64,000 nucleotides of DNA from Erysipelotrichaceae bacterium (GTDB lineage Bacteria > Bacillota_I > Bacilli_A > Erysipelotrichales > Erysipelotrichaceae). The position numbers and the translations under genes were made by a program. The notes beneath the pieces were generated by a model. That model was not told the DNA's origin. It ran no database searches and was given only the letters and a program-made list of their open reading frames with translations. The stretch is taken from NCBI GenBank assembly GCA_017405785.1, contig JAFQZR010000007.1, positions 1 through 64,000 on the forward strand. Reading direction: 5' to 3'. This document shows positions 1 to 64,000 of this stretch, one piece after another. Each line of letters begins with the position of its first letter. Position 1 is the stretch's first letter.

Positions 1-46
1 TACTGTACTCTCTGTTCTTTACGCCTTTGGGTCTTCCTATCGCCAT
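1..46 (-). CDS. N-terminus of an unidentified protein (partial)
   Basis: Only the first 15 codons are inside the window; the gene runs off the left edge. The start ATG has a strong GGAGG Shine-Dalgarno at positions 53-58. The visible start, MAIGRPKGVKNREYS, has the basic G-R-P-K-G-x-K-N pattern that opens some DNA-binding and transposase-type proteins. That is only a resemblance; the function cannot be assigned from 15 residues. Confidence 0.5.
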   Translation of the reverse strand, partial: MAIGRPKGVKNREYS

Positions 47-75
47 ATTTGTTCCTCCTTTATTTCATCATAAGA

Positions 76-124
76 AAAAGTAGACTTTGGATTAAGCCCT
101 TTGACTTTTTCCATGTCTACTTTT
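76..124 (-). terminator. Probable terminator after the DUF1893 gene
   Basis: A 10-bp perfect inverted repeat (AAAAGTAGAC at 76-85 against GTCTACTTTT at 115-124) encloses a 29-nt loop, and on the minus strand the second arm ends in a T run. It lies between the DUF1893 stop and the next gene's start. The large loop makes it less typical than the other terminators here. Confidence 0.5.
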
Positions 125-140
125 ATCTTACTAGTTCATT

Positions 141-590
141 TCACACAGCAGCTTTTTTTATATTTCTGACTTTTTCCAGCGTATTTCTGACGGTTTCCAG
201 TACCCGGTCAAAGTCATCTTCATCGACCATATGCAGCGCTGTTTCAAACGGTCCTTCTGCCGTTCTGGCTGGATTAAGTATCATTTCCACCAGCTGACCG
301 CAGGTGACATTAACACCCTTTCTGTCCGCTATTTCCTTGGCTGACTGGCTCAGTACTCCGGCATAGATATCCTTTATCCCTATTCTGGCCGCAATGATGA
401 TGGCAGCCTTACCGATGATCTTATCAGCCTGATAAACCGGTCTGATGGCTCCCTTTTCATATAATTCCAGTAATTCCAGCATCGGAACAATACCTTTTTC
501 GGCACTTCTGAAGATGATGTCTTCTTCATCAGCCACCACACAGGTCAGATTCTCGCTGTACATTACTTCTTTCAGGATCTCTGTGTTCAT
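141..590 (-). CDS. DUF1893 domain protein
   Basis: The 149-residue product matches the DUF1893 pattern: an N-terminal strand (TCVVADEEDIIFRS), then G-I-x-P-M-L-E-L-L, then the highly conserved A-D-K-I-I-G-K-A-A segment near residues 55-63, and a Gly-Val-Asn-Val strand later. Members are small cytosolic proteins of unknown role, structurally related to deaminase-like folds. The start is supported by AGAGG 6 nt upstream. It stands alone: the flanking lipoprotein gene is 36 bp upstream and no operon partner suggests a function. The C-terminal 30 residues are a charged helix. Confidence 0.75.
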   Translation of the reverse strand: MNTEILKEVMYSENLTCVVADEEDIIFRSAEKGIVPMLELLELYEKGAIRPVYQADKIIGKAAIIIAARIGIKDIYAGVLSQSAKEIADRKGVNVTCGQLVEMILNPARTAEGPFETALHMVDEDDFDRVLETVRNTLEKVRNIKKAAV

Positions 591-625
591 AATTACCTCT
601 TACCACGAAAAGTATAGCACACAAA

Positions 626-2311
626 TCAGTTATTAATAATCGATATGCTTCCGTCAGCGTTGCGGCGGAACTGTTTCATGAACTCCCAGGCTTTCTGGCA
701 GGTAAACAATCTGATCTCATGGGCGTGACGGGATACGGAACAGAGAGCTGTATAGATATTACCGTCATCACTGCGGTAATAACGGATGGTCGTAACACTT
801 TCAGGATGAGATTCATCTGTCAGCTCTTCAACGATGTCACCCTTATAGCCATAAATTGAATCCTGCCACTGGCTGCGACTGCCGACAGACAGTTCAAACG
901 GCATTTCCACACGGTTAACCTTGAAGAGATACATCACTCTGTTACCGACCGTCTGAGACTGGTAAGGCAGCTCTCCTAACTGTGAGCTTTCCCCGCCGTT
1001 ATAGAATAACGGAACCATGACATCTTCATTCAATACCGGTGAATCATAGAACTGCGTGTTCTTCCCTGGTTCAGTCGTTGCTCCCATTGGAGCCAAAGCC
1101 GCAAAGAATTCAGGATATTCCTGATAGAGATCCCAGGTCTTTACACCGCCCATCGAAAATCCCGTGGCATACATGCGGGTCGTATCTATATTATAAATCT
1201 CCTTGAGCTGTTCAACTACCTGCATGACCTCATTTGCGGTAACCTTGGTATGCATCTCAATGGCACAGAGAATGAAGTTTTCCTGACAGGCTATCTGATC
1301 CCAGCCGGCAATTGTTGAGGTCAGTATGGCCGTATCACCGCCGCCATGGAAGCACAGCACCAGAGGTCGTGGCTTACTGTCTTCCTTAGCAAAGACAACT
1401 GCCCCTACCTTATACCATGAAGTGTGAACACTGTGATTGTCTTCAGAAGTATTAACTTCAAAAACATAAGGCGTCATCTTCAGCCCTTCCTTCTTCCGGC
1501 TGAAACTCTCAACGATCATGCCACCGGAGCGCCGATAACCGTCGATATACTGATCAAAGATCTTATCGTATGAGTCATTGCTGACGTGATAGTTATCGCT
1601 TTGTCTTGAAGCAGTCTTGTTTATGGAATCGTCATTGTTTACAGAGACAATGATGATGTTTCTGTTCTTTATTACCGGTTTACGGCTGAGATTTTCCAGT
1701 ACGGCAGCCGTCAAGGTCGTATCATCGATGCCCAGAGAACTTAAAGATGATGTTCCTGAAGTCTCCTTCAGATAATTCTCAGCTATGTAATCAGCTCCCT
1801 TGCCGTAACCGTACACCACTGTCTGTCCCGGTGAAGCAAAAATCCAGTATTCTCTCTGTCTGCCGTCATATAACATGCCGTGAGAAAAACCGGTCTGAGC
1901 CACTGAAGTCTTAGCCATTATGATCTCATAGATACCGTACGGTTCCTTATCCCAGGTGGTTTCCGGGTTGACATATACGGCAAATCCGCCGTTTTCCTGG
2001 GCCGTCTTGTCAATGCCCTTTGAACAGATGAAATCAGCTGCCCGCTGTGGTTCCAGTTTTTCCTCACCGAACACCAGTAATAACGGTGCACTGTAGCCGT
2101 AGTTAATGATATCGCCATGCATGATGTCCTCAGGCTGATAGATGTGTATTTCATGATCACTGACTGTAAAGGTCGTTATAAAGCCGCCCTGAACTGCCTC
2201 CAGGGTATTAATGGTTGTTATTTTGGTAGGTTCCACGGTTTGAGGTTCCTTATGACATCCTGTCATAAACAGAATCGTCATCCGCAGAAGCAGAAAGAAC
2301 AATCGGCGCAT
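626..2311 (-). CDS. Lipoprotein alpha/beta hydrolase (PHB-depolymerase/esterase-like)
   Basis: 561 residues with an N-terminal hydrophobic segment ending in M-T-G-C, a lipobox, so it should be an extracellular membrane-anchored enzyme. The N-terminal half (about 30-290) has no motif I recognise. The C-terminal half is an alpha/beta hydrolase: oxyanion-region L-C-F-H-G-G-G near residue 317, nucleophile elbow G-F-S-M-G-G near residue 390, and a late S-x-H-A-H-E segment that may supply the catalytic His. The arrangement resembles polyhydroxybutyrate depolymerase and feruloyl esterase families acting on polymeric or acylated substrates. Substrate unknown. It is transcribed alone, diverging from the MscS gene. 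Confidence 0.75.
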   Translation of the reverse strand: MRRLFFLLLRMTILFMTGCHKEPQTVEPTKITTINTLEAVQGGFITTFTVSDHEIHIYQPEDIMHGDIINYGYSAPLLLVFGEEKLEPQRAADFICSKGIDKTAQENGGFAVYVNPETTWDKEPYGIYEIIMAKTSVAQTGFSHGMLYDGRQREYWIFASPGQTVVYGYGKGADYIAENYLKETSGTSSLSSLGIDDTTLTAAVLENLSRKPVIKNRNIIIVSVNNDDSINKTASRQSDNYHVSNDSYDKIFDQYIDGYRRSGGMIVESFSRKKEGLKMTPYVFEVNTSEDNHSVHTSWYKVGAVVFAKEDSKPRPLVLCFHGGGDTAILTSTIAGWDQIACQENFILCAIEMHTKVTANEVMQVVEQLKEIYNIDTTRMYATGFSMGGVKTWDLYQEYPEFFAALAPMGATTEPGKNTQFYDSPVLNEDVMVPLFYNGGESSQLGELPYQSQTVGNRVMYLFKVNRVEMPFELSVGSRSQWQDSIYGYKGDIVEELTDESHPESVTTIRYYRSDDGNIYTALCSVSRHAHEIRLFTCQKAWEFMKQFRRNADGSISIINN

Positions 2312-2410
2312 CTTTTTACCTCTTTATTTAATTGTAATAAACATAACGGAATGATTCTTCTATTTTGAGATTCTCGTCTTTCAAAAATGTAATAATACGA
2401 TTTATGTATG

Positions 2411-2419
2411 TGATATAAT
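2411..2419 (+). promoter_or_regulatory. Extended -10 promoter of the MscS gene
   Basis: TGATATAAT (TG, one base, TATAAT) lies 34 bp before the MscS start codon. I see no good -35 hexamer at 16-18 bp, which is acceptable for an extended -10 element. The gene also has AGGAG before its ATG. Confidence 0.55.
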
Positions 2420-2453
2420 GATTATCGTATAAATATTAACAGGAGATAATAAT

Positions 2454-3251
2454 ATGGATACTGAAACATTGAAAGAGTTCTTAACCACTGCTGGTGTAAA
2501 TCTGCTTTTTGGAATCATTATTCTGATAGTAGGTCTGTTTCTTTCCAGCTCAGTAATCAGGGTTTTGAAGAAAAAAGCTTTTGCGAAGATTGATCCTGCC
2601 CTGCAGGCATTCCTGCTTAATGCGATCAAACTGCTGCTCTACATTGTTGTAGTTCTGTCAGCCGCAAATGTCATTGGAATACCTCTTACTTCGATAATAA
2701 CCATCTTTGCTTCAGCCGGAGTTGCCATCAGCCTTGGCATGCAGGGCGCCCTGGGTAACCTGGTAGGAGGCTTGACACTCATGATTCTGAAACCTATCAA
2801 AATCGGTGAATATGTCCAGATTGGCCAGCATTCGGGCATGGTCAAAAATGTCGGTGCCTTCTATACCGAGATCGTAACAAGAGATAATTCCCTGATCAGT
2901 CTGCCAAACAGCAGTCTGACTAATACTGCTATCGTCAACTACTCCCGAGAAGGTATTTCCCGTGTTGAAGTATTCTTCACCGTAAGACATGAATATGACG
3001 TCGATACAGTCAGGGAAGTACTTCTTGAAATGGCAAAGAAAGGAGAAAGGGTCCTCGAAGATCCTTCACCTTGGGTGCTGGTCAATAAGTGCTCTGAAAC
3101 GGGCGTCGAATATGCAGTAAGAGCATGGGCGAAGGCGGAAGACTGGACACATGTCAGATTCTATCTGCTGGAAAATGGCAAACGTGCACTGGATGAAGCA
3201 GATATCCGTGTTCCTTATCAGCATCTGGATGTTCACGTAAAACAGGATTAA
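2454..3251 (+). CDS. MscS-family small-conductance mechanosensitive channel
   Basis: 265 residues, close to the minimal MscS length. Three hydrophobic segments at about 12-32, 57-78 and 80-108; the third is the pore helix with the glycine/alanine pattern A-G-V-A-I-S-L-G-M-Q-G-A-L-G-N-L-V-G-G. The beta domain follows with L-P-N-S-S-L-T-N, the family signature, and a C-terminal alpha/beta domain. It should open under membrane tension and release solutes on hypo-osmotic shock. AGGAG precedes the ATG, and an extended -10 lies upstream. Monocistronic: a strong terminator follows 24 bp after the stop. Confidence 0.92.
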   Translation: MDTETLKEFLTTAGVNLLFGIIILIVGLFLSSSVIRVLKKKAFAKIDPALQAFLLNAIKLLLYIVVVLSAANVIGIPLTSIITIFASAGVAISLGMQGALGNLVGGLTLMILKPIKIGEYVQIGQHSGMVKNVGAFYTEIVTRDNSLISLPNSSLTNTAIVNYSREGISRVEVFFTVRHEYDVDTVREVLLEMAKKGERVLEDPSPWVLVNKCSETGVEYAVRAWAKAEDWTHVRFYLLENGKRALDEADIRVPYQHLDVHVKQD

Positions 3252-3274
3252 CAAGCAATCATCAATACACAGAA

Positions 3275-3297
3275 AAAGTGCCACACCGTGGCACTTT
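3275..3297. terminator. Bidirectional terminator between MscS and the ccpA-like gene
   Basis: A perfect 10-bp stem (AAAGTGCCAC/GTGGCACTTT) with a 3-nt loop lies between two convergent genes. T-rich bases follow on the plus strand and an A-rich stretch precedes it, so it can serve both directions. Confidence 0.85.
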
Positions 3298-3318
3298 CAT
3301 TTTGTTTCAGATCAGAAG

Positions 3319-4332
3319 CTACTTGGTAGTTTCCTTCGCCTTGTAAACGTAATTCAGCTTGAATTCCTTGTCCCGCACAATATCACCGCTTAACAGTTTT
3401 GTCATTATTCTCATGGCTAAGGCACCTAAGTCATAGCTAGGAACAATGAAAGATGAAATGCGTGGTCTGAACATGTCTGTATATCTGGAATCCTTGATGC
3501 AGACAACTTCTGTGTCTTCAGGGATCCTGATATTGTTTTCCGTACAGGTATTGATTACGGCGATTGCCTGGGAATCCCTGTAGGTGATGACCAGCTGATG
3601 CCTGTTATGGGCGAAATAGTTAGAGAGGTATTCATAGGAGTTATGTACATCTTCCGGTATGGTTACGAAACCGCCGAACCTCTTGCCATGTTCCTCAAAT
3701 GCCTCACTGGCTCCCTTCAACAGAAGATCTATACTGGTTGGATTTTTGCGGTCATCAATGACAACGATGTCATCAATGCCCTTATCCAGATATCTGCTCA
3801 CAAGTTCGTAGACGGCCTTTTCGTAGTCAATGTAGACACAGCAGGCTGTATCGCCTTCGCTCTTGTTTCCCAGATATACCATCGGGATCTGGAAATGGTT
3901 CAGCGTCTCAATTTCCTTGGCGGAAAAAGCATCGTTATAAAGAATCAGTCCGTCAGCTCTGCTCTTGATGACATTATCGATGATCTCATTCATCTCATTG
4001 ATGCCGGCAGTGGCTGTGTGAAGAATGATGTTGTACTTGTAGATCTTGGCAGTATCCAGTAATCCGTTAATTACCTTGTCAATGTAGTTGAAACTGCCAT
4101 CAGGTACCACCAGCGCTATGGAAGTTGTCTTCTTCAGCGCCAGTCCCTGAGCTACGGCATTAGGCTTGTAACCCAGCTTAACGATAGCTTCCTGTACTCT
4201 TTTCTTGGTATTTTCCTTTACGACATCAGACTCATTGATAACACGAGAAACCGTAGCTAAAGATACGCCTGCTTCCTTAGCGACACTGTATATAGTTACT
4301 CTTTTTTTCTCAACGTTACCATACTGACCCAT
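3319..4332 (-). CDS. ccpA: LacI-family regulator, probably catabolite control protein A
   Basis: 337 residues: an N-terminal LacI helix-turn-helix (T-I-Y-S-V-A-K-E-A-G-V-S-L-A-T-V-S-R-V-I-N), a hinge helix with K-P-N-A-V-A-Q-G-L-A, and a periplasmic-binding-protein-like effector domain. K-K-T-T-S-I-A-L-V-V-P-D and Y-K-Y-N-I-I-L resemble CcpA, which with HPr(Ser-P) binds cre operators for carbon catabolite control. It is the last gene of the trmB operon, 4 bp after the YtxH-like gene; in Bacillus subtilis ccpA also lies near ytxG/ytxH, which strengthens the call. A good cre-like sequence is found at 28664. The LacI assignment is sure; the CcpA identity is inference. Confidence 0.7.
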   Translation of the reverse strand: MGQYGNVEKKRVTIYSVAKEAGVSLATVSRVINESDVVKENTKKRVQEAIVKLGYKPNAVAQGLALKKTTSIALVVPDGSFNYIDKVINGLLDTAKIYKYNIILHTATAGINEMNEIIDNVIKSRADGLILYNDAFSAKEIETLNHFQIPMVYLGNKSEGDTACCVYIDYEKAVYELVSRYLDKGIDDIVVIDDRKNPTSIDLLLKGASEAFEEHGKRFGGFVTIPEDVHNSYEYLSNYFAHNRHQLVITYRDSQAIAVINTCTENNIRIPEDTEVVCIKDSRYTDMFRPRISSFIVPSYDLGALAMRIMTKLLSGDIVRDKEFKLNYVYKAKETTK

Positions 4333-4336
4333 GGAA

Positions 4337-5086
4337 TTACTCCTCTACGCTGTTTTCTTCTGGCTGTTCTTCTTCTGCTTCTTCTTCCTCAGGCTTGAAC
4401 ATGTCCTTGAAGGCTTCAACAACCTTGCCTGAGAATTCTTCGATGTTGTTCTTGGCAGTTCTTACTGCTGCTCTGACCTTTTCGTCGTGAATGAATTCCT
4501 GATACTTTTCAGAAACGAAGGCGCTGGCTTCGCCGGCCTTTTCAGCAACCTTGTCAACAGTTTCCTTTACCTTAGGGTTCTTTTCTGCATATTCTGCATA
4601 GATTTCTTCGCCCTTGGCTGTAACTTTCTTGCCTGCTTCCTTGGTAGCTTCGCTTAACTTTTCAGCAGCGCTGTCCCAGGTCTCTTTTAATTTTTCCTTG
4701 TTTGTGACTGTCTCATAAGCTTCCTTGGCAGCCTTTACGACATTGTCAGATACCTTTGTCAGGGTTTCCTTTGTCCGAGCCCATGACTGTTCTGTCTGTT
4801 CGTCAAGTTCCTTATGACCAACCTTTTCCTGAGCATGAGCAATTGCGTCAGTGATCTGCTGTGAGAATTTGCCCAGATGCTGTCCTAAGGTAACACCGTC
4901 CTTATTCAGGTCAAGATTGACAACAGCTTCCTTTAAGTTTAATAAAGATGCCTTAGCCTGTTCCAGAACCTTCTTGGCAGTTTCCTTGACTTCTTCGTCA
5001 TTGGCTTCTTCGATGCCCTTTTCGACTTCGCTTAACTCATCCTTGACTTCCTGTTCAAGTTCTTCTAAATTCTTGTTTTCATCCAT
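4337..5086 (-). CDS. YtxH-like helical, charged protein
   Basis: 249 residues, almost wholly Lys/Glu/Ala-rich amphipathic helix with repeated E-K-L-K-E-T/A-x-x-K patterns, as in apolipoprotein-like or late-embryogenesis-like proteins; the end is a poly-acidic tail. There is no signal peptide or membrane segment. Its place 1 bp after a DUF948 gene and just before a CcpA-like gene matches ytxG-ytxH-ccpA in Bacilli, where the proteins are linked to general stress. Function unknown; a coiled-coil or membrane-surface role is inference. Confidence 0.6.
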   Translation of the reverse strand: MDENKNLEELEQEVKDELSEVEKGIEEANDEEVKETAKKVLEQAKASLLNLKEAVVNLDLNKDGVTLGQHLGKFSQQITDAIAHAQEKVGHKELDEQTEQSWARTKETLTKVSDNVVKAAKEAYETVTNKEKLKETWDSAAEKLSEATKEAGKKVTAKGEEIYAEYAEKNPKVKETVDKVAEKAGEASAFVSEKYQEFIHDEKVRAAVRTAKNNIEEFSGKVVEAFKDMFKPEEEEAEEEQPEENSVEE

Positions 5087-5087
5087 G

Positions 5088-5627
5088 TTATTCTACATCC
5101 TTTCCTGTTTCCTCAACTGCTTTGGCAGCAGCTTCAATTACTTCCTTGACGGCTTCAGCGGCCTTGTCTTCAATTGAAGGTTCCGGTTCCACTGAAGCTA
5201 CTCTGACAATATTCTTCGGGTCTTTCGGCTTGGCTTCCTTAGGTTTCTCAGCCTTCGGGGTTTCTTCTTTAGGCTTTTCTTCCTTTGATGCCAGGGTCTT
5301 TTCCAGAGCATCGGTTACCGCGGCCTTGACCTGATCATATTGTTTGCTCCACTTCTTGGCTGTCTTCTTGACGGCTCTCTCGGTGGTGGCCCTGACTGCC
5401 TCAACACTCATGGCCATATTGTTGACCGACTTGACTGTCGTATCAAGTTCCTTCAGATATCCGTTGGTGGTATCAACTGCACTGTTGACACCGTTGACGG
5501 TTATATTGACGTTTTTCAGTAATCCCAACAGCCTTATCAGAAGAACGGCTAACACTGCCAGAACGATGACACCGAATATTGGCAGCAGATACAGGAATAC
5601 CTTGCTGATTGTTTCTAATGAATCCAT
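5088..5627 (-). CDS. DUF948 (YtxG-like) membrane protein
   Basis: 179 residues from the ATG at 5627, which has GAGGTG 6 nt upstream; the frame is open further upstream but without a ribosome site. One N-terminal membrane helix (about residues 8-34), then a helical stretch with repeated Asn/Val/Thr heptads (N-V-N-I-T-V-N-G-V-N) typical of DUF948, then a Lys/Pro/Glu-rich disordered tail. DUF948 proteins are predicted membrane-anchored coiled coils of unknown role; YtxG of Bacillus is a general stress protein. Coupled to the YtxH-like gene. Confidence 0.75.
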   Translation of the reverse strand: MDSLETISKVFLYLLPIFGVIVLAVLAVLLIRLLGLLKNVNITVNGVNSAVDTTNGYLKELDTTVKSVNNMAMSVEAVRATTERAVKKTAKKWSKQYDQVKAAVTDALEKTLASKEEKPKEETPKAEKPKEAKPKDPKNIVRVASVEPEPSIEDKAAEAVKEVIEAAAKAVEETGKDVE

Positions 5628-5690
5628 TATTTTCACCTCAATATATATAATACAGAAAAATGTAAGGGTTTTCAATACCGCGAAAATAGC

Positions 5691-6650
5691 TTACATTTTG
5701 TCATCCAGATCGAAGAGAGAGATGTTTTCGTACCGTTCTGTTTCCTTCTCTTCCTCCTGCGGCTGACTGCCCCAGGCTTCATGGATGTTTATCCTGTTTT
5801 TCTTTTTGGTGACGTTTGTTCCGAATGGAGTGACAGTATTGCTGATGCGGAATTCCTCACGGGTCATGGAAACCGGTTCCATGTCCTCAATGATCGGTTC
5901 CTCAACGTATTCTTCAACCGGTTCCGGCTGCTTTACTTCTTTCCGTATGGGTAACACTTCTTTTTCAGCTTTAGGTTTTTCGGCCTTCTTTTCCGGTTCA
6001 GCCCGTTTGCCTTCATTCAGGAAATCCTTCACTGACATTGAAGCGACAGACGGATCTACCTCATCGCGAGGAACATTGTCTGCCTCATTCTTATCGCCGT
6101 ACAGCGGTGAGAATACGGTACCCAGAATGGACTTCTTTTCTCCCAGTTCTGAGTCAGGCATGACGATCTCTCTTCTTTTCTTCTTGACCGGCTTGACTTC
6201 CTTTTCCTTCTTACCGAACATCGGGGAGATGATGGCGGAAGTGGTATACGGTTCAGAGCTCTTGTTCTGCTCAGTTCTGACCTTTGGCTTGTTTTCCGGA
6301 ATCTTAGGCAGTTCAGGTTCAACCTTTCTTTCTTCCTTAGGTTTTGGCTTTTCTTCCTTGACCGGTTCCTTCTTTTCCTCCGGCTTTTCATCGCCTAATA
6401 CCGGTACCGGAATCTCCTTGGTCAGAGTGATCATCGGAGAAGGTTCATATTCCTCTTCAATGACAGGCTCGTTCCGCTTTTTTACTACCGGCTTTTCAAT
6501 GGCTTCCATGCGCGGTTTTGGTAACGGTCTTTTTTCAGCAACCGGCTTGTCAACAACGATCGGCTCCGGTTCCGGTTTATCTTCGACAACTTCCTCTACT
6601 TCCTCAACGGTAAAGAGAAATTTCTCAAACAGATCCTTAATCTTCTTCAT
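5691..6650 (-). CDS. Disordered Glu/Lys/Pro-rich protein with SP-x-F/Y-G motifs
   Basis: 319 residues, not recognised. It starts with a short amphipathic helix (M-K-K-I-K-D-L-F-E-K-F-L-F), then low-complexity Pro-Glu-Lys sequence to the end, which predicts disorder. Three short hydrophobic islands stand out: I-S-P-M-F-G at residues 141-146, F-S-P-L-Y-G at 180-185 and V-T-P-F-G at 273-277; E-P-S-P-M-I at 70-74 is a weaker fourth. Other conserved-looking segments are S-V-K-D-F-L-N near 206 and the C-terminal I-S-L-F-D-L-D-D-K-M. No signal peptide. It lies in the trmB-ccpA operon, 3 bp from the upstream lipoprotein gene. The pattern suggests a scaffold offering several copies of one peptide ligand; that is inference. 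Confidence 0.6.
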   Translation of the reverse strand: MKKIKDLFEKFLFTVEEVEEVVEDKPEPEPIVVDKPVAEKRPLPKPRMEAIEKPVVKKRNEPVIEEEYEPSPMITLTKEIPVPVLGDEKPEEKKEPVKEEKPKPKEERKVEPELPKIPENKPKVRTEQNKSSEPYTTSAIISPMFGKKEKEVKPVKKKRREIVMPDSELGEKKSILGTVFSPLYGDKNEADNVPRDEVDPSVASMSVKDFLNEGKRAEPEKKAEKPKAEKEVLPIRKEVKQPEPVEEYVEEPIIEDMEPVSMTREEFRISNTVTPFGTNVTKKKNRINIHEAWGSQPQEEEKETERYENISLFDLDDKM

Positions 6651-6653
6651 AAT

Positions 6654-7553
6654 TTATCCTCCCGATGCTTCATTCTCAGCATCCGTATTTTCCTCATTCT
6701 GATTACCTTCCTGCTGGTTTTCCACCGTAGGAATGGTATCATCCTCATCCTGGATCGGGTTTATCTGTTCCCCGATGTCACCTTCAACGTTTCCGTTCTC
6801 ATCGAAGATGTTGTCCCGGATATCACTGGCGTTAGGTATTTCCCCTTCTCTTTTCTCACGGTCTATTATCTTATAGCCCGGATCATTCATCCAGTCGCTC
6901 ATGTAGTCGATGACCCTTCCGCTTTCCGGCAGGATCTCCTTGAACAGCTTGATCGTGGAAATCTCATACTGAGCCGTATCCAGATTGGAATATGTATTGA
7001 TTACCAGCTTGGTGTCAACGCTGCAGGTCCTTACCGTCTTGAGCATCTCATATACCATTTCATCAGCCTCAAGCAGAGGACATGACGTGGTAAAGATGAA
7101 CTGGTTTGTCTGCAATATGATGTAGGCTGTCTCCTCAACCACCTTCATCTGTATTCTGTAGGCCATCTCCAGACCTCTGGAGTTACGGCAGGTACCCTCG
7201 GCATACAGGCTCTTTCCCTGGAAGGACTCAATGTCCCTCAGCTTTGTTTCGGCATAGACGGACTTTGACAGGATACCTGCGACATCCAGATTCAGCACCG
7301 CTTCGTTGTCATAAATGACGAAGATGTTGCTGATATCATCGATCTCTCTGCGACCGATGCCCGGGAACAGATAGTAGTCATAGTATTCCTTGTGCGAGTT
7401 ATTGGCTGAGAATTCCGGTAAGGCAACTTCAGCCGCCTCCGATACAGCCCGCAATATCTGCTTCTTGAAGTCAACATCCAGGTTGATCACCGGTTTCTGA
7501 CATCCCGTCAACAGCAGCATTGCTAACAGAAGCATGATCACTTTTCTAATCAT
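6654..7553 (-). CDS. Uncharacterised lipoprotein
   Basis: 299 residues with a signal peptide ending L-L-L-T-G-C-Q, so exported and lipid-anchored. The mature protein (about 20-235) is mixed alpha/beta without motifs known to me. It contains Y-Y-D-Y-Y-L-F-P-G-I-G-R-R, a hydrophobic stretch I-I-L-Q-T-N-Q-F-I-F-T and Cys residues at about 114, 159 and 178. The last 60 residues are acidic and low complexity (E-N-Q-Q-E-G-N-Q-N-E-E-N). It overlaps trmB by 8 bp and is 3 bp before the SP-x-F/Y-G protein, so the three are co-translated. Function unknown. Confidence 0.65.
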   Translation of the reverse strand: MIRKVIMLLLAMLLLTGCQKPVINLDVDFKKQILRAVSEAAEVALPEFSANNSHKEYYDYYLFPGIGRREIDDISNIFVIYDNEAVLNLDVAGILSKSVYAETKLRDIESFQGKSLYAEGTCRNSRGLEMAYRIQMKVVEETAYIILQTNQFIFTTSCPLLEADEMVYEMLKTVRTCSVDTKLVINTYSNLDTAQYEISTIKLFKEILPESGRVIDYMSDWMNDPGYKIIDREKREGEIPNASDIRDNIFDENGNVEGDIGEQINPIQDEDDTIPTVENQQEGNQNEENTDAENEASGG

Positions 7554-8199
7554 GGCACACCTCCTTTTCTACCTGCCACATGGCACGGTATATAGGCTGG
7601 CCCAGTTCCATGAAACTGGCTTCATATTCGGTTATGGCATCTTCCTGATGAGGATCACGGCGGTAGTCAACACTGACTTCCTTCAAATGCCAGCCGTTTT
7701 CGTCAAATGATACCAGTGAGTATTCAAACAGCGTGACATTATCGGTCTTCATGATGACTCTGCCGCCCTTTTTCAGTATCCTGTTATACTGCTGCAGGAA
7801 GGTACCGTAGGTAAGTCTCCTCTTGGTCTGTCTCTTCTTTGGCCAAGGATCGGAGAAATTGAGATGGATGACATCGACTTCGTTTTCATCAAACCACTTG
7901 TCAATGTCGGTAGCATCGCCGTTGATGATCTTCATGTTGGAAGTGGTGTTATCCAGACACTTCTTCAGGGCAATGCCTACACAGCTTTCATCCTTTTCGA
8001 CCGCAATCCATAAACAGTCAGGATAAAGGTGAGCCATACTGATCCAGTAGTCTCCTTTTCCTGACCCGATTTCAACTCTGATCTCCCTGCCGTCTGCCAG
8101 TTCACTCCAGTGACCTTTCATCTCTTCAGGGACAGCGATGACGCAGTCGCTGCGCTGAGCTATCATGTCCTTAGCCCAGTGCTTCTTTCTCATTCTCAT
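7546..8199 (-). CDS. trmB: tRNA (guanine-N7-)-methyltransferase
   Basis: 217 residues, full length. It makes m7G46 in tRNA from S-adenosylmethionine. The SAM site G-S-G-K-G-D-Y-W is near residue 43, the family motif L-N-F-S-D-P-W-P-K-K-R near residue 114, followed by R-R-L-T-Y-G-T-F-L and the late T-E-Y-E-A-S-F. There is no Shine-Dalgarno; an extended -10 box lies exactly 6 nt before the ATG, so the mRNA may be leaderless. A second in-frame ATG is 2 codons later. It heads the operon that ends with the ccpA-like gene. Confidence 0.95.
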   Translation of the reverse strand: MRMRKKHWAKDMIAQRSDCVIAVPEEMKGHWSELADGREIRVEIGSGKGDYWISMAHLYPDCLWIAVEKDESCVGIALKKCLDNTTSNMKIINGDATDIDKWFDENEVDVIHLNFSDPWPKKRQTKRRLTYGTFLQQYNRILKKGGRVIMKTDNVTLFEYSLVSFDENGWHLKEVSVDYRRDPHQEDAITEYEASFMELGQPIYRAMWQVEKEVCHD

Positions 8200-8205
8200 G
8201 TTTTT

Positions 8206-8214
8206 ATTCTAACA
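8206..8214 (-). promoter_or_regulatory. Extended -10 of trmB, 6 nt before the ATG
   Basis: TGTTAGAAT on the minus strand ends 6 nt before the trmB start codon, so transcription is predicted to begin at or next to the A of ATG. A second, weaker promoter about 25 bp further upstream (TTGTGT, 16 bp, TATAAA) could give a longer leader. Confidence 0.5.
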
Positions 8215-8242
8215 CAATTAAACATTAATTTATATAATAATG

Positions 8243-8272
8243 GCACAATCACACAATCCTCTATAATTGTGC
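8243..8272. repeat. Spaced inverted repeat GCACAAT/ATTGTGC
   Basis: Two 7-bp arms separated by 16 bp lie between the pnp terminator and trmB, and further ATTGTG copies occur on the same strand around it. It may be an operator for trmB or chance in an A/T-rich region. Confidence 0.3.
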
Positions 8273-8286
8273 GTTTTCTAGCACAG

Positions 8287-8314
8287 AAAAGCTCCGGATT
8301 CATGACTCCGGAGC
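8287..8314 (-). terminator. Terminator of pnp
   Basis: GCTCCGGA pairs with TCCGGAGC around a short loop, followed on the minus strand by TTTT. It lies 22 bp after the pnp stop. Confidence 0.9.
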
Positions 8315-8336
8315 CTGTTTTTCTTTGGTTAAATGC

Positions 8337-10541
8337 TTATTTTGTCTTCTTTTTGTTATTGCTGTTGGACTTCTTGTTGCTGTTGGAATTTCCGAACAGG
8401 GACTTACGGCTGTAGTCCTTTACTTCTTCAAAACCTTCAGGCTTTTCCAGCAATACCTTGGCAGAAACGTTGACTCTGCCCTTTTCGTCGATTTCAGTTA
8501 CCTGAACCTTGGCAACATCACCCATTCTGTAAATGTCGGTAGGCTTGTTGACTCTTTCCCATCTCATGTCAGAGACATGCAGTAAGGCATCTGTGCCTGG
8601 GAACAGTTCAACGAAGGCACCGTAGCTCTCCAGTCTGACGACCTTGGCATCATAGATCTCACCGATCTTGGCAGTTCTGGTGATGTCTTCGATCATCTTT
8701 CTGGCGATGTCGATGGCTTCCTGATCCTGATGGTAGATCAGAACACGGCCTTCATCGGAAATATCGATCTGACAGCCGTGAGCTGCTTCGATAATGGCGT
8801 TGATGTTCTTACCACCGGTACCGATGACGTCTCTGATCTTGTCGACAGGAATCTGCATCTTGCAGATCTTCGGAGCATACTGTGATACATGATCTCTCGG
8901 CTTGGCGATTGCGGCTTCCAGAACATCCAGAATTTCCATTCTGGCCTTCTTGGCCTGCTGCATGGCTTCGCCCAGAATCTTTCTGTCCAGACCCTGAACC
9001 TTGATGTCCATCTGTAAGGCTGTGATACCGTTTCTGGTACCGGCAACCTTGAAGTCCATATCGCCGAAGTGGTCTTCCATACCCTGAATGTCTGTCAGGA
9101 TCGTGTAATCCTTGCCGTTTTCAATCAGGCCCATGGCAATACCGGCTACAGGAGCCTTGATAGGAACACCGGCAGCCATCAGTGACAAAGTACCGGCACA
9201 GATAGAAGCCTGTGAGCTGGAACCGTTGGATTCCAGAACTTCCGCAACCGTTCTGATGGCATATGGGAATTCATCTTCACTAGGCAGAACCTGCTTTAAG
9301 GCTCTTTCACCTAAGGCACCGTGACCGATCTCTCTTCTGCCCGGAGAACCCATACGTCCGGTTTCACCGACACAGTAAGGCGGGAAGTTGTAGTGATGCA
9401 TGAATCTCTTCTCTTCAACTTCGGTCAGGTCATCGATGATCTGGTTATCACCTAAGGCACCTAAAGTCGTAGCTGACAGTACCTGTGTCTGGCCTCTGGT
9501 AAATAAGCCGGAACCGTGTACTCTCGGCAGTAAGTCGATCTGAGCATCCAGAGCTCTGAGTTCATCAGTGGCTCTGCCGTCAGGTCTGATCTTTTCTTCG
9601 ATGATGAGTCTTCTGACTTCATCAGCGACGATCTGGGTACATACTTCATTAACCATCTTCAGAGTCTTGTTCTTGTCAGCTTCGCTGGCATATTCCATCT
9701 CTGAGAAATGTTCAACTGTTTCATTGGTCAGTGCATCAATCGTATTGTTGCACTCGAGCTTGTCCTTGATGGAGACTGCTGCTTTCAGGCGGTCATAGAC
9801 ATAATCGTAGATAGCTGTCTTCAGTTCAGCCGGAACTTCGTACAGAACTACTTCCATCTTTTCATGACCGACCTTGGAAATGATCTCTTCTTCCCATTCG
9901 CACAGAGTCTTGATGTACTGCTGTCCGAACATCAGAGCATCGAGCATGTCGTCTTCAGAAAGCTCCTTGGCGCCGGCTTCAACCATCATGATGGCATCCT
10001 TCTTACCGGCAATTGTGAGTGACAGATCACTCTTTTCGCTTTCAGCTACGGTCGGGTTGATGATGAACTTGCCATCAATGCGTCCGACGATAACACCGGC
10101 GATAGGTCCCTCAAACGGGATCTTACTGATGCTTAATGCCAGTGAGGCACCAAACATGGCAGCCATTTCGGCTGAATAATCCTGGTCAACTGATAATACC
10201 GTGTTGACTACCTGTACTTCGTTTCTGAAGCCTTCCGCGAATAACGGACGGATCGGTCTGTCGATCATACGGGCGGTCAGTGTAGCATGTTCACTTGGCC
10301 TTCCTTCTCTTCTTAAAAATCCTCCGGGAATCTTACCCACTGAATATAATTTCTCCTCGAAACTTACTGTTAACGGGAAGAAATCTGAGTCTTTCGCAAC
10401 ATTACTTGCGCAGGCTGTTGAGATAACCACTGTGTCACCGTATCTTACTAATACGGCACCGTCAGCCTGTTTGGCTAATTCCCCGATCTCGACGGATAAA
10501 GGACGTCCGTCGAAATTCATACTAAATACTTCTTTAGCCAT
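8337..10541 (-). CDS. pnp: Polyribonucleotide nucleotidyltransferase (PNPase)
   Basis: 734 residues, full length. Phosphorolytic 3'-5' exoribonuclease of the degradosome. Two RNase PH domains are visible: the first with [11 protein letters not shown], the second with R-P-D-G-R and the catalytic region around [20 protein letters not shown] domain with V-I-G-T-G-G-K-N-I follows near residue 566, then an S1 domain ([17 protein letters not shown]) near 635-700. The last 25 residues are an Asn/Ser/Lys-rich tail. It follows an AGAGG-type ribosome site and lies near rpsO, the common neighbour of pnp, though an antiporter and MgtC gene sit between them here. Confidence 0.97.
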
Positions 10542-10577
10542 TCTTTTCTTTTCCTCTCATATTATTTAACCTTGACT

Positions 10578-10606
10578 ATCATAACATATTAAAAATAAAA
10601 AAGAAA
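10578..10606 (-). promoter_or_regulatory. Candidate pnp promoter
   Basis: TTTCTT, 17 bp, TATGAT, with TG one base before the -10 (TGTTATGAT). It lies in the 67-bp gap between the mgtC-like gene and pnp. The -35 is poor; the extended -10 carries the call. Confidence 0.45.
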
Positions 10607-10608
10607 TG

Positions 10609-11328
10609 CTAAATGTGCATTTCTTCAATATGATAGACATAGTCAAGCGTTGAAAGCGCTTGTATTATCTCACTGTGGGTCTTGTACTTCTTCAGTTCGG
10701 CACTGGAGATGGATATTGAGATCGTATAGACACTTAATCCCGAGTTGGCATAAGCCGGATTAAGCTCGATGTCATCGATGATCAGACCCAGTCTTCTGAT
10801 GGTCGTTACGAAGTTCTGCAGGTAACGGCTGTCAGTCAGTTCCAGATGAATTTCAAAGTGATTTGATCTGTTCTTTAAGAACGCTTCCAGTGTCGGGAAT
10901 ACTGACAGAGAGATCATAAACAGCACGAAGGCTGTTACGGTGACACTGTACAGACCGCATCCCAGCGATAATCCGATGACTCCGCAGGTCAAAAGACCGA
11001 CTGAAGTCGTCAGACCCTTGATCTGGTTACGGGAGCTGTAGACCATCGTATTTACCGATAAGATCGCCAGACAGATCAGGGAAGCACCGGAAAGAATGAA
11101 CATGCTGGCACCGTACTTCTCGCTTAAGTACTGATCCAGCATCATGACAACCGTGGTGGTCATGGATACCAGAATGAAGGTTCTCAAACCGGCAGAGTGT
11201 CTCTTATTGGTTCTTTCCCAGCCTACGATGGTACCAAGTACCAGGGCTACGAATATTCTGAAGATGATGGAACCGGTATTCAGTCCCCGGGACCATGGTC
11301 CTAATAATTCAACAAACGCATCAGTCAT
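10609..11328 (-). CDS. MgtC/SapB family membrane protein
   Basis: 239 residues from the ATG at 11328, chosen because AGGAGA is 6 nt upstream and earlier starts would run inside the antiporter gene. Four hydrophobic segments in the first 150 residues include the family signature (F-V-A-L-V-L-G-T-I-V-G-W-E-R near residue 24, then S-A-G-L-R-T-F and a G-A-S-L-I stretch), followed by a soluble ACT-like C-terminal domain. MgtC proteins are linked to Mg2+ limitation, membrane potential and cation homeostasis. It is next to a K+/Na+:H+-type antiporter gene with only 1 bp between them, which suggests a joint ion-homeostasis role. Confidence 0.9.
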   Translation of the reverse strand: MTDAFVELLGPWSRGLNTGSIIFRIFVALVLGTIVGWERTNKRHSAGLRTFILVSMTTTVVMMLDQYLSEKYGASMFILSGASLICLAILSVNTMVYSSRNQIKGLTTSVGLLTCGVIGLSLGCGLYSVTVTAFVLFMISLSVFPTLEAFLKNRSNHFEIHLELTDSRYLQNFVTTIRRLGLIIDDIELNPAYANSGLSVYTISISISSAELKKYKTHSEIIQALSTLDYVYHIEEMHI

Positions 11329-11329
11329 G

Positions 11330-12763
11330 TTACATTCTCCTTCTTCCTCTTGTTCGGCTGTAGTAATACCGCTCACTGGCAGCTTCCGTAAAAGCCTGTT
11401 CATCTGCGCCTTCTTCAAAACGCGGCAGATCCTGCTGGATCTTTTCGATTCTCTCGATCAGTAATTCCAGCTGACCTTTCTGTTCACCTGTTTCGTCTGT
11501 CTCTTCAACTTCAACGATATCCTCGATCTTGTTGGAGTAGGACTTGGACAAATACAGTGACAGCTTGGCACTGGCCGGTCCGACCAGTTCATATAAGATA
11601 CTGCTGGACAGAATGATCGTGTTTAAGGCATCACCCATTTCCCCGCCTAAGGTTCTGGCACCTAAAGCCGCCAGACCGATGGCGACACCGGCCTGCGGTA
11701 TCAAAGCCAGACCCAGATAGTTACGGGTTGTTGCCGGCTTGCCGACCACATAGCAGCCAAGGAAAGCACCCACATACTTGCCGACGATTCTGACCCGGAA
11801 GTACAGAATGCCAATCGTCAGTAACGGTGTTGAGCCAATGGCTCCGGAAGCATTCAATAATGCTCCCAGGTCAAATGACACACCGCTTCTGACAAAGAAC
11901 AGCAGCAGTAACGGCGGACTGAAATAGTTCAGCTGCATGAACAGCTTCTCATCACCGCTGGTATTGATGTAGGTCGTACCCATGGACATGCAGCCCAGCA
12001 GCGGCGATACATCGATCAGGGCACAGATGCCGCAGAATGCCAGCATGAAGGCCAGAGCGATGATCAGTCTGTTGTCATCGGAATGCGAAGCGCTGAAGAC
12101 CCAGGACATTAACAGTCCGAAGACACAGCCCAGTAACAGCACTCCGATGTTCAAAGCCAGCGGCTTGATGACACTCATTACGCTGAAGGCGTTGCCTGAC
12201 AGTGATGATACCGCAATGGATATGGCCATGGAATACATGATCAGACCCACAACGTCATCCAGGGCTACGACCTGCAGCAGTGTATCGACGAAATCCCCCT
12301 TCGCCTTGAGCTGTCTGATGGTCATCACCGTCGAAGCCGGAGCCGTAGCGGCAGCCAGGGCGGAGATGACTATTGAGAAAGGCAGACTTAATTTCAACAC
12401 AATGAAAGTAAGTATGAAGACCAGGATGCTGGCAGTCAGTGCTTCCATTAAAGTGATGAAAGCCACCTTGATGCCGTTTCTCTTCAATGCTTCCAGACGG
12501 AAGAACTCACCGGTACTGAAAGCTATGAAAGCCAGGGCAATGTCACCCAGAAAAGCGGAATTCTTAATGAAATACTGTGGTATCAGATTCAGTCCGAACG
12601 GGCCCATTAATATGCCAACGACAATGTAAGCCGTGACATTGGGAAGTCGCAGTTTCTTGGTTATGCGGGTCATCAGAAACCCTAATGACAGCATCAGCGC
12701 CAGTGACACGATTATCGGTGCCACACTGTTAGCGCCCAGCCTTGCATAGAAATCATCCAGCAT
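11330..12763 (-). CDS. Kef-type monovalent cation:proton antiporter (CPA2)
   Basis: 477 residues, about 12 membrane helices. It starts after a periplasm-side N-terminus with L-G-F-L-M-T-R-I and the Kef/NapA features P-N-V-T-A-Y-I-V-V-G-I-L-M-G-P near residue 41, A-L-D-D-V-V-G-L near 168 (the ion-binding Asp pair region), and P-Q-A-G-V-A-I-G-L near 355. The C-terminal 70 residues are a charged soluble tail with no TrkA-N domain, so it is not a full KefB/C. Shine-Dalgarno AAGGAG is present. It is followed 1 bp later by the MgtC-family gene. Ion specificity is not readable from sequence. Confidence 0.88.
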   Translation of the reverse strand: MLDDFYARLGANSVAPIIVSLALMLSLGFLMTRITKKLRLPNVTAYIVVGILMGPFGLNLIPQYFIKNSAFLGDIALAFIAFSTGEFFRLEALKRNGIKVAFITLMEALTASILVFILTFIVLKLSLPFSIVISALAAATAPASTVMTIRQLKAKGDFVDTLLQVVALDDVVGLIMYSMAISIAVSSLSGNAFSVMSVIKPLALNIGVLLLGCVFGLLMSWVFSASHSDDNRLIIALAFMLAFCGICALIDVSPLLGCMSMGTTYINTSGDEKLFMQLNYFSPPLLLLFFVRSGVSFDLGALLNASGAIGSTPLLTIGILYFRVRIVGKYVGAFLGCYVVGKPATTRNYLGLALIPQAGVAIGLAALGARTLGGEMGDALNTIILSSSILYELVGPASAKLSLYLSKSYSNKIEDIVEVEETDETGEQKGQLELLIERIEKIQQDLPRFEEGADEQAFTEAASERYYYSRTRGRRRM

Positions 12764-12791
12764 GTCTTCTCTCCTTTCTACTCATTAGCAC

Positions 12792-12817
12792 AAAAATAAC
12801 CTGCCAAGGCAGGTTAT
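12792..12817 (-). terminator. Terminator of rpsO
   Basis: A perfect 10-bp stem (ATAACCTGCC/GGCAGGTTAT) with a very short loop at 12796-12817, followed by TTTTT on the minus strand, 15 bp after the rpsO stop. Confidence 0.9.
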
Positions 12818-12831
12818 CTTTCTCGACGTGA

Positions 12832-13098
12832 TTACTTACGCAGACCTAAACGTTCGATTAAAGAACGGTAACGGTTGATATCAGTATTGCGTAAATATGC
12901 CAGCATATTACGTCTTCTGCCAACCATTTTCATTAAGCCGCGATATGAATGATGGTCATGCTTATGAACCTTTAAATGGTCATTAAGACGGTTGATCGTT
13001 GCGGTTAAAACAGCGATCTGAACCTCTGGAGAACCTGTATCTCCTTCATGAACAGCATAAGCCTTAATGATGTTCTGCTTTTCTTCATTACTTAACAT
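12832..13098 (-). CDS. rpsO: 30S ribosomal protein S15
   Basis: 88 residues from the ATG at 13098, the start with AGGAGG 9 nt upstream and the correct family length. It binds 16S rRNA helices 20-22 early in 30S assembly. S15 hallmarks are present: [10 protein letters not shown][17 protein letters not shown] and R-R-x-M-L-A-Y-L-R. Its own promoter and an approximately 77-nt leader lie upstream, and a terminator follows, so it is a single-gene unit. The leader has the right size for the S15 autoregulation known in other bacteria, but I could not derive a convincing binding structure. Confidence 0.97.
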
Positions 13099-13181
13099 TT
13101 TCAATTTCCTCCTGTGTATGAAGTGTCCTGCAAAACCAAGATGCCGCCGAGGAACGAACATCGTAGTAATACAGCTTTGAT

Positions 13182-13210
13182 ATATTATCATACCGGTTAC
13201 ATAAAGTCAA
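13182..13210 (-). promoter_or_regulatory. rpsO promoter
   Basis: TTGACT, 17 bp, TAATAT. The -35 overlaps the last codons of hemW. Transcription would start near 13175, giving a leader of about 77 nt before the S15 start codon. Confidence 0.8.
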
Positions 13211-14279
13211 CCAGTATATCGTTCATTACATATATTCCCTTATCGCTTAAACACAGTTTTCCATCATTCACAATAAGGTTTCCGTTTGCCAGGTGCTTAT
13301 TAACTGCATCACTGTAATGCTCAAGAAGATAACACCCGTATTTTTCCTGATATCTCTTCAGGTCAATGCCTTCGATCAGGCGCAGTCCCATCATCACCGC
13401 TTCGAATCTTTCATCTTCTTCAGACAGCGGCAGATGATCTTCGCAGTATACTCCTGACAGATACTTTTTCAGCTCCCTGACATTCTCGTAACGGACATGG
13501 TTTTCCTTGCCTGCTGCCGCGATTCCGATGCCGGTATAGTCATCGTAATGCCAGTAGGTCCTGTTATGCTCTGACTGATAACCTTCTTTGGCAAAGTTGG
13601 ATATTTCATACTGAACAAAACCGTATTCAGGCAGCTTTTCCCTGATCAGCTTATACATCAGATAAGATGTCTCTTCATCGCAGTTGCGATATCCCCTTTT
13701 ACCCAGAACGGTGTTTTCATGAACTTCCAGTTCATAAATGGAAATATGGGTGACATCCATCCGTACTGCCTTTTCAATGTCCTTTTCCAGTTCTTCCAGC
13801 GTCTCACTTTCAAAGCCGTACATCAGATCAATCGATCTGTTGGTTATGCCGCACTTATCAAGACATTCAAACGTGCGTTCAATGTCCTTATCATCATGTA
13901 CTCTGCCCGCTTCCTTAAGTATTCTCTCATTGAAACTCTGCAGACCGATGCTGACGCGGCTGACACCGTGTTTCTTCAGTATCTCTGCCTTTTCCCGATC
14001 AAATGATTCCGGATTGATCTCAAAGGTAAATTCACCTTTTACTTCAAAACGTTCGATTATCTCAAAGAGTCTTTCCAGCTGTCTGCAGGATAAAGAAGAC
14101 GGGGTACCCCCGCCGATATAGACCGTATCAAAACTCTTCTGTTCGATGCGGTCAGCTTCTTTATTCAGGGCTTCCAGATACCTGTCAGCCAGTGTCTCCT
14201 CATATCTTCTTTTCGCAAAATCACAGTAATAGCACATGTGGCTGCAGAAAGGAATGTGAACGTACAGACTCTTACTCAT
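13197..14279 (-). CDS. hemW: Radical SAM protein HemW (heme chaperone/CPDH-like)
   Basis: 360 residues from the ATG at 14279, chosen because HemW proteins begin with S-L-Y-V-H-I-P-F-C. The radical SAM motif C-x3-C-x2-C appears as C-S-H-M-C-Y-Y-C with the extra HemW Phe-Cys before it. Next come [10 protein letters not shown] near residue 56, S-I-G-L-Q-S-F-N near 112 and the HemW C-terminal domain. HemW is thought to bind and deliver heme; true CPDH HemN has a different N-terminus. It overlaps the end of the MazG-like gene by 8 bp and is last in the fmt-lepA operon. Confidence 0.92.
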
Positions 14280-14559
14280 CTTTGGCCGGATATCTCGTAT
14301 ACACGTTTCTGATCTTGTCTTCAATAAGCTGCTGAACGTCAATATCGTAGTCGATGCAGATGCTTAAGGCATACATCAGCACATCAGCCAGTTCACCCTT
14401 GACGGCTTCCATGTCAATATTCTGTTCATCCCACTGAATGGTCTCCAGCAGTTCAGCTGCCTCGACGGAAACACTTTTAATCAGGATAGGAAGCGTATCG
14501 CTGTTATCCCATCCTCTGGTTCTTCTCATTTCCTGTATCGTCTCAAGCAGTTTATCCAT
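14272..14559 (-). CDS. MazG-like nucleotide pyrophosphohydrolase
   Basis: 95 residues from the ATG at 14559, which directly follows the lepA stop and has GAGGA 6 nt upstream; an ATG 4 codons earlier overlaps lepA. Contains the all-alpha NTP-PPase metal site: E-A-A-E-L-L-E (E-x-x-E) near residue 33 and E-L-A-D-V-L-M-Y (E-x-x-D) near 57. Such single-domain enzymes hydrolyse non-canonical or excess dNTPs to dNMP and pyrophosphate. Substrate not determined. Tightly packed between lepA and hemW. Confidence 0.85.
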   Translation of the reverse strand: MDKLLETIQEMRRTRGWDNSDTLPILIKSVSVEAAELLETIQWDEQNIDMEAVKGELADVLMYALSICIDYDIDVQQLIEDKIRNVYTRYPAKDE

Positions 14560-14560
14560 A

Positions 14561-16363
14561 TTAATCCTCATCCATGGAAAGAACAGCCATGAAGGCTTCC
14601 TGCGGTATGTCTACGGAACCGACAGCCTTCATCCTCTTCTTGCCTTCCTTCTGTTTTTCCAGCAGTTTCTTCTTACGGCTGACGTCACCGCCATAGCACT
14701 TGGCCAGTACGTTCTTGCGGTAGGCCTTGATGTTGGTACGGGCAATTACCTTGCCTGATACCGCAGCCTGTACCGGTATCTCAAACTGCTGCTTTGGTAT
14801 GATCTCCTTCAGCTTTCTGGTGATGGCGCTTCCTCTCTGGTAAGCGAACTTGGTATGCACAATGCAGGCCAAAGCGTCAATTGTCTCACCGTTGATCAGA
14901 ATGTCCATTCTGGCCAGATCACCTTTCTTATAGCCGATCAGATCATAGTCCAGAGAGGCATAGCCTCTGGTGCATGATTTCAGCTTGTCGAAGAAGTCAT
15001 AAACAATTTCTGCCAATGGCAGCTCATAGACGACAAACACACGGCTGTCATCCATGTACTGAATGTCCTGATAGATGCCGCGCTTGTTCTGGCATAATTC
15101 CATGATCGGCCCGATGTAATCCTTCGGAGCCATGATTGATGCCTTGACATATGGCTCGGCAATATATTCGATCATCTGGTTAGGAGGCAGTACAGCCGGA
15201 TTATCGATAAGCTGAACATCTCCGTTCCGCAAGTGAACTTCGTAAACAACGCTCGGTGCCGTGGCGATCAGATCGAGATTGTATTCTCTTTCCAGTCTTT
15301 CCTGGACGACATCCATGTGCAGTAACCCAAGGAAGCCGCAGCGGAAGCCAAAACCCAGTGCCTGAGAGGTTTCCGCCTCAAACTGGAGCGATGCATCGTT
15401 GAGTTGGAGTTTCTCTAAGGCATCTCTCAGGTCGTTGTAACGGGCATTATCCGTCGGGTATAAACCGCAGTAAACCATCGGCTGCAGGCGGCGGTAACCC
15501 GGTAAAGGCTCGTTGCACGGTCTGTCTCTTAATGTCACGGTATCGCCGACTCTGACATCCTGAACACTCTTGATGGAAGCGGCGATCCAGCCTACTTCCC
15601 CGCATTCCAGCTTATCCTTGGCGATTTCCTTAGGGCTTCTGATGCCCAGTTCGGTTACCTGATAGCTCTGATTGTTGGACATTAAGGTGATGTAGTCACC
15701 GACCCTGATCTCACCGTTTTTGATTCTTACGGCCACGATGACACCGCGGTAGGAATCATAGTAGGAGTCAAATATCAGAGCCTGTAACGGCGCATTCGGA
15801 TCACCCTGCGGTGCCGGTATGTACTTTACAATATCTTCCAGAACCTGATGAACACCGGTTCCCAGCTTGGCGGAGATCAGCGGTGCCTCGGAAGCATCCA
15901 GTCCGATGTCATTTTCAATTTCGTGACGGGCTCTTTCCGGATCGGCACTTGGAAGATCGATCTTGTTGATGACCGGAATTACCGTGAGGTTATTGTCAAT
16001 GGCCAGATAGACGTTGGCCAGGGTCTGAGCTTCAACACCCTGAGTGGCATCGACGACCAGCACGGCCCCTTCACAGGCGGCCAGGGAACGTGATACTTCA
16101 TAGGTGAAGTCGACATGCCCCGGGGTATCAATCAGATGGAACAGGTAGGTATGACCGTCATCGGCATCGTAGTTCAAAGAGACGGCATTTAACTTGATAG
16201 TAATGCCTCTTTCTCTTTCAAGATCCATGTCATCCAGCAGCTGTGAGACCATGTCTCTGGAAGCTACCGTATTGGTCTGTTCCAGGATGCGGTCCGCCAG
16301 GGTGCTCTTGCCATGGTCGATATGCGCGATGATTGAAAAGTTTCTGATGTATTTCTGTTCCAT
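14561..16363 (-). CDS. lepA: Elongation factor 4 (LepA)
   Basis: 600 residues, full length. Ribosome-associated translational GTPase that affects assembly/back-translocation under stress. G1 I-D-H-G-K-S-T-L near residue 15, G3 D-T-P-G-H near 79, G4 N-K-I-D near 134, and G5 S-A-K-L-G-T-G. EF4-specific C-terminal domain with D-I-L-I-N-G-E-x-I-D-A-L near 486 and a basic end with [17 protein letters not shown]. It sits 2 bp after the ECF S-component gene and 1 bp before the MazG-like gene. Confidence 0.97.
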
Positions 16364-16365
16364 AT

Positions 16366-16863
16366 TTATTCCTGTTGGTCAGATTCGAAAATCTGTTCTT
16401 TTAATTTTTCTGCGGATGGGGCACATACAGCTGTCAGTACAGCTGACAGTGCTGTCTGGATCATGTTCTGCAGGATGCCGGCACACATTACCTGCAGTGA
16501 GCCGTACATAACCATATACGTGATTCCATACCCCAATAACATTATCACTTCCGCGATGATGATAATGTATGTTCTTCTGACCTTACGCTTGGCCAGATAC
16601 CCGATGAACCATCCCTGCAGGCCTCTGATCACAAAGGTATACGGGGCAAAATAACCGTAGCCCAGCATGATATCGGCCAAAGCCGTAGCTGTCGAAGCAT
16701 AAAACATGCCCGCTCCCGGTTCCATGTACATACATACTGTCATTATAACGAAGTCGCAGACATTGAGATAGCCCAGATTGCCGATAGGCACCTTGAATAT
16801 CAGAGTAACTGCCAGTAATATCAGCCATGCCACGGCTGAAACTGTAACCTTCTTACGGTTCAT
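16366..16863 (-). CDS. ECF transporter S component
   Basis: 165 residues, very hydrophobic with five or six membrane helices. The start [11 protein letters not shown]-x-D-F and the A-L-A-D-I-M-L-G-Y[15 protein letters not shown] motif are typical of ECF S components of the DUF1393/HmpT-like group. S components bind a vitamin or precursor and are energised by a shared EcfAA'T module, which is not in this window. The substrate cannot be read from the sequence. It overlaps fmt by 4 bp (ATGA) and is 2 bp before lepA. Confidence 0.8.
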
Positions 16864-17792
16864 TCGGCTCTCTTTCCTTCCCAGTTTCGCCCGGCACCGT
16901 TCCTAAACTCCCTGACACCCATTTTCTGTCTGCCTTCCAGCTGCAGACTGTTAATAAGCATGACTCTGTTGTCCACAACCAATGCCAGTTTATTTTCATG
17001 ATAGAACAGTGAGCCTGTTTCCCGTTCACTGGTCATCTCTGATAATTCCACACCCCAGATCTTGACCTTCTTTCCCTCAACAAGGAAATAGGCACAAGGA
17101 GCCGGTATCAGACCTCTGATCTGATTATAGACACCCATGTATCCTCTGGTGAAATCGATCTTCTCCTCTTCCTTGGAGATGTTCCAGGCGTATGTCACCT
17201 TTTCTTCAGCCTGAGGGATCGGAGTATAACTCTGATCTATAACTGAATCAATGGTATCTCTGAACAGCTCTCTGGCAATGACGATAAGCTTGTCATGCAG
17301 GGAACCGTAGGTATCATTAATGTCGATCGGACATTCTCTCTGGGCAATGATGGCACCGGCGTCCATCTTAGGACTCATCTCCATCACCGTAACACCGGTA
17401 ACATCGTAACCGTCAATGATGGCATGCTGGATAGGTGCTCCCCCTCTTAAGGCAGGTAATAATGATGTGTGTACGTTTATGCATCCCAGTTTCGGATAAT
17501 CAAGCAAGGCCATAGGTATTATCTGCCCGTAGGCACAGGTGACGATCAGATCAGGTTCAAGATCCAGCACGGCCTGATAATCCGTTCTGATCTTTATCGG
17601 CTGAATGACTTCAATGCCGGCATTTACGGCCGTATTCTTGGCTGGCGGGAACGTCAAAACCTGACGGCGTCCGACCAGCTTGTCAGGCTGGCATACCACG
17701 CCGACCACGTTTCTTCCTTCTTCAAGGAGTTCCTGCAGAATGGCACAGCCGAATTCCGGCGTGCCCATGAATACGATTCTCGGGTTTTCCAT
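16860..17792 (-). CDS. fmt: Methionyl-tRNA formyltransferase
   Basis: 310 residues from the ATG at 17792 with AGGTGA upstream; the GTG 9 nt earlier lies in the ribosome site. Transfers formyl from 10-formyl-THF to initiator Met-tRNA. Signature motifs: R-I-V-F-M-G-T-P-E-F at the start, H-T-S-L-L-P-A-L-R-G-G-A-P-I near residue 108 with the folate-site S-L-L-P, M-D-A-G near 142 and a C-terminal OB-like domain. The protein ends abruptly with a basic segment. It heads a run of five genes: fmt, ECF S, lepA, MazG-like, hemW. Confidence 0.95.
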   Translation of the reverse strand: MENPRIVFMGTPEFGCAILQELLEEGRNVVGVVCQPDKLVGRRQVLTFPPAKNTAVNAGIEVIQPIKIRTDYQAVLDLEPDLIVTCAYGQIIPMALLDYPKLGCINVHTSLLPALRGGAPIQHAIIDGYDVTGVTVMEMSPKMDAGAIIAQRECPIDINDTYGSLHDKLIVIARELFRDTIDSVIDQSYTPIPQAEEKVTYAWNISKEEEKIDFTRGYMGVYNQIRGLIPAPCAYFLVEGKKVKIWGVELSEMTSERETGSLFYHENKLALVVDNRVMLINSLQLEGRQKMGVREFRNGAGRNWEGKRAE

Positions 17793-17861
17793 AAATATCA
17801 CCTACGCTTAATATGATACAACAAAAACAACTTTCTTCATAATATAAAAGAAATATTAAGG

Positions 17862-17890
17862 TTGCATTTTGATATTTTGTCTGCTAAAAT
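17862..17890 (+). promoter_or_regulatory. rpsT promoter
   Basis: TTGCAT, 17 bp, TAAAAT with TG one base before the -10, 28 bp before the rpsT ATG. Confidence 0.8.
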
Positions 17891-17918
17891 AATCTAGCAT
17901 TTACAAGGGAGGTAAGCT

Positions 17919-18179
17919 ATGCCTAATATTAAATCTCAGAAGAAACGTGCAATTACCAACTTAAAGGAAAACGCAGCACACAAGGCTGAAAAGAGCGCAT
18001 TAAAGACCGCTATGAAGAAGGTCAGAGTTGCCGTTGAAGCCAAGGATAAGGAAGCTGCCAGCAAGGCTTTAGTTGTAGCTGTTTCTCATATTGACAAGGC
18101 CGTCACCAATGGTATCCACCATAAGAACTGGGCAGCCCGTCAGAAATCAAACTTAACAAAAGCTGTTAACAGTCTGTAA
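17919..18179 (+). CDS. rpsT: 30S ribosomal protein S20
   Basis: 86 residues, the usual length. Binds 16S rRNA during early 30S assembly. Typical start M-P-N-I-K-S-Q-K-K-R, then an almost fully helical Lys/Ala-rich body and H-K-N-W-A-A-R-Q-K-S-x-L at the end. GGGAGG lies 7 nt before the ATG. It is one of the few plus-strand genes, divergent from fmt, with its own promoter and terminator. Confidence 0.97.
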   Translation: MPNIKSQKKRAITNLKENAAHKAEKSALKTAMKKVRVAVEAKDKEAASKALVVAVSHIDKAVTNGIHHKNWAARQKSNLTKAVNSL

Positions 18180-18189
18180 GAGAAATTAA

Positions 18190-18214
18190 CGGAGCGTTAT
18201 TCACGCTCCTTTTT
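18190..18214 (+). terminator. Terminator of rpsT
   Basis: GGAGCGT/ACGCTCC stem with a 5-nt loop followed by TTTTT. It overlaps the 3' end of the convergent HAD gene. Confidence 0.9.
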
Positions 18215-18959
18215 CTTTGTCTTTCAGATACAGCTCCAGCAGTTCTTCAATGTCCCTTACTCTTAACGCATCATCAGGTAATACCGCATTGCCTTTTGAC
18301 GACTGTATGGTCTTTATGTAAACACTGGCCAGCCCGTATTTGTGGGCGGCTTTTATGTCTGAATACAGATCATTGCCGATCATGATGCTTTCATCCTTGT
18401 TAAGTCCGTACTGTTCAAACAGCCGGTCAAAGAATCTTTCGGAAGGCTTGCGGTACCCGGCATCGCTGGAATAGCAGATGCCGTCGAAATATTGCTTCAG
18501 ACTCATTCTCTCCATCTCATATTCCGTAAACACGGACTGAGCATTTGACAGAAGATATACTCTGCACCCGTCATTCCTTAACTGTGTCAAAAGTTCTCTT
18601 ACTCCTTTGAACACATTCATGTATTCCAGCGATAGCAGACGGAAAATGACCATGGTTTCCTTCAGAGTTTCTTCACTGACCGTAATTCCCTTTTCAAGAT
18701 ACAGACTTTCAAACACTTTAAGCAGATCTATTTCAATCAGATCATACTGTTTTTCATCCTGCATCCTTTCGGTTTCCTGACGGCACAATGAAAGATACTT
18801 CTTCTGCAGCTGTCCGGCATGATAGTCAGCTTTCTGACTGCGGAATACCTCAGAAAGGTTTTCCCACAGGTAACGCTTTTTTTCATTGGTCCAGATGTTA
18901 CATAAGGTTCCGTAGAAATCAAAGATGTAGTTCTTATATCCGCTTATCTTCATATCCAT
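18201..18959 (-). CDS. HAD-superfamily hydrolase (subfamily IA)
   Basis: 252 residues. Motif I is F-D-F-Y-G-T-L near residue 13; the second acidic residue of D-x-D is a Tyr, as in D-x-Y-G-T members that include L-2-haloacid dehalogenases and some phosphatases. Motif II is L-L-S-N-A near residue 145, motif III Y-R-K-P near 175, and motif IV I-G-N-D-L-Y-S-D near 202. A helical cap lies between about 20 and 110. Substrate unknown. Starts at ATG 18959 with a second ATG two codons later; neither has a clear Shine-Dalgarno. It lies 31 bp after the DUF4230 gene across a terminator. Confidence 0.8.
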   Translation of the reverse strand: MDMKISGYKNYIFDFYGTLCNIWTNEKKRYLWENLSEVFRSQKADYHAGQLQKKYLSLCRQETERMQDEKQYDLIEIDLLKVFESLYLEKGITVSEETLKETMVIFRLLSLEYMNVFKGVRELLTQLRNDGCRVYLLSNAQSVFTEYEMERMSLKQYFDGICYSSDAGYRKPSERFFDRLFEQYGLNKDESIMIGNDLYSDIKAAHKYGLASVYIKTIQSSKGNAVLPDDALRVRDIEELLELYLKDKEKGA

Positions 18960-18961
18960 AC

Positions 18962-18985
18962 ATAAAAGTCCGCAGCTGCGGACTT
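18962..18985 (-). terminator. Terminator of the DUF4230 gene
   Basis: A 20-nt perfect palindrome (AAGTCCGCAG and its complement) followed by TTTT on the minus strand, 5 bp after the DUF4230 stop. Confidence 0.8.
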
Positions 18986-18990
18986 CCTTG

Positions 18991-19791
18991 TTAGCTTAAT
19001 ACGATCTCCAGGGTATAGCCCGGAGCGACATTTGAGGTAACCGGCTGATACAGCTCCCAGATCACCTGCTTGGCGAAACGGTCAGCTTCGTTCTGAATGT
19101 TATCATCCAGAAGCTTGATCTTCATTTTCTCCAGAGCGCCCCGCTCCAGCCGTTTCCGCTGTTCAGGAGTCAGTTTCAGATCACCGATTGCCAGGATGCC
19201 CTTTTCAACATTGCCGATCTCCATCTCTTCCGGATTGAGAGCGATCGTATCAAGTCTGGCATGAGGTATTACCAGCATGACTCTCTTGTTATCGTTGTCG
19301 ACAACGATGCTCTTGGCGGAAAAATCCGACATGTCAACGGTATAGACAGCCGTGGCATGATAGGTGATTACCTGAGTCTTGGAGAAGATTTCCAGATTGA
19401 ACAGGCCGGTATTTGTATAGGTAATGGCGTCAGACACCTTGTATGACAGTACTTCGATCTTCTTCAGTCTGGTTCTGTCAGAAAGGATCCGGTCAGCGAA
19501 ATCAGCAGCCTTGTAACCCAGAATACCGTGGTTCTCCATGGTCATGTCATGATCCTCAACAGGTTCATCCACATTGAAAAGACCGGAGAATCCCGTAAAG
19601 GAAGCCTTCGGGAGAATAAACATCATAACTGCCAGGATAGCCAGAGCCGGAATTACGACCTTGGTAAAGATCCGCTTGAAAAGCTCAGAGCCGAAAGAAG
19701 CACGGCTGCCTTTTCTGGCGCCTTCTTCAGCTGCCTTTTCAATTCTTTCCAGGAATTCCTTCTCGTCAAAATCTTCTCTGATTTCACTCAT
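18991..19791 (-). CDS. DUF4230 domain protein
   Basis: 266 residues. A charged N-terminal helix, one membrane helix at about 46-64 and an outside domain. The domain has the DUF4230 features: L-S-Y-K-V-S-D, an alternating beta segment T-Q-V-I-T-Y-H-A-T-A-V-Y-T-V-D and V-I-P-H-A-R-L-D near residue 173. Such proteins are widespread single-pass membrane proteins of unknown function. AAGGAGG lies upstream. It is a single-gene unit ended by a strong hairpin. Confidence 0.8.
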   Translation of the reverse strand: MSEIREDFDEKEFLERIEKAAEEGARKGSRASFGSELFKRIFTKVVIPALAILAVMMFILPKASFTGFSGLFNVDEPVEDHDMTMENHGILGYKAADFADRILSDRTRLKKIEVLSYKVSDAITYTNTGLFNLEIFSKTQVITYHATAVYTVDMSDFSAKSIVVDNDNKRVMLVIPHARLDTIALNPEEMEIGNVEKGILAIGDLKLTPEQRKRLERGALEKMKIKLLDDNIQNEADRFAKQVIWELYQPVTSNVAPGYTLEIVLS

Positions 19792-19894
19792 GGGCCTTTA
19801 CCTCCTTTTTACCATATGTATTGTAACATGCCTGTGAAAGTTTACACTATTTCAGCGTTCATTCACATTATTTACTATAATTGAACGTCAATCC

Positions 19895-20515
19895 TCAGTC
19901 TTTTTTCCTTATCGGATGCCTTATGACTGTTTTCAGCTTGGCAGGATCGGTCCTTCTGGCATCACTGAGATATATTTCATGATGCAGTCTGACATCATTT
20001 ATGTCGAGCATGTATCCTTCCTGATCCATGTACCGGTGCATCTGCTGTACTGTTGCGGGTTCATCATCGTAAGGTCCGATATGCATGCACTGCACGCATA
20101 AGCCCTCATTTAGCGTCAAATACTCAACTTTGGAAAAATCCTGTTTCTTCTTTCTGGTTGCTTCCTCAACTGCCTGCCGGAAGATCTCTTCCGTAACGAA
20201 ATCCGGCAGACGGATAACGGAGATCCAGTTGAATTCATCCTTATGAGCATAATCAATACCTACGACACCGTCCTGCCACCAGAAACCCTCCAACGGCGGT
20301 ACGACATAGCTGAAGTGAGAACCCATTTTGCTCATCTTGATGGTATAGGCAATTCCGTACAGTAAACTGATGGCCTTCTTGTAGTCACCGTCCTCCTCAT
20401 TGGGGTCACCCTTGCCTCTGACAGCTATGTAATTCATGGTCGGTACATCAACGATGGTCGGTGTTTTCGGCGGCATGTAAAACTCCTTGAATTCTTTCTT
20501 ATAGTCAAATGGCAT
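19895..20515 (-). CDS. GyrI-like small-molecule-binding domain protein
   Basis: 206 residues from the ATG at 20515, with AAGGAG 10 nt upstream; a GTG three codons earlier is too close to that site. Sequence pattern V-D-V-P-T-M-N-Y-I-A-V-R-G-K-G-D-P-N and C-V-Q-C-M-H-I-G-P-Y-D-D-E-P matches stand-alone GyrI-like domains (SOUL/AraC-effector fold), which bind hydrophobic small molecules or hydrolyse cyclopropanoid toxins. No DNA-binding domain is present. Transcribed alone, divergent from the YwaF-like gene. Confidence 0.75.
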   Translation of the reverse strand: MPFDYKKEFKEFYMPPKTPTIVDVPTMNYIAVRGKGDPNEEDGDYKKAISLLYGIAYTIKMSKMGSHFSYVVPPLEGFWWQDGVVGIDYAHKDEFNWISVIRLPDFVTEEIFRQAVEEATRKKKQDFSKVEYLTLNEGLCVQCMHIGPYDDEPATVQQMHRYMDQEGYMLDINDVRLHHEIYLSDARRTDPAKLKTVIRHPIRKKD

Positions 20516-20578
20516 TGTGCGCACATCTCCTTTATCTATATCATATCACACATACCCCTATCTCAGCATAATCAGCAG

Positions 20579-20587
20579 TGCTATAAT
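20579..20587 (+). promoter_or_regulatory. Extended -10 of the YwaF-like gene
   Basis: TGCTATAAT lies 32 bp before the ATG; no clear -35 is seen at the usual distance. Confidence 0.5.
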
Positions 20588-20619
20588 CAAATTAAGATCA
20601 ACCTCGGAGGAACAATAAT

Positions 20620-21384
20620 ATGTTTACTGTCAGACACTTCATCTGGATCGCCATCTGCTGCGTTTTCATTGCCTATCTGTTATGGATGTACTTCCGCAAG
20701 CGTCCGACTCTTCAGCAGGTACTGACTTCAGCCTGCTGGGTATGCGTCGCTTCAGAACTGATAAAGGTTTTCAGCGTCATAAAAATGGTTCCATCCACAA
20801 ACGGTGCTATCCTGTACCCTTACATTGAAATGAACCACATGCCGCTGCATTTATGTTCGATACAGATACTGCTCATCTTCTTTGTCCGCTTCACATCCAA
20901 TCAGAAGTTAAGAGAAAACGTACTGGCCTTCATGTATCCTTCCTGTCTGTTAGGAGCCATCGCCGCAATACTGATGCCTTCGATCTTCAGGACCAGCGTT
21001 CCGGTGGAAAAGGCCTTCATTCATCCCCTGGCCTATCAGACCTTCCTGTATCATGCCATGTTAATAGTGCTGGCCATCTGCATCGCCCGATCAGGTGAGA
21101 TCCACTGGGAAAAGAAGCATCTGCGCAATACTCTGATTATCACATATACGGCAGCCTTCATATCCCTGTATGTCAACTCCATGCTGGCATCACCGACTTA
21201 TGTTGACGGTAAGCTGGTATCCGTTGACTTCTGGCCTAACTTCATGTTCACTTACGACAATCCGTTAGGCATAAAGATGACCGAGATATGGCACTGGTAT
21301 CTCTACCTTGTCATATTGGCCATAGTGGCCACGGCACTGGTAGTGTTGCTGTATGTTCCTCTGCTGAAAAAGAAAAAAGCTTAA
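20620..21384 (+). CDS. YwaF/TIGR02206-type integral membrane protein
   Basis: 254 residues, six or seven membrane helices, with a basic C-terminal end. Family signatures are the segment Y-I-E-M-N-H-M-P-L-H-L-C-S near residue 71 and F-M-Y-P-S-C-L-L-G-A near 107, plus W-H-W-Y near 224. TIGR02206 proteins are conserved membrane proteins of unknown biochemical role, related to eukaryotic TMEM164. CGGAGG precedes the ATG. Monocistronic with a shared terminator after it. Confidence 0.82.
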   Translation: MFTVRHFIWIAICCVFIAYLLWMYFRKRPTLQQVLTSACWVCVASELIKVFSVIKMVPSTNGAILYPYIEMNHMPLHLCSIQILLIFFVRFTSNQKLRENVLAFMYPSCLLGAIAAILMPSIFRTSVPVEKAFIHPLAYQTFLYHAMLIVLAICIARSGEIHWEKKHLRNTLIITYTAAFISLYVNSMLASPTYVDGKLVSVDFWPNFMFTYDNPLGIKMTEIWHWYLYLVILAIVATALVVLLYVPLLKKKKA

Positions 21385-21396
21385 CAACCCATAACA

Positions 21397-21420
21397 AAGC
21401 CCGCCGAAGCGGGCTTGTTT
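21397..21420. terminator. Terminator between convergent YwaF-like and esterase genes
   Basis: AAGCCCGC, 4-nt loop, GCGGGCTT, then GTTTT on the plus strand. It can also serve the convergent esterase gene (TTTG on the minus strand). Confidence 0.85.
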
Positions 21421-21437
21421 TAATAACAGAGATTTCT

Positions 21438-22292
21438 TTACTTTCTGAAGAATATCTGACCGCTGAGATAGAGATCCAGCTGCCAGGCATCCATGTCGTG
21501 CTTGCCGCCCGGAATGACGAAGAAATCATAGTTGACACCCTTTTTCAGGATATCGCATCTGGCTGTGACCTTGCTCATGATCTCATTGTGCTCCGTGAAG
21601 GCGATGTCCTTGTCGCCATTGCAGCAGAACATGTAGTCAAGCCTGTAGCCTTCTTTTAAGCCCTTCTCCAGGGTCTCACAGATCTTTGTGACTTCTTCAT
21701 CACGCTTGCCAAACGGGCCTGTACAGCCTGAATACGGGCCGTACCAGCTGAAGATGTCAAAGTTGCTGTATAGACCTGAACGGTAAGTGGTCATGGAACC
21801 CAGTGACAGACCGGCAATGGCGCGGTGATCACGGGTCTTCTGCATGTTCTCGACTGACAGATCCCTGCCCAGATAAGTAGAATACTTTCTGCCTACTGCC
21901 GGGATCAGATCATTGCGCAGTTCATGCCGGAAGTTGATCGTACGGCTCTCATTGGCACTGTTCATGTCGCTTCTGCCGTGATAGTAAGTCGGAGTGACAA
22001 CAATGAAAGGTTCACACAGTCCCTTTTCAATCATGTTGTCCAGGATGTTAACCGTCTCCGGGAATTCAAAGAACCAGTAGTCCTCAACACGGAAACCGCC
22101 GTGAAGCAGATACAGCACATTGTACTGCTTCTTTTCGTCATAGCCGTAAGGAAGGTAAACATAGGCTTTCTTGTGCAGTCTGCGGGAAGCATCACCTTCA
22201 TAGGTGCTGCTGAAATACCACATCAGCTCAACCTTTCCCTGCTGCTTAGCCGGCTTCAGCATCTTTACCGGAAGTTTTGTTACATATTCCAT
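21438..22292 (-). CDS. Feruloyl-esterase/esterase D-like alpha/beta hydrolase
   Basis: 284 residues, cytosolic (no signal peptide). Y-L-L-H-G-G near residue 62 forms the oxyanion region, A-G-L-S-L-G-S near 158 is the nucleophile elbow, and P-G-G-K-H-D near 265 carries the catalytic His. The N-terminal part with K-A-Y-V-Y-L-P-Y-G-Y resembles xylanase-associated feruloyl esterases. It could release ester-linked groups from plant polysaccharide fragments, but lack of a signal peptide argues for a soluble imported substrate. CAGGAG precedes the start. Confidence 0.82.
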   Translation of the reverse strand: MEYVTKLPVKMLKPAKQQGKVELMWYFSSTYEGDASRRLHKKAYVYLPYGYDEKKQYNVLYLLHGGFRVEDYWFFEFPETVNILDNMIEKGLCEPFIVVTPTYYHGRSDMNSANESRTINFRHELRNDLIPAVGRKYSTYLGRDLSVENMQKTRDHRAIAGLSLGSMTTYRSGLYSNFDIFSWYGPYSGCTGPFGKRDEEVTKICETLEKGLKEGYRLDYMFCCNGDKDIAFTEHNEIMSKVTARCDILKKGVNYDFFVIPGGKHDMDAWQLDLYLSGQIFFRK

Positions 22293-22332
22293 AATACTAA
22301 TACTCCTGTTACTTTCATTCTAGCACAGCGCA

Positions 22333-23355
22333 CTAATCAGTAAAATGTCCGAATCTGGCTTTCTTTTCGTAACAGATCTTCTTCATCTGCAGCTCGTCAA
22401 TGATGTTCTTCGGCTCACCTCTGACATACATCTGTTCTTCAGGAACCAGATTTCCCTTGTCAGAGTCAATGTAGATGGCCAATGGTCTTCTCATGCCGAT
22501 GGCATAGCTTAACTGGACCTCACACCATTTAAGATCATGCTTTCTTAACAGTTCCTTCGCAAACTCTCTGGCAATGTAAGCTCCGGAAAGGTCAACCTTG
22601 CTTGGGTCCTTGCCGTTCATGCAGCCTCCGCCCACATTGGCGAAGGACTGATAGGAGTCAACCACGATCTTGCGGCCGGTCAGACCGGCATCGCCTTCAA
22701 AACCGCCGATCAGGAAACGTCCTGTCGGGTTGATCAGGAAACGGTCGATCTCAAAGCCGTAGCTTTCACACAGTTCAGTGATGTAGTTCCTCAGTATTCC
22801 GTCCGTCTCTTCTCTGTTTTCCTCAGAGTTGTTATAGGAAACGGTAAAGTCCTTGATCCTGACCAGATTGAAGTCATCATCATAGATGCCTGTAATCTGG
22901 GCCTTGCCGTCAGGATAGAAGTCCTTGTGAGTGTGTACCAGCTCATCATACTTCTCGGCCAGTTTCTGCAGAATGACCATGGCTACCGGCAACAATTCCT
23001 CGGTGTCGTTGCAGGCGTAACCGAACATCATGCCCTGGTCACCGGCTCCCGCCACTTCGTTATTTGTTCCCAAGGCAATGTCGGCGGACTGCTTGCCGAT
23101 ATTGTCGATGATCTCATAGTCGTCTCTGTATCCGATGTCTCTTAATACCCTGCGGCAGATCTGTTCCGCTGAAAAGACTGCCTTGGTGGTAATTTCACCG
23201 GTGATGAAGATCTTGCCCTTGCCGCCGACTGTCTCAATGCCGCAGCGGCTGTCTTCATCCTGTCTCAGACATTCATCCAGAATGGCTGCACTGATCTGGT
23301 CACATACCTTGTCAGGGTGTCCCCTGAATACGATTTCATTGCTGAATAATTTCAT
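22333..23355 (-). CDS. metK: Divergent, short S-adenosylmethionine synthetase
   Basis: 340 residues from the ATG at 23355 (AGAGGA upstream); usual MetK proteins have about 380-400. Makes SAM from methionine and ATP. Active-site motifs are kept: G-H-P-D-K-V-C-D-Q near residue 11, G-A-G-D-Q-G-M-M-F-G-Y-A near 106, G-R-F-L-I-G-G then G-D-A-G-L-T-G-R-K near 200-215, and G-K-D-P-S-K-V-D. Differences from the common form: the strand D-T-Y-G-G-x-x-x-H-G-G-G-A is D-S-Y-Q-S-F-A-N-V-G-G-G-C here, V-D-R-S is V-D-L-S, and the C-terminal domain is shortened though it still ends in G-H-F. An S-box-like leader upstream supports a SAM-related role. Confidence 0.88.
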   Translation of the reverse strand: MKLFSNEIVFRGHPDKVCDQISAAILDECLRQDEDSRCGIETVGGKGKIFITGEITTKAVFSAEQICRRVLRDIGYRDDYEIIDNIGKQSADIALGTNNEVAGAGDQGMMFGYACNDTEELLPVAMVILQKLAEKYDELVHTHKDFYPDGKAQITGIYDDDFNLVRIKDFTVSYNNSEENREETDGILRNYITELCESYGFEIDRFLINPTGRFLIGGFEGDAGLTGRKIVVDSYQSFANVGGGCMNGKDPSKVDLSGAYIAREFAKELLRKHDLKWCEVQLSYAIGMRRPLAIYIDSDKGNLVPEEQMYVRGEPKNIIDELQMKKICYEKKARFGHFTD

Positions 23356-23375
23356 AAATCCTCTTTCCAGCCTAG

Positions 23376-23506
23376 AAAAAATCCCGTCATACCTATGACG
23401 AGATCTGTTTAACAACGATAACCCATCGTTCAAGCTTTAGCACCTTGTATACTACACAGGTTGCTGCACAGTCATCGAGCTTGTCTCTCATGTGCTCTTC
23501 ATAGGC
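23376..23506 (-). promoter_or_regulatory. SAM riboswitch (S-box/SAM-I-like) with terminator, upstream of metK
   Basis: On the minus strand the 5' leader has the S-box core: AAGAG, a P2 stem CACA/UGUG, CAGCAACC, AAGGUGCUAAA and a P4 hairpin ACGAU/AUCGU. The pseudoknot pair in known S-boxes (CUGG with CCAG) is here CAAG with CUUG, a covarying change that supports the fold. It ends in a terminator hairpin (CGUCAU/AUGACG at 23383-23402) with U6. The only good partner I find for the 5' strand CCUAUGA (23499-23505) is UCAUAGG at 23392-23398, which is inside the terminator; this is unusual. Subclass (SAM-I or SAM-I/IV variant) not resolved. Confidence 0.78.
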
Positions 23507-23512
23507 CTTATA

Positions 23513-23541
23513 ATATTATCACCTTTAAGAGCCCATGTAAA
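23513..23541 (-). promoter_or_regulatory. metK promoter
   Basis: TTTACA, 17 bp, TAATAT. The predicted start near 23506 is exactly the 5' edge of the riboswitch. Confidence 0.75.
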
Positions 23542-23549
23542 TAATAAAA

Positions 23550-23750
23550 CTATTTTTCGATATACAGTAAGGCCGGTAACAGATATCCTGTCCCGAAAAC
23601 GCGTCCCAAACTGTCGTAAGTGGTGTCGGTATTCTTATTATATGATCCTACCACATGCCCCATGGCATCAAAAAGGACAAGGTCTGTTCCTCTGTCGTCA
23701 ACTCTGCCAAGGTATCTGCCGTTTCTGTCTCTTAATACCTCATCATCCAT
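23550..23750 (-). CDS. Small beta-strand repeat protein after the Opp genes
   Basis: 66 residues. Begins 1 bp after the upstream ATPase stop with GGAGG 8 nt before its ATG, so it is a real translated gene. The sequence is a run of short repeats: L-R-D-R-N-G-R-Y-L-G-R-V, L-F-D-A-M-G-H-V-V-G-S-Y and Y-D-S-L-G-R-V-F-G-T-G, each a two-strand unit with D/x-G turns. It resembles the small proteins called 4-fold beta flower, and YD-type repeats, but I assign no function. It ends with a hydrophobic L-L-P-A-L-L-Y-I-E-K. Confidence 0.65.
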   Translation of the reverse strand: MDDEVLRDRNGRYLGRVDDRGTDLVLFDAMGHVVGSYNKNTDTTYDSLGRVFGTGYLLPALLYIEK

Positions 23751-23751
23751 A

Positions 23752-24630
23752 TTATTGTCCTCCGTCTGTATTTATATTATAACATGCTGCCATGTGACCT
23801 TCATATATTTCCTTCAGCATCCGTCTGTTTTTCAGGCAGACATCCTTTCGGTAAGGGCATCTTGGCGCAAACGGACAGCCTTCGGAAACAACCTCATCAT
23901 CCCTGATGTCAAACTGTTTCTTTTCGCCAAAAGGTGCAGGAACAGCTGATAACAGGAAGCGGGTATATGGATGAGCCGGCTTGTTGACTACCTGGGAAGT
24001 CTCACCGATCTCCATGATTTGTCCCTTGTACATGATCATGATCCTATCTGCAATGTGTCTGACTACTGCCAGATCATGCGAGATGAACAGATATGTCAGA
24101 TCGTTTTCCTGCTGCAGATCCTCCAGAAGAGAGATGATCTTGCTCTGATAGGAAACATCCAGAGCTGAGACAGGTTCGTCGCAGACGATGAAGTCAGGAT
24201 CCCCACCCAAGGCCCTGGCAATGCCTACTCTCTGCAGCTGACCGCCGGATAATTCATGAGGGAAACTGTCCTTTTCGTCTTCGGTAAGACCTACTTCCTT
24301 CAGCAGTTTTACGGCCTTTTTTCTGTCGTTACAGGTCTCACAGACGATCTTTTCAACCGTCCAATAAGGGTCAACGGAATTATACGGATCCTGGAAAATA
24401 ATCTGCTTGTGCTTGCTGGCATCAGAAAAGACTATGGTACCATGATCAGGCTTCAGAAGGCCCACAACACATCTTCCCAGCGTTGTTTTGCCGCAGCCTG
24501 ATTCACCGACCACACCCAGAGTTTCGCCCTTACAGACGTCAAAACTGACGTCATCGAGCGCCTTGAGTATTCCCTTATCTGATCTGAATGTCTTGCTCAG
24601 ATTTCTGACTTTCAACAGTACTTCCTTCAT
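23752..24630 (-). CDS. Oligopeptide-type ABC transporter ATPase (OppF-like)
   Basis: 292 residues. Walker A G-E-S-G-C-G-K-T-T near residue 39, signature L-S-G-G-Q near 128, Walker B F-I-V-C-D-E-P near 150, switch His in L-F-I-S-H-D. The C-terminal oligopeptide/dipeptide extension has the conserved C-P-F-A-P-R-C-P-Y-R-K-D-V-C. It would pair with the OppD-like subunit to power import of peptides, nickel or similar ligands. The start abuts the OppD-like stop (1-bp overlap). Substrate unknown because no binding protein is encoded nearby. Confidence 0.9.
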   Translation of the reverse strand: MKEVLLKVRNLSKTFRSDKGILKALDDVSFDVCKGETLGVVGESGCGKTTLGRCVVGLLKPDHGTIVFSDASKHKQIIFQDPYNSVDPYWTVEKIVCETCNDRKKAVKLLKEVGLTEDEKDSFPHELSGGQLQRVGIARALGGDPDFIVCDEPVSALDVSYQSKIISLLEDLQQENDLTYLFISHDLAVVRHIADRIMIMYKGQIMEIGETSQVVNKPAHPYTRFLLSAVPAPFGEKKQFDIRDDEVVSEGCPFAPRCPYRKDVCLKNRRMLKEIYEGHMAACYNINTDGGQ

Positions 24631-25601
24631 TACAGCACCTCTTCCAGCATGCAGGCAAAGCCATGTCCGTGGCTTTCCCTGTACTTCGGTGATTCCTTAA
24701 AGCATCTTTCGGAAGCATAAGGACACCTCGGAGCAAAGCAGCAGCCTTCCTCTTCATTCAGGAAGCTGAACAGTTCTCCTTCAATAGGCATCAGCTTTCT
24801 TTCGTTCTTGCCGTATTCAATTGACGGAATCGTCTTTAACAGAGCCTGGGTATACGGATGTAACGGGAAAGAGAAGATCTCTTCGACTCGGCCCTCTTCC
24901 ACCACTCTTCCGCCATAGAAGACCGCAATCCTGTCAGCTATTTCAGCGGCAACATCCAGGGAATGCGTGACAAACAATACTGCCAGATCATTCTTCTTTG
25001 CCAGTGATTTCAGTAACCGCAGTATCTCCTTCTGAACGGTAACATCCAGAGCCGTAGTCGGCTCATCTGCTATAAGCAGTGACGGTTTATTCAGCAGAGC
25101 CATCGCAATCATGATGCGCTGCTGCTGACCGCCGGATAACTCATGAGGATATTTCTTCAGTATTTCTTCCGGATTGCGCAGTCCGCAGGATCTTAACAGT
25201 TCCCTGATCTCCATTTCAACATCTTTCATGGAGACCTTACGGCTGATTCTTATCGATTCAAGTATCTGTTTTTCAATGGTATATGACGGATCCAAGGCAC
25301 TGAAAGGATCCTGGAAGACCACTCCCAGCTTCTCCAGTCGCATCTTTCTCAACCGCTCCCCTGTCAGTCCGACGGTTTCCCGACCGTCGATCATTATTGA
25401 TCCGCTTTCAATTTCCGCATTGTCCGGCAGTAAGGAGATGATGGTATTTACCAGCGTGCTCTTGCCGCAGCCTGATTCTCCGACAATAGCCCTGATCTGT
25501 CCGGAAGCTAGCGAAAGACTGACGTCCTGTAAGACATGACGTCTGCCTGCCAGTGTTCTGTAGGTGACATTAAGGTTCTCAATTGTCAGGATGTTACTCA
25601 T
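24630..25601 (-). CDS. Oligopeptide-type ABC transporter ATPase (OppD-like)
   Basis: 323 residues. Walker A G-E-S-G-C-G-K-S-T near residue 41, signature L-S-G-G-Q-Q near 156, Walker B L-L-I-A-D-E-P-T near 178, switch His in F-V-T-H-S. C-terminal Cys-rich oligopeptide motif G-C-C-F-A-P-R-C-P-Y-A-S-E-R-C near 286. It overlaps the OppC-like permease by 8 bp. In a normal Opp importer OppD and OppF form the ATPase heterodimer. Confidence 0.92.
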   Translation of the reverse strand: MSNILTIENLNVTYRTLAGRRHVLQDVSLSLASGQIRAIVGESGCGKSTLVNTIISLLPDNAEIESGSIMIDGRETVGLTGERLRKMRLEKLGVVFQDPFSALDPSYTIEKQILESIRISRKVSMKDVEMEIRELLRSCGLRNPEEILKKYPHELSGGQQQRIMIAMALLNKPSLLIADEPTTALDVTVQKEILRLLKSLAKKNDLAVLFVTHSLDVAAEIADRIAVFYGGRVVEEGRVEEIFSFPLHPYTQALLKTIPSIEYGKNERKLMPIEGELFSFLNEEEGCCFAPRCPYASERCFKESPKYRESHGHGFACMLEEVL

Positions 25602-26442
25602 GCTGATACTCCTTAGGATCCAGGGCGTCTCTTAAGCCATGGGAGATCATGGTTACACACAGCACGCTCCGGGAAATAAACAGACAAGGAATGAATACCA
25701 GGAAACCTCTGGTCTGGATCAGATGGAAATAGTCAGCCACCATTCTGCCCCATTCCGGAGCCGGTGATGAGATGCCTACTTCCAGATAGCCCAGTACGCT
25801 GCAGGCCACAATTGATGCGGCATAAGTCGAGCAGAACCGGACTATGACGGTTGAATATATATTACGTAAAACGTGTTTTGTAATAATGAACAGGTCGCTT
25901 TTGCCGGCGACTCTGGCAGCGGAGATGAACTCCTGCTGACGGACTTTCAGAACTGCTGCACGGACACTCTGTATAACCGCCGGCATGTTGGCCAGTGCTA
26001 TGGCCAGTGAGAACCAGCCCTGACCCCAGCCTAAGGAAACTTCCAGAATAATGGCAGTCAGAACATACGGTATGGCTGATACGGCCTGAGTCAGTCCTGA
26101 AGTGAAGTTATCAAGCCAGCCACCCTTATATGCCGCCAAGGTACCTATTGCCACACCAAAGACAACAGCTATTATCGTTGCGATAAATGACAGACCCAGG
26201 GTATACCTGCCCCCTATTACGATGCGGGTGAACAGGTCTCTTCCCAGATTATCCGTGCTGAAAGGATGCCGCAGGGAAACCGGAGCATACTGGCTTTCCA
26301 GATGCAGTGACTCAAAGTCGTTATAGCCCAGTAACGGGAAGATGAAACAGCTTAAGACCATCATCACGAAGATGATCAGGGCGATCATGGCTGTTCTGTT
26401 GCGTACAAAACGCCTTACTGCACGCTTAAACATCAGTCTCAC
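25594..26442 (-). CDS. ABC transporter permease (OppC-like)
   Basis: 282 residues, about six membrane helices. An N-terminal cytoplasmic arm with R-F-V-R-N-R-T-A-M-I-A-L, the OppC N-terminal domain G-Y-N-D-F-E-S, F-S-T-D-N-L-G-R-D-L-F-T-R near residue 58 and the EAA loop A-A-R-V-A-G-K-S-D near 175. This is the standard OppC/DppC layout. It overlaps the OppB-like gene by 17 bp. Confidence 0.9.
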   Translation of the reverse strand: MRLMFKRAVRRFVRNRTAMIALIIFVMMVLSCFIFPLLGYNDFESLHLESQYAPVSLRHPFSTDNLGRDLFTRIVIGGRYTLGLSFIATIIAVVFGVAIGTLAAYKGGWLDNFTSGLTQAVSAIPYVLTAIILEVSLGWGQGWFSLAIALANMPAVIQSVRAAVLKVRQQEFISAARVAGKSDLFIITKHVLRNIYSTVIVRFCSTYAASIVACSVLGYLEVGISSPAPEWGRMVADYFHLIQTRGFLVFIPCLFISRSVLCVTMISHGLRDALDPKEYQHE

Positions 26443-27367
26443 CTCTTAACTGGGTACTTCTTAACTGCGGATCAAAGACACAGTAAAGAACCTCGGAAAT
26501 AATATTGAATAACAGAAGTATGATGGCTATCACCATGGTTGAGGCCATGATGACACCGTAGTCACGGCTGTTAATTCCCTGAATCAGATAGTATCCGATA
26601 CCCGGAATGGCATAGAACCATTCGGCAATGAAGGTCGACACAAAGATCGATGCAGTCTTTTCCCTGATAACCGATATTGTCGGCAAGACGGCATTTCTCA
26701 GGGCATGTCTGAATAAGATGACGCCTTCCTTCTGACCGCGGGAACGCAGGTTCTTTATGTACGGCTTATTGAGTTCCTCAATTACCGCAAAGCGGCAGGT
26801 CTGAATGGTCGTTGCCAGGGAAGCCGAAGCTATAGTTATGGTAGGTAAAATGAAGTTCTTAATGCTGTCATAGCCGAATACCGGCAGTAAATGCAGCCCC
26901 AGACAGAAGATCATGGCCAGATAGATAGCCAGACAGAATGGCGGCAAGGAAGCCACAAACATTGAAAGCAGTGATACTGCCTTATCGAATAATGATCCCT
27001 TCTTATAGGCTGCATAGGCACCCGCTGATATTCCGAATATGACAATGAAGATAAACCCACTGAAGGTCAAAAGCAGCGTAAAGCGTGTACGCTGCAGTAC
27101 GGTGGCGGAAAGATCGTGATGACGGGCCATGGAGGCAAAATGGAATGTTGTAAAGACATTGTAGATATAGCGCAGATAACGGGTAAACAGCGACGGTTTG
27201 ACACTTAACGCCGTAAAGAGATGATCAAGCAGATCACCCTGTCCCCAGATATTCAGATAGCCCAGCCTGGATCCCGGTATGTAGGTCAGTATCGCAAATA
27301 CCGCAAACATCGCCACCAGCAGTACCACGAAAGCTGTCAGGATCCTCTTTACGATGAATTTAAACAT
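26426..27367 (-). CDS. ABC transporter permease (OppB-like)
   Basis: 313 residues, first gene of the importer. N-terminal helix M-F-K-F-I-V-K-R-I-L, then the OppB soluble segment, five more helices and the EAA loop near 225 (N-L-R-S-R-G-Q-K-E-G-V). Late motif E-W-F-Y-A-I-P-G-I-G is typical. No Shine-Dalgarno: TATAAT ends exactly 6 nt before the ATG, so the operon mRNA is probably leaderless. The usual solute-binding lipoprotein gene is absent from both sides. Confidence 0.9.
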   Translation of the reverse strand: MFKFIVKRILTAFVVLLVAMFAVFAILTYIPGSRLGYLNIWGQGDLLDHLFTALSVKPSLFTRYLRYIYNVFTTFHFASMARHHDLSATVLQRTRFTLLLTFSGFIFIVIFGISAGAYAAYKKGSLFDKAVSLLSMFVASLPPFCLAIYLAMIFCLGLHLLPVFGYDSIKNFILPTITIASASLATTIQTCRFAVIEELNKPYIKNLRSRGQKEGVILFRHALRNAVLPTISVIREKTASIFVSTFIAEWFYAIPGIGYYLIQGINSRDYGVIMASTMVIAIILLLFNIISEVLYCVFDPQLRSTQLRGETDV

Positions 27368-27373
27368 ATGTCA

Positions 27374-27379
27374 ATTATA
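27374..27379 (-). promoter_or_regulatory. -10 box of the Opp operon, 6 nt before the ATG
   Basis: TATAAT on the minus strand, then TGACAT, then ATG. A weak TTTCAA lies 17 bp upstream as a possible -35. Transcription would start at the start codon. Confidence 0.55.
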
Positions 27380-27395
27380 GTCTTTTTCGTTTTCT

Positions 27396-27425
27396 TTTGA
27401 AAGAAAACAGCACATCCGTGCTGTT
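27396..27425 (-). terminator. Terminator of the plsC-like gene
   Basis: AACAGCAC, 4-nt loop, GTGCTGTT (27406-27425) directly after the stop codon, then TTTCTTTT on the minus strand. Confidence 0.85.
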
Positions 27426-28046
27426 CTATTCTTTTGTTTTTTCTTCCGCTTCCAGATACAACCGGGCCAGCTTTTTTCGCAGTATTTCGTTTTCCTGATC
27501 CAGATCAGCATCAGCAGCGATCTTATAAGGTTCCCCGATGCAGGTCCTGACATTGGATTTGAAGGCTCCGTTGATTCCGGCAATGGACAGCGGTACTATC
27601 CAGGCACCTGTTTTCTGAGCCAGTCTGACTGCTCCGTATTTTAACGGCTGGATCGGATCTTCGGTCTTGTTACGGGTTCCTTCCGGATAGATGCCGATAA
27701 CATACCCCTGTTCAAGCATGGCTTCAGCTACTTCCATGACTCCGGTGTGATGTACTCCCCTGTTTACCGGGATGGTACCGGCAGCTTCGAAGAACCACTT
27801 GAACTTGCTTTCATGGAGTTCCTTCTTGGCCAGCCAGTGTATCACACGCTTAGTCGCCATAACCGCAAAGGCCGGGTCTTCGGCCTTACGGTGATTGGAA
27901 GCGATGATGACTCCGCCTTCTGCAGGTATGTTTTCCTTACCGTAGATCTTCGGTTTATAGGTAATGGCCACAGGATAAAGAAGACACTTAAGAATCTTGT
28001 AGCCTGCTTCGTTTTTGACATATTTCTCTGTATCGACTTCTTCCAT
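27426..28046 (-). CDS. plsC: 1-acyl-sn-glycerol-3-phosphate acyltransferase
   Basis: 206 residues from the ATG at 28046, which has AGAGG 8 nt upstream; an in-frame ATG 9 codons earlier lacks a site. Converts lysophosphatidate to phosphatidate at the membrane. Motif I N-H-R-K-A-E-D (the N/H-H-x4-D catalytic motif) near residue 52, motif II around G-T-I-P-V-N-R-G near 92, motif III Y-P-E-G-T-R-N-K near 122, and a proline-rich block near 150. The helix preceding motif I is amphipathic rather than a full membrane span. Transcribed as a single gene. Confidence 0.9.
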   Translation of the reverse strand: MEEVDTEKYVKNEAGYKILKCLLYPVAITYKPKIYGKENIPAEGGVIIASNHRKAEDPAFAVMATKRVIHWLAKKELHESKFKWFFEAAGTIPVNRGVHHTGVMEVAEAMLEQGYVIGIYPEGTRNKTEDPIQPLKYGAVRLAQKTGAWIVPLSIAGINGAFKSNVRTCIGEPYKIAADADLDQENEILRKKLARLYLEAEEKTKE

Positions 28047-28091
28047 GGCATTTACCTCTTTGCTAAAAAACATTATATACCTGTCTTAACA

Positions 28092-28124
28092 AAAATAAAA
28101 CCCGGCAAGGGGAAATGGCCGGGT
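28092..28124 (-). terminator. Terminator of the 144-residue unknown gene
   Basis: ACCCGGC/GCCGGGT stem at 28099-28124, followed by TTTATTTTT on the minus strand, 20 bp after the stop. Confidence 0.85.
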
Positions 28125-28143
28125 CCTGTTTTTTTACTCTGTA

Positions 28144-28578
28144 CTAATTTCTGATGATGGCGTATACACCCAGGTTTTCATATCTGCTGATCAGCTGATA
28201 GTCCTTATCAAGGCCAAGGATGTGCATCAGTTTCTCAACTGTTTCCACAGTTTCAGCGAAATCTTCTTCCTTAACAGCGGCGCAGAAGCCTGCTCCGATG
28301 TTTCTGCCTAATAACTGGGTTTCAATACCGAAGTTATTGTAGATTCTGGCTTTTCTCTGTAACTTCTCAACCAGAGCGTTATAGAAGCCTGTTACGTAAG
28401 TATCGCTGTCTCTGTAATCGATATCAAGGATGTAGTTGACAGCTGTTTCATCGTGACGGTGTGAGACCGTTTCAACAAAGCGGTTGACCGCTGTTGCATT
28501 GTTATATTTTTCATTGATTCTGACGGTTCTGCCATCAAGATTCACTGTGTCGTAATTCATGTGTAAGGTTAAATTCAT
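28144..28578 (-). CDS. Unidentified 144-residue cytosolic protein
   Basis: Not recognised. I place the start at ATG 28578, which has GAGGAGG 6 nt upstream; the frame is open earlier into the promoter. The protein is soluble, mixed alpha/beta, with H-M-N-Y-D-T-V-N-L-D-G-R-T-V-R near the start, a D-x-D-Y-R-D-S-D-T-Y stretch near 53 and a Gly-rich L-L-G-R-N-I-G-A-G-F near 93. One cysteine. A strong promoter and own terminator suggest it is well expressed. The 5' leader has a small hairpin (CGCC/GGCG) just before the ribosome site. Confidence 0.6.
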   Translation of the reverse strand: MNLTLHMNYDTVNLDGRTVRINEKYNNATAVNRFVETVSHRHDETAVNYILDIDYRDSDTYVTGFYNALVEKLQRKARIYNNFGIETQLLGRNIGAGFCAAVKEEDFAETVETVEKLMHILGLDKDYQLISRYENLGVYAIIRN

Positions 28579-28612
28579 AAATACCTCCTCGCGCCTTTTC
28601 AGGCGACACATC

Positions 28613-28641
28613 ATAATATACCTGTCAAAAAACAATTTCAA
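28613..28641 (-). promoter_or_regulatory. Promoter of the 144-residue unknown gene
   Basis: TTGAAA, 17 bp, TATTAT on the minus strand. Confidence 0.75.
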
Positions 28642-28663
28642 GAGAAAAATGTAAAATTTTTCA

Positions 28664-28677
28664 TGAAAGTGTTTTCA
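28664..28677. promoter_or_regulatory. cre-like operator between divergent promoters
   Basis: TGAAAGTGTTTTCA matches the CcpA operator consensus TGWAANCGNTNWCA at all specified positions but one (C to T at position 7) and extends to a 16-bp imperfect palindrome. It lies upstream of both divergent promoters (28613-28641 minus, 28690-28719 plus). Function inferred from the CcpA-like gene in the same window. Confidence 0.5.
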
Positions 28678-28689
28678 TTTGTTACATTT

Positions 28690-28719
28690 TTGGAAAAACA
28701 CTGTTTTATGCGCTATAAT
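28690..28719 (+). promoter_or_regulatory. Promoter of the VOC-DUF3267 pair
   Basis: TTGGAA, 18 bp, TATAAT, 30 bp before the ATG. Confidence 0.7.
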
Positions 28720-28748
28720 CTTATATAGTACGAAGAAAGGAGCCCGTC

Positions 28749-29123
28749 ATGAAAGATTACCGCAGCATCACCTTTCTGCCCTGCAGTGACATAAAAGAAA
28801 CAGCGCATTTCTACAGAGACCTTCTTAAACTGCCTGTGGCAGCCATTCAGGGAGAAAATCTGTACATCTTTGACACCGGTTACGGATACTGGGGCTTCTG
28901 TCAGTACACTGATAAAAGAGAACCGCTTTCCGGTAATCACGGTGTGTGTCTGTCGCTTAATCTGGAAACTGACGAAGAAGTTCTGGCTGTTTACCGGCAG
29001 CTAAAGGATATCTGCACCGTTGCAAAACAGCCGGCTCATCATCCGGATTTCCCGGTCTTCTCATTCTTCCTTGCGGATCCTGACGGCTACATGGTCGAGA
29101 TCCAGCATACCGTACTTATATAG
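28749..29123 (+). CDS. VOC-family (glyoxalase/bleomycin-resistance fold) protein
   Basis: 124 residues, one full VOC unit made of two beta-alpha-beta-beta-beta modules. F-L-P-C-S-D-I-K-E-T-A-H-F-Y-R-D opens module one, and F-F-L-A-D-P-D-G-Y-M-V-E-I-Q-H closes module two with the usual D-P-D-G and Glu metal ligand. Members include glyoxalases, isomerases and drug-binding proteins, so the substrate is open. AAAGGAG precedes the ATG. It is followed 11 bp later by the DUF3267 gene. Confidence 0.85.
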   Translation: MKDYRSITFLPCSDIKETAHFYRDLLKLPVAAIQGENLYIFDTGYGYWGFCQYTDKREPLSGNHGVCLSLNLETDEEVLAVYRQLKDICTVAKQPAHHPDFPVFSFFLADPDGYMVEIQHTVLI

Positions 29124-29134
29124 GAGGATCTATC

Positions 29135-29722
29135 ATGCACGCAATTCAGCAGCTTGACAGCGATTATACAGTCATAAAGGAAGTAGATCTGCAGAAAGAC
29201 AAGAAAACAGCCCTGAAGGTAAACGGACTGGCTATTATTCTGTCTATTGTGATGTGGCTTATAGGATTGGCCATCAGGCCTCTTGACCTGGAGATCGGCA
29301 TTGAAATGGATCTTAGGATTCTGGTCATCAAGTGTGTTGTTCTGGTGATCGGATATATAGCTTATATCATCCTTCACGAGATCACCCACGGACTGGCCAT
29401 GAAGCATTTCGGAGGTCAGAAAGTAAACTACGGTTTCACCGGTCTGTATGCCTTTGCGGGCAGCAAGGAAGACTACTTTGACAAATACGCCTACCTGCGC
29501 ATTACTCTGGCACCGGTGGTGGTCTGGGGAATTGTATTCCTTGTCCTCAACATTCTGATACCTTCATGGTTCTGGGTGATCTGGTTCTGGCAGCTGGGAA
29601 ACATTTCCGGAGCTGCCGGAGACTTCTATGTCGCTTACCTCACCAGTAAGCTTCCTGATACCATCCGTGTCAAAGACACCGGCGTATCCATGACCATATA
29701 TGATAAAACGCAGGAGAACTGA
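29135..29722 (+). CDS. DUF3267 membrane metalloprotease-like protein
   Basis: 195 residues, four or five membrane helices. The zinc-site-like motif H-E-I-T-H-G (HExxH) is near residue 80, followed by A-M-K-H-F-G-G; the late segment G-A-A-G-D-F-Y-V resembles the second site (N/D) of intramembrane M50-like peptidases. DUF3267 proteins are inferred site-2-protease relatives without known substrate. AGGAGG precedes the ATG. Co-transcribed with the VOC gene and ended by a hairpin overlapping the stop codon. Confidence 0.85.
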   Translation: MHAIQQLDSDYTVIKEVDLQKDKKTALKVNGLAIILSIVMWLIGLAIRPLDLEIGIEMDLRILVIKCVVLVIGYIAYIILHEITHGLAMKHFGGQKVNYGFTGLYAFAGSKEDYFDKYAYLRITLAPVVVWGIVFLVLNILIPSWFWVIWFWQLGNISGAAGDFYVAYLTSKLPDTIRVKDTGVSMTIYDKTQEN

Positions 29723-29738
29723 TCTCCCGCGTTTTTAT
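29708..29738 (+). terminator. Terminator of the VOC-DUF3267 unit
   Basis: ACGCAGGAGA/TCTCCCGCGT imperfect stem (29708-29732) and TTTTATTT. The DUF3267 stop codon is in the loop. Confidence 0.85.
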
Positions 29739-30955
29739 TTTCTGTTAAGTTTTTCGGCCCGTTTCTTTTCCTCGTTGAGCTTGACCTCAATGGCCAGTCC
29801 TCCCAGGGAGGTTTCCTTGAATTCCACCGGGATGTGCTTGCCGGTATGCTTCATGACTGATACCACCATGTCAAAGCTGACACGGTTAGGCTTGAATGAG
29901 CCGATGTATCTGGCGTATTCCATGGCATCCAGACTTCTGAGTACACCTACCCCATTTCTTTCGATGCATGGGATCTGCACATAGCCGCCTACCGGGTCAC
30001 AGGTCAGCCCCAGATTATGCTCCATGCCAACTTCGGCTGCATATTCGATCTGGGCATTGCTGAGACCTTCAATATGGCTGGCTAAGGCTGCCCCCATCGC
30101 ACAGGCCGTACCTATTTCCGCCTGACAGCCGCCTACCCGTCCGGATATGGAGGCATTGGTCTTGACGACATTGCCAATGATGCCGGCTACCGCCAGTCCT
30201 TCCAGAAGCTTATCCTCACTGACACCTCTGTCGTTATAGTACATGATCAGGGCAGCGACGATGCCGCTTGATCCCAGGGTCGGTGCCGTTACTACGGTTT
30301 TTCCGGAAGAGCTCTGTTCCATGGCTGCATAGGCATAGGAACTGATAAGCAGTCTGTTTCTGATGCTTTCTTCAGCCGTAAATGAGCGTTCATATATCTG
30401 TCTGGCAACCTTTTCCAGATGCAGATCACCCGGCAGGACGCCTTCATCTTCCAGTCCCTGCTTAACTACCGTGATCATCTGATCCTTAACCTGTTTCAGA
30501 TGATCCTTTATGTCAGGTTCACGGTCATAGACATACTGAGCATAGTTCCAGCCTTTCACTGAACACACTTCATTGATTTCCGTCAGGCTGTTCTCCGGAT
30601 AGACGTCAGGATCGGCGGTCGGAGGCATGTCCTTGACTGCTATCGCTCCTCCCCCTACGGAATAGATCTCCATCATGTTTTCGTGATCACCGGTATAAAA
30701 ACGCATGGTGTTAGGTACCGGAGTGATCTCATCCATGAAGATGACATCGGTTCTTTCCTTTCCGAAGAAATCATAGATGACCTTGTCACTCATGTGTCCC
30801 CTTCCGGTCAGGGAAAGAGAACCGTAGAGTTCTACGGTATAATGATCAGCTTCAGGATATAAGCTGTAATAGTATTCACAGGCTTTTCTGACGCCCAGGG
30901 AATGCGATGAACTTGGCCCCGGGCCTATGCGGTATAACTCTCTTAATGATTCCAT
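29735..30955 (-). CDS. sdaA: L-serine ammonia-lyase, iron-sulfur dependent, single chain
   Basis: 406 residues, beta and alpha domains fused. Converts L-serine to pyruvate and ammonia. The beta part starts with I-G-P-G-P-S-S-S-H-S and has G-S-L-x-L-T-G-R-G-H; the alpha part has the three cluster cysteines in G-G-C-Q-A-E, L-T-C-D-P-V and I-P-C-I-E-R-N, matching the [4Fe-4S] ligands of the family. It starts 1 bp after the holA stop. Chimeric single-chain forms are known in several bacteria. Being an iron-sulfur enzyme, it depends on the suf genes at the other end of the window. Confidence 0.93.
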   Translation of the reverse strand: MESLRELYRIGPGPSSSHSLGVRKACEYYYSLYPEADHYTVELYGSLSLTGRGHMSDKVIYDFFGKERTDVIFMDEITPVPNTMRFYTGDHENMMEIYSVGGGAIAVKDMPPTADPDVYPENSLTEINEVCSVKGWNYAQYVYDREPDIKDHLKQVKDQMITVVKQGLEDEGVLPGDLHLEKVARQIYERSFTAEESIRNRLLISSYAYAAMEQSSSGKTVVTAPTLGSSGIVAALIMYYNDRGVSEDKLLEGLAVAGIIGNVVKTNASISGRVGGCQAEIGTACAMGAALASHIEGLSNAQIEYAAEVGMEHNLGLTCDPVGGYVQIPCIERNGVGVLRSLDAMEYARYIGSFKPNRVSFDMVVSVMKHTGKHIPVEFKETSLGGLAIEVKLNEEKKRAEKLNRK

Positions 30956-30956
30956 C

Positions 30957-31904
30957 TCATTCTCCCGTCACTTCGATGATGAATAATTCCAGACCCATGG
31001 CAGCATCCTTACGGCCGTTTTTTATGTCCTGGTCCAGTTCACTCAGTTTTGCCAGTATCTTTAACAGAGCCCGGGAACTGCGTCCCTGAGCCGCTCTTAA
31101 GGTCATGGTAATACGGTATTCCTTGGCATTGTATCTTTCCGCAATCTCCCTGATGAGGTAACCCTGTTCGTTCAGGGCCTTGACCTGGCACATGAAGCGG
31201 AACTGACTGGCCAGTAAGCCCAGAATGCCTGTCGTATCGTTTTTATTGAAGACCATCAGGTCACGGAAACTCTGCAGAGCCTTTGGCAGATTACGGGCAC
31301 TCACCGCATTGGAAAGCCGGAAGACATCATCTTCCAGCGTACGGCTGACCAGAGATCTGACAGCCTTGCGGTCCAGGGTACCTGGATATAAAGTCAGCTT
31401 GGCAAGTTCATTCTTCCAGTTGAGCACATCAACCGGCAGTCTTTCCATCAGGACATCAAAGGCTTCATTGGACATCTTCAGTCCCCGGTTACGGATATCG
31501 TTTCTGACGATGATGCGGAAATCATCATCCGTCAAGGTATCGTATGATTCAGGTCTGAGGTATTTCTTTAACACCGTATAAGCCTTCTTGCGCTTATCAA
31601 AAGGCTTGCTGACATAAACGATCAGAGTGGTGGTATCCAGAGGTTCTTCCAGATACTCCGCCAGTCTGGCGACAGTCTTCTCATCTGAGGCCTTAGGCGA
31701 AACCAGAAAATTAGGATTTTCCAGAATAACCGCCTTGTTTTCGGTAAAGAACGGTGCCGTCAGGCAGGCGTTGATTACCTCTTCAATGTCGATGTCACCG
31801 TAAAAAACATCCGGTTCTTCGTTTTCCAGACCCAGATCCTTAAGGATATTATCTCTGCGCATCTGCAGATTGTAGATTTCCGTTCCGGTCAGCAGATAGT
31901 TCAT
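30957..31904 (-). CDS. holA: DNA polymerase III subunit delta
   Basis: 315 residues. Clamp-loader subunit that opens the beta clamp. N-terminal Y-L-L-T-G-T-E-I-Y and I-L-E-N-P-N-F-L near residue 65, the middle D-x-F-x-L-S-N-A-V region near 202 and a C-terminal helical domain with L-A-S-Q-F-R-F-M-C-Q-V and A-Q-G-R-S-S-R-A-L-L match HolA. The gene commonly follows comEC, as it does here. Its own promoter lies in the 24-bp gap: TTCACA, 17 bp, TATAAT with only 8 nt between -10 and ATG, so the leader is at most one or two bases. Confidence 0.92.
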   Translation of the reverse strand: MNYLLTGTEIYNLQMRRDNILKDLGLENEEPDVFYGDIDIEEVINACLTAPFFTENKAVILENPNFLVSPKASDEKTVARLAEYLEEPLDTTTLIVYVSKPFDKRKKAYTVLKKYLRPESYDTLTDDDFRIIVRNDIRNRGLKMSNEAFDVLMERLPVDVLNWKNELAKLTLYPGTLDRKAVRSLVSRTLEDDVFRLSNAVSARNLPKALQSFRDLMVFNKNDTTGILGLLASQFRFMCQVKALNEQGYLIREIAERYNAKEYRITMTLRAAQGRSSRALLKILAKLSELDQDIKNGRKDAAMGLELFIIEVTGE

Positions 31905-31912
31905 ACAAGTAG

Positions 31913-31941
31913 ATTATATCACCCTTATTCAGTCATGTGAA
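31913..31941 (-). promoter_or_regulatory. holA promoter with minimal leader
   Basis: TTCACA, 17 bp, TATAAT preceded by TGA (extended -10), ending 8 nt before the holA ATG. Confidence 0.6.
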
Positions 31942-33899
31942 TTGAAGAAGAACCCGTATGTTCCCCTGGCACTGCGGTAATAAGTGAAATGACGGTAAAC
32001 ACGGAATTCCACGGCATGGTCTTCCTTGGTACAGAAGGTTCTTACATCATACTGCTGAAGTAAACTGACTGTTTCAGGATCCGGATGATTGAAGCGGTTG
32101 TTTCTGCCGGCTGAGATGACCGCAAATTCCGGTTTATAAGCACCTATCATTTTACCGGAAGTGGCTGTTCTGGAACCGTGATGGGCAATCTTTACCACAT
32201 CGCAATCCAGTTCACCATACTCATTCACCAGTCGTTCTTCTGCTTCTTTATCAATGTCCCCCAGAAACAGAAAACCGTTGCCTTCCAGGCGGAAATACGT
32301 TATCCGGGAATTCACGTTGACATCTTCATATGTCCAGTTGTAACTAAGACAGATGAAATCCACTCCCTTTACCGTCAGCTTTTCCGTTTTATCATAAAAT
32401 ACCCTGTTTACCCTGAATTCCCTTGCCAGAGAATGCAGGCCCCCGGAATGATCAGAATCCAGATGAGAGAGAATGACATCCACGCTGGCCAGTCCCCTGC
32501 TTCTCAGATAAGGAACCAGGATATCATGACCGACATCCTTATAGTAACTGCCTCCCGTATCTATCAGCACACCGTGACTGGACAACGGGAAAGTGATCAG
32601 GGCGCAGTCTCCCTGCCCGATATCCAGATAGGTCACTCGGTAACATAATGACAGCACTGACTGACAGCTGTTGATCAGCAGCAATCCCGTAACATGCAGG
32701 ATGTATCGTTTTTCCCTGGCGATCTGATACTCCATCAGCAGGATAACCATAATGACAAAGAGAATGATGTCACATCGGCCGTTCAGGTAAACTGACGGCA
32801 CTTTTTCAACTGTCTGAATTATCAGTGTCCGCAGATTGTCAAGACGGACGCTTACAGGCATAAACGACAGAATGACCGCCGAAAGATACAGCACGGAAGT
32901 TATTGAAGTTACCAGGGAAAACAACAGCATCCTGATCATTTCACAGTAACCGTAAAAACGCAGCTGACATATGATCAGAAAGACGGTACGTACGAAGAAA
33001 CTGCCTTCGCCGTAATTAAACAGGCTGATAAAGCTCAGTCCCATGGGAATGATGAAAGCCACGCTTTTTATGTAATACGGTCTGTACAGCATTAACACGC
33101 AGGCCTGAAAACCGGTTCTGTCCCTGTCGGTTTCCAACATCCCTTCCGCCAGCAGTCCGGCACATACCCTTACCCATCCGTAAGGAAAGCCGAATACAGC
33201 CGCCAGCAGTAAGGATGTACCGAAGGTCAGCCTTCCGGCCTGTTCACGGTAAAACCACCTCTCATAGATGCGGCGGATCATTCTGACCAGAAAGCTGACG
33301 TGAAATCCGGCATGAGTTATGAAATAACGGAAATCACTGTCCAGATCCATGCCGTTATTAAACAGCAGCTGATTAGCCCAGGCTTGTTGATTACTGCGGT
33401 AATGATCCTGAATGATGCGTCTGACGCTGCAGCCTTTTTCAATTATCTTATATTGAGAAACATTGCCCTGGTAGAAAATACCCTGTCCCTTGGCCCAGTT
33501 GGGAAAAGTTGAGACTTCAAAGTTATCATAACCGTTGATTCTTTCAAAGGAGGTTTCAAATTCAACCAGATCATCCAGTCCGATATTGCCATCCGAGCTG
33601 TAAATAAGCACTTTGTGAAAGCCGTCAGAGATGATCTGATAGCTGTTTCTGATCTCCGTCACTCTTCCTCTGTATATTTCTGAAGGAAATCTGGCACTGG
33701 CGATCAGAAACAGGATCATCAGAATATACAGCATCTTCCTGACTGTTTTATTAACTATGCCCTTAAGGAAAACTGCCCATAGCAGGGCAGCCAGAAGACG
33801 GTGAAAAAGGCTGTCAAGACAGCCCAGGGAGAACAGAATAACGGCTCCGTAAAGCCAGTGTTTCTCTAAAGAGAGATGTATTCCCTGATCTTTTCTAAT
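31929..33899 (-). CDS. comEC: DNA uptake channel ComEC, probably starting at AUU
   Basis: The frame encodes 656 residues from an ATT at 33899; the first ATG, at 33734, gives 601. DNA-uptake channel of competence: N-terminal membrane/OB part, Competence membrane domain, then a metallo-beta-lactamase domain (D-I-G-Q-G-D-C-A-L-I near residue 470 of the long form, S-H-L-D-S-D-H-S-G-G as the H-x-H-x-D-H-type motif, and A-H-H-G-S). The ATT has AGGAG 7 nt upstream, whereas the ATG has AGGAAG touching it. The added 55 codons encode hydrophobic helices (L-Y-G-A-V-I-L-F-S-L-G) as ComEC proteins have at their start. No GTG or TTG exists in the extension. It overlaps comEA by 34 bp. Confidence 0.8.
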   Translation of the reverse strand: MRKDQGIHLSLEKHWLYGAVILFSLGCLDSLFHRLLAALLWAVFLKGIVNKTVRKMLYILMILFLIASARFPSEIYRGRVTEIRNSYQIISDGFHKVLIYSSDGNIGLDDLVEFETSFERINGYDNFEVSTFPNWAKGQGIFYQGNVSQYKIIEKGCSVRRIIQDHYRSNQQAWANQLLFNNGMDLDSDFRYFITHAGFHVSFLVRMIRRIYERWFYREQAGRLTFGTSLLLAAVFGFPYGWVRVCAGLLAEGMLETDRDRTGFQACVLMLYRPYYIKSVAFIIPMGLSFISLFNYGEGSFFVRTVFLIICQLRFYGYCEMIRMLLFSLVTSITSVLYLSAVILSFMPVSVRLDNLRTLIIQTVEKVPSVYLNGRCDIILFVIMVILLMEYQIAREKRYILHVTGLLLINSCQSVLSLCYRVTYLDIGQGDCALITFPLSSHGVLIDTGGSYYKDVGHDILVPYLRSRGLASVDVILSHLDSDHSGGLHSLAREFRVNRVFYDKTEKLTVKGVDFICLSYNWTYEDVNVNSRITYFRLEGNGFLFLGDIDKEAEERLVNEYGELDCDVVKIAHHGSRTATSGKMIGAYKPEFAVISAGRNNRFNHPDPETVSLLQQYDVRTFCTKEDHAVEFRVYRHFTYYRSARGTYGFFFNSHD

Positions 33900-34345
33900 G
33901 TCTTTTCTCCTATGCCTTTGACCTTTGTCAGTTCCTCAACACTCTGAAAAAAGCCGTTGGCTTCACGGAAATCAATGATGTTCTGAGCTGTAACCGGTCC
34001 GATGCCGGGAATCCTGTCGAGTTCTTCCAGAGTTCCGCTGTTTATCGAGATCCTGACGTTTTTCCGTACCTTATCGGGAATGATGATGACATCGTTGTTT
34101 TTAAGAACCATCAGACCGTTAAGTTTGGAAACATCAGCGTTTTCACTCAGCACCGTCAATTCCAGCAGATCGGAGAGATTACTGTAGGCAGGCAGAATAA
34201 AAACACCCGGGTTTTCAACCTCTCCCTTCACTTCAACCCTTATTTCACTGGTACTGAACTGTTCACTGTCAATACCTTCTGCCACCGGTACCGCTAACAC
34301 GGCCAGCACTAAAAAAAGAAACAAACCTCTGGTAATATTGTTCAT
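33866..34345 (-). CDS. comEA: Competence protein ComEA
   Basis: 159 residues. One N-terminal membrane helix (about 6-24), an SLBB domain (V-E-V-K-G-E-V-E-N-P-G-V-F) and a C-terminal double helix-hairpin-helix DNA-binding domain (L-D-R-I-P-G-I-G-P-V-T-A-Q-N-I-I and V-K-G-I-G-E-K-T-L). Receptor for double-stranded DNA on the cell surface, handing it to ComEC. It follows greA by 36 bp without an intervening terminator that I can see. The 3' end carries the ribosome site for comEC. Confidence 0.92.
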   Translation of the reverse strand: MNNITRGLFLFLVLAVLAVPVAEGIDSEQFSTSEIRVEVKGEVENPGVFILPAYSNLSDLLELTVLSENADVSKLNGLMVLKNNDVIIIPDKVRKNVRISINSGTLEELDRIPGIGPVTAQNIIDFREANGFFQSVEELTKVKGIGEKTLEKIREYISL

Positions 34346-34381
34346 ACTACTTATTTGTTTCTTTTTTCGTTTTTTCCTGAA

Positions 34382-34870
34382 TTACTTGACGTTCTGTAAA
34401 GGCTTGATGTCCAGGATCTTTACCTTGTAGGAAGGTGTAACGTTAACGGTAACCGTATCGTTGACCTTGTGATCCAGTAAGGCGATGGCTAACGGAGTTT
34501 CGTTAGACAGCTTGCCATTGAGAGGATCTGCCTCAGCGGTACCAATGATGTCATATGATTCGATTTCCTTGGTGTCCTGATACTCAAAGGTTACGTTGGT
34601 ACCGATACCTACGGTCTTGAGAGCATTGGCGCTCTTCTTGATGATCTTGACATTAGGAAGCATCTCATCAAGTTCACGGATTCTGGCTTCGACTCTGGCC
34701 TGATGGTCTCTGGCAGCGTCGTAATCAGCGTTTTCGGATAAGTCGCCCTGAGCTCTGGCAGCCTTCAGTTCTTCAGCTACCTGGTCTCTTTCGACGTGTA
34801 ATAAGTGATTGTATTCTTCCAGTAACCTGGCATGTCCTTCTTCAGTGACTAATATTTCTTTCTTGTCCAT
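34382..34870 (-). CDS. greA: Transcription elongation factor GreA
   Basis: 162 residues. N-terminal coiled coil with the acidic tip D-L-S-E-N-A-D-Y-D-A-A near residue 44, which enters the RNA polymerase secondary channel and stimulates transcript cleavage. The C-terminal FKBP-like domain has I-V-G-T-A-E-A-D-P and S-x-E-T-P-L-A-I-A-L. It follows udk by 19 bp, the same order as in Bacillus. The first codons M-D-K-K-E-I-L-V-T-E-E-G are usual for the family. Confidence 0.96.
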   Translation of the reverse strand: MDKKEILVTEEGHARLLEEYNHLLHVERDQVAEELKAARAQGDLSENADYDAARDHQARVEARIRELDEMLPNVKIIKKSANALKTVGIGTNVTFEYQDTKEIESYDIIGTAEADPLNGKLSNETPLAIALLDHKVNDTVTVNVTPSYKVKILDIKPLQNVK

Positions 34871-34889
34871 ATATCTTCACTCCTTTGTT

Positions 34890-35519
34890 TTATAACTTGT
34901 GTTCAATGATGCTGGCGATCTTGGTGATCAGTAAGTCCATGGCGACCTTATTGTGAGAGCCTTCAGGGATGATGATGTCAGCCTTTCTCTTGGAAGGCTC
35001 AACGAAGGCATCATGCATGACTCTGACAGTCTGCATGTACTGGTCACATACTGACTCGATGGTACGGCCTCTTTCCCTGACGTCTCTTTTCAGACGGCGG
35101 ATGAATCTGATGTCGGCATCGGTATCAATGAACAGCTTCATGTCGAGACGCTCGTAAATCTGCGGATCTTCCAGAACGAACAGTCCTTCCAGTACCAGGA
35201 CATCGCTTGGATCAACAATTTCCGTGATAGTACTTCTGGTGTGGTTGACAAAGTCATATGTCGGCTTCTCAATTGACTGTCCCGCTGTCAGCATGTCTAT
35301 GTGCTTTATCAGCAGGTCAATGTCAAAGGCATTTGGATGGTCATAGTTGGTCTTCAGACGTTCAGCGAAGATCAGGTGTGACTGATCCTTGTAATAGTCA
35401 TCCATGCGGATGATGGTTACAGTCTTCCCTTCAGCGAAGGCATTGGCCAGAAGCCTGGCAACTGATGTCTTGCCACTGGCGCTTCCGCCGGCAACACCGA
35501 TAATTACAGGTCTCTTCAT
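34890..35519 (-). CDS. udk: Uridine kinase
   Basis: 209 residues. Phosphorylates uridine and cytidine in pyrimidine salvage. Walker A G-G-S-A-S-G-K-T-S near residue 10, then D-D-Y-Y-K near 41, N-Y-D-H-P-N-A-F-D near 58, P-x-Y-D-F near 84, and R-R-L-K-R-D-V-R-E-R-G-R near 142. Placed between mltG (17 bp upstream) and greA (19 bp downstream), as in Bacilli. Confidence 0.95.
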   Translation of the reverse strand: MKRPVIIGVAGGSASGKTSVARLLANAFAEGKTVTIIRMDDYYKDQSHLIFAERLKTNYDHPNAFDIDLLIKHIDMLTAGQSIEKPTYDFVNHTRSTITEIVDPSDVLVLEGLFVLEDPQIYERLDMKLFIDTDADIRFIRRLKRDVRERGRTIESVCDQYMQTVRVMHDAFVEPSKRKADIIIPEGSHNKVAMDLLITKIASIIEHKL

Positions 35520-35536
35520 GTTATTAATTCCCTTCT

Positions 35537-36604
35537 TTAATAATTCAGATACTTCTCTATGTTCTGCTGATGTTCAGCTAAAGTCTTGGCAAAGTACATC
35601 TTGCCGGTGTTAGGATCACTGATGAAATACATGTAATCAGTCTTGGTCGGATTAAGTACTGCATTGAGGGAAATCTCGTTGCCGTTGCAGATAGGACCTA
35701 CAGGCAAGCCGAGATTACGGTATGTATTGTAATCTGACACGATGTCAATGTTGGTTTCGCAGTCTTCCCATGTGTGATAATCATCGTACAGGGCGTAGCA
35801 TACGGTAACTGAGGAACCCAGATACATGCCGTCATCCAGTCTGTTGTAGAATACTCCGGCAACCAGACCCATGTCTTCCGGTGTCTTGCCTTCAAACAGT
35901 GTCATTGATGACAGTGTGTAAATCTCATAGATGCTCAGTGAACTGTTCTTGAACCGGTTAGCGTACTTTTCATATACTTCCAGCTGTCTGTCCAGCAGCT
36001 TTTCCGTTACCTGTTCAACCGTCGTATTGACGAAGAACTGATAGGTATCCGGATACAGGAAGCCTTCCAGATAGCAGTGTTCTGACTTGTAGATGTCCTC
36101 TGTCAAAAACGGATACTTCTGAATCAGGGAATCGACATACTCGACATCGTTCCACTTGTTCATGATCTGCGTGGCTGTCAGCTCGGTCTGACCCGCAATG
36201 GCTTCAGCCATGTCCTTGGCCCAGTAGCCGTCAACCAGGGTAACCGTACAGGTCTCCACAAAGGCGTTCTCCTCGTCGGTCAGCACGTTGATGATCTCCT
36301 GAGTCGACATGTTGGCATCCAGATTGAAGTTACCGACATACATGTTGGTCTTCTTATGAAGTCTCATGTAGATCTTGGTGGCCAGTTCATTGGAGATCAG
36401 TTTCTCCCTGAACAGCTTGGCAACGACATCGTCAGCGGTCATGTCTTCTTCAACCGCAAAGGAAACCGGATGGCTGTAAGGCGTACTCGGCTTTAATGCG
36501 GTGTCATAAATATAGTATCCATATCCGGCAGCTACAATAAAAAGGGCAAGCAGTAACTTGAATAAGAATCCCACTATTCTCCACTTACTCTTTTTCGCAG
36601 CCAT
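35537..36604 (-). CDS. mltG: Endolytic murein transglycosylase MltG
   Basis: 355 residues from the ATG at 36604; the open frame extends 5 codons to a TTG. Cleaves nascent glycan strands and helps set chain length. One N-terminal membrane helix, a LysM-like segment (T-A-D-D-V-V-A-K-L-F) and the YceG catalytic domain: L-E-G-F-L-Y-P-D-T-Y-Q-F near residue 180, S-M-T-L-F-E-G-K-T containing the catalytic Glu (usual form A-S-I-I-E-x-E), and N-T-Y-R-N-L-G-L-P-V-G-P-I-C-N-G near 290. It overlaps the DUF1292 gene by 20 bp. Confidence 0.93.
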   Translation of the reverse strand: MAAKKSKWRIVGFLFKLLLALFIVAAGYGYYIYDTALKPSTPYSHPVSFAVEEDMTADDVVAKLFREKLISNELATKIYMRLHKKTNMYVGNFNLDANMSTQEIINVLTDEENAFVETCTVTLVDGYWAKDMAEAIAGQTELTATQIMNKWNDVEYVDSLIQKYPFLTEDIYKSEHCYLEGFLYPDTYQFFVNTTVEQVTEKLLDRQLEVYEKYANRFKNSSLSIYEIYTLSSMTLFEGKTPEDMGLVAGVFYNRLDDGMYLGSSVTVCYALYDDYHTWEDCETNIDIVSDYNTYRNLGLPVGPICNGNEISLNAVLNPTKTDYMYFISDPNTGKMYFAKTLAEHQQNIEKYLNY

Positions 36605-36836
36605 CCTGATAACCCTCAAAAACTTCTTCGATCATATCCCATTCCTCTGATGATTCAACCTGAAACAGGTTTCCCTTTTCGTCATAGGACATGGCATATA
36701 CCGTTCCTTCAGCATCTTCCGGATCCAGGAACAGGACATAAGACTTGCCGTACTCATCACTGTCGAAGGTGAACAGTATTTCCATCTTCTTTTCCTGGCC
36801 GTCATCTGTTGTTACAAACAGTGTATTTGTATCCAT
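36585..36836 (-). CDS. DUF1292 domain protein (YrzB-like)
   Basis: 83 residues, strongly acidic. Family features: F-V-T-T-D-D-G-Q-E near the start, F-T-F-D-S-D-E-Y-G-K-S-Y-V-L-F, and E-E-W-D-M-I-E-E-V-F near the end. Unknown function; in Bacilli the gene stands between ruvX and mltG (yrzB), as here. It lies 10 bp after ruvX and overlaps mltG. Confidence 0.9.
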   Translation of the reverse strand: MDTNTLFVTTDDGQEKKMEILFTFDSDEYGKSYVLFLDPEDAEGTVYAMSYDEKGNLFQVESSEEWDMIEEVFEGYQDGCEKE

Positions 36837-36846
36837 TTCAATCTCC

Positions 36847-37266
36847 TTAGTAGGCAGAGTCCAGATAGCTCTGCAGTATGATCACTGCGGCCATTGTATC
36901 TACCATCTGGTGTCTTTTCTTGCGGTTCATGTTGGAAGCTATCATGCTCTTCTGAGCAGAAACCGTGGTCAGTCTTTCATCCCACAGTATGACTTCCACA
37001 TCTGCCTTTTCCAGCAGCATCTCCTTGAACTGAATGGAGATCTCCCCTCTGACACCGACATCGCCGTTCATGTGCTTAGGCAGCCCCAGAACGACTTTCT
37101 TTACGTTGTTGGCTTTAATAATATCAACGATCCTGTCACGGGCTGTTTCATAATCATCCTCTTCAAAACGGATCGTTTCCAGGGGCGAAGCGATCATGCC
37201 CATGATATCGCTCAAGGCGACACCACAGGTCCTTGCCCCCAGGTCAAGTCCCATTACCTTATTCAT
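36847..37266 (-). CDS. ruvX: Pre-16S rRNA nuclease / Holliday junction resolvase-like YqgF
   Basis: 139 residues from the ATG at 37266; the family begins with a short M-x-x-M-G-L-D-L-G. RNase H fold: D-L-G-A-R-T-C-G-V-A near residue 7, V-L-G-L-P-K-H-M-N-G near 67, W-D-E-R-L-T-T near 103 and D-x-M-A-A-V-I-I-L at the end. Processes the 5' end of 16S rRNA in other bacteria. Overlaps ireB by 8 bp. Confidence 0.94.
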   Translation of the reverse strand: MNKVMGLDLGARTCGVALSDIMGMIASPLETIRFEEDDYETARDRIVDIIKANNVKKVVLGLPKHMNGDVGVRGEISIQFKEMLLEKADVEVILWDERLTTVSAQKSMIASNMNRKKRHQMVDTMAAVIILQSYLDSAY

Positions 37267-37519
37267 CTTTACCCAGGTAGGAAGCAACAAGCTCCTTAAG
37301 AATCTCATCTCTGTCCACGGTCTGGATCAGAGTTCTGGCTCCCTTGTAGTTGGAGATGTAGGCAGGGTCATTGGTGATCAGATAACCAACGATCTGGATC
37401 TGGGCGTTATACCCGCGTTCTGTCAAGGCGTTATAAACCGTGCGCATAATCAGTCTGATATTCTCTCTCTGAAATTCATCAGTGTCGAACACTCTGGTAC
37501 TGGTGTTGTTATCTGGCAT
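37259..37519 (-). CDS. ireB: IreB family regulatory protein (UPF0297)
   Basis: 86 residues. Family core: V-Y-N-A-L-T-E-R-G-Y-N and Q-I-V-G-Y-L-I-T-N-D-P-A-Y-I-S. The Thr-rich start (N-N-T-S-T-R) resembles the Thr phosphorylation region used by the Ser/Thr kinase IreK in Enterococcus. Role there: negative regulator of cephalosporin resistance. Gene order alaS-ireB-ruvX is the same as in Bacilli. Confidence 0.92.
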   Translation of the reverse strand: MPDNNTSTRVFDTDEFQRENIRLIMRTVYNALTERGYNAQIQIVGYLITNDPAYISNYKGARTLIQTVDRDEILKELVASYLGKDE

Positions 37520-37580
37520 AGTAAAACCTCCTTTTTTTATATTTTACTGTATAAAACCCTAAAGTTAAAGTGGTTAAGGT

Positions 37581-40202
37581 TTAACTTTCAATTAACTTCC
37601 TGACGGCTGTCAGAGCTTCCGGCAGCTTGCTGATGTCTCTGCCTCCGGCACTGGCAATGTCCGGACGTCCGCCGCCGTTACCGCCGCAGGCGACAGCTGC
37701 CGTCTTGACCAGATTGCTGGCAGTGATGCCTCTGGCAATGGCACTCTTGGAAGCACCGGCCACAAAGACAGCCTTGTCATTTGCTGTGGTATAAAGCAGT
37801 ACGACACCGTCAGCCAGCTTGTCTCTGACTGATTCAGCCAGTTTTCTGACCTCTTCACCGCTGCCTTCAACCTGCTTGATCAGAACCTTGAGTCCGTTGA
37901 TATCTTCAGCCTGAGCCAGCATTTCACTGCTCTGAGCGGTTGCCAGCTGGTTCTTGAGCTGTCCGATGGTTCTGTTGAGTTCAGCATTATCAGCGATCAG
38001 CTGTACTACCTTCTCATTGACACCGCCGATAGAAGTGATCTTTAAGGCCTTGGCCATGTCTTCCAGCATTTCTTCCTGCTTCTTGTATTCGTTATAGGCA
38101 CCTAATGATGTCTTGGAAGTGATACGTCTGATGCCGGAACCGATTGATTCCTCGGAAACGATCTTGAAGACGCCGATCTCAGCGGTATTGGCTACATGAG
38201 TACCGCCGCAGAATTCCTTGGAAGCAGAACCCATGGTGACAACTCTGACCAGATCATCGTACTTTTCATCAAACAGAGCCATGGCACCGGTATTCTTGGC
38301 AGCTTCCAGATCCATGATCTCGGTAACTACCGGATAGGCAGCAGCGATATATTCATTGACGATTCTCTCGATCTTCTTTAACTGTTCGTCAGTGACTTTC
38401 TCATAGTGAGTGAAGTCAAAACGTCCGTAATCAGGTCCGACAAAGGAGCCGGCCTGGTGAACGTGATCACCGATGACTTCTCTTAAGGCTGACTGTAACA
38501 GGTGCAGACTGGAGTGGTTGGCTCTGATCTTTCTGCGGTCTTCCTTATTGATGGCCAGATCAAATTCATCACCGATGATAACACTGCCCTTTTCCACGAT
38601 CACATGGTGCAGAGGCTGCTTTAACGGTGCCTTGATGACCTTGGTGACCTTCAATTCAGTGTCAGCGTTTTTAATAATGCCTGTATCCCAGATCTGTCCG
38701 CCGCTTTCAGCATAGAAGCAGGTCCTGTCAAAGATGACATCGCCTTCATCATCGATGGTATCGACAGCGACACCGTTCTTGAATAAACCGATGACTTTAC
38801 CGGTATTTTCGGTGACAGTGTAACCTAAGAATTCACTTGGTTCGGTGAAGTTCATCAGGTCTTCAGCCTGAGCGGACATGGACTGTTCATCGCTTCTGGC
38901 ATCTCTGGCTCTCTGCCTCTGAGCGGCCATTTCCTTATCGAATCCGGCCTGATCGATCTCAAAGCCCTTTTCAGCTGCGATTTCCTTAGTCAGTTCCAGA
39001 GGGAATCCGAAAGTATCGTATAATTTGAAGACGACTTCACCCGGAAGTACCTTGTCTTCGGCATTGGCCAGAACTTCGTTGAGGATCTTCTCACCCTCGT
39101 TAAGAGTGGTCTGGAATCTTTCTTCTTCGGCCTTGACCAGCTTTTCAATATATTCAACCTTGCCCTGCAGATACGGATAGTAATCCTTCATGTTATCGGC
39201 AACGATCTTTACCAGCTTGTGCATGTAAGCACCCTTGATGTTGAGGCTCTTGCCGTATCTGACTGCTCTTCTTAAAACTCTTCTTAAGATGTAGCCGCGT
39301 CCTTCATTGGAGAAAACGGCACCGTCAGCCAGGGCAAAGGTAACGGTTCTGATATGGTCGGCGATGACTCTGTAAGCCATTCTGTTATCGCCTTCGTACT
39401 TCTTGTCAGTCATCTTTTCAACTTCTCTGATGACAGGCAGGAACAAGTCGGTATCAAAGTTGGTCTCGCCGCCCTGAACGATGCAGACAAGTCTTTCCAG
39501 ACCCATACCGGTATCGATGTTCTTCTGCGGCAGTTCCTTGTAGTCCTTGCGGTCTACCCCTTCCTCGGAGTTGTACTGGGAGAAGACAACGTTCCATACT
39601 TCGATGTAGCGGTCGTTTTCCAGTTCTTCAAAGAACAGTTTTTCTCCTAAGTGCTGAGGGTCAAAGGCCTCACCGCGGTCATAGAAGATCTCGGTATCAG
39701 GTCCGCACGGGCCGGAACCGATCTCCCAGAAGTTGTTAGGAGTCTTCAGAATATGGGCAGGTGAAACACCGCAGACCTTGGTCCAGATGTCATAGGCTTC
39801 AGTATCGTCAATGTAAACGGTGATATAAAGTCTGTCCTTATCAAAACCCATCCACTCAGGGTCGGTAAGGAAATGCCAGGCAAATGGAATGGCTTCCTTC
39901 TTGAAGTAATCCCCGATGGAGAAGTTTCCGAGCATCTCAAAGAATGTATGGTGACGGGCTGTCTTGCCGACATTCTCAATGTCATTGGTTCTGATGGACT
40001 TCTGAGCATTGGTAATGCGCTTGTTTTTAGGCTTTTCCGTACCGTCAAAGTACTTCTTCAAGGCCGCAACACCGGCATTGATCCATAACAGAGTCGGGTC
40101 ATTGTGCGGAACCAGGGAAGCTCCCGGTTCGATCATGTGGCCTCTCTCTTCAAAATACTGTAAGAACATTCTTCTGATCTGATCACTAGTCAGCTGTTTC
40201 AT
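37581..40202 (-). CDS. alaS: Alanyl-tRNA synthetase
   Basis: 873 residues from the ATG at 40202 with GGGAGG upstream. Class II aminoacylation domain with R-R-M-F-L-Q-Y-F-E near the start, then motifs including L-E-M-L-G-N-F-S and G-M-G-L-E-R-L; the editing domain has H-S-S-L-H-L-L-Q near residue 570 and C-G-G-T-H-V near 666; the C-terminal Gly-rich end G-G-N-G-G-G-R-P-D-I-A is the C-Ala domain. Controlled by the T-box leader upstream with a GCU specifier. Leads the long operon through ireB, ruvX and mltG. Confidence 0.97.
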   Translation of the reverse strand: MKQLTSDQIRRMFLQYFEERGHMIEPGASLVPHNDPTLLWINAGVAALKKYFDGTEKPKNKRITNAQKSIRTNDIENVGKTARHHTFFEMLGNFSIGDYFKKEAIPFAWHFLTDPEWMGFDKDRLYITVYIDDTEAYDIWTKVCGVSPAHILKTPNNFWEIGSGPCGPDTEIFYDRGEAFDPQHLGEKLFFEELENDRYIEVWNVVFSQYNSEEGVDRKDYKELPQKNIDTGMGLERLVCIVQGGETNFDTDLFLPVIREVEKMTDKKYEGDNRMAYRVIADHIRTVTFALADGAVFSNEGRGYILRRVLRRAVRYGKSLNIKGAYMHKLVKIVADNMKDYYPYLQGKVEYIEKLVKAEEERFQTTLNEGEKILNEVLANAEDKVLPGEVVFKLYDTFGFPLELTKEIAAEKGFEIDQAGFDKEMAAQRQRARDARSDEQSMSAQAEDLMNFTEPSEFLGYTVTENTGKVIGLFKNGVAVDTIDDEGDVIFDRTCFYAESGGQIWDTGIIKNADTELKVTKVIKAPLKQPLHHVIVEKGSVIIGDEFDLAINKEDRRKIRANHSSLHLLQSALREVIGDHVHQAGSFVGPDYGRFDFTHYEKVTDEQLKKIERIVNEYIAAAYPVVTEIMDLEAAKNTGAMALFDEKYDDLVRVVTMGSASKEFCGGTHVANTAEIGVFKIVSEESIGSGIRRITSKTSLGAYNEYKKQEEMLEDMAKALKITSIGGVNEKVVQLIADNAELNRTIGQLKNQLATAQSSEMLAQAEDINGLKVLIKQVEGSGEEVRKLAESVRDKLADGVVLLYTTANDKAVFVAGASKSAIARGITASNLVKTAAVACGGNGGGRPDIASAGGRDISKLPEALTAVRKLIES

Positions 40203-40219
40203 AAATCTATTCCTCCCAT

Positions 40220-40435
40220 AAAAAAATCCTGCATAAACACAGGAACGAAAAACCGCGGTACCATCCTGATTCACACCTAAATGTGCACCTCAATTGTCCT
40301 TAACGCAGAGATACGTCAGTGTTTACACTGCACTGATCAGATAGCTTCAATGAGTTCCTCAGACAGTTCTCACCAGCCACTGCCTCTCTGGATGATTTCC
40401 CCATTTACTGGTTCTGATGTACGCTTTACCGCATT
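40220..40435 (-). promoter_or_regulatory. T-box leader of alaS
   Basis: On the minus strand: a stem I region with AGAGAGGCAGUGGCUGG, a specifier GCU (Ala) at 40345-40343 in the context GAAGCUAUC, the T-box sequence GAUGGUACCGCG at about 40253-40266, and a terminator UCCUG/CAGGA (40227-40244) followed by U7. Uncharged tRNA-Ala should favour antitermination. Promoter not clear: TAGAAT at the 5' edge lacks a good -35. Confidence 0.92.
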
Positions 40436-40471
40436 ATTCTAACACAACAAAAAATAAAAATATAGTAAAAA

Positions 40472-42649
40472 CTATCCCAAAAGCGCCAAAAGTCTTTCTT
40501 TCAGCGTGGTATTCTGCTTCTCGTGTTCCTTCCTGGTCAGTGAACGCAGGAATGTGTTCTTGTTTCCGACAATGACCAGATACTGGGAAGCTCTGGTAAC
40601 AGCCGTATATACCAGCCTCTTTCTCATTAACAGATGGCTGTACTCTTCCGAAGATACAAAGATAACGATCGGATATTCACAGCCCTGGGACTTGTGCACA
40701 GACATGCAGTAGGCATGAGTAAAGGTATCCCCGTCATCCCTGCCGTATTCCAGCTCGGTTCCTTCATAGTCAACAATAATGATATCCTTGTCAGTCGGTG
40801 ATTCCCGGGCCGGTATGATCTCTCTTAATATGCCGATGTCGCCGTTATAGACTTCCCGCTGGGAGTTATTGCGCAGATGCATGATCTTATCGCCTTCACG
40901 GTAGATGTTTCTGCCGATCTTGATCTCGCGCTTGTTTTTGCTTGGCGGATTAAAGGCCTTCTGCAGTACCGCATTTAACTCGTCAATGCCGTTAACGGTT
41001 CGATACTGCGGTACAATGATCTGAACGTTCTGGTAGCCCTCTTCAATGGTGTGATACTTCTGCAGGGCTTTCTCGGTAACCTTGATCAGGGCATCCTTGA
41101 TCTGCGGTATGGAGCACTCTACCAGACCGATGTCTCTCCCGGAAGAAAGATCCTCGCACTGCTGATGCTGGATGTCATAGGCCAGCTGGATGATCTCACT
41201 GCCCTCTTTCTGACGGTAGATTTTCTCCAGTCTGACGACCTTGAACAGATTTGTATCAATGAGGTTCTGTAAGACATTGCCGATGGAGACCGGAGGCAGC
41301 TGAGCAGCATCTCCGATGATGACGATCTTGCGCACATAACGGCAGGCCTTCAGCAGATTGGCAAACAGCAGCTGGTCAACCATTGAGAACTCATCAATTA
41401 TCAGTAAATCAGCACCTAAAGGTTCATCTTCATTGACCTTGAACTCGTTTATTTCCAGATCCCAGCCTAAAAGAGAATGAATGGTCTTGGCATCCTTATC
41501 GCTTAACTGACGCAGACGCTTGGAAGCACGGCCTGTCGGTGCACATAAGGCGATCGTATACTGCGGGAAAAGCTTGGTACATAACTGCACCATGCCTTTA
41601 ACTATGGTTGTCTTACCTGTACCCGGTCCGCCGGTCAGAATTAACAGATCCTCACTGAAGAAGCTTTCTACCGCTTCCCTCTGGCGGTCCTGATACCTGA
41701 TGCCCAGTCTCTCTTCAACCAGCCGCAGCATCTCATCGACATCTTCCTTTTCAACTCTGTCAAAGCCTTCCAGCGGGAACTGAGCCAGATATCCGGCAAT
41801 GTATTCCTCAGCTTCATACTGTTCGTAAGGATAAATCCTGTCTTCTTCCAGAACGATCCTGCCCTCTTCCACCAACGCCTTGATGACCATGTCATAAGTA
41901 AACTCATCGATGCCTATTTCTTCATACAGAGCCTTGCGGTAATAACCGTCAGTCAGATAGCTGTCCTTCAGCTTGAAAGTTCTGTCTCTGATCACTCTGT
42001 CCGCAAAGGCCGTTATTCTTCTCATGTCATCCTTCTCCACGCCTAAGGAAAGGGCCAGCTTGTCCACGGCTGTAATTGTGGCACCGTTGATGTCATAGTA
42101 GATGCGGTATGGATTCTCTTCAAAGATCTCGCTGAGAGTTCTCTTTACCGGTGTCCTTTTTTCATAGTAGGACTTGCTTTTGATGGCGATGCGCGGAGAA
42201 ACGATCGATGCCAGCATGAAATAGGCTTCATCAGTTTCCACATTCTGAAGTCCTTCAATGATGGCCGTTTTTATCTTTTCTCTGATTCCCGGTACATTAT
42301 CCAGGGAATCAGGATCTTCCTTTATTCTTCTGATGGCATCCATGCCATAGTAGTTAACGATCTTCTGAGCTGTCTTTTCCCCTACGCCTTTGAAGAAAGG
42401 TCCTGAAAACAGTCTGATCAGACTCTTCTCATCTTCCACCTTCTGAGCTGTTTCCACTTCAAACTGGAAACCGTAGTTGGCATTATCAACATACTTGCCG
42501 GTCAGCTTGTAGGTAAATTCCTCCTGGATCTCCGGCATGTAACCGACAGCTACTATTTCATCTCGCTCTTCGGGAATGTAAAAATAGGCAACGGTATAAC
42601 CGCTGTCTGAACGGAACTTTATCTGTGTAAATGTACCGGTAATCTCCAT
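40472..42649 (-). CDS. recD2: ATP-dependent DNA helicase RecD2
   Basis: 725 residues. 5'-3' superfamily 1B helicase without RecBC partners. N-terminal OB-like domain, helix-hairpin-helix repeats (I-V-N-Y-Y-G near residue 99), Walker A G-G-P-G-T-G-K-T-T near 340, Walker B L-L-I-I-D-E-F-S-M near 415, and motif VI V-Y-T-A-V-T-R-A near 690. Genome maintenance role in Bacillus and Deinococcus. Adjacent to alaS as in Bacilli, and directly abuts the CPBP gene upstream. Confidence 0.96.
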   Translation of the reverse strand: MEITGTFTQIKFRSDSGYTVAYFYIPEERDEIVAVGYMPEIQEEFTYKLTGKYVDNANYGFQFEVETAQKVEDEKSLIRLFSGPFFKGVGEKTAQKIVNYYGMDAIRRIKEDPDSLDNVPGIREKIKTAIIEGLQNVETDEAYFMLASIVSPRIAIKSKSYYEKRTPVKRTLSEIFEENPYRIYYDINGATITAVDKLALSLGVEKDDMRRITAFADRVIRDRTFKLKDSYLTDGYYRKALYEEIGIDEFTYDMVIKALVEEGRIVLEEDRIYPYEQYEAEEYIAGYLAQFPLEGFDRVEKEDVDEMLRLVEERLGIRYQDRQREAVESFFSEDLLILTGGPGTGKTTIVKGMVQLCTKLFPQYTIALCAPTGRASKRLRQLSDKDAKTIHSLLGWDLEINEFKVNEDEPLGADLLIIDEFSMVDQLLFANLLKACRYVRKIVIIGDAAQLPPVSIGNVLQNLIDTNLFKVVRLEKIYRQKEGSEIIQLAYDIQHQQCEDLSSGRDIGLVECSIPQIKDALIKVTEKALQKYHTIEEGYQNVQIIVPQYRTVNGIDELNAVLQKAFNPPSKNKREIKIGRNIYREGDKIMHLRNNSQREVYNGDIGILREIIPARESPTDKDIIIVDYEGTELEYGRDDGDTFTHAYCMSVHKSQGCEYPIVIFVSSEEYSHLLMRKRLVYTAVTRASQYLVIVGNKNTFLRSLTRKEHEKQNTTLKERLLALLG

Positions 42650-43339
42650 TTATACTCCCAATAAGCTGATGGCGTTATTAAGCATATGTAAAAGAATGCT
42701 GCAGAAAAGCGAATCGGTCTTCTCATACATGATGCACATCACCATACCTAAGAAACCGTAAACAAATATGTAAAGTCCCTGGACCCAGTTACCCTGCAGT
42801 AACGGGGAAATGACATGGACCAGACCGAATATGAAAGATGACACTATATAACCCAGATACTTATGGCCTGTTGCCTCAATTCTGCGGTAGATGCAGCCTC
42901 TGAATACGATCTCTTCCACAAACGGGGCAAATACCACAGCCATTAAAGTGTACAGAACCGGGTTTATACGGACCAGACCACCGATCTGTTCCTGGTTATA
43001 ACTGCTGCCAATACCTAACTGCATCAGCACCAGGGTAATGGCTGCCATCCGGACAATGATGCACACCTGACTTCTGAATATGCGTTTCATATTTACTTTA
43101 TAGTTGTCTGTGTATCTCTCCCAACCGTATCTCAGCATCTTACGGGCCGGGAAAACGGTAGTTATAAAGACAAACACATAAATCAGCACTTCCAGTATTC
43201 TTAATACCGTATAAGATAAATTAAAAGTGCTTCTTAAGATACTTATCATCTGCGGATAGATAAACGTGTATCCCAGAAGATAATTGAAAGTAATGAGGAT
43301 CGCCGTTAAAAGAGGCAGTACTCTGTCCTGCTTCTTCAT
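42650..43339 (-). CDS. CPBP-family intramembrane metalloprotease
   Basis: 229 residues, about seven membrane helices. Active-site motifs: F-V-E-E-I-V-F-R (EExxxR) near residue 140, F-G-L-V-H near 170 and H-M-L-N-N near 219. These are CAAX-protease/bacteriocin-processing relatives; in bacteria many act in prenyl-like processing or bacteriocin self-immunity, but no bacteriocin gene is seen nearby. Overlaps mnmA by 4 bp and is followed directly by recD2. Confidence 0.9.
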   Translation of the reverse strand: MKKQDRVLPLLTAILITFNYLLGYTFIYPQMISILRSTFNLSYTVLRILEVLIYVFVFITTVFPARKMLRYGWERYTDNYKVNMKRIFRSQVCIIVRMAAITLVLMQLGIGSSYNQEQIGGLVRINPVLYTLMAVVFAPFVEEIVFRGCIYRRIEATGHKYLGYIVSSFIFGLVHVISPLLQGNWVQGLYIFVYGFLGMVMCIMYEKTDSLFCSILLHMLNNAISLLGV

Positions 43340-44472
43340 CTTACCAGCTCCTCTATTACTTCTTCATGATCTCTTCCCTCTAAGAAGGTTTTCTCAATGG
43401 TTCCCCCACCCAGACAGACATCACCGTCATAGAAGACAGCCTGCTGTCCCGGAGTGACCGAAGCGACACGCTGAGGGTATTTTACCAGATATAAATCATC
43501 GTCATACGGTTCAATGGTGACCGGATTGTCCTGCTGACGGTATCTGAATTTGGCACAGCCTGTTACCGGGAATTCAACATCCTTCAGCCAGTTGACACCT
43601 GATACCAGACAGCTGTCAGAATCAAGCCAGTTTTTGGCCCCGGTGTTGGCGACATACAGTTCGTTTCTTTCAACATTCTTGCCAACCACAAACCATCTGC
43701 CCTGATCACCGCCGATACCCAGCCCCTTGCGCTGGCCGATGGTATAGTAAAGAACGCCGATGTGTCTGCCCATCACCTTGCCGGTGCTGACATCAATCAT
43801 GTCACCGTCTTTGGCCGGCAGATAGTTCTGCAGAAACTGCTTGAAGTCTCTTTCACCGATGAAGCAGATTCCCGTTGAATCCTTCTTCTCCGCTATCGGC
43901 AGATCAAGCTCTCTGGCTATTCTTCTGACTTCCGGCTTATCGATCTCCCCTAACGGGAAATAGCTGTGGTCAAACATTTTTCTGTTGACCTGAGCCAGGA
44001 AATAGGACTGGTCCTTGTTGCGGTCATCAGCCTTTAATAACAGTGAACCTTCATCACCGTGAATGACCTTGGCATAGTGCCCGGTTGCCACATCTTCAAA
44101 TCCGTTCTCATTGGCGAACTTGAAGAAGGCGTCAAACTTGATGTATTTGTTGCAGAGAATGTCAGGATTAGGAGTTCTGCCCTTTTTGTACTCACTTAAG
44201 AACTGCATGAATACGTCATCCCAGTATTCCCTGATGAAATCAACTCTTAACAGAGGTATGTCCAGTGCTTCAGCTACCTTCTTGGCATCGTTGTAGTCCT
44301 TCTCCTGTGGACAGATGTCATCTTCCAGAGTTGGATTGCCCAGATAGTCATTATTAGCAGCAGAGTCCCAGTTGCGCATGAAAGCGGCAGAAACGTCATG
44401 TCCCTGCTGTTTGAGAAGATAAGCTGCTACGGCACTGTCTACACCGCCTGATAAACCAACCAGTATTTTCAT
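43336..44472 (-). CDS. mnmA: tRNA-uridine 2-sulfurtransferase MnmA
   Basis: 378 residues from the ATG at 44472. Thiolates U34 of tRNA-Lys, Glu and Gln. PP-loop G-L-S-G-G-V-D-S at residues 6-13, catalytic cysteines in D-I-L-C-N near 96 and S-T-G-I-C-F near 200, and the central insertion with Q-R-K-G-L-G-I-G-G. The C-terminal barrel includes V-A-S-V-T-P-G-Q. No Shine-Dalgarno: TATACT ends 6 nt before the ATG, so the mRNA may be leaderless. First gene of mnmA-CPBP-recD2. Confidence 0.96.
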   Translation of the reverse strand: MKILVGLSGGVDSAVAAYLLKQQGHDVSAAFMRNWDSAANNDYLGNPTLEDDICPQEKDYNDAKKVAEALDIPLLRVDFIREYWDDVFMQFLSEYKKGRTPNPDILCNKYIKFDAFFKFANENGFEDVATGHYAKVIHGDEGSLLLKADDRNKDQSYFLAQVNRKMFDHSYFPLGEIDKPEVRRIARELDLPIAEKKDSTGICFIGERDFKQFLQNYLPAKDGDMIDVSTGKVMGRHIGVLYYTIGQRKGLGIGGDQGRWFVVGKNVERNELYVANTGAKNWLDSDSCLVSGVNWLKDVEFPVTGCAKFRYRQQDNPVTIEPYDDDLYLVKYPQRVASVTPGQQAVFYDGDVCLGGGTIEKTFLEGRDHEEVIEELVR

Positions 44473-44478
44473 ACTGAC

Positions 44479-44487
44479 AGTATAACA
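44479..44487 (-). promoter_or_regulatory. Extended -10 of mnmA, 6 nt before the ATG
   Basis: TGTTATACT, then GTCAGT, then ATG. No convincing -35. It lies just after the spx terminator. Confidence 0.55.
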
Positions 44488-44495
44488 CACTTCAA

Positions 44496-44518
44496 AGAAA
44501 AAAGAGGTCTAAGCCTCT
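44496..44518 (-). terminator. Terminator of spx
   Basis: AGAGG, 6-nt loop, CCTCT and T6 on the minus strand; the spx stop codon is in the loop. Confidence 0.85.
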
Positions 44519-44940
44519 CTGATCTTGGCACAGGTCCGGTAATCCGGGCAATCTGCGCAAACTCGCTGAGTTATTCCGCGCAACCGCGTCGGAACAAATA
44601 CACCGATCTCCTCATCGTCATATCCTATCATCAGACTTTTCTCGTTTATAACGATCGGTCTTTTGAGAATGGACGGATTGTCCTGTATGAAACGGACAAG
44701 CTGGTTGACGCTCATGGAGTCAATGTCCACGCCTGATTCTTTAATGATTTTGGATCTTTTGGATATGATATCATCAGTACCGTTTTCGCTTCTTTCCAAA
44801 AGAAACTTTATTTCTTTTTCGTTGAGTATCGTTGAGAAGATGTTCTTCTCAATGAACTTGATGCAGTGATCTTTCAGCCACTGTTTGGCTTTACGGCATG
44901 ATGCACATCCTGGGGAAGTATATACAACTAACACAAACAC
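44509..44940 (-). CDS. spx: Spx/ArsC-family protein with a C-terminal cysteine cluster
   Basis: 143 residues. ArsC fold with redox motif C-A-S-C-R-K-A near residue 12 (CxxC as in Spx), R-P-I-V-I-N-E near 98 and G-Y-D-D-E-E-I near 109. Spx binds the RNA polymerase alpha C-terminal domain and activates thiol-stress genes. The tail adds V-C-A-D-C-P-D-Y-R-T-C-A (C-x2-C-x6-C), which the Bacillus protein does not have. Start is a GTG at 44940 with AGGAG 4 nt upstream; the GTG two codons later is an alternative and fits the family start better. Its promoter is an extended -10 at 44959. Confidence 0.85.
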   Translation of the reverse strand: MFVLVVYTSPGCASCRKAKQWLKDHCIKFIEKNIFSTILNEKEIKFLLERSENGTDDIISKRSKIIKESGVDIDSMSVNQLVRFIQDNPSILKRPIVINEKSLMIGYDDEEIGVFVPTRLRGITQRVCADCPDYRTCAKIREA

Positions 44941-44958
44941 ATCACTCCTACGTATATA

Positions 44959-44967
44959 ATTATATCA
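44959..44967 (-). promoter_or_regulatory. spx promoter, extended -10
   Basis: TGATATAAT on the minus strand, 18 bp before the GTG start. A TTGACT is present upstream but only 10 bp from the hexamer. Confidence 0.5.
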
Positions 44968-44981
44968 TAGTAAAAGTCAAT

Positions 44982-45002
44982 AAAAAACCTCCCGCGGAGG
45001 TT
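44982..45002 (-). terminator. Terminator of the tRNA-Arg gene
   Basis: AACCTCC, 3-nt loop, GGAGGTT (44986-45002), then T6 on the minus strand. Confidence 0.9.
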
Positions 45003-45013
45003 TAATTTTCAAA

Positions 45014-45090
<77 letters not shown>

Positions 45091-45101
45091 AATGCTTAAT
45101 T

Positions 45102-45130
45102 ATAATAGCAGACTCGCGGTTATAATTCAA
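45102..45130 (-). promoter_or_regulatory. tRNA-Arg promoter
   Basis: TTGAAT, 17 bp, TATTAT with TG one base before the -10, 11 bp before the tRNA 5' end. Confidence 0.8.
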
Positions 45131-45145
45131 GACTTTATTTTAAGT

Positions 45146-45901
45146 TTAACGTAATCCCTGCTCTTTAAGCAGATCCAGAGCTCTGTCAGGATAATTGGTG
45201 ATGATCGTATCGACACCTAACATCAGACACATCTTCATGTGTTCGATCTCATTAACTGTCCAGGTGTTGATTTCCAGTCCCAGTTCCTTAGCCTTTCTGG
45301 CGTGTACTGGATCCTGTAACAGATAGAAGGCCGGATGAATGGCATCTCCGCCATGATCCTTTACATACTGTTCCACATCAATGAAGACATCCCCATACAG
45401 GAAACCGACATAGGCATCTGGATCCTGTTTCTTTATTTCCATGCAGGTGTAGTGGTTAAAGGATGAATAGAATACCCTGTCCTTCATTCCCGTTTCTTCA
45501 GCCAGCTTCAAAGCCTTTTCCACGAGATTTGGATAGTTTATGATGCCTGTCTTAAGTTCAACATCGACTACCATATCGGTATCTTTTATCAGTTCATAGA
45601 CTTCTCTTAAAGTCGGTATCTGCTGAAGTCCGTATTCAGGGAATGTCTTATTGAAGTTAAGCTGTCTTAACTCTTCAAAGGTATAATCCTTAACAAAACC
45701 TCTGCCGTCGGATACCCTTTCCAGCCATTCATCATGAATGACCACTATTTCTCCGTCTTTAGTTAACTGAATATCTAACTCAAAGCCATCGGCACCCAGT
45801 TCCATGCCCTTTCTGAAGGAAGCCAGAGTGTTCTCAGGTGCATAGCCGCTGGCTCCCCTGTGAGCCAATACCATTGGATGATTTTTCTTTATCATACGCA
45901 T
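45146..45901 (-). CDS. Glycerophosphodiester phosphodiesterase
   Basis: 251 residues, no signal peptide, so cytosolic. GDPD motifs: A-H-R-G-A-S-G-Y-A-P-E-N-T near residue 13 (catalytic His and Glu), E-L-D-I-Q-L-T-K-D-G near 40, V-I-H-D-E near 54, and late N-T-W-T-V-N-E. Releases glycerol-3-phosphate from deacylated phospholipids. Starts at ATG 45901 or, better spaced from AGGAG, ATG 45895. Single-gene unit between trpS (divergent) and the tRNA. Confidence 0.92.
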   Translation of the reverse strand: MRMIKKNHPMVLAHRGASGYAPENTLASFRKGMELGADGFELDIQLTKDGEIVVIHDEWLERVSDGRGFVKDYTFEELRQLNFNKTFPEYGLQQIPTLREVYELIKDTDMVVDVELKTGIINYPNLVEKALKLAEETGMKDRVFYSSFNHYTCMEIKKQDPDAYVGFLYGDVFIDVEQYVKDHGGDAIHPAFYLLQDPVHARKAKELGLEINTWTVNEIEHMKMCLMLGVDTIITNYPDRALDLLKEQGLR

Positions 45902-45933
45902 GTTCTCCTAAATCCCATTATATACTTATTTCC

Positions 45934-45961
45934 TTGCAAAAAATCACAATGATGATAGAAT
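45934..45961 (+). promoter_or_regulatory. trpS promoter
   Basis: TTGCAA, 16 bp, TAGAAT with TGA before the -10. The predicted start near 45968 is at the beginning of the T-box leader. Confidence 0.7.
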
Positions 45962-45967
45962 TAAGTA

Positions 45968-46172
45968 AAGACTAAGACGATGATTAAGTAGCTGCCGGAA
46001 AACGCTGCACAGTGAGTCAGGGATAGTGAAAACCTGACAGTGTGCCGACAGACGAAATGGGACATTATCAGTTGCGCAAAGCCGGTAGCACCGTTATCGC
46101 AGAGTGATTCTTTTACCAAGGATAATTTGGGTGGTACCACGTTGACAGCGTCCCAGAACAGGCGCTTTTTTT
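45968..46172 (+). promoter_or_regulatory. T-box leader of trpS
   Basis: Leader with a UGG (Trp) specifier at 46058-46060 in the context GAAAUGGGAC, the T-box sequence GGGUGGUACCACG at 46129-46142, and a terminator AGCG...CGCU (46147-46165) followed by U7. Senses uncharged tRNA-Trp. Confidence 0.92.
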
Positions 46173-46190
46173 ATTTCAGGAGGAATGTTT

Positions 46191-47180
46191 ATGAAGAGAA
46201 TGGTCAGCGGCATCAAGCCTACAGGTGAGCTCACCTTAGGAAACTACATCGGAGCATTAAGAAACTTTGTCAAGTATCAGGACGACTATGAACTGTTTGT
46301 TTTCATTGCGAATCTGCACTGCATCACGGTTCCGATCGATCCAAAGGAATTAAGAAAGAACCTCAAGGACGCCATCGCCCTGTATCTGGCTTGCGGACTG
46401 GATCCTGAGAAGTGCACGATCTTCTTACAGTCAGATGTCTTTGAACATGCCCAGCTCGGCTGGATCATGACCTGCATGAGCTACATGGGTGAGTTAGGCA
46501 GAATGACACAGTTCAAGGAAAAGACCTCCAACGCTACCAACGAAAGCATTTCAACCGGTTTATTTGTCTACCCTCCTTTAATGGCAGCTGACATCCTGTT
46601 ATATGACGCCAACTACGTTCCGGTCGGTGAAGATCAGAAACAGCACGTAGAACTGACCAGAGATTTGGCTCAGCGCTTCAATAACCGTTATTCCGAAACC
46701 TTCGTCGTTCCGGAACCGCTGATCGCCCAGGTCGGTGCCCGTATCATGTCCCTCTCTGACCCTTCCAAAAAGATGAGCAAGTCTGAGGAATCAAACAAGG
46801 GCTGCATCTACCTGCTGGATGACCTCAAGGCTGCCCGCAAGAAGATCATGTCGGCCGTTACCGACATGGTCGGCAAGGTCAACTATGACAAGGAAAATCA
46901 GCCTGGTGTCTCCAACCTGCTGGAGATCATGTCATCGTTAAGCGGTGAACCGATTGATTCCATCGTTGCCAGATATGAAGGCAAGGGCTATGGCGAATTC
47001 AAGAAGGAAGTTGCCGATGTGGTCTGCCGTGAACTGGAGAAGATCCAGAACCGCTACAATGAGATCCTCCAGGGCAATCTGATTGAGGAAACACTGAGAA
47101 AAGGCGCCGAAAACGCCCACCGCATAGCCTTCAGAAAACTGAAGAAAGTACAGAAGAAAATGGGTATAGACATTGTCTAA
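46191..47180 (+). CDS. trpS: Tryptophanyl-tRNA synthetase
   Basis: 329 residues from the ATG at 46191, chosen for CAGGAGG at 7 nt; the ATG two codons earlier is inside the spacing. Class I enzyme: G-I-K-P-T-G-E-L-T-L-G-N-Y-I-G (HIGH-type, T-L-G-N) and K-K-M-S-K-S near residue 195. Q-K-Q-H-V-E and D-I-L-L-Y lie between. The stop codon is inside the terminator hairpin. Confidence 0.97.
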   Translation: MKRMVSGIKPTGELTLGNYIGALRNFVKYQDDYELFVFIANLHCITVPIDPKELRKNLKDAIALYLACGLDPEKCTIFLQSDVFEHAQLGWIMTCMSYMGELGRMTQFKEKTSNATNESISTGLFVYPPLMAADILLYDANYVPVGEDQKQHVELTRDLAQRFNNRYSETFVVPEPLIAQVGARIMSLSDPSKKMSKSEESNKGCIYLLDDLKAARKKIMSAVTDMVGKVNYDKENQPGVSNLLEIMSSLSGEPIDSIVARYEGKGYGEFKKEVADVVCRELEKIQNRYNEILQGNLIEETLRKGAENAHRIAFRKLKKVQKKMGIDIV

Positions 47181-47195
47181 ACCCATTCTTTTTTT
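47159..47195 (+). terminator. Terminator of trpS
   Basis: AATGGGT-TAGAC, 3-nt loop, GTCTA-ACCCATT stem with one unpaired base on each arm, then T7. Confidence 0.88.
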
Positions 47196-47213
47196 CACTA
47201 AAAGATATTCAGC

Positions 47214-47294
47214 TTACCACTTGAATATCAGAATAAGGATAATGCATATCACTGTCATTACGACAGGAACCAACAGTTTCAGATTTACTTTCAT
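47214..47294 (-). CDS. Possible 26-residue membrane peptide
   Basis: A short frame with the sequence pattern M-K-V-N-L-K-L-L-V-P-V-V-M-T-V followed by I-C-I-I-L-I-L-I-F-K-W: a single hydrophobic helix with Lys at both ends. No Shine-Dalgarno, but TATAAT (47301-47306) ends exactly 6 nt before the ATG, the same spacing as other apparent leaderless genes here. Could be a small membrane peptide or chance. Confidence 0.35.
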   Translation of the reverse strand: MKVNLKLLVPVVMTVICIILILIFKW

Positions 47295-47377
47295 GACACC
47301 ATTATAGTATCATTCGCTTCATTTTCCTAGATGGAAAGTGTTTCTTTCGGTGTATACTGTATATAATGTAAAAGCAT

Positions 47378-48838
47378 ATGAAGAAAAAAAGACTTATTAT
47401 CCTGGCAGCGGTACTGCTGGTACTGTCGATCACTTATAGCATAATGGCCGGACAATCCGACACTGTTTCCTTTAACTTAAGGGATCCCATACTGCCTGCT
47501 GATCAGTATCATATAGTCACCGATCACGGTAATGACCTTATTGAAATAACAGAGAGAACCGTAAACGACAACAAGCTGATCCTGAAACTCAGGAGTGTTT
47601 CCCGGGGCGAAGAATGTCTGCTGTTACAGGAACAGGAAAGCATAATCATCGTTTACATCCATCCAACCGGAGTTATAGCCGAAAACACCTATTTCGGCTA
47701 CAGTAACGGCTGTGTCGTCTTCCCGATCGCCATTACCATTTTCCTGGCATACCTTTGCTTCAACATAAAAAGAGAATATGACAGCGACATGGCCAGAAGC
47801 CTGTATCAGTACGAAAACATTCTGGATCTGGCTTTTCTGATCTTCTTTGTCTATTTTCTTATCGTCCATGCCTTCAGCATCTTTGATTACCGCGGTCTTT
47901 CCTCAACTGCCATGAAGGTTCTTGGCTCTGCCAGTACTTTCTCCTTTCTGGCTTTGCCTGTGGCTTTTGTCATATCCATATATGTTTCAATATCAAATGT
48001 CATCCTGATGAAAAAAGAAGGCCGCAGCCGGAAAAACATGCTGGGATTCTTCATGGGCTTACTGTGCTGTTTTCTGACGCTGTTACCGGAAATAATATCC
48101 AATTACCTGCAGAGTTCAGGACAGTTCATCGGCGTTCATGATTCCGGTTCAGTCTGGCCTTATCTGGAGATGTTTCTGGAAAGTACCATTTCCCTGTTTG
48201 CCACTTATCTGGAATGCGTGCTGGCTGCCACGATCATCATCGGTTTCAGGGCTGCCCGAAACGTTCCGCCATATGACATGGACTATGTTCTGATCTTAGG
48301 ATGTCAGATCAGAGATGATGGATCCCTTACACCGCTGTTACGCAGCCGTGCTGACCGGGCACTGAACTTCGCGAAAGCCCAGAAAGAAGCCACCGGTAAA
48401 GATGTAACATTCGTTCCTTCCGGCGGTCAGGGTGACGATGAGATCATGCCGGAAGCCAGAGCCATCGCTAACTACCTGCTCTCTCAGGGCATACCTGAGG
48501 AAAGGATCCTGGTTGAAGACAGATCAGTCAACACTCAGGAAAACATGACCAATTCACTGGAAATCATCAGAAAACACAGCAATAGCGAAGATGTAAAGAT
48601 CGCCATTGCGACAACCAATTACCATGTCTTCCGTGCCGGTCTGATCGCCAATTCATTAGGTATCCACGCTGAAGGAATAGGCGGAGCCACCAAGAGCTAT
48701 TTCTGGATCAACGCTTTCTTAAGAGAATTCATAGCCATCATCTATACCCGCCGCAAAGTCCATATAAAGATACTGCTTATTCTCATCGCTGTCACAGCCT
48801 TAATGGCTACCATTGTGGGAATCTCATATATCCTGTAG
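47378..48838 (+). CDS. YdcF/DUF218 membrane protein
   Basis: 486 residues. An N-terminal membrane helix, about 90 residues outside, then five or six membrane helices (about 105-300), a DUF218 domain (V-L-I-L-G-C-Q-I-R-D-D-G near residue 309, S-G-G-Q-G-D-D-E near 348, E-D-R-S-V-N-T-Q-E-N near 385, T-T-N-Y-H-V-F-R-A near 412) and a final membrane helix. Members such as ElyC and SanA affect envelope integrity and lipid carrier recycling. No ribosome site is visible; TATAAT (47362-47367) is 10 nt before the ATG, so the leader would be a few bases. Confidence 0.88.
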   Translation: MKKKRLIILAAVLLVLSITYSIMAGQSDTVSFNLRDPILPADQYHIVTDHGNDLIEITERTVNDNKLILKLRSVSRGEECLLLQEQESIIIVYIHPTGVIAENTYFGYSNGCVVFPIAITIFLAYLCFNIKREYDSDMARSLYQYENILDLAFLIFFVYFLIVHAFSIFDYRGLSSTAMKVLGSASTFSFLALPVAFVISIYVSISNVILMKKEGRSRKNMLGFFMGLLCCFLTLLPEIISNYLQSSGQFIGVHDSGSVWPYLEMFLESTISLFATYLECVLAATIIIGFRAARNVPPYDMDYVLILGCQIRDDGSLTPLLRSRADRALNFAKAQKEATGKDVTFVPSGGQGDDEIMPEARAIANYLLSQGIPEERILVEDRSVNTQENMTNSLEIIRKHSNSEDVKIAIATTNYHVFRAGLIANSLGIHAEGIGGATKSYFWINAFLREFIAIIYTRRKVHIKILLILIAVTALMATIVGISYIL

Positions 48839-49906
48839 TCAGGAAACAGCTCTGATTGAGCCTATGACCGTACAGCGTGAGGCCTTGAAAGCCGGATAAA
48901 GCGAGCAGACAAAACCGGCAATCATTACTCTAAGAATTACCCTAATACACGATGAAGTATTTACCGTAACGGTTACCGCACTTCTCAGTAACATTATTAC
49001 CAAAGCGATAACCGTAACTGAGATAAATACTGACACAACAAGTATCATCAGAGTTTCAGATACAAACTGCAGATAAATATCCCTGTCACTGGCTCCCAGT
49101 GACTTTTTTATGCCTATTTCAAAACTTCTTTTCCCAATACTGCTTAAGGTACTGTTTATAAGTCCTACAAATGCCACGACCACTGAAACATCCGCAATGA
49201 CAGTCAGAATGATCCTGATTATTGAAGAAATGTCATTAAACACTGAAGACATTCCTGACTGATTGATCAGCACATAGTTATCCCTACCTAAGGTATCCTC
49301 GATGAAATCATCAACGAAATGCCCTTCATTACGAAAATAGTAACATACTGAACACGGAATATCTGTCAGATCATAGTCAGAGGGAATGAAGATGCTGTTA
49401 TCAAGGTCGATGAACAGATTATCACTGTACTGTTCCAGTATCCCGCAGACCGTAAAGTTCACCCCTTCCAGGGAAACTGTCTCTCCCAAGTCAGGACATC
49501 CCAGTTCCAGATAACTCTGATAGCCAAGAACTGCCCTATTGGCATTATACATAGTATCCAAACCATTAATAAAACATCCCTTCTTCATTCTGAAGTCAAA
49601 AAGATCATAAAGATTACTGTCACAGTTCACTAACTGTAAAGAACCATAGTTTACAGACCTGAATTCACTGAAATCAGCTATGTCAAACTTTTCCCTGAAT
49701 TCTTTTATCCATGATTCATCGACTGCATCAGTTACCTGCAGCATGGTCACATCCAGTCCCAAATCGCTGATTCTTGAAGTTATGGCTTTATTGGCACTGT
49801 CGCACATGATGCTGACAGTTAACAGTAAAAAGACCGCCACGGATGTAGCCAGAATGTTCAGATAGTGTTCCCTACGATGACAGTAAATCTCTTTGAACAA
49901 CCACAT
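48839..49906 (-). CDS. FtsX/MacB-type ABC permease
   Basis: 355 residues, MacB topology: one membrane helix at about 18-36, a large extracytoplasmic MacB_PCD-like domain, then three helices (about 225-350) with the FtsX signature G-K-R-S-F-E-I-G-I-K-K-S-L-G-A-S near residue 262. Works with the ATPase and adaptor encoded upstream, probably exporting a peptide or toxic compound, or transmitting a mechanical signal. The gene overlaps the ATPase by 35 bp. Its end abuts the convergent YdcF stop. Confidence 0.88.
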   Translation of the reverse strand: MWLFKEIYCHRREHYLNILATSVAVFLLLTVSIMCDSANKAITSRISDLGLDVTMLQVTDAVDESWIKEFREKFDIADFSEFRSVNYGSLQLVNCDSNLYDLFDFRMKKGCFINGLDTMYNANRAVLGYQSYLELGCPDLGETVSLEGVNFTVCGILEQYSDNLFIDLDNSIFIPSDYDLTDIPCSVCYYFRNEGHFVDDFIEDTLGRDNYVLINQSGMSSVFNDISSIIRIILTVIADVSVVVAFVGLINSTLSSIGKRSFEIGIKKSLGASDRDIYLQFVSETLMILVVSVFISVTVIALVIMLLRSAVTVTVNTSSCIRVILRVMIAGFVCSLYPAFKASRCTVIGSIRAVS

Positions 49907-50549
49907 GTCCCTTCTCCATTACCGCGATCCTGCGGCACCTTTTTGCGATGGCTAAATCATGAGTAACCAGTATGATGGTCATTCCCTGACTGTTCAGTGT
50001 TCCGAATATCTTCATGATCCCTGCCGCATTCTCACCATCCAGAGCACCTGTAGGTTCATCAGCCAGGATAACCCTGACATCTCTTACCAGCACACGGGCA
50101 ATGGCCACACGCTGTTTCTGACCGCCGGAAAGCTGATGAGGATATTTATTGCGGCATTCCCTCAGATCAAGGTTATCCAGCAGTCTTTCAATGTTTTCCT
50201 TACCGCAGTCACTTCTCTGGTATCTGGTAGCCAGAGCAATGTTATCATAGACACTCAGATACGGCAGAAGATGATACTCCTGAAAAATCATTCCGATCTG
50301 ATGGCGCAGAAATGACGGTGCCTGACCGCTGGAAGGCATCCTTACCGGCATGCCATCATACAGGTACGTGCCTCTGTCAAAACCATCATATCCGGCCATA
50401 ATGTTCAGCATGGTGGTCTTGCCGCAGCCGCTGTGTCCTATTACTGCCAGAAAGTCTCCGTCCCGTATCTGCAGATTCAGATTATCCAGGGCTTTTACTT
50501 CCTGCCCGGATGTCTGATAAGTCTTACTTATGTTTTTCAGCTCAATCAT
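49872..50549 (-). CDS. MacB/LolD-type ABC ATPase
   Basis: 225 residues. Walker A G-H-S-G-C-G-K-T-T near residue 38, Q-loop F-Q-E-Y-H near 89, signature L-S-G-G-Q-K-Q-R near 140, Walker B V-I-L-A-D-E-P-T-G near 160 and switch His V-T-H-D. The D-E-P-T-G-A-L-D form is characteristic of the MacB/LolD group. Overlaps its adaptor gene by 8 bp and its permease gene by 35 bp. Confidence 0.92.
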   Translation of the reverse strand: MIELKNISKTYQTSGQEVKALDNLNLQIRDGDFLAVIGHSGCGKTTMLNIMAGYDGFDRGTYLYDGMPVRMPSSGQAPSFLRHQIGMIFQEYHLLPYLSVYDNIALATRYQRSDCGKENIERLLDNLDLRECRNKYPHQLSGGQKQRVAIARVLVRDVRVILADEPTGALDGENAAGIMKIFGTLNSQGMTIILVTHDLAIAKRCRRIAVMEKGHVVVQRDLLSS

Positions 50550-51345
50550 TAAGCAGTCCCTTCAAAGTATCGTCAACGATGCATACCTTCATGTTTTCAA
50601 TATCCATCCCCGTAATCACAGCTGTTTCATCATCAGCCATCATGACCCTGACCTTTACAAGATAACGGTCAATGTCATTCTTACTATTTACCCATTCTGC
50701 CTTCAGCAGATAATACCCGTCATTTCTTTCCCATAATGCTTCTCTTTTGACAGTCAGCACATCATTAACTGTGTTAAGCGGAATGATCAGAGAAGCCTGC
50801 TGGTAAAGAAGCAGACCATCAGTATTTTCAAGAGAAAGTGTTATGCCTCCATATGTTCGTCCGTTCTCACTGATCCGATAGGATTCCTTACCGGTTACTG
50901 TAGCTCGTATACCCTGAGAAAACATACAGACCATTCCTTCCGTAACCAGGCTGTACTTATCCAGAGGAAGCCTGGCCGTAAGATAGTAGTTTCTGTCAGT
51001 AACAGTTACTCTGTTTCCGTTTATTTCCGCAATGAACCCGGCAACATCACTTTTCAGTTCCGTTTTCTCTCCTTCCTGGCTGAGATATTCCAGAATGACA
51101 CTGTCAGCTTCAATGAAATCACCTTCACAGCGGCTGCAGTTATCAATGATTCCGTTGAAATAGAAAAAGTGCTGATGTCCATTTACAGTTGCGTATGTAC
51201 GGTATTCCTGACGGAAACTGCCTTTCTCGACATATGTAAAGGAAACACTGTCCAGTAACAGGGTGTTTCCCATGTTTCGCAGTATTATCGCACAGCAGAT
51301 AATGATTACGGGTATTATGATCAGTAACAGATACTTCTTCTTCAT
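50542..51345 (-). CDS. Membrane-fusion (HlyD/MacA-like) adaptor protein
   Basis: 267 residues. N-terminal membrane helix (about 3-24), then an extracytoplasmic beta-rich part. S-D-V-A-G-F-I-A-E-I-N-G-N-R-V looks like a lipoyl half-motif near residue 102, and a later barrel-like segment has I-P-L-N-T-V-N-D-V-L-T-V-K-R-E-A-L-W (HlyD-type) near 193. Shorter than MacA and lacking an obvious long coiled coil. Together with the next two genes it forms a complete three-part export system. Its promoter would have to lie within the strong hairpin region upstream, or it relies on read-through. Confidence 0.75.
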   Translation of the reverse strand: MKKKYLLLIIIPVIIICCAIILRNMGNTLLLDSVSFTYVEKGSFRQEYRTYATVNGHQHFFYFNGIIDNCSRCEGDFIEADSVILEYLSQEGEKTELKSDVAGFIAEINGNRVTVTDRNYYLTARLPLDKYSLVTEGMVCMFSQGIRATVTGKESYRISENGRTYGGITLSLENTDGLLLYQQASLIIPLNTVNDVLTVKREALWERNDGYYLLKAEWVNSKNDIDRYLVKVRVMMADDETAVITGMDIENMKVCIVDDTLKGLLND

Positions 51346-51346
51346 A

Positions 51347-51391
51347 ATAAAAAGCCTCTCAGTACTTTATAGTTACCGAAAGGCTTTTTTC
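51347..51391. terminator. Strong terminator after the YitT gene
   Basis: A 13-bp stem (51352-51364 with 51374-51386, two G-U pairs) with a 9-nt loop and T runs on both sides. Minus-strand use ends the ridA-YitT unit; it also separates it from the export genes. Confidence 0.88.
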
Positions 51392-51399
51392 CTAAATTA

Positions 51400-52257
51400 T
51401 TAATATGGTTTCTGGCGGAAGTTTCCTACCACCCTGTGAGTATCCATGATGTTCACAAAGGCCTTAGGATCGATCTTCATTATCAGTTCGGTAAGCTGAT
51501 TCTCTTCATACTTACCGCAGACAGTATACAAGACTTCTCTTGTTTCATGAGTATAGGTTCCTTCACCAGTAAATTTGGTTACGGAGTGACCCAGTGCGGC
51601 AAATACCGCCTTGGTTATCTCATCAGGCTTATCCGTAATGATGATGAAGGTGGTTCTTCTGAAACGGTTATCGTAATGGTCAATTACCTGTGTGGCAACA
51701 TACTGGAAGATGATTGAATACAATGCGGCCTCCCAGTTAAATAACAGACCAGACAATACCAGCAGCAGAGTATTGATCACCATTATCACGTTCCACATTG
51801 ATTTCTGATACTTACGAGACAGATAGATGGCCCAGAAATGGGTTCCGCCGCCGCATCCTCCTGACTCAAGTACCAGACAGTCTGATAAGCCGTTGAGCAG
51901 ACCGCCGAATACGGCTATCAGTAACAGATCATCCGTAATTTCAAATGACGGTATAAAATTGACCAGAGTTGATGTCAGAAAGATATCGATCCGGGATAAC
52001 AGAGTAAATCTTTTTCCCAGGGTCTTATATATGACGATGGTTCCCGGTATGTTAAACAGAATATACAAAACGGTATATGACAGCTTAAACGGCAGATACT
52101 GCCCGGACAGTCTTTCCAACAGTACTGCAGCACCGGAAAAACCGGCTGGTGTCAGACCGCCGGCACGGACAAAGACTCGCAGATTGAAGGCGGCTACCAG
52201 ACCTGACAATACAGCCAGCAGCAGGCTTCGCAAAGTAATCTTATCGTTATTCTCCAT
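51400..52257 (-). CDS. YitT family membrane protein (DUF161/DUF2179)
   Basis: 285 residues. Five membrane helices in the first 190 residues with the YitT features A-F-N-L-R-V-F-V-R-A-G-G-L-T-P-A-G-F-S-G near residue 20 and G-G-C-G-G-G-T-H-F-W near 130; then a C-terminal DUF2179 domain with T-H-E-T-R-E-V-L-Y near 235 and D-P-K-A-F-V-N-I-M-D-T. Function unknown. Starts 2 bp after the ridA stop. Confidence 0.9.
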   Translation of the reverse strand: MENNDKITLRSLLLAVLSGLVAAFNLRVFVRAGGLTPAGFSGAAVLLERLSGQYLPFKLSYTVLYILFNIPGTIVIYKTLGKRFTLLSRIDIFLTSTLVNFIPSFEITDDLLLIAVFGGLLNGLSDCLVLESGGCGGGTHFWAIYLSRKYQKSMWNVIMVINTLLLVLSGLLFNWEAALYSIIFQYVATQVIDHYDNRFRRTTFIIITDKPDEITKAVFAALGHSVTKFTGEGTYTHETREVLYTVCGKYEENQLTELIMKIDPKAFVNIMDTHRVVGNFRQKPY

Positions 52258-52259
52258 TT

Positions 52260-52697
52260 TTAATCACAGCCGGAGCAGCCGTCACAGCTTCCGGAACAGT
52301 TATTCTCATATCTTAAGGTATCAATTACCAGACATTCGATCTCGACCTGAGCACCCTTAGGCAGGGCTGCAACCTGAATGCAGCTTCTGGCCGGATAAGG
52401 TTCTTCAAAGTATTCGGCATATACTTCATTCATGGCAGCGAAATCAGCCATGTCAGTCAGGAAAACCGTTGTCTTGACGACATGGTCAAATCTCAGATGA
52501 GCTTCTTCCAGGATGGTCAGAATGTTCTGGAATACCTGATGAGTCTGCTGGCGGATATCGCCTTCTACCAGATTGCCGGTTTCAGGATCCACAGGGATCT
52601 GTCCTGAAAGATACACGAAATCACCGAGCTTTACTCCCGGTGAATACGGGCCGATGGCCTTAGGTCCCTTTTCGGGCTTGATTGCTTTATTAAACAT
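52260..52697 (-). CDS. ridA: RidA family deaminase with a Cys-rich tail
   Basis: 145 residues. RidA removes reactive enamine/imine intermediates produced by PLP enzymes. Family core: A-I-G-P-Y-S-P-G near residue 14, Y-L-S-G-Q-I-P near 28, V-V-K-T-T-V-F-L-T-D near 72, and the active-site Arg in Y-P-A-R-S near 101 followed by V-E-I-E-C. The family normally ends shortly after that; here a tail N-C-S-G-S-C-D-G-C-S-G-C-D holds four cysteines in 11 residues. Coupled to the 55-residue gene upstream (3 bp) and YitT downstream. Confidence 0.93.
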   Translation of the reverse strand: MFNKAIKPEKGPKAIGPYSPGVKLGDFVYLSGQIPVDPETGNLVEGDIRQQTHQVFQNILTILEEAHLRFDHVVKTTVFLTDMADFAAMNEVYAEYFEEPYPARSCIQVAALPKGAQVEIECLVIDTLRYENNCSGSCDGCSGCD

Positions 52698-52700
52698 ACT

Positions 52701-52868
52701 TTATACCTTGTTCTTTCTGTCTTTTTTCAGACTGTAGTAGTCTGCTTCCTGGTGCAGATGATGTGCCGTGGTACGCAATGACAGCAGATGAAGACCTGCC
52801 CATACAATGGCCACCAGTATCAGTAATATCGTAAATATTGACATGTAGTCATTGGTGTTTTCCAGCAT
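52701..52868 (-). CDS. 55-residue single-helix membrane protein
   Basis: A short gene of 56 codons. It starts M-L-E-N-T-N-D-Y-M, has one membrane helix (S-I-F-T-I-L-L-I-L-V-A-I-V-W-A-G-L), then a His/Tyr-rich basic tail (H-H-L-H-Q-E-A-D-Y-Y) ending in Lys/Arg. AGGGG lies 8 nt before the ATG. It stops 3 bp before ridA, and the ridA ribosome site is in its last codons, which supports real translation. Function unknown. Confidence 0.65.
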   Translation of the reverse strand: MLENTNDYMSIFTILLILVAIVWAGLHLLSLRTTAHHLHQEADYYSLKKDRKNKV

Positions 52869-52922
52869 ATCCCTGCCCCTTTCTTTTTCAGTATTATATC
52901 ATAATTGTTCCGGTCATTCTCA

Positions 52923-53453
52923 TTATTCAACCGGTTTCCACTCGTTTCTTTCCAGAAAATCCGATCCCTTGATAACTTCGTCAGTTGACAGACCCGGATA
53001 TCCCAGCTGTCTTAAGACCTCATAGGTCATTATTGCCACGCAGTTTGACAGATTCAGAGAACGGGCATCAGCCTTCATCGGCAGACGGATACAGGTATCC
53101 AGATGATCTTTCAGAATTGATTTGTCTATTCCCGTTGATTCCCTGCCGAATACCAGATAGATGTCCCCTTCACATTTGGTGAAATCAAACTCACCCGGAG
53201 TCTTATGCCCATAACGGGTAAGGAAGAAGATATTTACCGGATGCTCCGTTTCCATGAAGTCAGTCCAGTTAAGATGTTCCCTGATATCCGTCAGGTCAAC
53301 ATAGTCCATGCCGGCTCTTTTGAGGTGTTTCTCACTTAACACAAAACCATAAGGCTTGATCAGATGAACCACACTGCCGGTGGCCATGGCCGTTCTTATT
53401 ACATTACCGGTGTTAGGCGGTATTTCCGGCTGATAAAGTACCAGATGGATCAT
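52923..53453 (-). CDS. trmL: tRNA (cytidine/uridine-34-2'-O)-methyltransferase TrmL
   Basis: 176 residues. SPOUT methyltransferase for the wobble base of tRNA-Leu in the characterised family. Y-Q-P-E-I-P-P-N-T-G-N near residue 7, F-G-R-E-S-T-G near 107 and R-S-L-N-L-S-N near 147 form the knot and SAM site. It overlaps DUF1461 by 4 bp (ATGA). Confidence 0.95.
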   Translation of the reverse strand: MIHLVLYQPEIPPNTGNVIRTAMATGSVVHLIKPYGFVLSEKHLKRAGMDYVDLTDIREHLNWTDFMETEHPVNIFFLTRYGHKTPGEFDFTKCEGDIYLVFGRESTGIDKSILKDHLDTCIRLPMKADARSLNLSNCVAIMTYEVLRQLGYPGLSTDEVIKGSDFLERNEWKPVE

Positions 53454-54103
53454 GCTTCCAGCCTCCTTAATCTTTTCTTCTCGGTAACGATCATCGTTAC
53501 GGTAAGAGCAACCAGTAAGACAACGATCGCAATGGCACAGTTGCGGAAGTATTCCTCAGGAAGAACGTTGATGATCTCATCTTCACTCGGATAGAAGATC
53601 CAGTTGGTCTTGCCCGGGAAGAACACCTTATGGAACAGCACGAAGAATCTGCTGAAGTTAATGGAACCTAATACTGCCAGCATCACAAACAATGTCAGTG
53701 TGCATACCGCTGCCCAGTAAACGGAGGTATGTCCCTTTACCGTGAAAGGTTTCTTTCCCCTGTCTATCAGTGAGGTGACAATTATGCCAACGGCACCTAT
53801 TGCCAGCACAATGAAATCAATATGGAACAGCTTGCCGACATCTTCAAAATGCCGCTTGCCGCTTTCGGACCATTTCATCTCACCGGTCTTGAACTCACCG
53901 CCGAAAAGACAGAAATCCAGCATGTCATCATAGGCTTCCTTTACCTGTTCTTCAGTATAGCCGCTGTAATTGGCCAGATCATATGCCTTGATATGAGCAT
54001 AATAGAAAGGCCTGAACACTATCGGCAAGGCAATGGATATCGCCATGACAAAAGCCATCCAGCTGATGCATGACAGATAGAACACTGACTTATTCCTGTT
54101 CAT
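53450..54103 (-). CDS. TIGR01906/DUF1461 membrane protein
   Basis: 217 residues, four membrane helices (about 10-33, 97-114, 125-148, 178-202). Characteristic outside segment Y-S-G-Y-T-E-E-Q-V-K-E-A-Y-D-D-M-L-D-F near residue 46 and H-F-E-D-V-G-K-L-F near 85. Conserved in Firmicutes, function unknown. Overlaps rdgB by 14 bp and trmL by 4 bp, so it is translationally coupled on both sides. Confidence 0.88.
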   Translation of the reverse strand: MNRNKSVFYLSCISWMAFVMAISIALPIVFRPFYYAHIKAYDLANYSGYTEEQVKEAYDDMLDFCLFGGEFKTGEMKWSESGKRHFEDVGKLFHIDFIVLAIGAVGIIVTSLIDRGKKPFTVKGHTSVYWAAVCTLTLFVMLAVLGSINFSRFFVLFHKVFFPGKTNWIFYPSEDEIINVLPEEYFRNCAIAIVVLLVALTVTMIVTEKKRLRRLEA

Positions 54104-54686
54104 CTCCGTACTCCTTCTTTAAGAATTCAACCAGCTTTCTGGTAGCCTGGCCTCTGTGAGATATGGCATTCTTTTCATCCGGTGTCAGCTGGGCACTGGT
54201 CATGCCGTATTCAGGAAGCCAGAAGATCGGGTCATAACCAAAACCGTTATGGCCGGCAGGTTCAAAGGCGATCTGCCCTTCCATGATGCCTTCAAAGACA
54301 TGAGGCTCACCGTTATGGTCAATTAACGCAATGTCACAGGTAAACCAGGCAAAGCGGTCTTCACTGCCTTTCAGTCTTTCAATGAGGTTGCGGTTTTTTT
54401 CCGGATAGCCGTATCCTTCCATGTAACGGGCGGAATGAATGCCCGGTTCATTGTTGAGGGCTCTGATGGATAAGCCTGAATCATCCGCAATGGAGATCAT
54501 TGATACATGATCAAAGACACCTCTGGCTTTGATTAAGGCGTTTTCCGCAAAGGTCGTTCCGTCTTCAACCGGTTCAACATAATCAGTGAGTTCACTGGTA
54601 TCATGAACAATGAAACCCAAAGGTTCCAGCATTTCCTTATATTCTCTGACCTTGTTCTTGTTTCCGGTCGCAATCATTATATCCAT
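54090..54686 (-). CDS. rdgB: XTP/dITP diphosphatase (RdgB/HAM1)
   Basis: 198 residues. Clears inosine and xanthosine triphosphates. I-A-T-G-N-K-N-K-V-R-E-Y near residue 4, A-D-D-S-G-L near 68 (metal site), G-F-G-Y-D-P-I-F near 147 and late S-H-R-G-Q-A. AGGAGG precedes the ATG. First gene of rdgB-DUF1461-trmL. Confidence 0.96.
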   Translation of the reverse strand: MDIMIATGNKNKVREYKEMLEPLGFIVHDTSELTDYVEPVEDGTTFAENALIKARGVFDHVSMISIADDSGLSIRALNNEPGIHSARYMEGYGYPEKNRNLIERLKGSEDRFAWFTCDIALIDHNGEPHVFEGIMEGQIAFEPAGHNGFGYDPIFWLPEYGMTSAQLTPDEKNAISHRGQATRKLVEFLKKEYGDEQE

Positions 54687-54740
54687 GTGATCACCCTCCT
54701 GACTAAAGCATTATACACCTCAATACAGTTATTTTACATT

Positions 54741-54779
54741 AAAAAAGAGACTTCCATGTACTTAGTACATTTCCGTCTC
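54741..54779 (-). terminator. Terminator of the infC operon
   Basis: GAGAC/GTCTC outer stem with an inner ATGTAC/GTACAT stem, then T6 on the minus strand, 15 bp after the rplT stop. Confidence 0.85.
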
Positions 54780-54794
54780 ATTTTTATTTTCTTA

Positions 54795-55160
54795 CTAGGC
54801 GTTCTTTTCCAGAGCTTTCTTAGCCTTATCGCAGACTGTAGCGAAAGCCTTTGGATCATGAATGGCCAGTTCTGATAACATCTTTCTGTTGATGTCGATG
54901 TTAGCCAGCTTCAGACCGTGAGTCAGCTGTGAATAGTTGATGTCATTGGTATGGGCTGCAGCGTTGATACGGGCAATCCATAACTTTCTCATTTCACGCT
55001 TTAACTGTCTTCTGTCTCTGTAAGCATACTTTAATGAATGCATTACCTGTTCATGAGCAGTGCGGTATAAGGCATGCTTTGAACCGAAATAGCCCTTGGC
55101 TAACTTTAATGTTCTTCTGTGGCGGTTACGCTTTACTGTTCCGTTTACTGATCTTGGCAT
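54795..55160 (-). CDS. rplT: 50S ribosomal protein L20
   Basis: 121 residues. Typical L20: basic N-terminus with [31 protein letters not shown] and L-W-I-A-R-I-N-A-A. Assembles early on 23S rRNA and in Bacillus represses its own operon through the leader found upstream here. Last gene of infC-rpmI-rplT. Confidence 0.97.
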
Positions 55161-55173
55161 ACTTTACTCCCTC

Positions 55174-55368
55174 CTACACATGAAGCAGCTTCTTGACGCG
55201 CTTGTAATCGCTTGGATGTACAAGGGCCTGCTTTCTTAAATGGACCTTCTGCTTGTGGGTCTTTCTTGGAGCTAAGTGAGAAGTATAAGCATGGCTTCTC
55301 TTCAGTTTTCCTGTGCCTGTGATTTTTACGCGCTTAGCTAATGCACGCTTTGTCTTCATTTTTGGCAT
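55174..55368 (-). CDS. rpmI: 50S ribosomal protein L35
   Basis: 64 residues. [12 protein letters not shown] start and [11 protein letters not shown] and the [10 protein letters not shown] block identify L35. Stands 13 bp before rplT and 19 bp after infC. Confidence 0.97.
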
Positions 55369-55387
55369 AAATTCAATCTCCTCCGTT

Positions 55388-55912
55388 TTACTTTCTTATC
55401 GGCGATAATACACATGATAAAGTATTGCCTTCGAGATTAGGCTGTTTATCAACTGTAGCAACTTCACTTAATGCGTTAATAAAGTTGTCCATGACTTTCT
55501 TGCCAACATCCTGTCTGGTCATCATTCTGCCTCTGAAACGCATGTCGATCTTTACCTTGTTACCTTCAGCGATCCACTTTGTGACCTGTTTTACCTTGGT
55601 CTCAAAGTCACCGATGTCGATGACAGGTGAAAGACGCAGTGCCTTTACTTCTGTAACTTTCTGGTTGCGTTTGGCCTCCTTGGCCTTCTTCTGCTGCTCG
55701 AAACGGTACTTGCCGTAGTCGAGGATCTTGCAGACAGGCGGCTGAGCCTGCGGTGCAACACAGACCAGATCCAGATCGTAGCTGTAAGCTTTTTCCTGGG
55801 CATCTCTGCTGGACATCTTTCCTAATGACTCACCTGTAGGTGAAATAACCAGAACTTCTTTGAAGCGAATGCTTTCGTTGACTAAATCGTCAGGTTGATT
55901 TTTCTTTGCTAT
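55388..55912 (-). CDS. infC: Translation initiation factor IF-3, starting at AUA
   Basis: 174 residues from an ATA at 55912; the first ATG in frame, at 55816, would cut off the conserved N-domain start. The residues before that ATG ([14 protein letters not shown] and G-E-S-L-G) are clearly IF-3. AGGAGG is 9 nt before the ATA. infC genes are known for AUU-type starts that let IF-3 limit its own synthesis. C-terminal domain includes K-A-L-R-L-S-P-V-I and the basic M-R-F-R-G-R-M. First gene of the operon, under the L20 leader. Confidence 0.93.
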
Positions 55913-55930
55913 GTTACATTACCTCCTACA

Positions 55931-56048
55931 AAAGAAAAGTGGGTTTGCACCCACTAAACAATCATCACAATTGATCGTAGCGTTTACCTATGTCCGTGAG
56001 GTCATCAGGTGAGAAGGGGTGCTTCTTCTTTCCACAATTTCTTTTTGC
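55931..56048 (-). promoter_or_regulatory. L20-type ribosomal leader of infC-rpmI-rplT
   Basis: Minus-strand leader with GAAGCACCCCUUCUCACCUGAU, split here as GAAGCACCCC then UUCUCACC, characteristic of Firmicute infC leaders, and a terminator AGUGGGU/ACCCACU (55938-55955) followed by UUUUCUUUU. The early GCACCC can pair with GGGUGC in the terminator arm, giving the alternative fold expected for L20 control. Confidence 0.82.
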
Positions 56049-56054
56049 TAGATT

Positions 56055-56083
56055 ATATTATCATATAGTTTCAAACCGTGCAA
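56055..56083 (-). promoter_or_regulatory. infC operon promoter
   Basis: TTGCAC, 17 bp, TAATAT on the minus strand. Confidence 0.75.
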
Positions 56084-56113
56084 CAGTTTTTCGCCATATA
56101 ATATAAGACTTTT

Positions 56114-58513
56114 TTAATTGGCTACGATGTTCAGCAGCTTGTTTTTGACGAAGATGATCTTTCTGATCGTCTTGCCTTCCAGCTGAGCCTTAACGGTATC
56201 TAATGCCATGGCTTCATCCTGGATATCTTCCTGACTGCAGTCCTTGGCAGCACCGATACGTCCTCTGATCTTGCCGTTGACCTGGATGACGATCTCAACG
56301 TCATTCTTGACCAGCTTGGCCGGATCATATTCTGGCCACTTGGCATAGGCGATGGTATCTTCACCTGTATACCGGTGATAGATCTCCTCGCACATGTGCG
56401 GAGCATATGGGCTTAACAGCTTGATGAAGTTGATCATCATGTCTCTGTTGACCTTTTCAACTCTGTAGCACTCGTTGATGAAGATCATCATCTGAGAGAT
56501 GGCGGTATTGAAGTTCAGAGTATCAATGTCTTCCGTAACCTTCTTGACTGTATAGTTATAGACATAGTCCAGTTCAGGGGTCGGATCATCGGTGATCTTC
56601 CCTTCACTCTCCATGGCCAGTCTCCAGACTCTTTCGATCCATCTTCTGGCACCTTCAACGCCCTGCTCGCTCCAAGGCTTGCTGGCTTCTAATGGACCCA
56701 TGAACATTTCATAGATTCTTAATGTATCGGCACCGTAATTCTTGACGATGACGTTAGGATCAACGATGTATTCAGGATATCTCTTGCCCATCTTGATGCC
56801 GTTACCGCCCAGGATCATCCCCTGGTGAACCAGTTTATGGAACGGTTCCTTGATTGGAACAATTCCCTTGTCATACAGATAGTTATTCCACATTCTGCTG
56901 TATAACAGATGTCCTACCGCATGCTCAGGTCCGCCAACATACAGGTCGACCGGCAGCCAGTGTTCCATCAGCTTTCTGTCAGCGATCTCATTGTCATTAT
57001 GCGGATCGATGTATCTTAAGAAGTACCAGCTGCTTCCGGCTGAACCAGGCATCGTACTGGTTTCCCTCTTACCCTTTCTGCCATCAATTTCAACATTGAC
57101 CCAGTCAGTGGCCTTATCCAGCGGTGAAGCACCGCCTACAGGCTTGTAGTCATCCAGTTCAGGCAGTACTAACGGCAACTGTTCCAATGGTAAGGAGATC
57201 ATGTCTCCGTCTTCCATGTGAACTACCGGAATAGGCTCACCCCAGTATCTCTGTCTGGCAAAAATCCATTCACGGATACGGTAGTTGACCTTCTTTTCAC
57301 CAATGCCTCTTTCCGTCAGCCATTCTATCATCTTATTGATGGCATCTTCCTTGTTTAATCCGTTCAGGAAATCACTGTTAATGTGTAAGCCATCCTCAAC
57401 GTGGGCTGCCTGGGAAATGTCTCCCCCTTCCAGTACCGGAATGATCTCCAGTCCGAACTTTTTGGCGAATTCATAGTCTCTTTCATCATGAGCCGGAACA
57501 GCCATGATGGCACCGGTTCCGTAGGAAGCCAGTACATAGTCAGAGATCCAGATAGGGATCTTCTTATTGTTAACAGGATTTATGGCATAGGCTCCGGTAA
57601 AGACACCGGTCTTATCCTTGTTCAGTTCCGTACGTTCCAGATCGCTCTTGGTCGATACAGCCTTCTTATATGCCTCAACTGCTTCTTTCTGTTCAGGTGT
57701 TGTGATCTTATCTACTAAAACATGCTCAGGAGCGAAGACACAGTAGGTTGCACCGAATAAGGTATCGGCACGGGTGGTGAAGACCGTAAAGGTCTCAACA
57801 TGACCGTCGATCGCAAACTTTACATGAGCGCCATATGATCTGCCGATCCAGTTACGCTGCATTTCCTTGGTGCTTTCCGGCCAGTCGATCTCTTCCAGAC
57901 CTTCCAGCAGTCTGTCAGCGTACTTGACGATGTCGATGACCCACTGCTTCATGTTCTTTCTGACGACCGGATAGCCGCCTCTTTCACTCTTGCCGTCGAT
58001 TACTTCGTCATTGGCCAGAACGGTTCCCAGTTCCTCACACCAGTTAACAGGCATTTCAACGCATTTAGCTAAACCATCTTCGAATAACAGTTTGAAGATG
58101 TACTGGGTCCACTTATAGTAGGAAGGATCGCATGTTGATAATTCCCTGTCCCAGTCATAGGAGAAACCCAGGTTAAAGAGCTGATTCTTGAAGAATTCAA
58201 TATTGGCCTTGGTGAAAGTTTCCGGGTGGTTGCCGGTACTGATCGCATACTGTTCTGCCGGTAAGCCAAAGGAGTCAAATCCCATCGGATGTAGGACATT
58301 GAAGCCCTCCATTCTCTTCTTACGGGATACTACGTCAGTTGCCGTATAGCCTTCCGGATGTCCGACATGCAGGCCGGCACCGCTTGGATACGGGAACATG
58401 TCCAGTGCATAGAATTTAGGCTTGGAAAAATCCCAGGCATCAGTCTTGAATGTTTTGTTTTCTGCCCAGTATTTCTGCCATTTCTTTTCTGTAACTTCAT
58501 GATTGTAACTCAT
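56114..58513 (-). CDS. leuS: Leucyl-tRNA synthetase
   Basis: 799 residues. Class I enzyme: [15 protein letters not shown] near residue 40 (HIGH), editing domain with [10 protein letters not shown] near 244 and the D-E-R-D-Y-E-F-A loop near 340, W-Y-F-L-R-Y near 500, catalytic loop I-K-M-G-K-R near 575 in place of K-M-S-K-S, and anticodon domain. The K-M-G-K-R form occurs in some Firmicute LeuRS as far as I recall. Controlled by a T-box with a CUC specifier. Confidence 0.96.
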
Positions 58514-58527
58514 ATACCTTCCTCCTG

Positions 58528-58728
58528 CGCCAAAAATAAAAGGCGCTACTCTAAGGACGCCTCAGCGCGGTACCACCTTAGTTCATGCGATTGCATGCCC
58601 TCATTTCAGCCTTAACGCGGCCATTACGTTCTGCTCCCGGGTGAGTTCAGATGACAGTGTACCGGTTTCCATCAGCCACCGGCTTTCTATGGAGCACTGC
58701 TTCACTTACTATTCCGTTCTCCGCATAC
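58528..58728 (-). promoter_or_regulatory. T-box leader of leuS
   Basis: Minus-strand leader with a CUC (Leu) specifier at 58645-58643 in GAACUCACC, the T-box sequence AAGGUGGUACCGCG (58566-58581) and a terminator AGGCG/CGCCU (58541-58562) with UUUUAUUUUU. Confidence 0.92.
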
Positions 58729-58732
58729 ATAA

Positions 58733-58761
58733 ATATTACAATCTATGCCCTTTCAAGTCAA
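58733..58761 (-). promoter_or_regulatory. leuS promoter
   Basis: TTGACT, 17 bp, TAATAT on the minus strand. Its -35 touches the -35 of the divergent radical SAM gene. Confidence 0.8.
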
Positions 58762-58789
58762 TTGCATCCCCATCTTTCTATGATAAAAT
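58762..58789 (+). promoter_or_regulatory. Promoter of the radical SAM gene, 6 nt before the ATG
   Basis: TTGCAT, 16 bp, TAAAAT with TGA before the -10. The -10 ends 6 nt before the start codon. Confidence 0.7.
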
Positions 58790-58795
58790 ACAGTT

Positions 58796-59743
58796 ATGAA
58801 TAACCCTTATCCGTACACAGAAGACAACAAGCGCTATCAGACCTGGAATTACTATACCAAGTCTCATTACGGCTCCAGACTTTATAAAGTACCGCTGGAC
58901 GGGGGTTTTACCTGCCCTAACCGTGACGGCAAGGTCAGTACCGGCGGGTGTGTTTTCTGCAGCGGCGGATCTAACAGCTTTCCGGACATTTCCAGTTCCG
59001 ACATTTATCAGCAATACAAAGAGAGAAGAAAGGTCTTTACCAGAAAGTGGCCTGAAGGAAAACCTTTAGCCTATTTCCAGTCCTATACCAACACCTATGG
59101 ACCGCTGGAAAGACTGAAAGAACTCTATCAGCCATTCATCGATGATCCGGAAATCGCCGGTCTGGTCATTGCGACCCGCAGTGACTGTCTGAGTGATGAG
59201 GTAATTGAATACCTGCAGTCTCTGACAAAGATCAAGGATATCTGGCTGGAACTGGGCTTGCAGAGCATCCATGATGTGACTTTACGGGAAATGAACCGCG
59301 GTCATGATTACAGAAACTTCCTGGATGCCATCGACAGATTAAAAAACACTGATATCAAGATCAGTGTTCACATAATCGACGGCTGGCCAAATGAAACCGA
59401 GGAAATGATGATGGAGACAGCCAAGGCAGTAGGCAGACTTCCTGTTCATGCCGTAAAGATTCACATGCTGCATGTGCTTAAAAACACTGCCTTGGGTACA
59501 ATGTATGAAATACGGCCTTTCCCTTTACTGAGTAAACGGGAATATACCGAACTGGTGGCCAGACAGCTGACATATCTCAATCCGGAAATGGTCATTGAAA
59601 GAATTACCGGTGACGGTCTGCCTGATCAGCTGATTGCTCCGTTATGGACCGTCAAGAAGATAAGCGTCATCAATGACATTGACAAAGCCATGGTCAGATT
59701 TGATTTATGGCAGGGCAAAAACTATGAACCTCCTGAGGACTGA
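58796..59743 (+). CDS. TIGR01212-family radical SAM protein (YhcC-like)
   Basis: 315 residues. Starts with R-Y-Q-T-W-N-Y-Y-T-K-S-H-Y-G-S-R and K-V-P-L-D-G-G-F-T-C-P-N-R-D-G, then G-G-C-V-F-C: the C-x12-C-x2-C-type cluster ligands of the family. L-E-L-G-L-Q-S near residue 151 and G-W-P-N-E-T near 200 follow. Biochemical role unsettled. No Shine-Dalgarno; the promoter spacing suggests a leaderless mRNA. Monocistronic. Confidence 0.93.
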   Translation: MNNPYPYTEDNKRYQTWNYYTKSHYGSRLYKVPLDGGFTCPNRDGKVSTGGCVFCSGGSNSFPDISSSDIYQQYKERRKVFTRKWPEGKPLAYFQSYTNTYGPLERLKELYQPFIDDPEIAGLVIATRSDCLSDEVIEYLQSLTKIKDIWLELGLQSIHDVTLREMNRGHDYRNFLDAIDRLKNTDIKISVHIIDGWPNETEEMMMETAKAVGRLPVHAVKIHMLHVLKNTALGTMYEIRPFPLLSKREYTELVARQLTYLNPEMVIERITGDGLPDQLIAPLWTVKKISVINDIDKAMVRFDLWQGKNYEPPED

Positions 59744-59758
59744 CCCAGGAGGTTTTTT
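59727..59758 (+). terminator. Terminator of the radical SAM gene
   Basis: AACCTCCTG, 10-nt loop, CAGGAGGTT and T6; the stop codon is in the loop. Confidence 0.88.
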
Positions 59759-59764
59759 AGTTTA

Positions 59765-60391
59765 TTATTCGTATTCCTTCATCATTTCTCTGAACTTCAG
59801 AGTAACTGCTCTAGGATCCTCAGCTTTCCAGATGGCTGCACCAACTACGATGACATCAGGACGGCATTCCAGAACCGGTCTGACATTTTCCAGAGTGAAT
59901 CCGCCATAAGCGCTTACTTCAATGTTCTTTACTGCAGCCTGGATGAATTTCAGTTTCAGGACATCTCCTACCGGATAGGCATCATGGTCGATGTTCGGAT
60001 AGAATGAAATCTGGTCACAGCCGATTTTTTCAGCGTGCATGGCCTTGGCTGCTCCTTCGAATTCGCCCATCATGTCGCAGCAGATTTTTGAACCGTATTT
60101 CTCACGCATCTTGAAGTGCTGCTGGAATACCTCATCAGAGCTTCTGGAGTCAACTGAAACATAATCAGCACCGAATTCAAAGGCCGGTACATCAGTGTAA
60201 AGCATGCTCTGTTTCTGGTCCCACATGATCTCGCATTCCGGATATCTTTCCTTTACCATCGGGATGATACGGGCACCTTCATACTGGCCGATGTTTCCTA
60301 ATTCAATGATATCGATCAGGTCATGAGTAGCATCAAGAACCTTCCACATTAAATCGAGAGTCGTCATGTCACAAGCAATCTGTAACTTCAT
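59765..60391 (-). CDS. OMP decarboxylase-superfamily protein (HPS/KGPDC-like), divergent
   Basis: 208 residues, single beta/alpha barrel. I-I-E-L-G-N near residue 32 keeps the Glu of the hexulose-phosphate synthase / keto-gulonate-phosphate decarboxylase group; W-D-Q-K-Q-S-M near 57 keeps D-x-K but the second Asp of D-x-K-x-x-D is Met. A-Y-G-G-F-T near 162 and V-V-G-A-A-I-W near 185 form the phosphate-binding end. A sugar-phosphate aldolase/decarboxylase role is likely; the changed active-site residue makes the exact reaction uncertain. Transcribed alone with AGGAGG before the ATG. Confidence 0.75.
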   Translation of the reverse strand: MKLQIACDMTTLDLMWKVLDATHDLIDIIELGNIGQYEGARIIPMVKERYPECEIMWDQKQSMLYTDVPAFEFGADYVSVDSRSSDEVFQQHFKMREKYGSKICCDMMGEFEGAAKAMHAEKIGCDQISFYPNIDHDAYPVGDVLKLKFIQAAVKNIEVSAYGGFTLENVRPVLECRPDVIVVGAAIWKAEDPRAVTLKFREMMKEYE

Positions 60392-60421
60392 ATTATATTA
60401 TTCCTCCTGTTATCCATTTAT

Positions 60422-60449
60422 ATTATATAGAATACGTATATACTCTAAA
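60422..60449 (-). promoter_or_regulatory. Promoter of the OMPDC-superfamily gene
   Basis: TTTAGA, 16 bp, TATAAT on the minus strand, about 30 bp before the ATG. Confidence 0.5.
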
Positions 60450-60461
60450 ATATAGCCTCCA

Positions 60462-60490
60462 AAAGAAAAGACCACTTATGTTAAGTGATC
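60462..60490 (-). terminator. Terminator of the Cof-type phosphatase gene
   Basis: GATCACTTA, 3-nt loop, TAAGTGGTC (60470-60490), then TTTTCTTTT on the minus strand. Confidence 0.82.
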
Positions 60491-60509
60491 ATTTTTACAT
60501 TGTTTGAAG

Positions 60510-61313
60510 TCAATCTACGTTGTTGAATACCCAGTCCGCAAACCCGTCATCTTCACAGGTCTTTCTGGTTATCTCCTTGGCCAGGGCCTTGGTATCATCT
60601 GTACCGTTAAGCAGGCATACCCCGTGGCAGCATTCCACCATTTCATTGTCATTGGTGGTATCGCCGAAGGCCACTACTTCATCCATCGGTATGTCATACA
60701 TCTGACAGTAATTAGTAAGACCTTTGGCTTTGTCAACCAGCGGATGAACAAACTCAGTAACCATTGTCTGCGTTCTTACCGCCTTATACAGGTCGCATGT
60801 CAGGGTCTGGGCAAACCGCCATAACGCATCTCCTTTATCCGGAGTCGTGCGGTACATGATCTTGCCCTGCTCCTGCTGCCACAGCTCACTGTCATCCTTG
60901 GCAATATAGATATGGAAATCATTGCGCTTGGCTGATGCCAGTGAACCGGCATCCTCCTGAGTCATCAACATTCCATCCTTATAGAGAATAAACGGAGTGA
61001 TACCTGTAGGCTTCATTTTCAGAATAATGTCTTTTACAGCTTCCGGTGACAGCTTGTATGAATCAACTCTGATGCCGGTAGCGGTATCCAGAACTTCGGA
61101 ACCGTTCATGCCGATGTACATGTCAAAGTCAAAATCCATATTCCATCTGTGAGGCAGACGGGTAATGTCAAAGAGGTTTCGCCCGCTGGCGATACCGAAC
61201 TTTATTCCCTTTTCATGCAGATATTCTATTGCCTTCTTATTCTGATCTGACAACGGCTTGCCGGTTTCCACCAGTGAGCCATCGAGGTCGGCTACTACTA
61301 ACTGTACTTTCAT
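60510..61313 (-). CDS. Cof-type HAD phosphatase
   Basis: 267 residues. Motif I V-A-D-L-D-G-S-L near residue 7, motif II I-A-S-G-R near 40, C2B cap between about 85 and 190, motif III Lys in D-K-A-K-G and motif IV F-G-D-T-T-N-D near 216. Sugar- or cofactor-phosphate hydrolase; substrate not readable. The 220-bp gap upstream contains no obvious promoter beyond A/T-rich sequence. Confidence 0.9.
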   Translation of the reverse strand: MKVQLVVADLDGSLVETGKPLSDQNKKAIEYLHEKGIKFGIASGRNLFDITRLPHRWNMDFDFDMYIGMNGSEVLDTATGIRVDSYKLSPEAVKDIILKMKPTGITPFILYKDGMLMTQEDAGSLASAKRNDFHIYIAKDDSELWQQEQGKIMYRTTPDKGDALWRFAQTLTCDLYKAVRTQTMVTEFVHPLVDKAKGLTNYCQMYDIPMDEVVAFGDTTNDNEMVECCHGVCLLNGTDDTKALAKEITRKTCEDDGFADWVFNNVD

Positions 61314-61533
61314 ATAAAAAACTAAAAATCCCCTTCTCCCGCATCCTCATTAAAAGTCAGTGCTGGGTCATCAAACAATAACAGTATTAATGCATTTATT
61401 ACAGTCGGAGCTTAACAGTGAAATGAGGATTCGAACCCCTTGCCTGCTCTAAGACATACCGATCCTGTATGTATATTCATTCTCAATATACGGAGATCAC
61501 ACTCGCCCTTTTAACTACTGTCCTTTTTCTTAA
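61314..61533 (-). other. Intergenic region with a tRNA-like structure
   Basis: No gene of useful size. On the minus strand, bases 61502-61418 (85 nt) can fold like a tRNA: outer arms GTGTGAT and ATTTCAC (6 of 7 pairs), a long hairpin GTATATT/AATATAC (61471-61491), a hairpin CATAC/GTATG with a 7-nt loop, and a T-arm-like GGGG-TTCGAAT-CCTC (61425-61439). But no CCA follows, position 33 of the anticodon-like loop is G, and no proper D arm exists. An additional inverted repeat TCCTCATT/AATGAGGA joins the T-arm 3' strand to a site about 75 nt downstream. A degenerate tRNA, a tRNA mimic or the suf operon's 3' structure are all possible. Confidence 0.4.
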
Positions 61534-61986
61534 CTAGATTAAATCGCAGGTCCAGTTGGTTGACTGAATCAGATTGTCAGTTTCCCTTAATTCCCTGCTC
61601 ATCTTGTCAATAACCTTCTGGAAAGACTTGACGTTGATGGTTGGAAGAATCTTGATTTCCGTATTTCTGGCTCTTGAAGTATTCAGTGATGCCTGATATA
61701 CAGCGCTCTTGTAGACAGAGATCTTCTTGCTCAGAGTATCTCTTTTGGCGATAAGTTCGGTGATGGTCTTATCCCCGACCTTGACAACGGCATTGGTCAG
61801 ATTGATGTGAGTCATCAGATCTTCCAGCTCCGCCAGCTTGTCATCGAGGTCGTTGAAAAGATCCTTTGGGCTCTCATTAGGGTTCTCTCCATCCTGTACC
61901 AGCATGTTGCTGGTAATTCTGCTTTCCAGCTGATCGATCTCGCGGTTCAGATCAGCTCTTCTCTGTAATGCTTCTGCCAGTTTCAT
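61534..61986 (-). CDS. DIP1984 family protein
   Basis: 150 residues, helical. Starts [13 protein letters not shown] and has V-Q-D-G-E-N-P near residue 30, H-I-N-L-T-N-A near 60 and a C-terminal I-Q-S-T-N-W-T-C-D-L, all typical for DIP1984/septicolysin-like proteins of unknown function. Overlaps the sufB stop codon by 1 bp, so it belongs to the suf transcript here. Confidence 0.88.
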   Translation of the reverse strand: MKLAEALQRRADLNREIDQLESRITSNMLVQDGENPNESPKDLFNDLDDKLAELEDLMTHINLTNAVVKVGDKTITELIAKRDTLSKKISVYKSAVYQASLNTSRARNTEIKILPTINVKSFQKVIDKMSRELRETDNLIQSTNWTCDLI

Positions 61987-63398
61987 TATCCTACTGCTCC
62001 TTCCATATCTATTTTCAGTAACTGATTAAGTTCAACGGCATATTCTACCGGTAATTCCTTGGTAAACGGCTCTAAGAAGCCCATGATGATCATCTGGGTA
62101 GCCTGAGCCTGCGTAAGTCCTCTGGACATCAGATAGAACAGTTCCTCATCGGAGATCTTGGAAACTGTTGCCTCGTGTTCCAGCGTGCAGTTGTCGTTCT
62201 GGACGGTATTAGCCGGAATGGTATCGGTCTTGGAAATACCGTCAAGAATCAGCGTGTCGCATTCGATCTTGGTTCTGGCCTTGTCAGCCTTCGGTCCGAT
62301 GTAGACCCAGTCACGGAAGTTGGCATAACCGCCGTTACGGGCAATGGACTTGGAAATGATCGAACTTGAAGTATTCGGAGCCAAATGGATCATCTTGGCA
62401 CCGGTATCCTGGATCTGAGTGCGGTTGGCTACGGCGATGGTTATTGTCATGCCCTTGGCCCCTTCCTCAGCCAGAATACAGGCTGGATACTTCATGGTGA
62501 TGTGAGAACCGATGTTGCCGTCGACCCACTCCATCAGTCCGTTCTTCATGACCTTTGAACGCTTGGTCGTCAGATTGAGAACGTTGGTTGACCAGTTCTG
62601 CACCGTGCTGTAACGGCACTTGGCGTCTTCATGGACATAGATCTCAACCACGGCAGCGTGCAGGGAGTCTTTCTTATAGATTGGTGCCGTGCATCCTTCC
62701 ACATAATGGAGATTGGCACCCTTGTCAACGATGATTATCGTTCTTTCAAACTGTCCCATCTGTTCCGAATTGATGCGGAAATAGGACTGCAGCGGCTTGT
62801 CTAAAGTAACTCCAGGAGGCACATAGATGAATGAACCGCCGGAGAATACGGCGCTGTTTAAAGCCGCAAACTTGTTGTCAGTATAAGGTACGATCTTGCC
62901 CAGATATTCCTTTACCAGATCAGGATATAACCTGATGGCGGTATCAGTATCCAGGAAGATGACACCTTTCTGCTGTACTTCATCCAGCATGTTGTGATAA
63001 ACAGCTTCGGATTCATACTGTGTGGTAACACCGGCCAGAAACTGCTTTTCACTTTCCGGAATACCCAGCTTGTCAAAAGTGTTCTTGATGGTTTCCGGTA
63101 CATCGTCCCAGGAAGATGACTTTCTGTCTGCCGGTCTGATGTAATATGTATAATCGTCAAAATTGAGATCGCTGAGATCAGGTCCCCACTGCTGCATCTC
63201 CATCTTTTCAAAGGCTTCAAAGGCCTTCAGACGGTACTGCAATACCCAGTCAGGTTCACCCTTTATCTTTGATATGGTTTCCACAACTTCACGGCTGATG
63301 CCCTTACCGGTATTGAAGATACTGGTATCTTCATCCGCAAAGCCCGCGGTATATTCGTCCTGACTCCGGAAGATCTCCCGGTTCTTATTTTCCATCAT
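61986..63398 (-). CDS. sufB: Fe-S cluster assembly scaffold protein SufB
   Basis: 470 residues from the ATG at 63398, with GAGG 6-7 nt upstream; an adjacent second ATG is possible. Part of the SufBCD scaffold. [12 protein letters not shown] near residue 70, the beta-helix core with [13 protein letters not shown] and V-E-G-C-T-A-P near 240, and [10 protein letters not shown] near 395 with the likely cluster Cys, then [10 protein letters not shown]. Overlaps sufU by 14 bp. Confidence 0.96.
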
Positions 63399-63840
63399 TG
63401 TCTTCCTCACTTTCCGCAATCAGCTTCTCCAGGCCATGCCAGCCGATGGTGGCGCATTTGATTCTGTTGGCCTGCTTGCTGACACCCTGCAGAGCGATGG
63501 CTTCGTCAAGAATGGTCTCATCGAACTCTCTGCCGTCGATCATCGCAAAGTAGTTGTCCATGATCTCTTTAGCCTGTTCAATGGTCTTGCCCTTGACCAG
63601 GTCGGTCATCATGGAAGTTGATGCTGTGGAAATGGTGCAGGCACGGCCGTCAAAGCGGATGTCCTCAATGACACCGTCTTCAATCTTGGCCTGAACTCTG
63701 ATATCGTCAATGCATGACTCGGAAGCCATGTGGGCTTCGCGGAAATCAGGGCTGTCAGTCAGCTTGTGGTTATGCGGATATTCATAATGATCCAGCAGGA
63801 TCTCTCTTAAGATCATCGGATCCTTTAATAAACTTGACAC
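63385..63840 (-). CDS. sufU: Sulfur transfer/scaffold protein SufU
   Basis: 151 residues from a GTG at 63840, which has AAGGGG 8 nt upstream; a GTG three codons earlier overlaps that site. [12 protein letters not shown] start, then the three conserved cysteines in S-E-S-C-I-D-D (D after Cys for zinc), G-R-A-C-T-I-S and I-K-C-A-T-I-G-W. SufU accepts sulfur from SufS in Firmicutes. Note the usual G-D after the first Cys is I-D here. Lies 15 bp after sufS and overlaps sufB. Confidence 0.92.
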
Positions 63841-63855
63841 AGTGAACACCCCTTT

Positions 63856-64000
63856 CTAGAAGAAGATTCCTATACAGTTTTCAATTGTACAGTTCTTCAG
63901 TGCTTCCACCAGCCTGTCAGCGTCTTCATATGTGTTATAGAAGTAGAATGAAGCACGGATCGTCTCGGTAACACCGATGACATTGTGCAGCATCTTGGCG
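63856..64000 (-). CDS. sufS: Cysteine desulfurase SufS, C-terminal end (partial)
   Basis: 48 codons to the stop at 63856. The visible end has V-T-E-T-I-R-A-S-F-Y-F-Y-N-T-Y-E-D-A-D-R-L-V-E split as R-A-S-F-Y-F-Y-N-T and D-R-L-V-E-A-L, matching the SufS C-terminus with its conserved Arg. It donates sulfur to SufU. The gene continues beyond the right edge. Confidence 0.88.
   Translation of the reverse strand, partial: AKMLHNVIGVTETIRASFYFYNTYEDADRLVEALKNCTIENCIGIFF

Follow-up and report, generated by a model that had tools for sequence, protein, structure and literature searches.

Loss of the canonical comEC start codon in a clade of Erysipelotrichaceae and its probable replacement by AUU

Introduction

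Near-cognate start codons have been described in several bacterial genes. The gene for initiation factor IF3, infC, is autoregulated through an AUU or AUA start. In Staphylococcus aureus, near-cognate starts were mapped by ribosome profiling in cvfC1 (AUU), ccpN (AUA), and citZ (AUA), and those that are conserved have extended Shine-Dalgarno (SD) pairing; infC of this organism starts at AUA (PMC13009471). AUU and AUA starts in this organism gave about 10% of the output of AUG in poor medium, with ccpN reaching up to 30% in rich medium (PMC13009471). In Streptomyces, sigR has been shown experimentally to use a GTC start that is repressed by IF3 (PMC5472188). Replacement of an ancestral AUG by AUU was recorded for one of 61,358 starts in a survey of 36 groups of related genomes (PMC5622118).

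Two further systems are relevant to the locus described here. Neighbouring genes can be coupled in translation when the start of the second overlaps the stop of the first as NTGA (PMC6728339, PMC12548453); at an overlap of 25 nt, a reporter study detected no coupling (reviewed in PMC12548453). In pyrL-type attenuation, the advancing ribosome prevents an intrinsic terminator from acting (PMC5021804). In this work, we analyze the comEC gene of an Erysipelotrichaceae bacterium, a gene for which we found no report of a non-canonical start in the literature.

Results

The window analyzed is a stretch of 64,000 nucleotides (positions 1 to 64,000 of contig JAFQZR010000007.1) from a 1.96 Mb MAG, which was compared with eight relatives of the same genus. 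On the minus strand, the gene order is greA-like, comEA, comEC, and holA-like, where the names of the two outer genes are presumed from their sequence alone. comEA (33866..34345, minus strand; stop TAG at 33868-33866) encodes a helix-hairpin-helix DNA receptor (HHH_3, 1.4e-22) and scores 75.3 bits against TIGR00426, above the cut-off of 53.1. It is directly followed by comEC (31929..33899, minus strand; 656 codons plus stop when counted from the ATT discussed below), whose product has the core and the C-terminal metallo-beta-lactamase-like domain of the ComEC/Rec2 DNA-uptake channel. The match to TIGR00361 (ComEC_Rec2) has an E-value of 8e-44, yet at 149.8 bits it falls below the curated cut-off of 190. 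An AF2 model built from a 27-sequence alignment has a mean pLDDT of 88.5, and the top PDB match in a Foldseek search is the MBL domain of ComEC from Moorella glycerini (9ic4, 1.7e-14). Two sister species (G001, G008) have 65 and 64% protein identity to the window species.

Preceded by an in-frame TGA at 33938-33936, the comEC frame runs without interruption from 33935 to the stop codon at 31929. Its first ATG lies at 33734 (33732..33734, minus strand), and none of the 67 codons upstream is ATG, GTG, or TTG. An earlier note on this DNA had pointed out that the frame lacks such codons for 55 positions (33899 to 33735), which the sequence bears out; a further 12 precede them. Across the clade, in none of three independent MAGs is there an NTG between the in-frame stop and a conserved Trp, so that no canonical start exists for the conserved comEC N-terminus in the three species.

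Comparison with relatives shows where the start used to be. In six of the eight genus relatives, referred to here as outgroup species, the comEC ATG forms ATGA with the comEA stop. At the corresponding position of the nine-member codon alignment, the window species (33867..33869, minus strand) and both sisters instead have TTA, giving the junction TTAG in all three. Assembly error was rejected as the cause of the missing start, given that the same TTA and the same absence recur in three separate MAGs. All 67 other family loci (the 6 genus outgroups plus 21 and 40 further loci) have an NTG comEC start at or near the comEA junction, mostly as a -4 NTGA overlap; in one of them, L096, it lies only 32 nt downstream. 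This distribution suggests that an NTGA overlap is the ancestral state across the family and that the clade, known from three species only, lost a canonical start that its relatives kept. The loss itself is well-supported. A route through ATGA, TTGA, TTAA, and TTAG would have preserved the comEA stop at every step. The earlier note had held that a clear ATG, GTG, or TTG in relatives would count against a start at ATT; such codons are present in the more distant relatives, but they lie 10 codons downstream of ATT, at the site occupied here by TTA.

Starts at other positions of this junction were also observed. In six loci of other genera (L060, L061, L071, L080, L085, L097), comEC seemingly starts about 29 nt inside comEA, in a different relative frame and with ATG or TTG. 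For some relatives in other genera (g31, g40), such ATG or TTG starts about 29 nt into comEA lie beside the same GIGxK codons. Start relocation at the comEA-comEC junction therefore seems to have been repeated in the family.

Comparison of the window contig (116 kb) with a sister contig (181 kb) yielded 103 conserved ORFs in which 100 or more residues could be aligned. Of these, infC and comEC alone have over 20 conserved residues ahead of the first NTG of both species; together with the conservation of the extension in both sisters, this makes the NTG-free stretch of comEC more than a chance feature. A stretch at 58509 ranked higher but was shorter. It corresponds to a small ORF on the plus strand that runs antisense to the 5' part of a leuS-like gene, and it was not counted. 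This NTG-less ORF (about 58509-58640) is 89% identical to that of the sister species and more likely represents a conserved leader than a gene.

The region upstream of the first ATG is conserved protein under strong purifying selection (33735..33869, minus strand; dN/dS about 0.05-0.09, AF2 pLDDT about 90 or more). For codons 11-55, counted from ATT and thus running from TTA onward, pN is 0.04-0.14 and pS 0.51-0.67 against the two sister species; pN in the remainder of comEC is higher, at 0.13-0.26. Variable sites at codon positions 1/2/3 number 2/0/6 in codons 11-20 and 11/4/27 in codons 11-55, and the Trp at codon 15 is kept in all nine genus members. The AF2 model has confident helices at residues 15-26 and 31-45 (membrane-type) and a third at 51-68, which begins within the extension; residues 1-12 are disordered and order begins at residues 13-15. 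Codons 2-10 are without constraint in the comEC frame, as all three substitutions there are silent in comEA and change ComEC. The earlier note had asked whether the extension is conserved in relatives with ATT in the same place. It is in both sister species, but the conserved protein begins near codon 11-15 (33869-33855) and not at codon 1. Use of the ATG at 33734, which as that note described is directly abutted by a purine run (AGGAAG), would remove two confident helices. This codon is CTG in G001 and is an unlikely start.

Both sisters have an in-frame TGA three codons before ATT, which confines the start to about 17 codons between this TGA and the Trp. In the interval from the nearest in-frame stop to this Trp, ATT (33897..33899, minus strand) is the only codon one change from ATG that is common to the three species, and it is the most likely start codon. 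An ATA at 33881 was rejected, as it is GTA in G008 and leaves no room for an SD. At the position of ATT, the outgroups carry ACT, TCT, or TTT. ATT is thus confined to the branch on which ATG disappeared, as are the comEA GIGEK codons that give rise to the SD. The candidate SD, AGGAG (33907..33911, minus strand), is separated from ATT by 7 nt (AAAAGAC), again as first reported. While its spacing is suitable, the match stems in part from the conserved comEA Gly-Ile-Gly-Glu-Lys codons; ATT and SD together sit in constrained codons for G-I-G-E-K-T-L, and SD-like strings (-2.6 to -11.5 kcal/mol) are also found in the outgroups that use ATG. The duplex with the anti-SD is predicted at -7.3 kcal/mol in the window species and -12.0 kcal/mol in each sister, values that fall inside the range seen for genes of the window, where the median of 42 starts is -9.1 kcal/mol. 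Synonymous divergence is lower at the 3' end of comEA, though not significantly (p = 0.24).

The genus does make use of near-cognate starts, as judged from infC (55388..55912, minus strand; TIGR00168, 2.7e-57). Its start is AUA in the window (55912-55910, with AGGAGG upstream) and AUA in seven of eight genus genomes, with AUC in the other. ORF calling based on ATG, GTG, and TTG truncates IF3 in this genus.

A second conserved element lies within the extension. A 29-nt block, GGCTGTCTTGACAGCCTTTTTCACCGTCT (33796..33824, minus strand), is identical in the three species and is the longest identical run in their comEC alignment; all nine synonymous codons in it are unchanged, compared with 42% on average. 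It contains a terminator-like hairpin, GGCTGT-CTTG-ACAGCC (33824-33809), followed by T5 (33808-33804). The 6-bp stem is extendable by a G-T pair, has a CTTG loop, and folds at -9.4 kcal/mol. When comEC was randomized synonymously, such a hairpin appeared anywhere in the gene in 0.3% of trials (p = 0.003) and within the first 60 codons in 0.075%. Only these three of 273 family genomes have the block. Its location, 42 nt beyond the stop of comEA, is one expected for a terminator of that gene, and 33824-33804 has the conserved G+C-rich stem and T-run that define intrinsic terminators at the sequence level. An Rfam search over 31500-35000 gave no credible known RNA family. Two other structures, a hairpin around the comEA stop and one at 33857-33842, were dropped as they are not conserved in the sisters.

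A long hairpin also encloses the comEA start codon (34313..34366, minus strand), with its 3' arm in comEA codons and a T-rich run after it. It is conserved in 16 species of two genera (including L003-L010 and L021-L027) in which comEA follows the greA-like gene. Six pairs are changed on both sides, a count reached in 0 of 500 shuffles and exceeding all slid registers. comEA is almost without an SD in the window (-2.2 kcal/mol).

Discussion

We propose that, on the branch leading to the clade, the NTG start of comEC that overlapped the comEA stop was lost as ATGA became TTAG. De novo initiation would then occur at AUU 33899, with an SD within the comEA GIGEK codons positioning the ribosome, and would add about 10 unstructured residues ahead of the ancestral N-terminus. 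IF3 would reject most of these attempts, as it does at other AUU and AUA starts. As a result, the level of ComEC would be low and set by IF3, rather than held in a fixed ratio to ComEA; low synthesis is a reasonable consequence of an AUU start. De novo initiation at AUU is the best explanation, and we consider it somewhat better supported than an even chance. The proposal of the earlier note that comEC starts at an AUU overlapping comEA stands in this qualified form: there is no canonical start and ATT is the best remaining candidate, but the use of AUU is something we infer from sequence.

Its suggestion that comEC is tied to comEA translation is not supported. The clade no longer has the -4 NTGA overlap, the NTG that would overlap the upstream stop in termination-reinitiation being replaced by TTAG, and an AUU start gives an overlap of 34 nt, which is beyond the published spacing for coupling. 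Since no coupling was seen at 25 nt, reinitiation coupling is unlikely for the AUU site. Coupling could persist if UUA were used. The family-wide ancestral state resembles described cases of NTGA coupling (PMC6728339, PMC12548453), whereas the clade differs in its TTAG junction and in the 34-nt overlap of its candidate start.

The main rival holds that the start stayed put, with ribosomes that finish comEA at UAG reinitiating at the overlapping UUA 33869 in the old -4 geometry. Such a start would sit exactly at the family start position, in a TTA conserved in all three species, and would leave the length of the N-terminus unchanged (L-E-K-H-W, against M-S-G-Y-W, M-K-x-x-W, and the family pattern M-x-x-x-W), in agreement with predicted order from residues 13-15; the path to TTAG set out above would be available to it as well. 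UUA is, however, two positions away from AUG, and we know of no natural bacterial UUA start. In addition, TTA is already largely forced by the CTT-TAG of comEA, and the site has a weak SD (-5.2 to -5.5 kcal/mol). On balance we regard this explanation as unlikely, though worth serious consideration. It is considerably harder to accept that each species starts at its first NTG (ATG 33734 here, GTG at codon 20 in the sisters) and that the sequence upstream is non-coding RNA with a conserved hairpin. These are the only canonical codons present and an RNA element is indeed there, but the codons lie at non-homologous positions in the three species, the sisters' GTG being GTT in the window species, which excluded it as a candidate. 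The codon-periodic, protein-level selection on the extension and the loss of two confident helices in the window species also make this account very improbable.

A fusion of ComEA and ComEC through -1 ribosomal frameshifting is a shade less probable still. Relative to comEA, comEC does occupy the -1 frame, which is open through the comEA end. Yet the final 90 nt of comEA contain no X-XXY-YYZ heptamer in any of the three species, and in the sisters the comEC frame opens only three codons before ATT. The conserved hairpin, being 42 nt past the comEA stop, is too far away to stimulate slippage before that stop; the 33824-33809 structure was ruled out as a frameshift stimulator for this reason. 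We give the least credence to silencing of comEC as a decaying gene that has lost its start and gained a terminator. Both changes would cut expression, but the frame has stayed uninterrupted in three species whose synonymous sites approach saturation, and in the body of the gene pN/pS is about 0.2-0.4.

Returning to initiation at AUU, the intragenic hairpin and T5 may form a leaky intrinsic terminator, a reading to which we assign roughly even chances on its sequence features. Such a terminator would further lower comEC mRNA relative to comEA and, as a further guess, might be counteracted by ongoing translation of comEC. In Bacillota, RNA polymerase may outrun the ribosomes. As in pyrL-type attenuation (PMC5021804), there is a terminator-like hairpin and T-run within translated sequence; the comEC hairpin differs in that it lies inside the regulated gene's own frame and in that its terminator is putative.

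The structure at the comEA start may act on the competence operon as an attenuator or as a translation lock. Together with the near-absent SD, it suggests restraint of the operon at the first gene as well. These elements might be combined in a two-stage throttle, in which entry at AUU is set by IF3 and only the entering ribosome blocks the terminator, making comEC synthesis rare and switch-like. The conserved hairpin that encloses the comEA start codon would extend this gating at initiation to the operon as a whole. We consider this combined scheme rather improbable.

Among described systems, infC is similar in its near-cognate AUN start and upstream SD. It differs in its longer SD (AGGAGG, -11.6 kcal/mol) and in encoding its own regulator, whereas comEC, which specifies an unrelated membrane channel, has a candidate start that overlaps comEA. 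cvfC1, ccpN, and citZ of S. aureus likewise represent near-cognate starts in Bacillota, with outputs of roughly 10-30% of AUG (PMC13009471). Ribosome profiling located those starts, and SD pairing is extended at the ones that are conserved, whereas the comEC start is a candidate read from sequence and its SD spans 5-6 nt embedded in another gene. sigR (PMC5472188) shares a rare start codon and repression by IF3, which is established for sigR and proposed for comEC; it differs in its GTC codon, its gene, and its experimental demonstration.

Few cases are known of natural conserved N-termini without a canonical start. For comEC, gene finders that assume NTG would trim two membrane helices off the protein in the window species. 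Replacement of the lost start by AUU is probable, and the regulatory meaning of the change is unproven. If the proposal is true, comEC links DNA-uptake capacity to the level of IF3, and the clade and its outgroups would show a route by which relocation of a start codon uncouples two genes of an operon.
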